The position numbers and the translations under genes were made by a program. Of a DNA stretch of 33,238 nt, positions 1 to 33,238 are shown piece by piece; within the stretch, counting starts at the first letter, position 1; the number at the start of each line of letters is the position of its first letter. The notes under the pieces are model-generated. The model worked only from the letters and a program-made list of their open reading frames with translations, ran no database searches and was not told the origin of the DNA. The DNA lies in IMG/VR virus record IMGVR_UViG_3300045256_000126, positions 1-33,238 of that record; one strand, 5' to 3'. The DNA comes from a virus.

Positions 1-1
1 G

Positions 2-127
2 ATCGAACGGTTGCGCGAGGAGTGTCAGGGTCCGTGGGGCCAGGATCAGCTGACATTCGAGGCTCTGGCGCGTCAGTACATTGAGCGCGAGCTGCGTGAC
101 GCCGCACAGCAGCCTCCCCGGCAGTAA
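2..127 (+). CDS. 3' end of a truncated gene, hypothetical protein
   Basis: Frame 2 is open from the window edge to a TAA at 125-127 and gives about 41 residues, rich in Arg, Glu and Gln, ending in QPPRQ. The start lies outside the window. The spacing to the next gene (30 bp) and the codon use fit a genuine gene just upstream of the packaging genes. No family is recognisable from this tail. Confidence 0.5.
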   Translation: MERLREECQGPWGQDQLTFEALARQYIERELRDAAQQPPRQ

Positions 128-157
128 CGCATTGTTGCTTATGCTATCTTCGTCTGC

Positions 158-700
158 ATGAGTGCAAGGAAGCTGCGCGCCGGTTGCTTCGAGATTGGAG
201 CTGGCGGCGCCTACATGCTGACTGATGTGGGGCTGGCGAAGATCCAGGAGCTGGCTCAGCTTGGCTCGTCCATCAAGGAGATCGCGGAGTATCTGCGCGT
301 CTCCGTTGACTGGCTGCGCGAACGGCTCGACGAGGATGACGGCGACGACCGCGTTCGTCAGGCGTACCTGGACGGCCAGTCCGAGTTCAGGAAGGAGCTG
401 CGCATCGCACAGCGCAATCTGGCGCTGGAAAGCGCTCAGATGGCGATCTGGATGGGCAAGCAGCACCTGGACCAGAGCGATCGGCAGCAGATCGACATCA
501 ACAAGAAGATCACTGTCGTAGGCACGCTGCCGAATTACCGGCAGACGCCGCAGGACTGGGAGCAGACGTTCGTGCCGCAGGGTGTGCGCGCAGCGCTGCC
601 GCCGGCGCATCCGGCCGAGGATGCGGAGATCGTTGAGGTACGGGAGAGCACCGATGACGGAGAATCCGGAGAAGAAGCCGGAGAAGACGGCGCTGCCTGA
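158..700 (+). CDS. Terminase small subunit-like DNA-binding protein
   Basis: A 180-residue protein. The N-terminal half has a helix-turn-helix-like stretch (about residues 30-58, SIKEIAEYLRVSVDWLRERL). A helical segment follows (about 75-115) containing AIWMGKQHLDQSDRQ, which resembles the conserved GKQ-LGQ-D region of many phage small terminase-like proteins. The C-terminus is acidic, as in other small subunits that contact the large subunit. Position supports the role: it lies upstream of the large terminase gene, separated only by two small ORFs. No strong Shine-Dalgarno precedes the ATG at 158; an internal ATG at 212 is an alternative start. The family role is to recognise phage DNA and recruit the packaging ATPase; for this protein that is inferred. 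Confidence 0.6.
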   Translation: MSARKLRAGCFEIGAGGAYMLTDVGLAKIQELAQLGSSIKEIAEYLRVSVDWLRERLDEDDGDDRVRQAYLDGQSEFRKELRIAQRNLALESAQMAIWMGKQHLDQSDRQQIDINKKITVVGTLPNYRQTPQDWEQTFVPQGVRAALPPAHPAEDAEIVEVRESTDDGESGEEAGEDGAA

Positions 701-938
701 GGACGCCTTCATCTGCCCGAAAACGGGGCTCGTGCGCCTCCCCCGCCCCCTCCACCGCCTGCCGGAAAGCCAAGGAACGGCGCCGGTCAGCTCGGTCGAA
801 CTCAATCGCAGCACCGACCGCGGCACAGCCGGCGACGAGCATCCTGTGGCTCCCCTGCGCCCCGGCAACCGCCAGCGCCGCATGAAGGACAGCCTCATGC
901 GGGCGCACAGCAGGAGAACGAACGGTGAGGCTGAGTAA
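654..938 (+). CDS. Hypothetical protein
   Basis: A 94-residue product starting at the ATG at 654, preceded by GGGAG at a good distance, and overlapping the end of the previous gene by 47 bp in another frame. The first 30 residues are Lys/Glu/Pro-rich, followed by a short CPKTGLVRLPRP segment; the rest is basic and low in hydrophobic residues. No family was recognised. The tight overlaps on both sides place it in the packaging operon by translational coupling. The C-terminal half could be non-conserved extension. Confidence 0.45.
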   Translation: MTENPEKKPEKTALPEDAFICPKTGLVRLPRPLHRLPESQGTAPVSSVELNRSTDRGTAGDEHPVAPLRPGNRQRRMKDSLMRAHSRRTNGEAE

Positions 939-1149
939 GGCAGCGTTGAGCGCCATCGATGCTGTAGTGAAGTCTGCTCTCGCCGGAGAGCGGACATTCA
1001 GGATCGATGTGTCACCGGCGCGTACCCGCCGCATCTTCGAGGCTGCTTCGCCGCACATCGAAATGCGCGGCGGAAAGGCGGACGCGCGCGGCCTCTGCTG
1101 GCGCTTTCCGAACGGTTCACTGATCAAATTGACCGCTGACTCGGGATAG
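925..1149 (+). CDS. Small hypothetical protein
   Basis: A 74-residue ORF with a GTG start at 925 preceded by CAGGAG, overlapping the previous gene by 14 bp and ending 3 bp before the large terminase ATG. It has a plausible alpha/beta composition, with alternating hydrophobic residues around residues 20-40 and LCWRFPNGSLIKL near the end. That last segment looks like a terminase-associated short protein, but I cannot name a family. Its position right before the terminase suggests a packaging or regulatory role (inference). Confidence 0.5.
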   Translation: MRLSKAALSAIDAVVKSALAGERTFRIDVSPARTRRIFEAASPHIEMRGGKADARGLCWRFPNGSLIKLTADSG

Positions 1150-1152
1150 GCG

Positions 1153-3564
1153 ATGACCGAGCACATGCGGCGCAGGCGGGGGCGCTCCAGCAAAAACCCG
1201 CCCAGCCAGGAGGACGTGATGCGCGAGCGGCGCCGCCAGGTGAAGCAGGCGGAGCGCGCAGAAAAGCGCATCGAACAGGTCAGGGACAGGAACATCGAGG
1301 TCGACTGGAGCCCGCAGGAGGGACCGCAGACTGCGTTCATCCATTGCACGTGGGCAGACGAGATATTCTTCGGCGGCGCCAGAGGCGGCGGCAAGACCGA
1401 CGCCGTGCTCGGCAAGCTGCTGATCAAGGCCCTCATGTTCGAGAAGTACATGAAGGGCATCGTCTTTCGGCGGGAGATGCCACAACTCGAAGCGATCATA
1501 GCGCGCGCCAAGGAGATGTTCTGCCCGCATGGCGCTGAGTTCAGGGAGCAGCAGAAGATCTTTCGCTTCCCGAACGGGGCGACGATCAAGTTCCGGTTTC
1601 TGGATCGCGATACGGATGCCGAGAAGTACCAGGGTCACGATTATTGCGTGGCCGTTGGTACGCCCGTCCTCATGGCTGACGGCTCATACAAGCCTATTGA
1701 GCGGGTTGTTGTCGGGGATCTGGTTGCGACGTTGGAGGGGCCGAAACGTGTACTGAGGACAACCGTGCCTTACGAGGCCGAGTGTGTCGAGTACCGGGTG
1801 CGGGACCGCGCCGGGAACTTGGTTGGTCAGCAAGTTCATCCGATAACACACCCTGTGCTCTCCAGCGTCGAATTGCTCTCGAAACCGGACATGGGTCAGT
1901 CCCAGAATGGCGGGCGGCAGATCCCATTCCGTCAGTCCTGGCAATCCGTATTACGTCATCCCGCACTGCATCTAATCCGTAAGGGCGTAGGCGCTTTGTT
2001 AGAAGGTGATCGAAGCGATCATGGAGTGTTTGCGGATGGACGCCCGGCACCTGGGCAGCTACTGCTGTTGTCCGTCCCTGTAGTGCTGCACGCGGGAAAA
2101 ATTGATGAACGACTTCATGATCCTCGAGGAGACGCCAGAGGTGTCGTTCCATCACCAATCGATGTTGGGGGACATGTCCCCGAGAGCTCGCTTTGGGATG
2201 AAACGGGCAATATTCCCGGATATGACCCCAGGCCGTCTTTTGCGTATATCCACCCCTATACCGGAGAGCTGCGGCACATAACAGCTCGTACGGAATTGGG
2301 TCATGCTGAAGTTTTTTACGTGGGTTCCGCATGGGTCTCGGATCTGACAGTTGACGGCGCAAATCACTACATAACGAGCAGTGGATTGGTCAATTGCAAT
2401 ACCGACATTGCAATCGAGGAGGCCGGAAATTTCCCGAACATCGCTCCGATCCTGAAGCTGAAAGGAACCCTGCGTTCAGCGCGCGGCGTGCCGTGCCAGA
2501 TGTACCTGACCGGCAACCCCGGCGGTCCCGGCCAAGGCTGGATTCGCTCGCGCTACATCGATCCCGCTCCGAACGGGTGGACTCCGATCCGGACGACGGA
2601 GCGCCGGCGGTTGCCGAACGGCAAGACGGTCGACGTTCAGAACACGCGCATCTATATCCCGAGCCGCATCACCGACAATCGCATCCTCCTGGAGAATGAT
2701 CCAGGCTATATCTCACGCCTGGCTGAGGTCGGCTCCGAGCAGCTTGTGCGCGCATGGCTGGAGGGCGATTTTTGGGCCATCGAGGGCGCCTTCTATCCCG
2801 AATACGACCCGCGCCGTCACGTCATCCCGCCTTGCGAGCTGCCGGGTTACTGGATGCGCTTTCGTGCCATCGACTGGGGCTCCTACTATCCGTTCGGGGT
2901 GCTCTGGTTTGCAGTGGCATCCGAGGATTGGGAACACCCCACAACCGGCACGCTGATACCGCGCGGGGCGCTGGTTGCGTACCGTGAGTGGTACGGCGTG
3001 CGCCGCAAGCTGGACGGCACAGTCGAAGCCAATAGGGGTTGCAAGCTCACGGCTGAGCAGGTTGCCAATGGCATCCTGCGCATGGAGATCCGTGGCGAGA
3101 AGCCGTCCTATACCGTCATGGACCCCAGCGCCTTCTCGGTGCAGTCGGGACCCTCCATTGCCGAGCGTATGCGCCGGCGCGGCGTGCCCTGCCGGCGGGC
3201 GGACAACAAGCGCTCGGCCACCAATGGCGCCATGTCCGGCCATGATCAGGTTCGCGCACGTCTGACTGGCGATGGTGATCCCGACGATCCGGACAATCGC
3301 GGCCGGCCGATGTTGTTCATCTTCCACCACTGTCATCACCTGATGCGTACGCTGCCCATGATGCAGCACGATCCGGACCATCCCGAGGACATGGCGAAAG
3401 AGGGTGAGGACCATCTTGTGGACGCCCTGCGCTATGGCTGCATGTCGCGTCCCTGGATACGCAAGAACCCGCGCGATATCCGGCTTCCCCGCTCCATCAA
3501 TGAAATGACGCTAGATGACCTGTGGGATAATGAGCGCTCGCCCCGTGTGGAGCAGTACTTTTGA
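1153..3564 (+). CDS. terL: Terminase large subunit, interrupted by an intein
   Basis: The 803-residue precursor contains about 551 residues of terminase and a 252-residue intein (165-416). The N-terminal ATPase has a Walker A-like GGARGGGKT (74-82), and Walker B is the DIAIEEAG strand starting at residue 418. The intein lies between Tyr164 and Thr417, so the spliced sequence reads GHDY-TDIAIEEAG, exactly the expected terminase motif. The C-terminal RNase H-like nuclease has Asp574 (AIDWGSYYPFG), Asp657 (VMDPSAF) and Asp757 (HLVDALRYG). The protein would pump DNA into the prohead through the portal and cut the concatemer. The Walker B interruption means an unspliced precursor should lack ATPase activity. 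The start ATG at 1153 has no strong ribosome-binding site and is probably coupled to the gene 3 bp upstream. Confidence 0.93.
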   Translation: MTEHMRRRRGRSSKNPPSQEDVMRERRRQVKQAERAEKRIEQVRDRNIEVDWSPQEGPQTAFIHCTWADEIFFGGARGGGKTDAVLGKLLIKALMFEKYMKGIVFRREMPQLEAIIARAKEMFCPHGAEFREQQKIFRFPNGATIKFRFLDRDTDAEKYQGHDYCVAVGTPVLMADGSYKPIERVVVGDLVATLEGPKRVLRTTVPYEAECVEYRVRDRAGNLVGQQVHPITHPVLSSVELLSKPDMGQSQNGGRQIPFRQSWQSVLRHPALHLIRKGVGALLEGDRSDHGVFADGRPAPGQLLLLSVPVVLHAGKIDERLHDPRGDARGVVPSPIDVGGHVPESSLWDETGNIPGYDPRPSFAYIHPYTGELRHITARTELGHAEVFYVGSAWVSDLTVDGANHYITSSGLVNCNTDIAIEEAGNFPNIAPILKLKGTLRSARGVPCQMYLTGNPGGPGQGWIRSRYIDPAPNGWTPIRTTERRRLPNGKTVDVQNTRIYIPSRITDNRILLENDPGYISRLAEVGSEQLVRAWLEGDFWAIEGAFYPEYDPRRHVIPPCELPGYWMRFRAIDWGSYYPFGVLWFAVASEDWEHPTTGTLIPRGALVAYREWYGVRRKLDGTVEANRGCKLTAEQVANGILRMEIRGEKPSYTVMDPSAFSVQSGPSIAERMRRRGVPCRRADNKRSATNGAMSGHDQVRARLTGDGDPDDPDNRGRPMLFIFHHCHHLMRTLPMMQHDPDHPEDMAKEGEDHLVDALRYGCMSRPWIRKNPRDIRLPRSINEMTLDDLWDNERSPRVEQYF
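1645..2400 (+). other. Class 1 intein in the terminase
   Basis: The intein runs from Cys165 to Asn416 of the terminase precursor, 252 residues. Block A is CVAVGTPVLMADGSYKPIE followed by VVVGDLV, a typical Hint start. Block B is around HPITHPVLSS (229-238). Blocks F and G are DLTVDGANHYITSSG and GLVNCN, followed by Thr417 as the +1 nucleophile. The terminal Asn is present, but the usual penultimate His is Cys415. The conserved splicing parts total only about 110 residues. The middle (about 240-383) has no similarity I recognise to a sense-strand endonuclease; on the complementary strand it encodes HNH-like sequence. Joining the flanks restores a normal terminase Walker B region. Confidence 0.9.
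1990..2290 (-). pseudogene. Antisense HNH homing endonuclease remnant inside the intein
   Basis: Read leftward, one frame gives segments typical of phage HNH endonucleases: EYCPFHPKASSRGH (about 2235-2190), then HRLVMERHLWRLLEDHEVVH (2164-2105). The latter matches the usual HRLVMExHLGRxLxxxEVVHH block, with the first catalytic His of the motif. After VHQ the same frame becomes unrelated. The neighbouring frame then gives ASIRKHSMIASIT (about 2045-2005), which resembles the segment normally found after the HNH core. At least one indel, probably several, has therefore broken the gene. The sense strand stays open because it must be translated as intein linker. Limits are approximate and the N-terminus is undefined. 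Confidence 0.6.
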
Positions 3565-3572
3565 GGCCGGTG

Positions 3573-5858
3573 ATGGCGCGCAAGCCGAAGTCCAACCCCA
3601 ATCAGGAGACCCAGGACTCTGCCTCGCCGCAGATGACTGATGTCGAGCGCTGGCTGCGCGAGATCGAGGATGCAAAGAAGGCATCGCGCGACTGGCACGA
3701 CAGCTGCAAGCGCATCGTCGAGCGCTACCGCGACATCCGCAACGAGGCCACCGCCGCCAACGGTCAGAAGATCATTTCCCAGCGGCGCTATAACGTGCTC
3801 TGGTCGATCATGCAGACCATGCAGCCGCTGGTCTATAGCGATCCGCCGCAGCCCTACATCTCCCGCCGGCACAACGACAAGGATCCCGTGGCGCGCGACG
3901 CCTCCATGCTCCTGCAGCGCGCGCTTGCCTACAGCCTCGACGGCGATACGCTCCACGACGCATTGACCGAGGCACGCGACGACTACCTGCTCACATCCCG
4001 CGGCGTCGTCTGGCATAAGTACACGCCCTATTTCCGTCTGCGTGAGAGCGAAGACAAGACTTACGTCGACAATCCGAAGGACGTTCCCGAAGGAGCCGAA
4101 CCGCAGCGCGACGACAGGGGACTCTATTTCCGCAAGCAGTATGACGAGAAGATATATGAGGAGTGCGAAGTAGAGCACGTCCTTTACTCCGACTTCCTGC
4201 ACGGCGCCGCCTCGAAGTGGCGCTATGTGCCGTGGGTTGCCCGCCGTGTTCCGATGACGCGGAAGGAGCAGATCAAGCGTTTCGGCTCGAAGATGGGCCG
4301 TGTCGCCCCGTTGACGATCCACGTCACGGACGCCAAGCAGGAGATGCATGACAAGACCCTGAACACGGATGATGCCAAGGGCCTGTTTGCGAAGTCTGAG
4401 ATATGGGAGATTTGGGACAAGACCACCCGCAAGGTGATGTGGCTTTGTCCGCAGTACAAGGACGGTTTTCTCGACGAGAAGGACGACATCCTCGAGCTCG
4501 ACGGGTTCTTTCCCTGCCCGAAGCCGGCCTATGGCACCAAGACGAACGACACACTCGAGCCTGTCCCTGATCCCAAGGAGTGGCAGGATATCGCCATGGA
4601 GCTCGATGAGGTCACGCAGCGCATCAAGCTGCTGACCCAGGCTCTCCGTGTCGTTGGCGCTTACGACGCGCAGATCGGGGACATTCTCAAGAGAATCCTG
4701 ACGCAAACTGATGAAAACGATCTGATCCCGATTGAGAACTGGCCGCAGTTCTCAGAGCAGGGAGGTTTCGAGAGCGCCATTGCATGGTTTCCCATTGAGC
4801 AGATCATGGTTGCTCTGGAGAAGCTGCATCAAGCCCGCGCGCGCCTCCTGCAGGAGCTCTACGACATCACCGGCATTGCCGACATCATCCGCGGCAACAG
4901 CGATCCGCGAGAGACCGCCAAGGCACAGCAGATCAAGGGCAACTTCGCCAGCAAGCGGCTGGCACAGCGCCAGAAGGAGATCGCGCGCATGGCGCGTGAG
5001 TCTCTGGAGATCAAGGCGCAGATCATCTGCAAGCACTACAGCGACGACTATATCCGCGAGATCAGTTCGGCAGAGCAGGTTCTGGTCGACGCTCAGGGCC
5101 AGTTCGATGTGAACCGCTTCGCTGCAGCGCTGCAGCTGCTGCGCAGCGCGCCGTTGCGCCGGTTCCGCATCAAGATCGACGAGAAGAGTCTGGCGCAGAA
5201 CTCGTTGGAGGAGGACCGCGAGGAGCGTGTCGCCTTCATGCAGGGCATGTCTCAGCTCCTGAGCGCTGCGATCCCCATGGGCCAGCAGTTCCCCGGCATG
5301 CTCCCGCTCCTGGGGGAGCTCATCCAGCTCGCAGTGCGCGGCTTCCCGATTGCCCGGTCGGTCGAGTCGGCAATCCAGGAAGCCATCGATCAGATGCGCA
5401 CTACACCCCCGCCCGCTCCGCAGCAGGGGCAGCAGGGCTCCGGGCAGCGTCCTCCGACCCCGGAGGAGATGGATATCGAGCGCAAGAAGCTCGATCTCGA
5501 AGGCCAGCGTCTCGGCATCGAGCGGCAGAAGCTGCTGCTGCAGGAGAAGCAGATGCAGAACGACTTCCAGTTGCGCGTCATCGAACTTCAGATGCGACAG
5601 GTCAACAAGGCGCGTGAGAATGACATACGCGCCGGCAAGGTCGTCAGCGACGCTCAGGCCAAGGTGCAGCAGCTCAACCAGCAGCAGCAGCAGTCGGACC
5701 AGCAGGCCGCCACCGAGCAGATGCGTATGGCGCACGAGAGCGAGCAGGCTGAGAGGGATCGCATGCAGGCGCGGGAGAGTGAGCAGACGCAGCTCGCGGA
5801 GCGTGAGCGTGATGCTGCGCGCGCTGCATTCCGTACTGGTCAGAACAGGGCAGCGTGA
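3573..5858 (+). CDS. Portal protein (head-tail connector)
   Basis: A 761-residue protein starting at the ATG at 3573, with GAGG six bases upstream; a TTG 12 bases earlier is less likely. The core (about residues 20-560) looks like a podovirus-type portal: an N-terminal basic helical region, a segment with QTMQPLVYSDPPQPY, and a conserved-looking ITGIADIIRGNSDPRETAKA near residue 435. The last 140 residues are Gln-rich and charged, predicted as long coiled coil, like the barrel extension of large podoviral portals. It sits directly after the large terminase, its partner. It would form the dodecameric ring through which DNA enters and leaves the capsid. Confidence 0.85.
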   Translation: MARKPKSNPNQETQDSASPQMTDVERWLREIEDAKKASRDWHDSCKRIVERYRDIRNEATAANGQKIISQRRYNVLWSIMQTMQPLVYSDPPQPYISRRHNDKDPVARDASMLLQRALAYSLDGDTLHDALTEARDDYLLTSRGVVWHKYTPYFRLRESEDKTYVDNPKDVPEGAEPQRDDRGLYFRKQYDEKIYEECEVEHVLYSDFLHGAASKWRYVPWVARRVPMTRKEQIKRFGSKMGRVAPLTIHVTDAKQEMHDKTLNTDDAKGLFAKSEIWEIWDKTTRKVMWLCPQYKDGFLDEKDDILELDGFFPCPKPAYGTKTNDTLEPVPDPKEWQDIAMELDEVTQRIKLLTQALRVVGAYDAQIGDILKRILTQTDENDLIPIENWPQFSEQGGFESAIAWFPIEQIMVALEKLHQARARLLQELYDITGIADIIRGNSDPRETAKAQQIKGNFASKRLAQRQKEIARMARESLEIKAQIICKHYSDDYIREISSAEQVLVDAQGQFDVNRFAAALQLLRSAPLRRFRIKIDEKSLAQNSLEEDREERVAFMQGMSQLLSAAIPMGQQFPGMLPLLGELIQLAVRGFPIARSVESAIQEAIDQMRTTPPPAPQQGQQGSGQRPPTPEEMDIERKKLDLEGQRLGIERQKLLLQEKQMQNDFQLRVIELQMRQVNKARENDIRAGKVVSDAQAKVQQLNQQQQQSDQQAATEQMRMAHESEQAERDRMQARESEQTQLAERERDAARAAFRTGQNRAA

Positions 5859-7369
5859 TGGTCGAACCCTCTAACCAGAGCGCCAGGCATGCATCTCTCC
5901 TGGCTGCGCTTGGCGCAGGCTACGAGGACCGCACCTGCGAGTCTGCCTGGCACGCCTTCTGGGACACGCAGGGCATCGCCGCGAACAAGCCGTTCAACGA
6001 GCGCATGCTGCTGTGGATCAACAGCACGCTCGGTACTTCCTATGAACACCTCAGCGGCGCCATGCAGGCGTATGCGGAGTCGCGGGGGTTCTTCAACTGG
6101 GACTCGATGAACGACCTGCAGTTGATCGACGGAGCTTCCCGGCTCCTGGCCGGTGAGCCCGATGGTCTCGCCATAGACTTCACCGATATGTCGATGGTCA
6201 TCAGAGACACCGCGACTCCAGCCAATAATTTTTCTGGTGTCCCCAGTACCAAGCTCACTTACAGTTCGCCCTCCACGAAGTGGATCAGGAACGCGTCGGG
6301 TCTTCTGGAGAGCGGGACCACGCTGCGCACCGAGTATGATGTAAACGGCAATCCTCTTGGCCTTCTTATCGAGGAACAGCGCACGAACCTTTTGATCAGA
6401 AGCCAGCAGTTCGATGATCCTGCCTGGGCCGCGAGCAATGTCAGCATAACGCCGGATCAGGCAATTGCTCCGGATGGAACACAGACGGCTGATCTGTGGC
6501 AATCAGTGGGTGTTGATATCTATGGTCAGGTTGTTACCGTAGCCAATGCCACTACGTATACCGCTTCCATGTATCTCAAGCGAGTCAGCGGTCAGTGGGT
6601 TCGTATGGTGTTTGATGACGGCACCGGTAACAACGGCATCAGGGTTTGGGTCGATCTTCTGAATGGGGTTGTTGGCACGTCGGGCGTGGTTGGCACAGGT
6701 TGGACTTTCTCCTCTGCCGGACTAGAAGCATTGCCCAATGGATGGTACAGGCTGCGTCTGACAGGTACGACTTCAGGAACTGTCGGACGGGTATTCTTCT
6801 GTTCTGCAGCTGCGGACAATAGCATAACCAGAGCCAGTGTAGCCTGTTATCTCTGGGGTGCTCAACTCGAAGCAGGTTCCTTCCCCACGTCCTATATTCC
6901 AACCGCCGCCTCTCAGGTGACGCGTGGAGATGATGTCATTACCATCGCCCACAGTCTGTACCCATACAGCACGACTTCCGGCACAGTGTTTGTCGAGGCC
7001 AGTGTACCTCTTACTGGAGGACTGATACGGCTTGGCACAGATGCGGCTGGTACGCCTGTGATCTTTTCCGGCACGGGCTTTGTGAGGGGGACGATCCGAC
7101 TTGTGTTCGATCTTACGTTCAATGGCGCAATCCCCGCTGCACCTCAAACCCTGAAAGCGGCATTCGCGTTCATGTCCGGGGATAGCGCGGTCTCTGCCCA
7201 AGGCGGGTTAGCAACTAATTCTGTAACCTTCGCTCTGGCGAACAATACCATTACTCGGATAGGAATAGGTGTTGGCAGCGCCCCCACACAGACAGGTCAC
7301 TATAAACGTCTGCTCTATCTGCCCCTGCGCAAGTCCAACGCTCAACTTCAGGCGATGACCGCACCATGA
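5858..7369 (+). CDS. Head fibre/spike-like protein with carbohydrate-binding-type domain
   Basis: A 503-residue protein whose ATG overlaps the portal stop (TGATG). Residues 1-100 look like a helical virion-anchoring domain. From about 165 comes the sequence LGLLIEEQRTNLLIRSQQFD, then DDPAWAASNVSITPDQ and APDGTQTAD, the signature of jelly-roll domains seen in phage head-spike and fibre proteins. The rest is Gly/Thr/Ser-rich beta structure ending in KRLLYLPLRKSNAQLQAM. The location between portal and scaffold, not among the tail genes, supports a capsid-surface fibre. Base composition in about 6180-7340 is visibly less GC-rich than neighbours (28 of 60 bases are G/C in 7201-7260), suggesting acquisition by transfer. 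Substrate is unknown. Confidence 0.65.
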   Translation: MVEPSNQSARHASLLAALGAGYEDRTCESAWHAFWDTQGIAANKPFNERMLLWINSTLGTSYEHLSGAMQAYAESRGFFNWDSMNDLQLIDGASRLLAGEPDGLAIDFTDMSMVIRDTATPANNFSGVPSTKLTYSSPSTKWIRNASGLLESGTTLRTEYDVNGNPLGLLIEEQRTNLLIRSQQFDDPAWAASNVSITPDQAIAPDGTQTADLWQSVGVDIYGQVVTVANATTYTASMYLKRVSGQWVRMVFDDGTGNNGIRVWVDLLNGVVGTSGVVGTGWTFSSAGLEALPNGWYRLRLTGTTSGTVGRVFFCSAAADNSITRASVACYLWGAQLEAGSFPTSYIPTAASQVTRGDDVITIAHSLYPYSTTSGTVFVEASVPLTGGLIRLGTDAAGTPVIFSGTGFVRGTIRLVFDLTFNGAIPAAPQTLKAAFAFMSGDSAVSAQGGLATNSVTFALANNTITRIGIGVGSAPTQTGHYKRLLYLPLRKSNAQLQAMTAP

Positions 7370-7800
7370 CCGTGGAGCTTTATCTGTGGGCGCCAGACCG
7401 TGCCTCGTTCCTCGCGGCGATGGTCGATAACGGGTTTCTCACTATCGAGAAAGACGGCACTGAGCTCTGGCACCCGGAAATCCAAGTAGACGAGATCGGT
7501 CCTATCATGAAGCGCCCGCCCGTCTTCGATGACCAGGACAACATTGTGACGCCGGCCGTCATGATCCCTGGCCATCACGTCAACCTGCGCGGCTTCGGCC
7601 GTCTGCTGGGACAGCTCACCGCCGGCAAGGCACAGGAGGGCTCGATCTTCGAGCGCTCACGCATCCTGGAAACACTCAAGGGTCCGCTGTCGTCCGTGCC
7701 CAAATCGCAGATCGGAGTTCCAGCGGGATACCGAGGTCCACATGGTGTGGTGATCTACGATCCCGCATCTATCCTTACGCCATTCCGTGTTTGGGCATGA
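7366..7800 (+). CDS. Hypothetical protein
   Basis: A 144-residue ORF overlapping the fibre gene stop by four bases (ATGA), the hallmark of coupled translation. It starts MTVELYLWAPDRASFLAAM and contains GHHVNLRGFGRLLGQL at about residue 66. Small proteins of this kind follow tail or head fibre genes in several phages, but I do not recognise a family. Coupling with the fibre gene suggests it is an accessory, perhaps a chaperone or a cap (inference). Confidence 0.6.
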   Translation: MTVELYLWAPDRASFLAAMVDNGFLTIEKDGTELWHPEIQVDEIGPIMKRPPVFDDQDNIVTPAVMIPGHHVNLRGFGRLLGQLTAGKAQEGSIFERSRILETLKGPLSSVPKSQIGVPAGYRGPHGVVIYDPASILTPFRVWA

Positions 7801-7831
7801 GCTTCAGAGTATTATGATTCGAGGTTAAATC

Positions 7832-8293
7832 ATGCCGAGAGCAAGTTACGTCGTACGCGATGGGCATTTGATTCCAAAGCATCTGGCTCATCGTCAGCAT
7901 TGGCAGAAGAAAAAGGAGAAGCGTGCGGATCTTCCGGCGCCCTATGTCATGTCCGATATCAAGGAGTTCCAGTCTCCCATCGATGGGCAGCAGATCACGA
8001 CGCGCAGCCAGCTTCGTCAGCACCTGAAGGATCACGGCTGCATCGAGATCGGCAACGAGCGCATCAAGTCTCCGCAGCGCGACGAGAAGGCAGAGCGCGA
8101 AGAGATCGCCAAGGACATCAAGGACGCTATCGAGATGGTCCGTGCCGGCCACATTCCGCCGGAGAGGCCGGACCGCAGGGACGGCTACGACGGTCCGGTC
8201 GACCCAATCAAGGCAGAAAAGATTGACGCAAGCAGCCTGAGCGATGGTGCCTACGTGCGCACCAATGCCGAGGGTGTTGTCAACGAGCGCTGA
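7832..8293 (+). CDS. Conserved phage hypothetical protein
   Basis: A 153-residue, highly charged protein with GAGG eight bases before its ATG. It starts MPRASYVVRDGHLIPKHLA and contains YVMSDIKEFQSPIDGQ and TRSQLRQHLKDHGCIEIGNE. This layout resembles a short protein often found between portal and scaffold or capsid genes in podoviruses and siphoviruses. The function is unknown. The C-terminal half is acidic/basic and probably helical. The 31-bp gap upstream contains an AT-rich ATTATGATT that could be a weak -10 region. Confidence 0.65.
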   Translation: MPRASYVVRDGHLIPKHLAHRQHWQKKKEKRADLPAPYVMSDIKEFQSPIDGQQITTRSQLRQHLKDHGCIEIGNERIKSPQRDEKAEREEIAKDIKDAIEMVRAGHIPPERPDRRDGYDGPVDPIKAEKIDASSLSDGAYVRTNAEGVVNER

Positions 8294-8310
8294 TCAGCAT
8301 GTGTTAGGAT

Positions 8311-8333
8311 GCTGCTCTCGAAAGGGGAGCAGC
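8311..8333 (+). promoter_or_regulatory. Stem-loop in the scaffold gene leader
   Basis: GCTGCTCTC and GGGGAGCAGC form a stem of about nine pairs (one G-U) around a GAAA loop, 13 bases before the scaffold ATG. An extended -10-like TGTTAGGAT lies immediately upstream (8302-8310). No T-tract follows, so it is more likely a leader hairpin than a terminator. Confidence 0.4.
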
Positions 8334-8346
8334 CAGGAGATCCAGG

Positions 8347-9654
8347 ATGCCCCCGGAGAAGGATGAGTCACTGAGAGACGTAATCGTCTCGGCTTTCAAG
8401 GAGAGTTCGGAGAAAGCAGGGTCCACGTCAGAGACATCGAAGCCGCAGGACGCGGCTACTACAGCTGAACCCACGCAAACCTCCGAGCCCCCTAAGCAGA
8501 CGACTGCGCCTCAGAACAAAACGCAGAAGGCTGACGATAAGTCTGCCGCTGCACCCGCCGGCACCGGGTCGGACAAGGACGACAAGTCAGGGACTGGTAA
8601 GACACCAGCAGACCCGAAAGACGACAAGTCCAAATCCGGCAAGGACGGCAAGGCAGACGATCTGCCTGATAACCGCTCGATTGATCCTCCGGCTCGCTGG
8701 ACCAAGCAGGAGAAGGAGGAATGGGCCAAGCTCGATGCCCTGCGCCAGCAGCATCCAGAGCTTGCCGAGCATGTCGCGCATGTCCAGCGCATCCTCTCGA
8801 CGCGCAACAAGTCGCTGGAAGCTGACTACACCAAGAAGATGATGGAGCTCGCCGGCGAGCGGAACCGTTATCAGGCGCTGGAAAAGCTCTTCGCTCCTCG
8901 TCGTCAGTTTTGGGCCGCGAACGGCACGAATGAGATCCAGGTGCTCGAACAGCTCCTGGCTTATGCCGACATCGCCAATCGCGACCCCCTTGAGTTTATC
9001 GGGCTGTTTGCACGTCAGAGAGGGCTTGATCTGGCGCGCCTGTTCGCTCCCCAGGGTACGGCTCCGCAACACGCGCAGGTTACGGCGCCGGCTGCGCAAC
9101 CCAATGGCAGCGATCCCGCGGCGTCCCAATCCGCTCAGGCCGTGCATCCAGATGTCCTTGCACATCTCGAAGAGATGGGGCGGAGACAAGGTTTGCTAGA
9201 GCAGTTTGCGATGCGGCAGATCAATGCCGAGCGTGAGCGGGAAGCCGCTCAGGCTCAGGCATGGCAGTCTGCCGCCGCGCAAGAATACGAGGCGTTCGTC
9301 AACGCACAGGATGAGCACGGGAACCTCAAGTACCCGTTCTTCAACGACGTGCGTCAGACGATGGCCCAGCTGATGGCTGCGGGCACTGCCGCCACGCTCG
9401 AAGACGCATACGACAAGGCCGTTTTCCTGCTGCCGGACACGAGGCAGAAGCTGCTTGAGAGTCAGGAGATCGCACGGCGCCGCAAAGAGGAAGCGGACCG
9501 CATCGCTGAGGCGGAACGCGCCAAGCGAGCGGGAGCCAGTGTGACTGCGAGCAGCGCGCCTTTGCATGTGCCGCCGGCTGAGACGGGCACCTTGACCTTG
9601 CGTCAAGAGCTTGAGCGTGCGTTCGCAGCTCAACGCAGTGGTCAGCGCTTTTGA
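8347..9654 (+). CDS. Scaffold-like protein
   Basis: A 435-residue hydrophilic protein placed directly before the capsid gene. Residues 1-110 are disordered and rich in Ser, Thr, Lys, Asp and Pro. About residues 110-180 are helical (WTKQEKEEWAKLDAL and following). Residues 220-265 are Ala/Gln/Pro-rich, and the C-terminal 150 residues are coiled-coil, rich in Arg, Glu and Ala. This composition and position fit a scaffolding protein that directs prohead assembly. The start ATG at 8347 has AGGAG seven bases upstream. No catalytic motif is visible, so a protease-scaffold fusion is unlikely. Confidence 0.65.
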   Translation: MPPEKDESLRDVIVSAFKESSEKAGSTSETSKPQDAATTAEPTQTSEPPKQTTAPQNKTQKADDKSAAAPAGTGSDKDDKSGTGKTPADPKDDKSKSGKDGKADDLPDNRSIDPPARWTKQEKEEWAKLDALRQQHPELAEHVAHVQRILSTRNKSLEADYTKKMMELAGERNRYQALEKLFAPRRQFWAANGTNEIQVLEQLLAYADIANRDPLEFIGLFARQRGLDLARLFAPQGTAPQHAQVTAPAAQPNGSDPAASQSAQAVHPDVLAHLEEMGRRQGLLEQFAMRQINAEREREAAQAQAWQSAAAQEYEAFVNAQDEHGNLKYPFFNDVRQTMAQLMAAGTAATLEDAYDKAVFLLPDTRQKLLESQEIARRRKEEADRIAEAERAKRAGASVTASSAPLHVPPAETGTLTLRQELERAFAAQRSGQRF

Positions 9655-9999
9655 ACATTTGACTGGTCGCGGCTCCCGGCGTAATGTGCGCCGATCTGAG
9701 TCGTGACCAGCAACTCTTCATGCCGAGACGATATCCAGCTCCTGAACACGCGGCGAGGAACCTGTGCTACAATGGGCGCGTGATCTGCTAGGCTTGACAA
9801 CCCCGCAGGCTCACTATATGAACACGCACAGCTTGGCTCACCAAGCGACGCGCCGAAAGGCGCGATGTGCTCCCCCGGCGGCGGCTGGGATATGAGCCCT
9901 CCAAACGCACTTCTCCACCGATCGCGTTTGTTTGAGGGCTGACTATATCGTCTCCAAAACCTACGCGATCATGTTGAACCCGTGGTTTTGGAGTGAATC
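9655..9999 (+). ncRNA. Structured leader region before the major capsid gene
   Basis: This 345-base stretch holds no convincing gene but several stem-loops. They are CTGGTC/GACCAG (9663-9668, 9705-9710) enclosing CGGCG/CGCCG; GCTTGG-CTCA-CCAAGC (9831-9846); CGCGCC-GAAA-GGCGCG (9849-9864); AGCCCTC plus CAAACGC paired with GCGTTTG plus GAGGGCT (9895-9908 with 9924-9940, TTT bulge); and CTCCAAAACC/GGTTTTGGAG (9952-9961 with 9984-9993). An extended -10-like TGCTACAAT (9765-9773) and a TTGACA...TATATG pair (9794-9820, 15-base spacer) are possible promoters. Two tiny ORFs (from ATGs at 9720 and 9819) lack good ribosome-binding sites. Whether it is a leader RNA or a DNA element is inference. Confidence 0.5.
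9952..9993 (+). promoter_or_regulatory. Hairpin sequestering the capsid ribosome-binding site
   Basis: A perfect 10-base inverted repeat (CTCCAAAACC and GGTTTTGGAG, 22-base loop) includes the GGAG that is the only Shine-Dalgarno for the capsid ATG at 10000. An identical CTCCAAA at 9899-9905, inside the preceding stem-loop, could pair with the same TTTGGAG. Two mutually exclusive folds are therefore possible. Confidence 0.55.
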
Positions 10000-11204
10000 A
10001 TGCCATCACCCAACCTCGACGAGATGAAGTCCGCTTAGGTCTCGTAACCGGGTGAAGTCGGTGAACCGCTCATTGAGCAAACACCGAGCCAAGCCGCATA
10101 TGGAACGCGTGATCGCGTGAGGGATGCGGAAGGTGTAACGACTAGGGTCCGCGCGAAAGCAGTAATGACCCCACGAGCCCCCGGCGCCGGAATGGCGAAG
10201 ATATAGTCTGATCTATCTCGCGAGAGATAGAAGCGCGGATAAAGAGCCGCGCGATAACACAATGCACGACAACCACGCTCCGCAATCGGAGCGGCAAGCT
10301 CGCTGATAACGTCACGCAGCAGACTGCGCTCCTCTTCCGACTGAGAGAGCGCGAGAATGTGCGGCCCGTCTCCGGCGGACGCATCATCACGGAGGAATTG
10401 GCATACGCCGAGAACTCCACCTACCGGCGCTATAGCGGTTACGAACCGCTCGACATCGCGCCGAGCGACGTGTTCACGGCAGCCGAGTTCTCGTTGAAGC
10501 AGGCGGCCGTGGCGGTCATGATCTCCGGCCTCGAGATGCTGCAGAACGCATCCGATGAGGAGGTCATCGATCTGCTTGAGGCGCGCATCAAGAACGCCCA
10601 GGACACGATGGTCAACAACCTCAGTGCCGACATCTATTCGGACGGCACTGCGGATGGTGGCCGGCAGATCGGCGGTCTGCAGCTTCTCGTGGCTGATGCC
10701 GGTACCGGTACTGTCGGTGGTATCAACTCCAGCACCTTCCCCTTCTGGCAGAACACTGTCTACGACTTCTCTGTCAATGCGCTGGTGCCGGGTGTGTCGA
10801 CCATCCAGCAGGCGATGAACACCCTGTATCTGAGCCTGTGCCGCAACCGCGACAAGCCTGACCTGATCGTCGCTGACAACACCTACTACGGCTACTACTG
10901 GGCCTCGCTCCAGGCGCAACAGCGCTTCAGTAATGAGAAGTTGGCTGCGGCCGGCTTCGATAACCTGAAGTTCATGGGCGCTGACGTGGTGCCTGATGGC
11001 GGTGTCGGCGGTGATGCACCGGCGGCGCATATGTACTTTCTCAACACAAACTACATCTCGTTCCGTCCTCATCGGGCTCGCAACATGGTCCCGCTGAATC
11101 CGGATCGGTATTCCACCAACCAGGACGCCATGGTGAAGATCATCGCTTTCGCCGGCAACATGACCGTGCGGAATCGGAAGCTTCAGGGCGTCATCGTCGC
11201 GTAA
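10000..11204 (+). CDS. Major capsid protein, split by a group I intron
   Basis: Exon 1 is 10000-10025 and exon 2 is 10265-11204; the spliced product has 321 residues. It begins MPSPNLDEI-TTTTLRNRSG, the expected N-terminus of this capsid family. The sequence ENVRPVSGGRIITEEL, then YAENSTYRRYSGYE and ISGLEMLQN, belongs to the N-terminal half of a HK97-fold capsid protein; ARNMVPLNPDRYSTNQDA lies near the end. The Shine-Dalgarno GGAG (9990-9993) is inside a stem-loop. Without splicing, translation from the ATG ends after 12 codons at a TAG inside the intron (10036-10038). The exon 2 frame is open upstream of 10265 only briefly. It forms the icosahedral shell together with the scaffold encoded just upstream. 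Confidence 0.9.
10026..10264 (+). ncRNA. Group I self-splicing intron, 239 nt
   Basis: P1 pairs exon ACGAGAT (10019-10025) with the internal guide GTCTCGT (10039-10045), leaving the required U-G wobble at the 5' splice site. The R element GACTA (10140-10144) pairs with TAGTC (10204-10208) of the S element AAGATATAGTC (10198-10208) to form P7. After it comes CTATCTC-GCGA-GAGATAG (10213-10230), a P9-type hairpin with a GNRA loop, then GCGCGG/CCGCGC. The intron ends in G10264. Ligation restores DEITTTTLRN in frame. There is no room for an endonuclease gene. In vivo splicing is not shown by sequence alone, but the fit is close. Confidence 0.9.
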
Positions 11205-11216
11205 GGAGGAAGTCAG

Positions 11217-11717
11217 ATGCCTCACAACTGGGTCATCACTGATACCGGCATCGGGGTCCAGGCTATCGAGGACACCGATACCGTTCAGCGGCATCAGCTC
11301 GGTACGATTGTCCGCGCTGAGCACCGCACCTACGGCGGCGCCGAGTTCATCTACCTGAAGGGCGTCGCTTCGACGGTAGTGGGCTCCCTGGTCGACTACG
11401 ATCCGTTCCTGGCGACCACTGCGCTGGCGCCGGCAACGGGTGGTGTCGGTCCGGTGGCGGTGGCCATGTCTGCGAATGTGGCCAACCAGTTCGGCTGGTA
11501 CTGCATCGCAGGCACGGTCCCGGTCAAGGCGCCGAACGCCATGACCCCAGGCGCCGATGTGTTCTCGCTCGCAGCCACGCCGGGCAGCGTCGATGACGCG
11601 GCTGTGGCCGGCGAACAGATTCTTGGCGCGAAGGTGGCCGCGACGACCGGCAACCCGTCCACGGGTCTCGGGCTGATTACGATCAATCGGCCGTTCCACC
11701 AGGGTCAGATTACCTGA
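11217..11717 (+). CDS. Probable head decoration/stabilisation protein
   Basis: A 166-residue protein right after the capsid gene with AGGAGG at the ideal distance. It is beta-rich and low in charge: MPHNWVITDTGIGVQAI near the start, YGGAEFIYLKGVASTVVGSL and then YDPF in the middle, and several Gly/Ala stretches. This profile and position match the small capsid-decoration-type proteins that follow many podovirus capsid genes. The role is inferred from position and composition; no catalytic motif is present. Confidence 0.55.
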   Translation: MPHNWVITDTGIGVQAIEDTDTVQRHQLGTIVRAEHRTYGGAEFIYLKGVASTVVGSLVDYDPFLATTALAPATGGVGPVAVAMSANVANQFGWYCIAGTVPVKAPNAMTPGADVFSLAATPGSVDDAAVAGEQILGAKVAATTGNPSTGLGLITINRPFHQGQIT

Positions 11718-11724
11718 TCTGAGA

Positions 11725-11747
11725 GCGCGGGGGCGTCACCCCCGCGC
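11725..11747 (+). terminator. GC-rich hairpin downstream of the capsid/decoration genes
   Basis: GCGCGGGGG and CCCCCGCGC form a perfect nine-pair stem with a CGTCA loop, seven bases after the stop codon. There is no T-tract after it. It may attenuate transcription or protect the abundant capsid mRNA from 3' decay rather than act as a full intrinsic terminator. Confidence 0.45.
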
Positions 11748-11776
11748 CCGCCCCATCCTCAAATCGGAGTACCACT

Positions 11777-12142
11777 ATGGCTCGTATGGAATCAATCATG
11801 CGCCTCGGTCTCCCGGCCGAGCTCGCCAAGCACCTGTACGGCACGGTCAACCTCGCGCAGACCGCTGCCGGCAACTCCCAGAGTACCGCCGCGGCGCTGT
11901 CGGGGGATGTGTGTCTCTTGCGTACGGTGGGCGCTTCGGCAGGCGTGATCTTGCCGGCCGACATGGCGATCAGCGACTGCAAGATCATCATCAACGGAGG
12001 GGCCAACGCGCTCGCCATCTATCCGCCAACCGGCGGCCAGATGAACAATGCATCTGCCAATGCCGCGTATTCATTGGCGGTTGGCAAGGGTGCCTTCGTG
12101 TTCAGGGCTGGTCTCACCGACTTCCTGGTGGTCGCGGTTTAA
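11777..12142 (+). CDS. Small virion-associated hypothetical protein
   Basis: A 121-residue, Ala/Gly-rich, mostly beta protein with a GGAG Shine-Dalgarno. It contains GNSQSTAAALSGDVCLLRTV (about residues 32-51) and GGANALAIYPPTGGQMNN (about 74-91). Proteins with the pattern -NALAIYPPTGGxIN are frequent among capsid genes of tailed phages, where they are described as virion structural or hypothetical. The likely role is a head accessory protein, by position only. Confidence 0.6.
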   Translation: MARMESIMRLGLPAELAKHLYGTVNLAQTAAGNSQSTAAALSGDVCLLRTVGASAGVILPADMAISDCKIIINGGANALAIYPPTGGQMNNASANAAYSLAVGKGAFVFRAGLTDFLVVAV

Positions 12143-12158
12143 CGAAAGGTGCTCTGTC

Positions 12159-13004
12159 ATGAGTGGATTGGAAATCACTACGCAGTTCACGCGCGATTTC
12201 AATATCGGTGAGCTGCCCGACGACTACATATCGCGCGAGCGCAAGCCTCCGCACTCCGGCCGTACGTTCGCGCAGTTCTTCACTGCTGACGTGCAGGATC
12301 TTGCGGCGACGGCGGCGAAGGGCCGCCCTGTCGTACGCCAGGTCGAGATGGTCCGCGTCTATATTCCTGGCGACCGCAACAATGTGGTCGAGCGGAGGGT
12401 TAAGGAGGCCGACAAGATCCAGTATGCGAAGGAGTACGCCGCATTCAAGAAGGTCGAGGAGTTCGTACCCGAAGGCACGCGCCTGGAGCATTGGCCTATC
12501 CTCAATCGGGCTCAGGTGATCGACCTGAAGTACCTCAACATCTGGACTGTCGAGGATCTGGCCAATCTCTCCGACGACCGCATCATGGCCATCGGTCCCG
12601 GTGGCCGCCAGCTCGTCAAGCACGCCAAGGCGTTTCTCGAAACGGCTGCCAAGGGAGCGGTCCCGGCGCAGCTCGTGGCTGAGAACGAGCAACTGCAGAA
12701 CAAGGTGGTGCTGCTGCAGAATCAGCTCACCGAGATGATGCGGAAGATGGAGACAATGGCACGCAAACTGCACATGGATACGAGCGCGCTGCCGGACCCG
12801 TTGCTCGATGTCAGGGTCGCGGCCGAAGCTCAGAGCGGCGCGGTGGTCAAGGTCGACATTCCGCCCGACTATCGCTCGCTCTCCTTCCAGAAGCTGCGCC
12901 AGATCGTGGTTCAGTTCTCGGCGCATCCGCCTCAGAACAAGGAGGAGGCCATCGAGCAGATCGAGGAGTACAAGGCCAATCTCACCGCGCTGCGCGCGGC
13001 GTGA
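12159..13004 (+). CDS. Hypothetical virion-region protein with helix-hairpin-helix-like segment and coiled coil
   Basis: A 281-residue protein starting MSGLEITTQFTRDFNIGEL, with AAAGG nine bases upstream of the ATG. Residues 110-168 resemble tandem helix-hairpin-helix units (LKYLNIWTVEDLANLSDDRI, then MAIGPGGRQLVKHAKAFLE), which usually contact nucleic acid or protein. About 173-210 is a coiled coil (ENEQLQNKVVLLQNQLTEMM). The C-terminal part ends in a helical tail. It sits between head and adaptor genes. Equivalent genes occur in podovirus genomes with no assigned role; a head-completion or DNA-contacting function is a guess. Confidence 0.65.
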   Translation: MSGLEITTQFTRDFNIGELPDDYISRERKPPHSGRTFAQFFTADVQDLAATAAKGRPVVRQVEMVRVYIPGDRNNVVERRVKEADKIQYAKEYAAFKKVEEFVPEGTRLEHWPILNRAQVIDLKYLNIWTVEDLANLSDDRIMAIGPGGRQLVKHAKAFLETAAKGAVPAQLVAENEQLQNKVVLLQNQLTEMMRKMETMARKLHMDTSALPDPLLDVRVAAEAQSGAVVKVDIPPDYRSLSFQKLRQIVVQFSAHPPQNKEEAIEQIEEYKANLTALRAA

Positions 13005-13015
13005 GGTAAACACTC

Positions 13016-13729
13016 ATGCCCCGCAGTCTCCTGGAGATGACCAAGGCGGCGATGCGTGACAGCGGTATCACGCCGCCGTCCGTCATTGTGGGTAGTACTG
13101 ACGAATTGGCACAGCAGTTGCTGGGCATCGCCAATACTACCGGCAATGAGATCACCGAACGCGGTGACTGGGAAGTGCTCAAGAGTGAAGCCACCTTCGC
13201 GGCGATTGCTCCCGAGCAGCAGTTCATCTTGCGCACGCAGTTCACGGACTTCGACCACATCATTGCGGAAACGATGTGGAACCGGACGCGTCAGACGCGT
13301 GTCATGGGTCCGCTCACGCCACAGACGTGGCAGCGGCTGAAAGCAACCACTGTTTCACCGGCCGCTCTCTACTGCCGTATTCGTGGCGGTGCTCTGCTGT
13401 TGATGGGCGATTACACTGCCGGTGACACGCTCGCTTTCGAGTACGTCAGCAATAAATGGGCCTCGAACTCTGCCGGCGTGGCGTTCTTCACCGAGTTCCA
13501 GAACGACACGGACACCGTTCGCTTCGACGACGAGCTCATGGTGCTCGGCATACGGTGGCGGTTCTTCCGCGAAAACGGCCTCGAGTACGGTGAGGCATTC
13601 CGCATGTACGAGGAGCGCCTGCACTTGCGCGGCAGCAAGGACATTCCGCGCGAGACATTATCCATGAACCGCACGCCGCGGACCGATCTCGGGACCGGCT
13701 TCATCCCCGAAGGCAACTGGAACCAGTAA
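13016..13729 (+). CDS. Head-tail adaptor-like structural protein
   Basis: A 237-residue protein, 11 bp after the preceding gene. It begins with a helical MPRSLLEMTKAAMRDSGI and has a beta domain (YCRIRGGALLLMGDYTAGDT) followed by FEYVSNKWA. It ends with helices (ENGLEYGEAFRMYEERL). This helix-beta-helix layout, size and position between capsid and gp10-like genes fit the adaptor (gp4/gp11-like) proteins that dock on the portal in podoviruses. No enzymatic motif is visible. Confidence 0.6.
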   Translation: MPRSLLEMTKAAMRDSGITPPSVIVGSTDELAQQLLGIANTTGNEITERGDWEVLKSEATFAAIAPEQQFILRTQFTDFDHIIAETMWNRTRQTRVMGPLTPQTWQRLKATTVSPAALYCRIRGGALLLMGDYTAGDTLAFEYVSNKWASNSAGVAFFTEFQNDTDTVRFDDELMVLGIRWRFFRENGLEYGEAFRMYEERLHLRGSKDIPRETLSMNRTPRTDLGTGFIPEGNWNQ

Positions 13730-13740
13730 GGAGTATGACG

Positions 13741-14136
13741 ATGAATGCTCGTGTCCCTCCGCAGATCATGGCGCAACTGCTCGCACAAGGCGGTGCACCC
13801 GGCGCGGGCGGCCCGCCCATGCCGCCTCCCGGTGCCCCTCCAGCCGGCGCCATGCCGCCTCCTGGCGGTCCTCCTGGCGCCATGCCGCCTCCCGGCGGTC
13901 ATCCGGGCGCTGGCGGCCCGCCGCCCGGTGCCGGAGCTCCCCCCGCTGCGCCGGGTGCCCCCATGGACCCCGGTCAGGCCATCCAGATCCTGCAGCAGTT
14001 CGGCATCACCGAAGCCGCCTTCCCGCTGCTGGCGCAGGCCGTCGATACGATCAAGATGGCGCTGACGGGAGGGGGAGGGGGAGGGGGAGGGCCGCCACCG
14101 GCGGGCGCGGGCGGACCGCCAGTGTCTCCCATGTGA
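13741..14136 (+). CDS. Gly/Pro-rich low-complexity protein
   Basis: A 131-residue protein. The ATG at 13741 is favoured over 13735 because GGAG lies seven bases before it. Residues 18-78 are collagen-like Gly-Pro-Pro/Ala-Pro repeats (PPPGGPPGAMPPPGGHPGAG). A short helical module follows (PGQAIQILQQFGITEAAFPL, about 81-100), then a run of eight glycines and a further Pro/Gly tail. The repeats also make repeated DNA. It may be a flexible linker or head-tail accessory protein. The short helical segment is the only part likely to fold. Confidence 0.6.
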   Translation: MNARVPPQIMAQLLAQGGAPGAGGPPMPPPGAPPAGAMPPPGGPPGAMPPPGGHPGAGGPPPGAGAPPAAPGAPMDPGQAIQILQQFGITEAAFPLLAQAVDTIKMALTGGGGGGGGPPPAGAGGPPVSPM

Positions 14137-14183
14137 GACAAGTGAGCATTGGCCGGCTTAACGTAAAAGTTATGAGACACTAA

Positions 14184-15764
14184 ATGCGTTCTCCTGCCCG
14201 CCGCAAACAGCTCCGCCGCCCCGTCACCATCACCCGCCAGCCGTTGCAGCGGACGGCGGGGCGGCGCGTTGCGCGTCCCTTTACACTGCCATCGCCTGTG
14301 GGCGGCTTGAATGCGCGTGATGGCTTGGCCGCCATGCGCTCGAACGATGCGGTGATCCTTGACAATTGGTTCCCGCAGCAGCGCAGTGTCATCTCGCGGC
14401 CGGGGTATAGCCAGCATTGCGACACAGGCGAATCCGGCACGGTCAAGACGCTCGTGCAGTACGAGGCCGGGATCGTGCAGCATCTGCTGGCTGCGGTCAG
14501 CGGCAAGATCTACAACGTCACAACCGGCACGCCATCCTCGCTGGCAACCGGACTCGGCTCCGACAACTGGGTGACATCGGAGCTCGGCAACCTGCTTTTT
14601 CTGGTCAACGGGGTCGACGTGGTGAAGTCATATAACGGCTCCACCATCGCCAATCCGGCGTTCACCGGCGTGACGCTGAGCAATCTGAATTTCATTACGA
14701 CCTACAAGAAGCGCCTGTTCTTCGTCGAGAAGAACAGCAAATCCATGTGGTATGGCGGGATCGGCTCCGTGGCGGGAGCGCTGACCCAGTTCAATTTCTC
14801 GACTGCCGTGCAGACCAGTGGCAACCTGATGTTGCTCGGAGCCATTCATGGCGATGGCGGCGATGGCGGCTCAGATGACATTTTCGTGGCGGTGTTCGAG
14901 GGCGGCACTGTTGTGGCATACACCGGCTCCGATCCGGGCGACGCCAACAGCTGGGCCTTGCTGGGCGTCTTTCACATAGGGCGACCCTTGTCCCGGTTCG
15001 GCATCCTCAACGCCGGCGACGATCTCTACATCCTCACATCCCGCGGTTATGAGCCTATTGCGCGCATGGTGCGATCCGGCCTGGTGGCAGAGCAGTCCAG
15101 ACTGCTGTCTGACAGAATCCAGCTTGCGGTCAGCGAGGAGATCCAGTCGGTCGGGAACAATGACGACTGGAAATTCCACCTGTACGCGCCAGGGCAGATG
15201 TTCATCGTGACGATACCGCGCGTGGGGACAGCTCGTCGCCATCACGTGCGCAACATCAATACTGGCCGCTGGTGCCGCTTCACCGAGTTGCCTGCATTCT
15301 CCTGGAGCATGCTGGGCAATAGCTGTTTTTTCGGCTCGAACGATGGTGTCGTATACGCTTTCGATGATGGCTCGCTCAATGATAATGGGGCCACCATCCG
15401 TTGTGATGGTCAGATTGCGTGGTCATTCTTGGGCCACCCCGGTTACGAGAAACAGATGGGCCTCATAAAGACCCTGTTTACGTCCGATGGCCAGCCATCG
15501 ACATCGATCAATGTCGGTGTCGATTTTCAGGATATCCCTATCGGCTCTTTCTCGACCGCCATCGATCCTGGCGAGTTCGCGATATGGGATGAGGCTGAGT
15601 GGGACGCTGCGTTCTGGTCTGGAGCTGCGCGGAACTTCTCTCCGTGGGTCAAGCGTAATGCGAAGGGTGACGCCATTGGCCTGCGCATCGTCGCTGATGC
15701 CTCTGAGAGCCGGATAGAGTGGCATCTGACCAAAGGATTCTATTCGCTCGGAGGTCTCCTGTGA
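14184..15764 (+). CDS. P22 gp10-like packaged DNA stabilisation / tail hub protein
   Basis: A 526-residue protein with an Arg-rich N-terminus (first 35 residues), then PSPVGGLNARDGLAAMRSND and ILDNWFPQQRSVISRPG. This opening is typical of podoviral stabilisation proteins related to P22 gp10. The remainder looks like a beta-propeller, with repeated short blades such as GKIYNVTTG, DDLYILTSRGYEP and NDGVVYAFDDGS. It would form the tail hub below the adaptor ring and plug the portal after packaging. The 47-bp gap upstream has no Shine-Dalgarno but contains TTGGCC-16-TATGAG as a possible weak promoter. Confidence 0.75.
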   Translation: MRSPARRKQLRRPVTITRQPLQRTAGRRVARPFTLPSPVGGLNARDGLAAMRSNDAVILDNWFPQQRSVISRPGYSQHCDTGESGTVKTLVQYEAGIVQHLLAAVSGKIYNVTTGTPSSLATGLGSDNWVTSELGNLLFLVNGVDVVKSYNGSTIANPAFTGVTLSNLNFITTYKKRLFFVEKNSKSMWYGGIGSVAGALTQFNFSTAVQTSGNLMLLGAIHGDGGDGGSDDIFVAVFEGGTVVAYTGSDPGDANSWALLGVFHIGRPLSRFGILNAGDDLYILTSRGYEPIARMVRSGLVAEQSRLLSDRIQLAVSEEIQSVGNNDDWKFHLYAPGQMFIVTIPRVGTARRHHVRNINTGRWCRFTELPAFSWSMLGNSCFFGSNDGVVYAFDDGSLNDNGATIRCDGQIAWSFLGHPGYEKQMGLIKTLFTSDGQPSTSINVGVDFQDIPIGSFSTAIDPGEFAIWDEAEWDAAFWSGAARNFSPWVKRNAKGDAIGLRIVADASESRIEWHLTKGFYSLGGLL

Positions 15765-16309
15765 TCCATGTCATCATGGACCCGGCTGTTGCGCAGTGGA
15801 CGCTGGACCGGATGGCGCGCGAAGGTATTTCGCACGTCAGTGAGCTCGGCCAGCATATGTCGATCGGGGTAGCCAAGGACGGCGCGCCGCTCGCTGGCGT
15901 CATCTTCAACTGGTACCGTGTCATGCCGCATGGTCATGACATGCGTGTTATCATTGCGGCAGACAGTCCCGAATGGTGCCTCCCCGGCGTCTTGCGTGAG
16001 CTGTTCCGGTACCCGTTCGAGATCGCGGGTTGCATTCGACTGACTGCAATCATTCGCGATGGGAATACCCGGTCACTCAGGCTCTGCCAAGGGCTCGGCT
16101 TCAAGCGTGAAGGCGTGCTTCGGCGGGCTTACGACGGCAAGACGAACGCTATCGTTCTCGGCATGCTGAAGCACGAATGCAAGTGGCTCAACCGCCCCGC
16201 TTCGTCGAGTGTGATCAGCGATGTCCAAAAAGGGTTCTTCGCCTCCGCCCGCCCCCAATCCGCAGGCCATGGCGGCCGCGCAAACGGCAGCCAACAAAGA
16301 GGCCATTAG
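15761..16309 (+). CDS. GNAT-family N-acetyltransferase
   Basis: A 182-residue protein from a GTG at 15761 (GGAGG six bases before), overlapping the previous stop. A GNAT fold is indicated by the N-terminal strand-helix, LAGVIFNWYRVMPHGHDMRV (beta strands, about residues 45-65), and a late IRDGNTRSLRLCQGLGFKRE. The latter matches the N-x-xS-x-x-L-x-x-x-x-GF motif at the end of the acetyl-CoA domain. GNAT genes between tail genes are common in podoviruses; the substrate is unknown. The last 30 residues run 89 bp into the next gene in another frame and may not be conserved. Confidence 0.75.
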   Translation: MIHVIMDPAVAQWTLDRMAREGISHVSELGQHMSIGVAKDGAPLAGVIFNWYRVMPHGHDMRVIIAADSPEWCLPGVLRELFRYPFEIAGCIRLTAIIRDGNTRSLRLCQGLGFKREGVLRRAYDGKTNAIVLGMLKHECKWLNRPASSSVISDVQKGFFASARPQSAGHGGRANGSQQRGH

Positions 16310-17585
16310 AGAATCGGCGCGCGTCAATGCCGTCAATCTCATTACGCCTTATGGAGCGGTCACGTATGACCGCAATCCCGATGGCACGCCGCGCTCTCAG
16401 GTAACAAGCCTGAGTCCAGTCGGGCAGCAGCTCTTCAATCAGCAGAACGCAATCACGGGCGAGCTGCTTGGGCAGGCGTATGGCAGCCTCCAGCATCTCC
16501 CCGGTGATCCCTTCTCTCTGGCAGGAATGCCCTACAGCCCCACGAGCGTCGACACCAGTCAGATGCCGATGTTCGATCCGAATGCCCTGCCATACAACCC
16601 GCGCACGTATGGTGATATCGCCTCCTACGTCGATGAGGCCGGTGACGCCGCTTTCCGGCAGGCGATGCGCTATGTCGAGCCGGGGTTCGAGGCGCAATTG
16701 CGCACCTTCGAGCAGCGCATGGCGGACCAGGGCCTGCCCACGGGTGGCGAGGCATACAGCAAGACGCTCGGCTCCATCCTCGACACGCAGAACCGTGCCC
16801 GCCTCGACGCCGCAGACCGCGCGACGCAGATTGCCGGCCAGGAGGCGACGCGCCGGCTCGGGATGGAGCAGGGTCTGCGCGAGACGGCGACACGAGAGGA
16901 TCTGCAGGGTCAGGCCGATTGGCTGCAGCGTCTGCAGACCGAGCAGGCCCTGCGCTCGCAGGCGATCCAGGAATACCTCCTGGGGCGCACACAGCCGATG
17001 TCAGAGGCGTCCATGTATCTGCAGGGCTCGCCAGGGTTCGGCATGCCGCAGGCGCCTCCCATGCCGCAGTACAACATGCAGGCGCCGGACATCATCGGGG
17101 CCAGTCTCGGTGCTTACAACGCAGCGATGCAGGGATACAACGCCAACCTCGCTCAGCAGGGCAGCATGTGGCAGGGCGTTGCGGCGCTCGCCGGCACCGG
17201 CGCACGCTTGGCGCTGAAGTCCGCTCGCGAATCGAAGTGGGATATCGGGAAGCCAGAGCGCATCCTGGACCGTCTCGCCACGCTGCCGGTGCACAGTTGG
17301 CGCTACAAGGACGATCCGCGTGGTCGGCTCCATATCGGGCCGATGGCTGACGATTGGGCGGACAGGTTCGGAGGCAATTATCGCGAGATCGATGTGGTCG
17401 ACGCCATTGGCGTTCTGATCAAGGCGGTCCAGGAGCTCTACACGGAGGTTTGTCATGCGCGAGCCCGAGTTGAAACGCGAGATGCTGATCCGTCTTCTGG
17501 AGAGCGGACTGCCGCCGCCGTCGCAGCGGCCCACACCCGAGGCGTTCCTGCAGAGCCATGGTGTCCAACCCATGAGCCGCGGTGA
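16221..17585 (+). CDS. Tail protein with C-terminal S74-type intramolecular chaperone domain
   Basis: A 454-residue protein. Residues 1-30 are Pro/Ala-rich; about 30-330 are Gln/Ala-rich helices with repeated short motifs, probably a tail or ejection-linked structural part. About 335-410 match an S74 (endosialidase-type) chaperone: SARESKWDIGKPERILDRLA, then LPVHSWRYKDD, HIGPMADDW and IDVVDAIGVLIKAVQELYTE. The domain is shorter than usual. The Ser-Arg-x-Ser-Lys stretch resembles the usual SDxRxK cleavage region, but whether it cleaves is unclear. The last 43 residues overlap the next gene by 131 bp out of frame and look non-conserved. No good Shine-Dalgarno precedes the ATG, so coupling to the GNAT gene is likely. 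Confidence 0.7.
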   Translation: MSKKGSSPPPAPNPQAMAAAQTAANKEAIRESARVNAVNLITPYGAVTYDRNPDGTPRSQVTSLSPVGQQLFNQQNAITGELLGQAYGSLQHLPGDPFSLAGMPYSPTSVDTSQMPMFDPNALPYNPRTYGDIASYVDEAGDAAFRQAMRYVEPGFEAQLRTFEQRMADQGLPTGGEAYSKTLGSILDTQNRARLDAADRATQIAGQEATRRLGMEQGLRETATREDLQGQADWLQRLQTEQALRSQAIQEYLLGRTQPMSEASMYLQGSPGFGMPQAPPMPQYNMQAPDIIGASLGAYNAAMQGYNANLAQQGSMWQGVAALAGTGARLALKSARESKWDIGKPERILDRLATLPVHSWRYKDDPRGRLHIGPMADDWADRFGGNYREIDVVDAIGVLIKAVQELYTEVCHARARVETRDADPSSGERTAAAVAAAHTRGVPAEPWCPTHEPR

Positions 17586-17757
17586 TTTCCGTGAGCTCCT
17601 GGGCTGGTACCGGGCAGATCCGGATCTGCGGCGCGCGCTCATGCTGCAGACGTTCATCGATCAGAGCAACGAGGAGCTGACTAAGCGCCGCGTCTTCGGA
17701 CCGGTCCCCGAGCTCGCGCCGGGGCAGCCGCGGTACATGTTGGAGCGGAGAGTCTGA
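17455..17757 (+). CDS. Hypothetical protein
   Basis: A 100-residue protein with GGAGG six bases before the ATG, overlapping the S74 gene. Charged and helical, it contains REPELKREMLIRLLESGLPP near the start and GDFRELLGWYRADPDLRRAL (about residues 43-62). No family is recognised. The strong ribosome-binding site and clean composition make it a real gene despite the overlap. Its position suggests an internal virion or assembly factor. Confidence 0.6.
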   Translation: MREPELKREMLIRLLESGLPPPSQRPTPEAFLQSHGVQPMSRGDFRELLGWYRADPDLRRALMLQTFIDQSNEELTKRRVFGPVPELAPGQPRYMLERRV

Positions 17758-18017
17758 TGCCCGCATTCGCGTTCGATGAGCCGCAGCAGGCGCCACGTCG
17801 CCTGCAGGTCGGCCCCGACCAGGTCAAGCGTCAGGCGTTGATCGAGTTGCTGCGCGGGGCGCAGCAGTCGCCGCCGCTCACGCCCGCCGCCGGCGCCATG
17901 GGCGTTGCGACGAGCGCCATCAATGGCGCGCTCGACCAGAGGGACTACAACAGGCAGCTCGCTGCTCTGCAGAACCTGATCGGCGGCTGGAACACGACGG
18001 TCATTCCGGGAGCGTAA
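17757..18017 (+). CDS. Small hypothetical protein
   Basis: An 86-residue ORF whose ATG overlaps the previous TGA (TGATG). It starts MPAFAFDEPQQAPRRLQVGP and contains RQALIELLRGAQQSPPL. Similar KRQALIxLLxGAQ wording recurs in the following large protein (QRQALIDLLGGAQN at about its residue 238). The two may be related or derive from a shared module. The function is unknown. Confidence 0.6.
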   Translation: MPAFAFDEPQQAPRRLQVGPDQVKRQALIELLRGAQQSPPLTPAAGAMGVATSAINGALDQRDYNRQLAALQNLIGGWNTTVIPGA

Positions 18018-18018
18018 G

Positions 18019-19878
18019 GTGCCCGACCTGTGGCAATGGAATCCTGAGTTCATCGCGCGGCTGAAGGAGACCGAAGGCTTCCGCCCGCGCTACTGGGATT
18101 TCAAGCAATGGAGTATCGGTCACGGTACCAAGTGGCGTCCCGGCATGCCGCTCGCGTTGACGCGCGAACAGGCCGATGCGGAACTGCTGCGGGAGCTGGA
18201 CGAGGCGCGCAGTCATGTGCAGGCCAGATTTCCTCGACTGAGCCCGCAGGCGACCGAAGCGCTGTCATCGTTCACGTACAATCTCGGGCCGGGCTGGATG
18301 CGTGGCAGTGGCCTCGCTGATGCGCTCGACCAGGGAGATGTATCGAGAGCGCAGCGGATCATGCTGGAGTACGTGCATGCCGGCGGCAAACCCCTCGAGG
18401 GACTGCGCAGCCGCCGGACATGGGAAGCCAACTATCTTGGTGGTGCGCCGCTGACCAGTACGGCGAGCGCAGCACCTGTCACGAGTGAAGGAACAGGAGC
18501 ACCGATCATGCCCGGCGCCACCAATGTCCCCATGAACGATCCGCGGCTCATGTCACACGCCGCCTTACTGCAGATCGGCTCCGACCGCTCGCGCCTGACG
18601 GCCGAGCAGTTGAACAGGATCGCCTATCAGGAGAACCTGCCAAAGTCGGCGCTGGAAGGCATCGGGCGCACCGTCGCAGCCATCGCCGGCGGCTACTTCG
18701 AGAACAAGGCCGACAAGGATACCGCTGGACAGAGGCAGGCCCTCATCGATCTGCTGGGCGGTGCGCAGAACCTGCTCCCCGAGGAGCGCTTTGCGATAGC
18801 CTCCATGAACCCGACCCTGCAGGCGGCGGTGCTCGGCAAGCGCCTGGAGTCCGTCTATCGCAAGCCCAACGAGCAGGAGACGCGGGTTGCGGAGCTTGTC
18901 AGGCTCGGTATCCCCGAGGCACAGGCGCGCGCCATCGCCTATGGCGCCATCAAGGTCGATCAGCAGGGCAATGTGATCGACTTCCGCAACGGTACCGTGC
19001 AGACGCCGCAGGGCGGTGCCAGCTCTATCCCCGGCCCAGCGGCGGGAGTGGGGGCGGGCGTGGGGGCGGGAGCCGGGGCGGGAGTGGGAGGGCCTGCGGG
19101 GGCATCTGCGGCTGCTGTGGCGCCGGCAGGCATCCGCGCGCGCCCCGAGGTCGTCACCGCCTCGCAGAAGAAGCAGAGCGATATCCAGGCTACTGAACGC
19201 ACTCTGGATGCTGCCTTCGATGTCTTCAAGATGGACCCTTCCGTGCTGACGAGCATGCGCCAGGCGGGGTCGGCCATTGACCGCTTCGCGAACAAGACCT
19301 TCGGTCTGAATACAAACCTGGGCAACCAAGGACAGGACACAGCTCTCACTTTCCTGATCAAGCAGGCATTCAATGACTACCGGCGCTATGTGACCGGCGC
19401 CGCGGCGGCACAGAAGGAGCTGGAGCAGTTGGAGCAGTCCTACATCAACGCCAACATGGGGCCGCGCGACTTCTTCATCGCCACCGAGCTCCTGCGTGAA
19501 ATGGGGCGCGCCAACTATGAAGCCTATTCCCGCTTGCAGCAGGAGGGCTTTATGCCGCCGGAGGCCGGAGATCCGCGCGCAGCTGAGTATGAGCGGCGCT
19601 TCATGGCTACACGGCCGAAGATCGATGCCGAAGGGGCGCTCAAGCGCGGTGAGGAGTCATACAAGACGTGGCAGAGCAGTGCAAAGGACAAGGCTCAGCC
19701 GAATGCTGCCGGCAGTGCCCAGTCGGCTGTGCCTGGTGCACCGTCTGCAGCGCCGTCTGTGGTACCATCGATCAGCGATCTGCCCGAGAACCTGCAGGCC
19801 GCTTTGCGCGCCGGCAAGGCGATCAAGGATGAGAATGGCAAGGAATGGCGTCTCGGCCCTGATGGAAGGCTCCATTAA
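18019..19878 (+). CDS. Virion-associated lysozyme / internal virion protein
   Basis: A 619-residue protein from a GTG at 18019 (GGGAG six bases before). Residues 1-140 form a GH24-type muramidase: ETEGFRPRYWDF and WSIGHGTKW give Glu19, Asp27 and Ser32 at the positions of the T4-lysozyme Glu-Asp-Thr triad, and EALSSFTYNLGPGW supplies the family's second conserved helix. The rest is helical, with a Gly/Ala/Val tandem repeat (about 335-365, GAGVGAGAGAG) acting as a linker. A C-terminal helical domain follows. This architecture fits an ejection protein that opens peptidoglycan during infection, separate from the lysis endolysin. Thr replaced by Ser is a conservative change in the triad. Confidence 0.75.
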   Translation: MPDLWQWNPEFIARLKETEGFRPRYWDFKQWSIGHGTKWRPGMPLALTREQADAELLRELDEARSHVQARFPRLSPQATEALSSFTYNLGPGWMRGSGLADALDQGDVSRAQRIMLEYVHAGGKPLEGLRSRRTWEANYLGGAPLTSTASAAPVTSEGTGAPIMPGATNVPMNDPRLMSHAALLQIGSDRSRLTAEQLNRIAYQENLPKSALEGIGRTVAAIAGGYFENKADKDTAGQRQALIDLLGGAQNLLPEERFAIASMNPTLQAAVLGKRLESVYRKPNEQETRVAELVRLGIPEAQARAIAYGAIKVDQQGNVIDFRNGTVQTPQGGASSIPGPAAGVGAGVGAGAGAGVGGPAGASAAAVAPAGIRARPEVVTASQKKQSDIQATERTLDAAFDVFKMDPSVLTSMRQAGSAIDRFANKTFGLNTNLGNQGQDTALTFLIKQAFNDYRRYVTGAAAAQKELEQLEQSYINANMGPRDFFIATELLREMGRANYEAYSRLQQEGFMPPEAGDPRAAEYERRFMATRPKIDAEGALKRGEESYKTWQSSAKDKAQPNAAGSAQSAVPGAPSAAPSVVPSISDLPENLQAALRAGKAIKDENGKEWRLGPDGRLH

Positions 19879-22091
19879 TGCCCGACTTCAGCAAGTGGAC
19901 CATCGTTGAAGATGACAAGTTGAAGTCGAAGCCCGACTTCAGCAGGTGGTCTGTTGTCGGCGATGAAGCGGTCTCAACCGATGGCGCCGCGATCACCATG
20001 CCCGGCACCGAGCTCGCGCCTGAACACGGCGCGGGCGGTAACGCGACACAGGCTATCGGTGATCTCCTGCGCGTCGTCAACCAGGGCATCACACTCGGTT
20101 TATGGGACGACATCGAGGCCGGCATCCGCGCGCTCAGAGCAGGTAAGCCCTGGTCGGAAATTGCGCCCGAGACGCATCGGCAGGCCAGGGAAGCTGAAGA
20201 GCGTATGGGGCCTGTCTTCGGTACAGCTGCAAAGATCGCTGGCGGCCTAGCCGCCGGTGCTCCCGTAGCACAGACCGCACGCGCCTTCATCGGCCAGACT
20301 CCGTCCATGCTGCGCACCATGGGCGGCACGTTCATGAGCACGTGGCCGCTGTCGACTCTGACCTCTTTCGGAGAGCAGGCGCCCGACGAGAAGAGCGCCG
20401 GTCGTGCGATCACGGAAGGTGCTGCCGGCGCCGCTACGGCGACCGCCCTCATTCCGGGCATGGCCGCCGCCGGATGGGGCTGGCGCGTCGGGCCGCGCGA
20501 GATTTATGGTCGCATCGGGGAGTATGTGCGGTCTCGCCCCGGCAATCCGGACCGGTATACGCCGCTGCCGTTCACCATGGAGAAGGCGGTTGGCAAGATC
20601 GCTGACGCAGCTGAACAGGGCGGCACCAATACCGCGATCATGCTGGCGAATGCCATGGCGCGTGCTCAGGTGCCGGGCACGCCTATGGCCCTCGTCAATG
20701 CCGGAAACGACCGTCTGCTCGCGCTCGGGCGCGAAGCGGCACGGACGACCAAGAACCCGAACGTCCCGCGAATCGTCGGCGGCCGGCCGACGCAGACCAA
20801 TGTGTTCGACGCCCTGGCTGCGGATCAGGATCGCGTCATGCTTCCTGGCCGGACGACGCCGGTCTCGCAGAGCGAAGCCTTCCGCACGCGACTGTTTGAA
20901 GAGCATGGTATCCCGACCAGCGCAAGCCAAGGACCGCGTGCGCTCAACGAGCGGCTGAACGCCAGACTGGAGAATGCCAGCGCCACAATCGCCGGCCTGA
21001 CTGCCGGCGGCAACACGCGGGTTCCGGGCTTCGTCAATCTGATCGATCAGAGTCCCGATGCCGCACGCATCTACCAGAAGGCCGCGAACGCGCTTTCAAT
21101 TCCGGGCGCACGTGGCTACATCCCGCGCGAGCAGATCCCGCTGCCGCCAGCGGAGTACCAGCGGGCATTCCGGAACTGGGATGCGCGCCGGCAGGCAGCA
21201 GCGAATGCCGGGCGCCCATTCAATGACCCGCCCCCGGTCCAACTGACCGATCGCAATATCCCGACGCAGCTCCTGGCCGACTTCATGAGCGAAGCATCGA
21301 GCATGAGTACGGCCGAGGACGGCATCGCGCGCTCGGCAGGTGTGCGCATCTTCGGCGCCGTACAGGATCTCGCGCGCGGCACCCCCGCACGCTCGCGCGG
21401 CTATCGTCTGCAGAGCGCACGCGCCGACATGGGGCAGACACATACGCAGCGTGAGGATGTGAACCTCGGTCGCCGGCTCATGGATCAGGAACCCTCGGTT
21501 CAGGACCAGACCCTTGCCGACCGCACGACCCTGCCGCCCAATCGACAAGCCGATCAGCGCCGCGGCTACTTCTATGGGGTCGATGACCGACTCAACGATG
21601 CCAGCAACGATTTCGGGCGGTTGCAGCAGACATTTCTCCGCACGGAACGTGATCGGGATATTTTCGAGCGTGTCGCACGACCCGGCGCTCCCGGTCCGAC
21701 GCGTTCCTCAACATTGGTGCGCAACGAGCTCGACAACGTAGCCGAGATGCAGCGCATCAGCAGCGATCTGCAGCGGCTCTCGGAGTCGCGCAATATCCAG
21801 AACAAGACGTTCGCGGAAACCGCTGCTCAGGCCGGTTCATGGATGGGGTTCAAGCGTGGTGCTGCGCTCGCGCTCGTCATTCGCGATCTCGGTGTCGGCA
21901 CGTCGCAGGCGCAGCGCCAGCAGATCGCGCGCCTCCTGACCGACACATCGGGTGAGGGTCAGCGGCTGCTGGCCCAGGAGCTCGCGCGGCGCAACATCAA
22001 CCTGCGCCGTCTCACCCCTCTTGGGCAGGCACTGGTGCTGCAGGAGATCGGCCGTCAGATCGGCGGCGGTCTGGAGAACATCGTCAACTGA
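19878..22091 (+). CDS. Large internal virion / DNA ejection protein
   Basis: A 737-residue protein with its ATG overlapping the previous stop (TAATG). The N-terminus has two short repeats ([12 protein letters not shown] and [12 protein letters not shown]), a motif common in phage internal proteins. An Ala/Gly-rich region follows at about 115-200, which could insert in membranes ([37 protein letters not shown]). Long helical stretches continue to the end (e.g. [29 protein letters not shown]-like tail). This layout matches ejection proteins that form a channel across the cell envelope in podoviruses. It works with the lysozyme-bearing protein encoded just before it (inference from order). Confidence 0.7.
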
Positions 22092-22101
22092 GGATCACGA
22101 C

Positions 22102-23208
22102 ATGCCTTGGAATGGAGGCGGTGCAGTCACCTTGTCCCAGGACTTCCCGGCAGACCGCGATGCGGGGCCGCCGGCGTCGCGCATCTCTGCCGACAAGATG
22201 GACAATGTGCTTGAGGATCTTGCCGACTGCATCGAGCAGACCCTGAATCGCAACGGCGAGAACGCCGTCGCAGCGAACATCAGTTGGGGCGGATTCCGCA
22301 TCATGAATCTCGGTGCGGCTACGGTCGCGACCGATGCCCCGCGCGCACGACAGGTCGCTGAGAACGTGCTGCAGTACGGCGGGACTACGGGTGGCGCTGC
22401 GAACGCGTACACGGTCACGATGTCGTTCCTGACTGCTGTGCAGACCGGAACGCGCATCCTGGCGGTTGCCAACCACACGAACTCAGGCAGCGCCACGCTC
22501 AACGTCAACGGGGCTGGGGCGGTCACGATCAAGAAGGCGGATGGCAGCACCAACCTTGCGGCAAACGACATCAGGAGTGGCAAGCCGTTCGAGGTCTATT
22601 TCAATGGCACCAACTTCGTTCTGATCTCGAGCCCGGTCTGGACCGAACTCACACAGACCATACTCGACGATTACATCACCGCAGCCGAACTCTCTGCGAA
22701 CATCGGTGTCACGATCCAGGCGTTCGATGCCGAACTGGCCGCGCTCGCCGGACTTACGTCTGCCGCAAACAAGCTGCCCTATTTCACGGGGTCCGGTACA
22801 GCAGCGGTTGCGGACTTCTCGGCCTTTGCGCGCACCCTGGTGGATGATGCTGATGCTGCAACTGCACGCGCCACACTCGCCGCGGAGACATTGGGCGAGT
22901 TCACTTCGATCAATCTGCAAACCGGGACAACCTATACATTCGTCATCGGCGACAAGGGCAAGACGGTCGAGCTCAGCAATGCCAGCGCGATTACTCTGAC
23001 CGTCCCTGCGAATGCAAGCGTAGCGTTCCCGATCAACACGTACATCAATATCGCTCAGCTCGGTGCCGGGCAGGTTACGGTCACGCCGGCGGGCGGTGTC
23101 ACCATCCGCTCCCGCAATGGTCTCAAGCTCGGCGGCCAGTACGCTGTCGCCACGCTCTACAAGCGCGCCACCGATGAATGGGTTCTCGCTGGGGACGTGA
23201 CCGTATGA
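22102..23208 (+). CDS. Tail fibre/spike protein
   Basis: A 368-residue protein from the ATG at 22102 (GAGG upstream). The N-terminus [20 protein letters not shown] and the [20 protein letters not shown] region form the anchor. The [20 protein letters not shown] segment, followed by [20 protein letters not shown] and [12 protein letters not shown], is the widespread helical-turn module of phage tail fibres. The remaining part is beta-rich ([19 protein letters not shown]) and ends with a receptor-facing domain. It should mediate host recognition. Short for a complete fibre, so it may act with the following gene. Confidence 0.8.
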
Positions 23209-23849
23209 GGTTCCAGCCTGGATTCTATGGCAAGGCTCCACTCGTAACCTCGTTGGCGTTTCAAACGTCTGCGACGAACGAGAATACCGGCTCCATCACC
23301 GGCCCCGCCAGTATCCAGGCCGGTGATCTGCTGGTGCTGCTGGATTACGCTGCAGTAACCCCAAGCCCGCCAGCGGCAACTGTACCCAGCGGTTTCACGC
23401 AGATTACGACGGCGACCGGCGGCTTGTCACGAGTCGTGCTCAGCATGAAGAAGGCGACCGGTGCCGAGGCCAGCGCATCCCTGACGGGCATGATCGGTAA
23501 TATTGGCGACGCCAAACTGCTCTATGTGTTTCGTGGCAATGTCCCGATTACAGTCATCCAGGCTCTCAGCGTCGGTCAGCAGAGCACAGACCTCAATCCT
23601 ACAGCGCAGGTCGTGACGGCGAGCGGTGGTACGCCCCCGCTGGTGGTCATCGGTGCGTACTCATCTTCGGGCACCGTCAGTCCGCGCACTTTCACACCGG
23701 CCAAAGACGGCGAGATCAACACCACGAATACCGGAGATCAATGGCTCGCCTACAAGATTTACAATGCGTCACCCGCGGATGTGACGATCGATATGGACGA
23801 TGAGGGTTCAGAGAACTGCCTCATGTCCTGCTACATCCGGGTATCATAA
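23205..23849 (+). CDS. Beta-sandwich tail fibre accessory protein
   Basis: A 214-residue, all-beta protein overlapping the fibre stop by four bases (ATGA). It contains [45 protein letters not shown] and [10 protein letters not shown], a layout seen in phage proteins that follow fibre genes. It probably forms the distal tip or a fibre-associated adhesin. There are no catalytic residues. Confidence 0.6.
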
Positions 23850-23860
23850 GAGGTAGTCTG

Positions 23861-24364
23861 ATGATCACAGCTCTGATCAGCACCGTGCTCGGTATGCTCG
23901 GCGGCGCCGTCCCCGAGATCATCAAGGAAGTGCGGGACACACGCAATCACAGTCGTGAGATCGAGTTCCTGCGGCTGCAGAACCAGCTGCAGATCGAGCG
24001 CGAGAAGGCAGGAGCTGATGCCAAGATGCGCGAGGCGGAAGCCTCCCTCGCGGCCGAGGAGTTCCGTGCAATGCGCGAGCATATGACGGCCATTATCGAG
24101 GCACAGGCGCGGCCGACCGGTATCCGCTGGATCGACGGTCTCAACGCGGTGATCCGGCCGGCAACCGCCGCCATGATGATGCTGCTGTTCGCATGGACAG
24201 CAAGCGTCTTCGTTGACGGCACCATGGCGCAGTTCAAGGCTGGCACCATCGAAGGCATGCGTGCGGCAGAGATGATCTGGAGCTCGCTCATTGGCGAGGC
24301 GATCCTGGCAACGCTCGGGTACCTCTTCGGCTATCGCACGACCGCCCGGAGGGGGGTAACCTGA
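23861..24364 (+). CDS. Holin (GTA-type three-TM holin family)
   Basis: A 167-residue membrane protein with AGG before its ATG. It begins with a hydrophobic segment (ITALISTVLGMLGGAVPEII), has a long charged helix (about 25-85), and then two membrane segments (about 105-125, PATAAMMMLLFAWTASVFV; about 143-160, SLIGEAILATLGYLFGY). The GIRWIDGLNAVIRPATA stretch matches the GTA_holin_3TM family. It is followed with a 1-base overlap by the endolysin gene, the classical holin-endolysin order. It would time lysis by forming inner-membrane holes. Confidence 0.8.
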   Translation: MITALISTVLGMLGGAVPEIIKEVRDTRNHSREIEFLRLQNQLQIEREKAGADAKMREAEASLAAEEFRAMREHMTAIIEAQARPTGIRWIDGLNAVIRPATAAMMMLLFAWTASVFVDGTMAQFKAGTIEGMRAAEMIWSSLIGEAILATLGYLFGYRTTARRGVT

Positions 24365-24993
24365 TGGCCCTGCCTGCCGAGGCCGTCGATCTCATCAAGT
24401 CCTTCGAGGGCTATCTGAAGCGGTTCGATAACACCGACCGCGTGCAGCCCTACCTTTGTCCCGCCGGCGTCGCGACCATCGGCTGGGGCTGCACACGCTA
24501 CCCCGATGGCCGGCGTGTGCAGCTCTCAGATCCCCCTATCGACCGCCCCACCGCCACCCGCTATCTCGAAAGCGAGTTGCGTCAGGACGAAGCGGCCTTC
24601 GACCGGCTGACCACACGCAAGCTGCATGTCCTGCAGCGGGGCGCGCTCGTCAGTTTTGTATACAACTGCGGATCAGGAGCTTACCGCGGCTCGACCCTCC
24701 GCAAGAAGGTCAACGAGGGGCAATGGGACGACGTACCCCGCGAGCTCCGCAAGTGGCGCATGGGGGGCGGGCGCATCCTGGCGGGCCTGGCGCGCCGCCG
24801 GGAAGCTGAGATCGCTCTGTTCGAGAAAGGCCGTCAGCGCTTCTCCCAAGGCCCCTGGTGGACCCCCGGCCTGGGAGACGTGCCAGGAGCGGAATCGCCG
24901 CCAGCGCCCTCCCCAACCCCGCCGCCGGCCCCGCCACCCTCCGACGCCGAAAAGAGCGCCTGGAGGCGTGTGTTAGAGTGGTTCTTCAAATAA
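24364..24993 (+). CDS. Endolysin, GH24 lysozyme
   Basis: A 209-residue muramidase. It opens MALPAEAVDLIKSFEGYLKR with catalytic Glu15 in SFEG. YLCPAGVATIGWG supplies Cys32 and Thr38 at the positions of the T4 lysozyme Asp and Thr; a Cys in place of Asp is common in CPAG-type GH24 endolysins. ALVSFVYNCGSGAYRGSTL and the downstream RRREAEIALF complete the fold. A Pro-rich tail (about 170-195) precedes a short amphipathic C-terminus (WRRVLEWFFK) that may bind membranes. There is no signal peptide, so it depends on the holin. It cuts peptidoglycan at the end of infection. Confidence 0.9.
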   Translation: MALPAEAVDLIKSFEGYLKRFDNTDRVQPYLCPAGVATIGWGCTRYPDGRRVQLSDPPIDRPTATRYLESELRQDEAAFDRLTTRKLHVLQRGALVSFVYNCGSGAYRGSTLRKKVNEGQWDDVPRELRKWRMGGGRILAGLARRREAEIALFEKGRQRFSQGPWWTPGLGDVPGAESPPAPSPTPPPAPPPSDAEKSAWRRVLEWFFK

Positions 24994-25421
24994 TGACGCA
25001 ACCAGAAGTGAGGTCTCCCATGGGCGAGATTCCTGTCGCGCAGCAGCCCCCGCAGGCGTCGCTGTTCTCCCGTTTCGTATCGCTGGTTCAGGAGGCTCTG
25101 TCCGGCCTGTTCGGCAAGGTCAACACACGCGCCGTGCGTGTCGGCGTCAAGGTCGCGCTTGGCGTGCTCGTCGCGATCATCGTGATGACCATGGTGTTCA
25201 GTCTCGGGCGGCGCGTGGAGCCGCGCGTGAACACTCTGCTGAATCAGGTTGGCGCACCCTTTCCTACGGCCGTCACGCTGGAGGATGTTGATCGGCGCCT
25301 GTTCGCTCTGGAGCAGCAGGCTGCTGAGCTTAATCGCGCTGTACAGGCTGCACTCGCAGCTAAGTCAGCGGACTCGCGGCCCGTCGTCAGGCGCGCCGCC
25401 CCGGCTGCGCCTCTCAAGTGA
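24993..25421 (+). CDS. Single-TM lysis-cassette protein (possible inner-membrane spanin)
   Basis: A 142-residue protein overlapping the endolysin stop by one base. Residues 60-82 form one membrane segment (VALGVLVAIIVMTMVFSLG), followed by a coiled-coil-prone stretch (RRLFALEQQAAELNRAVQAA) and an Ala/Pro/Arg tail. An alternative start at 25020 (GAGG upstream) removes nine residues. One TM plus periplasmic coiled coil just after an endolysin resembles i-spanins, but the large cytoplasmic head and missing o-spanin partner make this uncertain. Confidence 0.55.
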   Translation: MTQPEVRSPMGEIPVAQQPPQASLFSRFVSLVQEALSGLFGKVNTRAVRVGVKVALGVLVAIIVMTMVFSLGRRVEPRVNTLLNQVGAPFPTAVTLEDVDRRLFALEQQAAELNRAVQAALAAKSADSRPVVRRAAPAAPLK

Positions 25422-25473
25422 GAGGAGGAGGACGCTGTTGTGTCTGCCGCCACCACGCAAGGAGTGAACGGTC

Positions 25474-25758
25474 ATGCGCCAGCGGCGTCAGGAGGACACC
25501 GTTCTCGAGCGCATCGCCACGCTCGAAACGGAGTTTCCGCACCAGCGAAGGGCGCTGGAAGAGCTGTCAAAAAGCGTGCGCGAGCTGGCGCAGCGGGTGG
25601 CAAGCCTCGAAGGCAATCTCAACACACTAACGTCGTACGGAAAAATCGCTCTGCTGTTGGCAACGGCGGGGCTCATTCACGCCACGGGCGGTCCCATCGG
25701 CGCATTTTCCGGACGCTTGGTCAGGCTCTCTGTGGAAGCGCTCTTCAAGATCCTGTGA
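25474..25758 (+). CDS. Small coiled-coil membrane protein, lysis region
   Basis: A 94-residue protein with AGGAG nine bases before the ATG. An N-terminal heptad-like coiled coil (VLERIATLETEFPHQRRALE then ELAQRVASLEGNL) is followed by one membrane segment (GKIALLLATAGLIHATGG). It belongs to the lysis cassette; it could be an antiholin or a second holin-like gene. A longer ORF overlapping it in another frame is rejected except for its last 30 codons. Confidence 0.6.
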   Translation: MRQRRQEDTVLERIATLETEFPHQRRALEELSKSVRELAQRVASLEGNLNTLTSYGKIALLLATAGLIHATGGPIGAFSGRLVRLSVEALFKIL

Positions 25759-25847
25759 CACGGTTCGTCTATTGCGCGGCCGTGTTCGGGATCGTCTATG
25801 GCGTATGTGGCGTCGCAGTAGCGTTCGTTACGGAGTTGCGGGTGTAG
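25755..25847 (+). CDS. Tiny TM peptide abutting the insertion element
   Basis: GTG at 25755 overlaps the previous TGA (GTGA) and encodes 30 residues, almost entirely one membrane helix (RFVYCAAVFGIVYGVCGVAV), ending TELRV at a TAG about 20 bases from the tnpB stop. It could be a real short lysis peptide or the 5' end of a gene truncated by the IS607-type insertion. No independent ribosome-binding site is needed if it is coupled. Confidence 0.4.
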   Translation: MTRFVYCAAVFGIVYGVCGVAVAFVTELRV

Positions 25848-25849
25848 CT

Positions 25850-26010
25850 CCTTCCCTCATTCCTGATCAGACAGGAACAAAGCTGACTTCCTGCTTCACC
25901 GAGGCCGGTTTCACCTGACGCTTGCGCATCAAGCCAGAGCCTTCCTCTCCACAGGCCGACACCGTGGAACTCACGGCCATGTTTTTCAGGTTGATCGCCG
26001 CATTCACGTC
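25850..26010 (-). ncRNA. Candidate TnpB guide (omega/re) RNA region
   Basis: Known TnpB systems make a guide RNA whose scaffold covers the tnpB 3' end and the right end of the element, with the guide being the adjacent flank. By analogy the scaffold here should be within about 25850-26010 on the leftward strand, with the guide read from phage DNA just below 25850. This is positional inference; I did not identify a conserved fold. Confidence 0.35.
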
Positions 26011-27063
26011 GCGGTCGTGGATCACGCCGCAGGCAGGGCACGTCCACTCGCGCACCGACAAAGGCAGCGTTTCCAGCTTGTGCCCGCACGCCGAGCAGGT
26101 CTTGCTGCTGGCAAAGAAGCGATCCGCCACCACCACCTGCCCACCGCGCATCGCCGCCTTGTACTCGATCTGCCTGCGCAACTCATAGAAGCTCATGTCG
26201 GCAATGGAGCGCGCCAGATGCCGGTTTGCCATCATGCCGCGCACATTCAGGTCCTCGATGACGATGGTGTGAAAGCGCTGCGTGAGGTTGGTGGTGAGCT
26301 TGTGCAGGGCATCCTGCCGGATCGCGGCGATGCGGGCATGCAGCTTCGCGAGCTTCGCCTTGGCCTTGCGGCGGTTGGCCGATCCCTTTTGCTTGCGCGA
26401 CAGGCTCTTGGAAAGCCTGCGCAAGCGGGAGAGCAGCGTCTTGTGGGGCTTGGGTCCAGGGATCGCTTCTCCCGTCGAGAGCGTTGCCAAAGCCGAGACA
26501 CCCAAGTCCACACCCACCGCGCCTTGGTTCTCGGCCTTTGGCAGATGATGGTTGTCGGGCGTGTCCACGGTGATGCTGACGAACCAGCGGTCGGCCACAC
26601 GGGAGATCGTGGCCGACAGGATCTTGCCAGCAAAGCGCAACGACTCGCGCATACGCACCCACCCGAGGTTGGGGATGCGAATGCGACAGCCGTCGATGTC
26701 GAACTGATCGTTGGTGAGCGTGAAACGATCGTCGCGGCCTTTCTTGCGAAACCGCGGATACCTTGCGCGACCCGCGAAGAAGTTCGCAAACGCCTGACCC
26801 AACCGGATGATTGCCATCTGTGGGGCGCACTTGGTGACTTCGAGCATCCAGGGGAACTGCTCGCGCTTGACCGCGTTCAACTGGCGGCGAAGCGCCACCT
26901 GGGATGGCTTGGGCAATGCCGGATTGGCCTTATGGGCCTCGTACTGCTTTTGCCATTCGGCCAAAGCCCAGTTGTAGGCGAAGCGAGCGACACCAGCGGC
27001 TTTGGCAAGATAGGTCGCCTGCACGTTGTTCGGATCGAGCGCGATGCGGTGGGCGATCAGCAT
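25867..27063 (-). CDS. tnpB: TnpB RNA-guided nuclease-type protein
   Basis: A 398-residue protein from the ATG at 27063, which overlaps the tnpA stop. The RuvC-type active site is intact by eye: Asp186 (GVDLGVSALATLSTG), Glu270 (IVIEDLNVRGM) and Asp352 (DRDVNAAINLKN). A zinc ribbon has Cys323, Cys326, Cys342 and Cys345 (CSACG ... CPACG). The N-terminal domain carries KAAGVARFAYNWAL and QRF-like helices typical of the family. The intact motifs suggest an active enzyme. TnpB proteins cut DNA next to a short target-adjacent motif under guide RNA control and help keep the element in place. The upstream open frame beyond 27063 is antisense noise over tnpA. Confidence 0.92.
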   Translation of the reverse strand: MLIAHRIALDPNNVQATYLAKAAGVARFAYNWALAEWQKQYEAHKANPALPKPSQVALRRQLNAVKREQFPWMLEVTKCAPQMAIIRLGQAFANFFAGRARYPRFRKKGRDDRFTLTNDQFDIDGCRIRIPNLGWVRMRESLRFAGKILSATISRVADRWFVSITVDTPDNHHLPKAENQGAVGVDLGVSALATLSTGEAIPGPKPHKTLLSRLRRLSKSLSRKQKGSANRRKAKAKLAKLHARIAAIRQDALHKLTTNLTQRFHTIVIEDLNVRGMMANRHLARSIADMSFYELRRQIEYKAAMRGGQVVVADRFFASSKTCSACGHKLETLPLSVREWTCPACGVIHDRDVNAAINLKNMAVSSTVSACGEEGSGLMRKRQVKPASVKQEVSFVPV

Positions 27064-27686
27064 TGCGCAGCCTCCACGGCGGCCCTCACACCGTCGAGCA
27101 GCTTCTGGTTCTTGCGGGAACGGGCACCGTACAGCCGGGCGCTGAACACGGTGATGATCTCCAGCACGTCCTTGGCCAGGTCTTCCTCGAACGTGGTGTC
27201 CTCGCCCTGGTTGAGGATCACGACTTCGACGCCCTTGGCCTCGCAGATGGCGAACACCAGTTCCGCGCCGAAGCGCAGCAGCCGGTCCTTGTGGGTGATG
27301 ACCAGACGCCCGACCTCGCCTCGTAAGATCGCATCGAGCAGCCGTTTGAGGCCCTTCTTGTGGTAATTCATGCCGGAACCCAGATCGGCGATGACCTCGA
27401 ACGTCCAGCCCTGCCGGGCGCAATAGAGTTCGAGCACCTGCTTTTGCCGCTCCAGATCGTCCTTCTGGTCGTGGCTGGATACGCGGGCGTAGGCGATGGT
27501 GCGACGTGCCGCTTCGGGCGCATGGAACTGCTCGGGGCGCAGCCGCGCAAGGTCATAGCGCCGCCGTCCGCCCGGTGTGCGTTCGTCAGGGATGAGCTTG
27601 CCTTCGCGTTCCCATCGCCGCAGCGTTTGCGCCGCGACGCCAAGGAACTCGGCGGCTTCATGAATGCTGACCATCTTGCGTGACAT
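27057..27686 (-). CDS. tnpA: IS607-type TnpA serine recombinase
   Basis: A 209-residue protein. Residues 5-50 are a MerR-like helix-turn-helix (SIHEAAEFLGVAAQTLRRWE ... TPGGRRRYD). The serine recombinase domain follows with AYARVSSHDQKDDLERQ, catalytic Ser70, then DLGSGMNYHKKGLKRLLDAI and VITHKDRLLRFG. It would catalyse excision and integration of the element. A second ATG (27674) is possible. The start at 27686 lies inside the last codons of the exonuclease gene, which overlaps it by 29 bases on the same strand. Confidence 0.92.
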   Translation of the reverse strand: MSRKMVSIHEAAEFLGVAAQTLRRWEREGKLIPDERTPGGRRRYDLARLRPEQFHAPEAARRTIAYARVSSHDQKDDLERQKQVLELYCARQGWTFEVIADLGSGMNYHKKGLKRLLDAILRGEVGRLVITHKDRLLRFGAELVFAICEAKGVEVVILNQGEDTTFEEDLAKDVLEIITVFSARLYGARSRKNQKLLDGVRAAVEAAQC

Positions 27687-28683
27687 CCCCGCGCGGACCG
27701 CGGTCGATATAGATCACTGCTCCCGTATCCGGGTTGACGTACGTGATCTCTGTGCCGTCAGCGTTTACGTCGTGCTGCTGGCCGGCGACGAAGTTCGGAT
27801 GATAGTGGTGATCGTCGCAGCCACGCTGCTGCTCCTCAACCGTCAGCGGCTTGTTGTGCAATGCGCAGTGCCAAAGTGCATCCGCCGCTGTGCCCTCGAC
27901 GCGCTCCTTGCTGCGCGTCGGGAAGCACTCGATGCACGTGCGGCACGAGCGGGGCGGCAGCTCTCCACGGTGACAGACCGAGCGCGCGTTGCAAAACTTG
28001 CAAAGATAGAACTCGGGCGAGTTGTGGATCTTCTCTGGCGGGTGCGGCGCAAAAACAATCCGCTCCGCCTTGTACAGCAGCCGCTCGACGTACACCGGAT
28101 TGTACTCGATAAACTCGAAGTAGAGCTCATCGGTATCCTTGTTGACCGCCGCATAAAGCCCTTCGGTGCGCAGGTCAAGCTCGTGCATATAGAGCTGCAG
28201 CTGCGCATAGTGCTCCGGCTTCGATACCTCGACGCCATCGCGCTCCAGCCGCTTGAACGAGTCTGCATTGTGCGACTTGCATTCGACGGGTGCCCACTCC
28301 GCAACTGCAACGGGGATGTTGTGCCCAACGCCGTCGACGTAGCCTTTGAGGTGGCCGTCCAGCGTCTCGATTGCGATCTGCTTGCTGTTGTCTTCGGGGT
28401 CCCGGTTCATGACCTGAGCACCAACGCGGCGCAAGTCTGCCAGAAGGCGGTCTTCCTGGATGTGCCCGGTATCGAACAAGCGCAGGCGCTGGCCGTCAGG
28501 CTGTGACAGCTCGTCAGCCCAGCGCAGCGCGTACCATGAGGCTCGAGCGCACGGCTTGCCCAACGTCGACGGCTGAATACGGATGGAGCGCCGCGAATTG
28601 CGTGTCTTCTCGTAAGCCGCATAGATCGCATCGCGCAACTGCCTGCCGCGCTCGCGGCCGCTCATCAATCCATTGGGTAGCAT
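27658..28683 (-). CDS. Cas4/RecB-type PD-(D/E)XK exonuclease
   Basis: A 341-residue nuclease with GGAGG five bases before its ATG. Motifs: Asp117 in LKGYVDGVG and Glu134-Cys-Lys136 in APVECKSHNA, the PD-(D/E)XK core, with QLQLYMHELDL helping close the site. Cys45 (GKPCARASWY) and a C-terminal cluster (CKFCNARSVC) could hold an iron-sulfur cluster as in Cas4 and AddB. The last nine codons (from about DVTQDGQHS) coincide with the start of tnpA, so the natural C-terminus may have been replaced by the insertion. It should resect DNA ends for the Sak4-type annealase encoded upstream. Confidence 0.75.
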   Translation of the reverse strand: MLPNGLMSGRERGRQLRDAIYAAYEKTRNSRRSIRIQPSTLGKPCARASWYALRWADELSQPDGQRLRLFDTGHIQEDRLLADLRRVGAQVMNRDPEDNSKQIAIETLDGHLKGYVDGVGHNIPVAVAEWAPVECKSHNADSFKRLERDGVEVSKPEHYAQLQLYMHELDLRTEGLYAAVNKDTDELYFEFIEYNPVYVERLLYKAERIVFAPHPPEKIHNSPEFYLCKFCNARSVCHRGELPPRSCRTCIECFPTRSKERVEGTAADALWHCALHNKPLTVEEQQRGCDDHHYHPNFVAGQQHDVNADGTEITYVNPDTGAVIYIDRGPRGDVTQDGQHS

Positions 28684-28708
28684 GTAGCCTCCGAATCGGT
28701 GTGTTTGT

Positions 28709-28735
28709 CACTCCCGGTTTTCGCAACCGGGAGTG
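28709..28735. terminator. Strong stem-loop between exonuclease and DUF669 genes
   Basis: CACTCCCGGTT and AACCGGGAGTG form an 11-pair perfect stem with a five-base loop, in the 66-base gap after the DUF669 gene and before the exonuclease start. No T-tract follows in either direction, so it is more likely an intercistronic processing or attenuation hairpin. Confidence 0.45.
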
Positions 28736-28749
28736 GCAATGGCAAGACG

Positions 28750-29313
28750 TCAGTGCTTCATCCAGGGCATGCGAGCGGCACCATTGCCCTGCGGCACTGC
28801 AGCGGTCGCGGTGGAAGGCGCCTGCTGCTGCTGCGGGATGGGAGCCGGACGCTGCGGAATGACAGTGCCGGCGGGCATGCCGTCCCACGCCTTGAACCCC
28901 TCGATGCGGTTGCTCGGGCCGTACTCCTTGCCGTTGTGCTCGCGCTTCGGCTGGACAGAGACGCGAAGTGCGACCGTCTTGCCGATCAAGGGATCCCACG
29001 AACGCAGGTTCGGCGGCACTCCGACCGCCTCGCACCACTGTTTCAGCTTGCTGCGACCGATGTCGTTGGCCTGCTGAGAAGTCCGGTGCTGGATGATGAA
29101 GTTGCCATCGAAGAGGGTCTGGCCGGCATACGGCCCCTCTTTGATCTGCATCCAGACCTTGGCGGCCCAACCCCAGTCCTTCTGGACTTCCTCGATCTTG
29201 GTACAGACCGCGATATAGGTCCCCGATGGCTTCGGCTCGAAAGTGTTGTTCTCCTTCGCGTCACTGACATCGACAGGGCCGCTTTCAAAGATGCTCAACT
29301 GTGTCACGTTCAT
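28750..29313 (-). CDS. DUF669-family protein, probable single-strand DNA-binding partner
   Basis: A 187-residue protein starting MNVTQLSIFESGPVDVSDAK. The core (about 30-150) follows the DUF669 pattern: TFEPKPSGTYIAVCTKIEEV, IKEGPYAGQTLFDGNFIIQH, ANDIGRSKLKQWCEAVGV and LIGKTVALRVSVQPKRE. A Pro/Gln/Ala-rich disordered tail ends in RMPWMKH, resembling SSB tails that recruit partners. It sits between the Sak4-type ATPase and the exonuclease, a typical recombination-module position. Binding to single-stranded DNA is inferred. Confidence 0.7.
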   Translation of the reverse strand: MNVTQLSIFESGPVDVSDAKENNTFEPKPSGTYIAVCTKIEEVQKDWGWAAKVWMQIKEGPYAGQTLFDGNFIIQHRTSQQANDIGRSKLKQWCEAVGVPPNLRSWDPLIGKTVALRVSVQPKREHNGKEYGPSNRIEGFKAWDGMPAGTVIPQRPAPIPQQQQAPSTATAAVPQGNGAARMPWMKH

Positions 29314-29347
29314 TGCTCCGTTCAGATATGCCCATTGCACTGTGCAC

Positions 29348-30181
29348 TTACTGCAAAGAAACAGCGTCCTGATGCTGCTCCATTTGCTCCGTTCCAGACG
29401 CCGGTGCTGCCAGCGACTGCCACGCCGGGACGAAGCGCGCCACCGCATCAAATGAGAATGGCACGTACTCCGGCATGGAAAACCTGTTCTTCGCGATCCA
29501 TCCGCCGCGCTCCTGGCAGTACAGCCTGGGCTTGTCGGAGATCGCGCGCGTGGTTTTCTGACCGAAACCCCGATCCGCACTGATGGTGGTCAGCGGGTAG
29601 GTGGCAAAGAAAACGAAATCGGACTCTGCCACGAGCAGCTTGGCAATGCGCTCGTTGAGCGTAAGGCCATACTGCATGTAAGGATCCGTGTCCGGCGGCG
29701 AGACCTTGAGCGCCTTGTGGTGGGCAAGCATCAGCACGCTCATGTTGCAGTGATTGCGCAGGGCGAACAGAGCATCGAGGAAGTTGCGCCACTCAGGCAC
29801 CAGCGCGAGCCAGCCTTTGCCGTATTCCACTTCGCTGCAATTGCGCCATCCGTTCTTCTGCGCCACGAAGGCGTCGATCAGCGGCTCCAGCTTGTCGAGC
29901 CCATCGATGACAACCGTGCGCCAATCCTGGTCCTGATGGTTCTCATAGATGACGCCGAGCGCCTGCAGCACATCCTCGTAGGACGCGAGCACGCCGAACG
30001 TCTGCACGTTCTCGAGGCCAGGGGCGACAAGGCCGTCCTCAGTCTGGATGAAAATCGGCTTGAGGGCCGGGTGCGCGGCGAACGTCGTCTTGCCGATGCC
30101 GGGACGCCCGTACAGGATACCAATCGGCGGGCGGTTGCCACCGCCACGCCGCAGCGAGCTCAATGAAATCTGCGAGACCAT
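29348..30181 (-). CDS. Sak4/AAA_24-type RecA-like ATPase
   Basis: A 277-residue protein with Walker A GRPGIGKTT (about residues 25-33) and Walker B TVVIDGLD with Asp93. MLAHHKALKVSPPDTDPYMQ and the NERIAKLLVAESDFVFF region follow, as in the phage AAA_24 (Sak4) single-strand annealing family. The C-terminal tail is short and disordered. The neighbouring DUF669 and exonuclease genes complete a recombination module. Its start overlaps the stop of the upstream gene by one base (30181), indicating coupling. Confidence 0.8.
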   Translation of the reverse strand: MVSQISLSSLRRGGGNRPPIGILYGRPGIGKTTFAAHPALKPIFIQTEDGLVAPGLENVQTFGVLASYEDVLQALGVIYENHQDQDWRTVVIDGLDKLEPLIDAFVAQKNGWRNCSEVEYGKGWLALVPEWRNFLDALFALRNHCNMSVLMLAHHKALKVSPPDTDPYMQYGLTLNERIAKLLVAESDFVFFATYPLTTISADRGFGQKTTRAISDKPRLYCQERGGWIAKNRFSMPEYVPFSFDAVARFVPAWQSLAAPASGTEQMEQHQDAVSLQ

Positions 30182-30657
30182 CAGCGTGCTCCGTTCACGA
30201 CGTTGACCGTGATCTTTTCTCTGCCGTGCTTGATCGTGCGGGCTTCAGCCAGAATTGAGCGCGCCCACTCGGGCAGGTTGGCATAGACGCGCTCCCCGAC
30301 GCTGAGCTCATACTTCAGGTACTGATCGGGAAGGACGCCCTGTTCAGCCAGTGCGCCCACGGCTTTCTCCAGGGCCTTCTGATCCCACTTCACGTCCCTC
30401 GGCACTTCCGAGACGACTTCGCAGCCATCAATGGCGACGCGCACGACGCCCTCGTACTTGCCAAGCAGTTTGCGTGCCTGACGCACATCCTCCTCGACGC
30501 GACTGGCGATGACCCTTTGAACTTCCGCCACCCTTTGCGTGGCTTCCGCGAGCAGCTGCTGGCGCACGGTCAGTTCGTTTGCGAGTTGCTTCAGGCTGAA
30601 GTTGTCGAGATAGCGTCCGAGCTGATCGGACTTTGGCATTGCGTCTTGCACTGTCAT
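30181..30657 (-). CDS. Hypothetical protein, recombination operon
   Basis: A 158-residue protein. It opens MTVQDAMPKSDQLGRYLDNF and has a central helical region (ELTVRQQLLAEATQRVAEVQ) and a C-terminal VPRDVKWDQKALEKAVGALA, then YLKYELSVGERVYANLPEWA. This last part resembles short proteins that accompany Sak4-type genes in phages. No known function; it may be an accessory of the recombinase. Its first 230 bases overlap the end of the upstream gene in another frame. Confidence 0.65.
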   Translation of the reverse strand: MTVQDAMPKSDQLGRYLDNFSLKQLANELTVRQQLLAEATQRVAEVQRVIASRVEEDVRQARKLLGKYEGVVRVAIDGCEVVSEVPRDVKWDQKALEKAVGALAEQGVLPDQYLKYELSVGERVYANLPEWARSILAEARTIKHGREKITVNVVNGAR

Positions 30658-31072
30658 GGTTCGGATCCTTCACTAAGCGATAGCCTTGGTTACGTCGTGT
30701 TTCGATGAGCCACCCCGCTCGCTTCAGACACTTCCGAAGCGATGCGACGGCAGCGAGGATGCGTGCATTGGAGTCGGGCACATCGACCTCAGGGAGATCG
30801 GAGTGTGCGAGCAGGTTGAGCGCGTCGGGACTGAGCCAGCGCAGCGGATTTGCTCGCAGCACCTGCAGGACGCGCGCCTCGGTTGCGTCGATCCAGAAGG
30901 CGAAACCATCAAAGACAGCCACACCGAACTCTTCCGACACGAACACGTCAGGCGCGTCCATCCATGGCCGCTTGCAGAGCGGACAGGGCGGCGCCTCGGT
31001 CGCGAGAAAATCCCACTCGACCCCCTTAACATCCAGCTGCCCCCTTCTTGATGGCTGTGGCCGCCGCGGCAT
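30428..31072 (-). CDS. Winged-helix DNA-binding protein with N-terminal zinc-ribbon-like Cys pair
   Basis: A 214-residue frame. CPLCKRPW (about 30-37) could bind metal. About 55-125 resemble an OmpR-type winged helix: TEARVLQVLRANPLRWLS, then ILAAVASLRKCLKRAGWLIE and TRRNQGYRLV, the last being the wing signature. After this the frame continues 60-70 residues as Arg/Ser-rich low-complexity sequence overlapping the next gene by 230 bases. That extension may be non-functional or mark a frameshift near 30670, where another frame has stop codons. The GTG at 31075 or ATG at 31072 is preceded by GGAG. It is probably a transcription regulator of the operon. Confidence 0.6.
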   Translation of the reverse strand: MPRRPQPSRRGQLDVKGVEWDFLATEAPPCPLCKRPWMDAPDVFVSEEFGVAVFDGFAFWIDATEARVLQVLRANPLRWLSPDALNLLAHSDLPEVDVPDSNARILAAVASLRKCLKRAGWLIETRRNQGYRLVKDPNHDSARRNAKVRSARTLSRQLQPEATRKRTDRAPAAARGSHAKGGGSSKGHRQSRRGGCASGTQTAWQVRGRRARRH

Positions 31073-31445
31073 CACGTTTACTCCGCTGCTCTTTCAGGTG
31101 CTCATGCAAGTAACCCATCACGTTGAACAGGAGCCCGCACAATGCGTAGGTCATGCCCTCGCGTGAGCCGTAGCCGCGATGCTCCATCCACCAGTCCATG
31201 AAGTGGCGCCACGCGCTCTTGATGTAGACAGAGCGGGGCATGCCCTTTTGCCAGTTGTCGGAGTCGCGAATGGTTCCGTCTGACTGGAACCGATGCCGGT
31301 TCATGTACCGGCCGTATGCCTCGACCACGAGCGGCGAGAGGAACCCTTCATAGTCCGGCTTGTTGAGATCCGTGTCCCTGGTCGCGCCGGTCTCAAAGCG
31401 GCGGATGGTCGGGGATGGGGTCGGTGTTCCGTTTGCGTCGGGCAT
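31026..31445 (-). CDS. DUF5664 / dATP-dGTP diphosphohydrolase N-terminal domain-type protein
   Basis: A 139-residue protein from the ATG at 31445 (AGGA six bases before). The block IRRFETGATRDTD, DYEGFLSPLVVEAYGRYM, RDSDNWQKGMPRSVYIKS, WRHFMDWWMEHRGY and LLFNVMGYLHEHLK matches the conserved pattern of this phage family. The same domain occurs at the N-terminus of nucleotide pyrophosphohydrolases tied to modified-base phages, but no MazG catalytic half or purZ is in the window. The biochemical role is thus open. It overlaps both neighbours, so it is tightly coupled in the early operon. Confidence 0.7.
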   Translation of the reverse strand: MPDANGTPTPSPTIRRFETGATRDTDLNKPDYEGFLSPLVVEAYGRYMNRHRFQSDGTIRDSDNWQKGMPRSVYIKSAWRHFMDWWMEHRGYGSREGMTYALCGLLFNVMGYLHEHLKEQRSKRDAAAATAIKKGAAGC

Positions 31446-32196
31446 GTGGTGTCCTGCGTTTTCGCGTGCGATCATCAGACTGTGCAATTTGACGCGTCTT
31501 GCGCTTCTTGTCAACTGCCTTCTGTGCGGGCTTGATCTTTGGACTGGTCATCTCGGGCATGAGCAGGAGCGTCAGCATGATGGCGATGGCATCCGCTTCA
31601 TTGTCGTCCCATGGCGCATAACCCAGAGAGCAGACCGCGGCGATCATGTCAGCCTTCTTGGCGCGGCCATTACCGGAGCAGATGCGCTTCACGGTGGCGA
31701 CGGGGATAGGCACAATGCAAGTCTTTCGACGCCGGCAGAAGGACATCAGCACAGCGCGGAAGCCTTCATAGAGCTGTATCTGCCGGGATGACGCATGTGT
31801 TCTTGGATGGACTTCCTCGAAGGCAACGATGTCCAGGCCGTTGCTTCGCTGCCACATCAGGTCCAGGAAGTCCTCAAAAGCGGAAAATCGTTCGCCGTCT
31901 TCATATGTCCTTACTTTGCCTTTGATATCAAACAAAGTATGTGTGCCCGAATCACTGATTGATGGTGTCTCCAGAGCCCATCCAGTCAGGCGCCCAAGGT
32001 CTAGCGCCAGTAGACGCTTGCCAGCCAAGGGCGGGATCGGAGGCAGTTCGACAGCGTGCGTGCCGACACGTTCACGAGGAATGGTCTTGACGACTTCCGT
32101 CACCGCTCTTCTGAGCAAGTCCGATGGCTTTGAGGATGGTGTCTTTGTTGTAGAGGTAGCGCGTCTCGACGCGCTTCGCTTGCTTGCCATCCTCAA
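31393..32196 (-). CDS. RuvC-like Holliday junction resolvase
   Basis: A 267-residue frame with an RNase H-like core: Asp66 in RLLALDLGRLTGWAL, Glu127/Glu128 in IVAFEEVHPRTHASS, and Asp198/Asp202 in PWDDNEADAIAI, the acidic residues of RuvC-type resolvases. The last 45 residues are Lys/Arg-rich. The start is uncertain: the first 35 residues overlap the upstream gene and look non-conserved; a GTG at 32103 is an alternative that cuts the overlap to 32 bases. It would resolve branched DNA from recombination or replication before packaging. Confidence 0.75.
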   Translation of the reverse strand: MRMASKRSASRRATSTTKTPSSKPSDLLRRAVTEVVKTIPRERVGTHAVELPPIPPLAGKRLLALDLGRLTGWALETPSISDSGTHTLFDIKGKVRTYEDGERFSAFEDFLDLMWQRSNGLDIVAFEEVHPRTHASSRQIQLYEGFRAVLMSFCRRRKTCIVPIPVATVKRICSGNGRAKKADMIAAVCSLGYAPWDDNEADAIAIMLTLLLMPEMTSPKIKPAQKAVDKKRKTRQIAQSDDRTRKRRTPHARRKRNTDPIPDHPPL

Positions 32197-32434
32197 TACC
32201 TTTCAACGCGGCCAGCAGTACATCCAGCGGCGTGCGGGCGTCGCGCACGTGCTCCGGCAGAAAGCCCGTTTGCATCTCGCGCCCCTGGTGAGACGCCTTT
32301 GCGCCGTCGCGTCGTGCCCTTGTCCTGGCGCTTCTGACGCGCGCATTCGTCCGCATTTTAACCAGATCGTTCTGCGCCGTCGTCAGCAGCACATTGGGAG
32401 TTGGCGACCACCAAAGTGTACCGCGGTGGTACAT
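32072..32434 (-). CDS. Hypothetical early protein
   Basis: A 120-residue, Arg-rich protein. The ATG at 32434 has AAGGA five bases upstream and is preferred to the ATG at 32473. It contains YHRGTLWWSPTPNVLLTTAQ and LVKMRTNARVRSARTRARRD, suggesting nucleic acid contact. It is the first gene of the leftward operon, right behind the promoter, a usual place for anti-repressor, antiterminator or host-takeover proteins. No family was recognised. Confidence 0.5.
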   Translation of the reverse strand: MYHRGTLWWSPTPNVLLTTAQNDLVKMRTNARVRSARTRARRDGAKASHQGREMQTGFLPEHVRDARTPLDVLLAALKGIEDGKQAKRVETRYLYNKDTILKAIGLAQKSGDGSRQDHSS

Positions 32435-32507
32435 CAAATCCTTCTCGTGGTCGCTTTGCGATCTGTTGACCATTGTGCGATAGAGTCGTTGACTTGTAGG
32501 GAGGACA

Positions 32508-32537
32508 AATATAGCATGTCACGCACTGAACAGTCAA
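32508..32537 (-). promoter_or_regulatory. Leftward early promoter
   Basis: On the leftward strand TTGACT (complement of 32532-32537) and TATATT (complement of 32508-32513) are spaced 18 bases, with TGC directly before the -10 (extended -10). Transcription should start near 32500 and run into the early operon. The -35 box lies inside the palindromic operator. Confidence 0.65.
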
Positions 32538-32554
32538 CTGTTCACGCAGGTTGA
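32516..32554 (+). CDS. Possible 12-codon leader ORF before the repressor
   Basis: ATG at 32516, with GGGAGGA (32500-32506) upstream, gives MSRTEQSTVHAG and stops at 32552-32554, four bases before the repressor ATG. The peptide-coding stretch covers the operator. If transcription starts downstream of GGGAGG this ORF would not be translated, so it is only tentative. Confidence 0.25.
   Translation: MSRTEQSTVHAG
32527..32544. promoter_or_regulatory. Palindromic operator for the phage repressor
   Basis: TGAACAGTCAACTGTTCA is a perfect 8+2+8 palindrome overlapping the -35 of the leftward promoter and lying 15 bases before the repressor ATG. The repressor encoded next to it has an XRE-type helix-turn-helix and is the likely ligand; binding would block the early operon and may control its own gene. 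Confidence 0.65.
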
Positions 32555-32558
32555 ACCG

Positions 32559-33238
32559 ATGCCCAAAAAACCGTCACAACCAGGGTATCCGGAAAGACCG
32601 CAATCAGGGAAACCAGGTCGCATGGATGCCAAAACCAGAGACGGGGCCGGAAAGACCAAAGAGGACGCCGCCACGCGTCAAGACAGAGTGAAAAAGATCG
32701 CTGCCGATCTTGCCACGCCCAGCCAGTCGCGCAACGAGATCGCCGCCGCCGGCCTGCCGGAACGCGTCAAAGCGGAAATGAAGCGGCAGGGCTTCAGTAT
32801 GCGGCGGCTCTCGGAGAGAGCGCGGCTTGGTGCCAACACCATCCGCAACATGCTGCAGCCGACAACCAAAGACACCAAGGTATCGACGGTTGTGCAGGTC
32901 GCGGATGCGCTCGGGCTCACCATTTCCTATCTGGTCGCGGGTACTGGCGAGATCCAGATACCTGAAGACGGTGATCAGACCTACTACAGCGTCCGAGCAG
33001 TACCGGTTTGCCGGCCAGATGGCAGCCGGGTTGAAGGTGAGTACGTGGCAGTGCCACGCAAGCACTTCCCCGAGCAGCTGGAGGCGCTGCTGCAGTCAGA
33101 TAAGTCCATGATCATTCAGGGGCTGAACTCGAGCGTGCCAGCGGAGCTCGCCGTTGCGCCGGGTGATGTGGTGCTCTGGTCCTCCGCCGTCACGCCTGAG
33201 TTTGGCGCCCTGGTTGTTACACAGCAGGACGGTGCGAA
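32559..33238 (+). CDS. CI-like XRE-family repressor with S24-like C-terminal domain (cut by window edge)
   Basis: Open from the ATG at 32559 to the end of the window, about 226 residues. The first 60 residues are basic and disordered (PKKPSQPGYPERPQSGKPGR). About 78-128 form an XRE helix-turn-helix (GFSMRRLSERARLGANTIRN ... VVQVADALGLTISYLVAG). The C-terminal part (about 140 on) resembles the S24-type dimerisation domain: VPRKHFPEQLEALLQSDKSM then VPAELAVAPGDVVLW. The self-cleavage Ser is not clear. It is probably the lysogeny repressor acting on the palindromic operator just upstream. The long extra N-terminal tail is unusual. Confidence 0.8.
   Translation, partial: MPKKPSQPGYPERPQSGKPGRMDAKTRDGAGKTKEDAATRQDRVKKIAADLATPSQSRNEIAAAGLPERVKAEMKRQGFSMRRLSERARLGANTIRNMLQPTTKDTKVSTVVQVADALGLTISYLVAGTGEIQIPEDGDQTYYSVRAVPVCRPDGSRVEGEYVAVPRKHFPEQLEALLQSDKSMIIQGLNSSVPAELAVAPGDVVLWSSAVTPEFGALVVTQQDGA

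Follow-up and report, generated by a model that had tools for sequence, protein, structure and literature searches.

The window analysed here, a stretch of 33,238 nucleotides that makes up an entire IMG/VR virus record (IMGVR_UViG_3300045256_000126), very likely contains a terminase large subunit (TerL) intein that belongs, in decayed form, to a family of such phage inteins whose homing endonuclease is encoded on the antisense strand. We propose that these 'reverse-HEN inteins' are probably a mobile-element class of their own: the genes for the splicing domain and for the nuclease are separate, lie on opposite strands and have dual-coding ends; the expression of the nuclease would be uncoupled from that of the late gene terL, and the unit would home as one. 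The current view treats an intein endonuclease as a domain in frame with the intein, whereas here two overlapping genes occupy opposite strands, and the family was found across TerLs of greatly differing sequence.

The terminase intein of the window

The ORF at 1153–3564 (+) encodes a TerL precursor of 803 amino acids, in which both exteins match PHROG terminase large subunit families. Between these two terminase-matching ends lies a stretch that starts with CVAVGTPVLMADG and finishes with DLTVDGANHYITSSGLVNCN. When the exteins are joined (GHDY|TDIAIEEAGN), they align as a single piece to the TerL of Pseudanabaena phage Pam5, which has no intein (46% identity, E=2e-122). Since the ends of the ORF are terminase and the joined exteins align in one piece, positions 1645–2400 (+) constitute an intein, in keeping with the initial annotation, which had read the sense strand of its central part as intein linker. 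The intein comprises 252 amino acids, from the Cys1 codon at 1645–1647 to the last Asn codon at 2398–2400 in GLVNCN, and is followed by Thr+1; alignment, a Hom_end_hint match, and AF2 with Foldseek support the assignment.

Structure prediction with AF2 yielded two confident Hint halves (residues 1–70 and about 201–252, pLDDT 82–97) separated by a middle part that is mostly disordered. The N-terminal half (1645–1872, +; pLDDT 91–97 over residues 1–70) contains block A and the block-B His69, encoded at 1849–1851, and the C-terminal half (2239–2400, +; pLDDT 82–95 over residues 201–252) contains the HPY motif (2251–2259) and block F/G. The linker (1873–2238, +), which is the sense translation of the antisense gene, has no family homologue and a pLDDT mostly of 40–58, with one better segment at residues 131–150. 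Foldseek matched the model to the PI-SceI, gp41-1 and RecA inteins.

Residues C1, G5, T6, D12, G13, H69, D233, H241 and N252 are invariant across the aligned inteins. The block A and B residues of a Cys1-type Hint domain (C1, G5, T6 and H69) are therefore present, in agreement with the fold match, as is the C-terminal Asn; the +1 residue is Thr in the window and Ser, Thr or Cys in the relatives. The usual penultimate His is absent throughout the family, its place being taken by Cys in the window intein and by Lys, Gln or Arg in the relatives. Penultimate residues other than His are known among inteins, and the lack of this His is not exclusionary. The window intein is best described as a Cys1-type Hint intein that is predicted to splice. 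The window intein and the inteins of loci L003–L078 all share, without variation, the HPY motif of the C-terminal Hint half.

The antisense gene and its relatives

The minus strand of the intein, which encodes CPFHPKASSRGHVPQHRLVMERHLWRLLEDHEVVH, contains a still open ORF of 222 codons (2362–1694, −). Its translation matches phrog_20891, 'HNH endonuclease' (E=1.2e-7), and phrog_10730 (E=7.9e-6), with a Pfam HTH_28 match (E=3.1e-5) farther downstream. The antisense HNH signal reported by the initial annotation is thus real: a leftward frame matches HNH families far above chance, and intact homologues exist. The feature is larger than the 1990–2290 given there and extends over 1694–2362.

Three parts of a nuclease gene, all in one frame, can be recognized in this ORF. 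The N-terminal half of the HNH domain (RYRGGYTQKTAWGHIREYCPFHP..QHRLVMERHLWRLLEDHEVVHQ; 2102–2257, −) is defined by the phrog_20891 match over residues 36–87 and by alignments, and the remnant of a first HTH (AALQGRTTAVAAQVPGVHPQTLHDRFDHLLTKR; 1991–2089, −) by alignment to intact relatives. The remnant of a second HTH (1811–1948, −) corresponds to the HTH_28 match at ORF residues 139–184, and runs at its end into the sequence that encodes Hint block B on the opposite strand. ALQGRTTAVAAQVPGVHPQTLHDRFDHLLTKR and RIARTDGMGSAARHSG..VSRAIRRWRAQG, in the HRLVMERHLW frame, align to the two HTH regions of the intact relatives.

Alignment with L020, L021, L055, L019 and L005 places the junction of an in-frame deletion at approximately 2090–2105 (−), where about 85–90 codons are gone. 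The window copy is collinear with the intact relatives in one frame as far as EVVH, and after the gap the same frame continues with AALQGRTTAVAAQVPGVHPQTLHDRFDHLLTKR and the second HTH. The closest intact relative is that of L020 (HDPIPSELLDAAALRYRGGYTQKTAAGYVREYNPFH..QHRLVMERHLGRLLTDQEVVHHRNGDRADN). The deletion took the N...N...H part of the HNH domain, that is, its second half with the last His, together with the segment after it, and three family-conserved residues are altered in the remaining half (Y to H, G to W, and the second H of HH to Q). With the second His replaced by Gln, and the Asn and last His deleted, the HH...N...H active site is incomplete, and the window copy is therefore a relic. 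The deletion is in frame on the sense strand too, so the intein stays open. The gene is indeed broken, as the initial annotation had it, and decayed; the downstream pieces were assigned there to another frame, but the two HTH regions lie in the same frame beyond the deletion. A frameshift was rejected, since one frame can be aligned over the whole length once the deletion is allowed for, and 'ASIRKHSMIASIT' was rejected as a piece of the antisense gene because it belongs to a spurious frame. L002 (IMGVR_UViG_3300045107_000146) does not differ from the window in the part compared, and the deletion is thus present in a second assembly; the two perhaps come from the same virus population.

A search of IMG/VR with seven sense inteins yielded 80 loci. 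About 55 of them carry an antisense HNH ORF, mostly of 215–333 codons and shorter only at contig ends. The TerL ORF around it has no stop in the sense frame all the way between Hint N and Hint C. The intein of each full member occupies the homologous TerL Walker-B site (YQGHxY|...|T/S...EE or PHDLI|...|CFDE). The phase of the nuclease was identical in all 30 representatives checked, with antisense positions 1, 2 and 3 on sense positions 1, 3 and 2. These antisense proteins are diverse, and some of the 30 members have a GC content of 39–48%; all 30 match Pfam HNH_3, their HH, N, N and H residues do not vary, and the complete HH...N...H active site is present in the 30 aligned intact relatives. 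The model of the L004 antisense protein has a mean pLDDT of 84.8, and its nearest solved fold is an I-HmuI-like HNH (weak E-value of 0.11, probability 0.99).

A search anchored on the nuclease used two sub-alignments, the profile of all 30 nucleases being too divergent for a pattern search, and retrieved 74 loci, every one of them antisense inside a Hint intein ORF. De-duplication on the central 300 bases left 71 variants. All family members found are uncultivated virus contigs. Among cultured phages, the antisense query gave partial-coverage HNH homologues only, whose coverage of the query stayed below 80% in every case, and no close relative of the intact sense inteins was present in 50,697 GenBank phage records. 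Bacterial genomes contained at least 75 Hint loci, none with this nuclease among the matches listed.

Besides these intact ORFs, the family includes loci in which the nuclease is more decayed than in the window, as in L003, where a 95-codon HTH remnant is left, or absent altogether, as in the mini-inteins of L008, L010 and L011. Relatives of both kinds that the initial annotation had suggested looking for, with the antisense gene intact and without it, therefore exist, and the mini-inteins and remnants complete a decay series. In L065 (817–1752, −), the HTH segments of the antisense nuclease are duplicated internally, and three stretches match the profile. The L049 locus has a second HNH-like ORF region downstream (2277–2834, +), and its extein junction looks chimeric, with unrelated sequence before NQGQNL.

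Mobility and proposed mechanism

In several pairs of the L004 group, the inteins are 94–98% identical, while the TerL flanks are only about 72–78% identical. The identity shifts at the intein edges, and the high-identity part includes the first 120 bases of Hint, which lie outside the nuclease gene. The TerL family of L036 is represented by 79 contigs, 70 of which lack the intein and have an exact empty site, such as DAEKYQGQNL|SHCAIEEAGN. Such high intein identity between diverged TerLs, together with the 70 precise empty sites, indirectly indicates homing as a unit, in which the element spreads into empty sites with intein and nuclease together. Distances between the Hint domains are correlated with those between the HNH proteins (rho 0.90), which would be expected if both move and age as one unit.

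These data make it improbable that a free-standing HNH gene recently and independently invaded a mini-intein, where it would be a passenger unlinked to intein mobility. Free-standing HNH homologues are present in cultured phages, and the mini-inteins of L008, L010 and L011 lack the gene, both of which are compatible with such an event. However, the nuclease is found at a single site, in a single orientation and phase, over very divergent TerLs; its distances co-vary with those of Hint, all 74 copies retrieved lie inside inteins, and intein and nuclease were transferred together. The isolated invasion envisaged by the initial annotation thus gives way to a large family in which site, orientation and phase are fixed.

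An antisense nuclease that is functional but does not drive homing, for instance one that acts in packaging or regulates terL in antisense, is just as unlikely. Its location in terL would suit such a role, and a passage in PMC11855218, citing other work, describes HNH proteins that assist terminases. Sporadic presence, exact empty sites and a high identity limited to the intein nevertheless argue against it, as do repeated loss and decay (the window, L003 and L008).

We therefore favor a homing unit with a reverse-strand nuclease. The sequences show that the plus strand reads as TerL, the Hint halves split by the linker, and TerL again, always open, while the minus strand over the linker has an HNH nuclease gene of constant phase whose product carries HTH DNA-binding domains at its C-terminus. 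Expression, splicing and cleavage are inferred, and we propose the following scheme for them. The TerL precursor would self-splice via Cys1, the final Asn and Ser, Thr or Cys at +1. The nuclease, produced separately from minus-strand transcription, would cut intein-free terL at the Walker-B site, and repair would copy the intein along with the nuclease gene on its reverse strand. Not being fused to the intein, the nuclease could be expressed apart from the late gene terL. A Shine–Dalgarno sequence, AAGGAG, lies 6 nt before an antisense ATG in L061, L068 and L073, and clear sites of this kind occur in some members only; a promoter scan upstream of the L004 antisense start found no sigma-70-like promoter. 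In the window, the in-frame deletion removed half of the HNH active site, so the nuclease is expected to be inactive. Splicing of the intein should persist, and the window may represent the degeneration stage of the homing cycle. The architecture would show a route by which an intein can gain an independently expressed nuclease.

Dual coding and relation to known systems

Thirty antisense proteins were recoded with synonymous codons at host usage, and 237 sense stops were expected in sum, as against 0 observed in the 30 members (P <= 0.007 for each member). In addition, 18 non-redundant gapless inteins of 1035 bp were compared pairwise by sense codon position. The diversity at sense positions 1/2/3 is.19/.11/.50 in HintN,.13/.27/.105 in the overlap and.04/.02/.27 in HintC, and about.19/.11/.51 in the exteins. 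The variable wobble position moves from sense position 3 to sense position 2, which is antisense position 3, exactly across the nuclease gene, and the antisense protein is therefore what selection sees there. In four further clades, 60–83% of the changes fall at antisense position 3. All three codon positions are quiet at intein positions 135–225 and 900–945, the stretches where the nuclease gene runs at one end into Hint block B and at the other into the HPY strand; both products appear to be constrained there.

The sense strand of 26 inteins matched Hint families only. Their middle part has no protein-family homologue and no sense-strand nuclease, so that the sense-strand counterpart of the linker, for which the initial annotation had suggested looking, was found in none of these relatives. 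Since the wobble of the nuclease falls on sense position 2, nearly all sense stops are avoidable by synonymous choice. The exception arises where the codon after Phe begins with A, and none of the 30 antisense proteins has Met, Asn, Lys, Ile or Thr directly after Phe. The intact relatives, the stop avoidance and the codon-position flip uphold the earlier suggestion that the sense frame is forced to stay open while the other strand carries a nuclease. A chance antisense resemblance, with the sense linker as the real protein and the HNH as a coincidence of high-GC sequence, is exceedingly improbable: the GC-rich window does contain many long antisense ORFs, but full-length HNH and HTH domains with an invariant active site recur in 30 diverse members, those with a GC content of 39–48% included, the wobble flip together with the conserved HNH residues refutes it, and the sense middle is mostly predicted to be disordered and lacks a homologue.

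The family provides a naturally occurring and well-replicated example of extended antisense dual coding: selection acts at the protein level on one strand, while the other has only to remain free of stops. Inteins that appear HEN-less or are listed with a 'linker' in databases may likewise hide nucleases on the opposite strand.

I-HmuI, the HNH enzyme of a group I intron, has the nearest solved fold and is likewise a separate nuclease product from within a splicing element, although its host element is an RNA intron and not an intein. In the split inteins of 'fractured genes', a free-standing endonuclease ORF lies between the intein halves; those genes are physically split, whereas the sense ORF of the TerL element is continuous and overlaps the nuclease gene. 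Canonical HEN inteins such as PI-SceI (LAGLIDADG) share with the TerL element a nuclease between the Hint halves and a site in a conserved host motif. Their nuclease, however, is a sense in-frame domain, as is the HNH_3 of the cyanophage CL131 dCTP deaminase intein (PMC6293099), and not a separate reverse-strand gene. Mycobacteriophage TerL inteins also reside in the terminase ATPase domain, including the Walker-B site (TerL1-e), and splicing was shown for TerL inteins; the sections of that report consulted here mention no antisense HNH, and nuclease activity, where shown, matched the intein's own HEN domain (PMC5050341).

The closest published precedent is the ShiLan domain, a 'hidden' HNH encoded out of frame within phage DNA methylase genes (PMC11855218, Genes 2025). 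In both cases, an HNH homing gene lies in a host ORF that stays open, its presence is sporadic and the in-frame product has no assigned function. ShiLan, however, is encoded on the same strand in the third frame, and no splicing domain was detected, hence the insert is thought to remain in the methylase (PMC11855218). The TerL element lies on the minus strand inside a Hint intein that is predicted to splice out. Because ShiLan differs in both strand and splicing domain, the TerL element represents a new architecture of homing inteins and not a ShiLan type. We found no antisense intein endonuclease in the literature searched, and a prior description may exist among the actinobacteriophage inteins of 'non-canonical architecture' (Gosselin et al., 10.1101/2025.01.02.630785).

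Other TerL inteins (GAWC...VVHN|C and relatives) contain an HNH gene on the same strand in another frame, always at offset 2 and with no sense stops. These loci (L074–L077, L079–L082, L085 and L088) encode Cys-rich zinc-finger-like repeats, and they are ShiLan-like, yet inside inteins. A mini-intein without the out-of-frame HNH gene occupies the L075/L088 TerL site in L086 (TerL ORF 2464–4389). Pairs of the same-strand HNH genes differ mostly at the third position of the HNH frame, for example 43/23/84.
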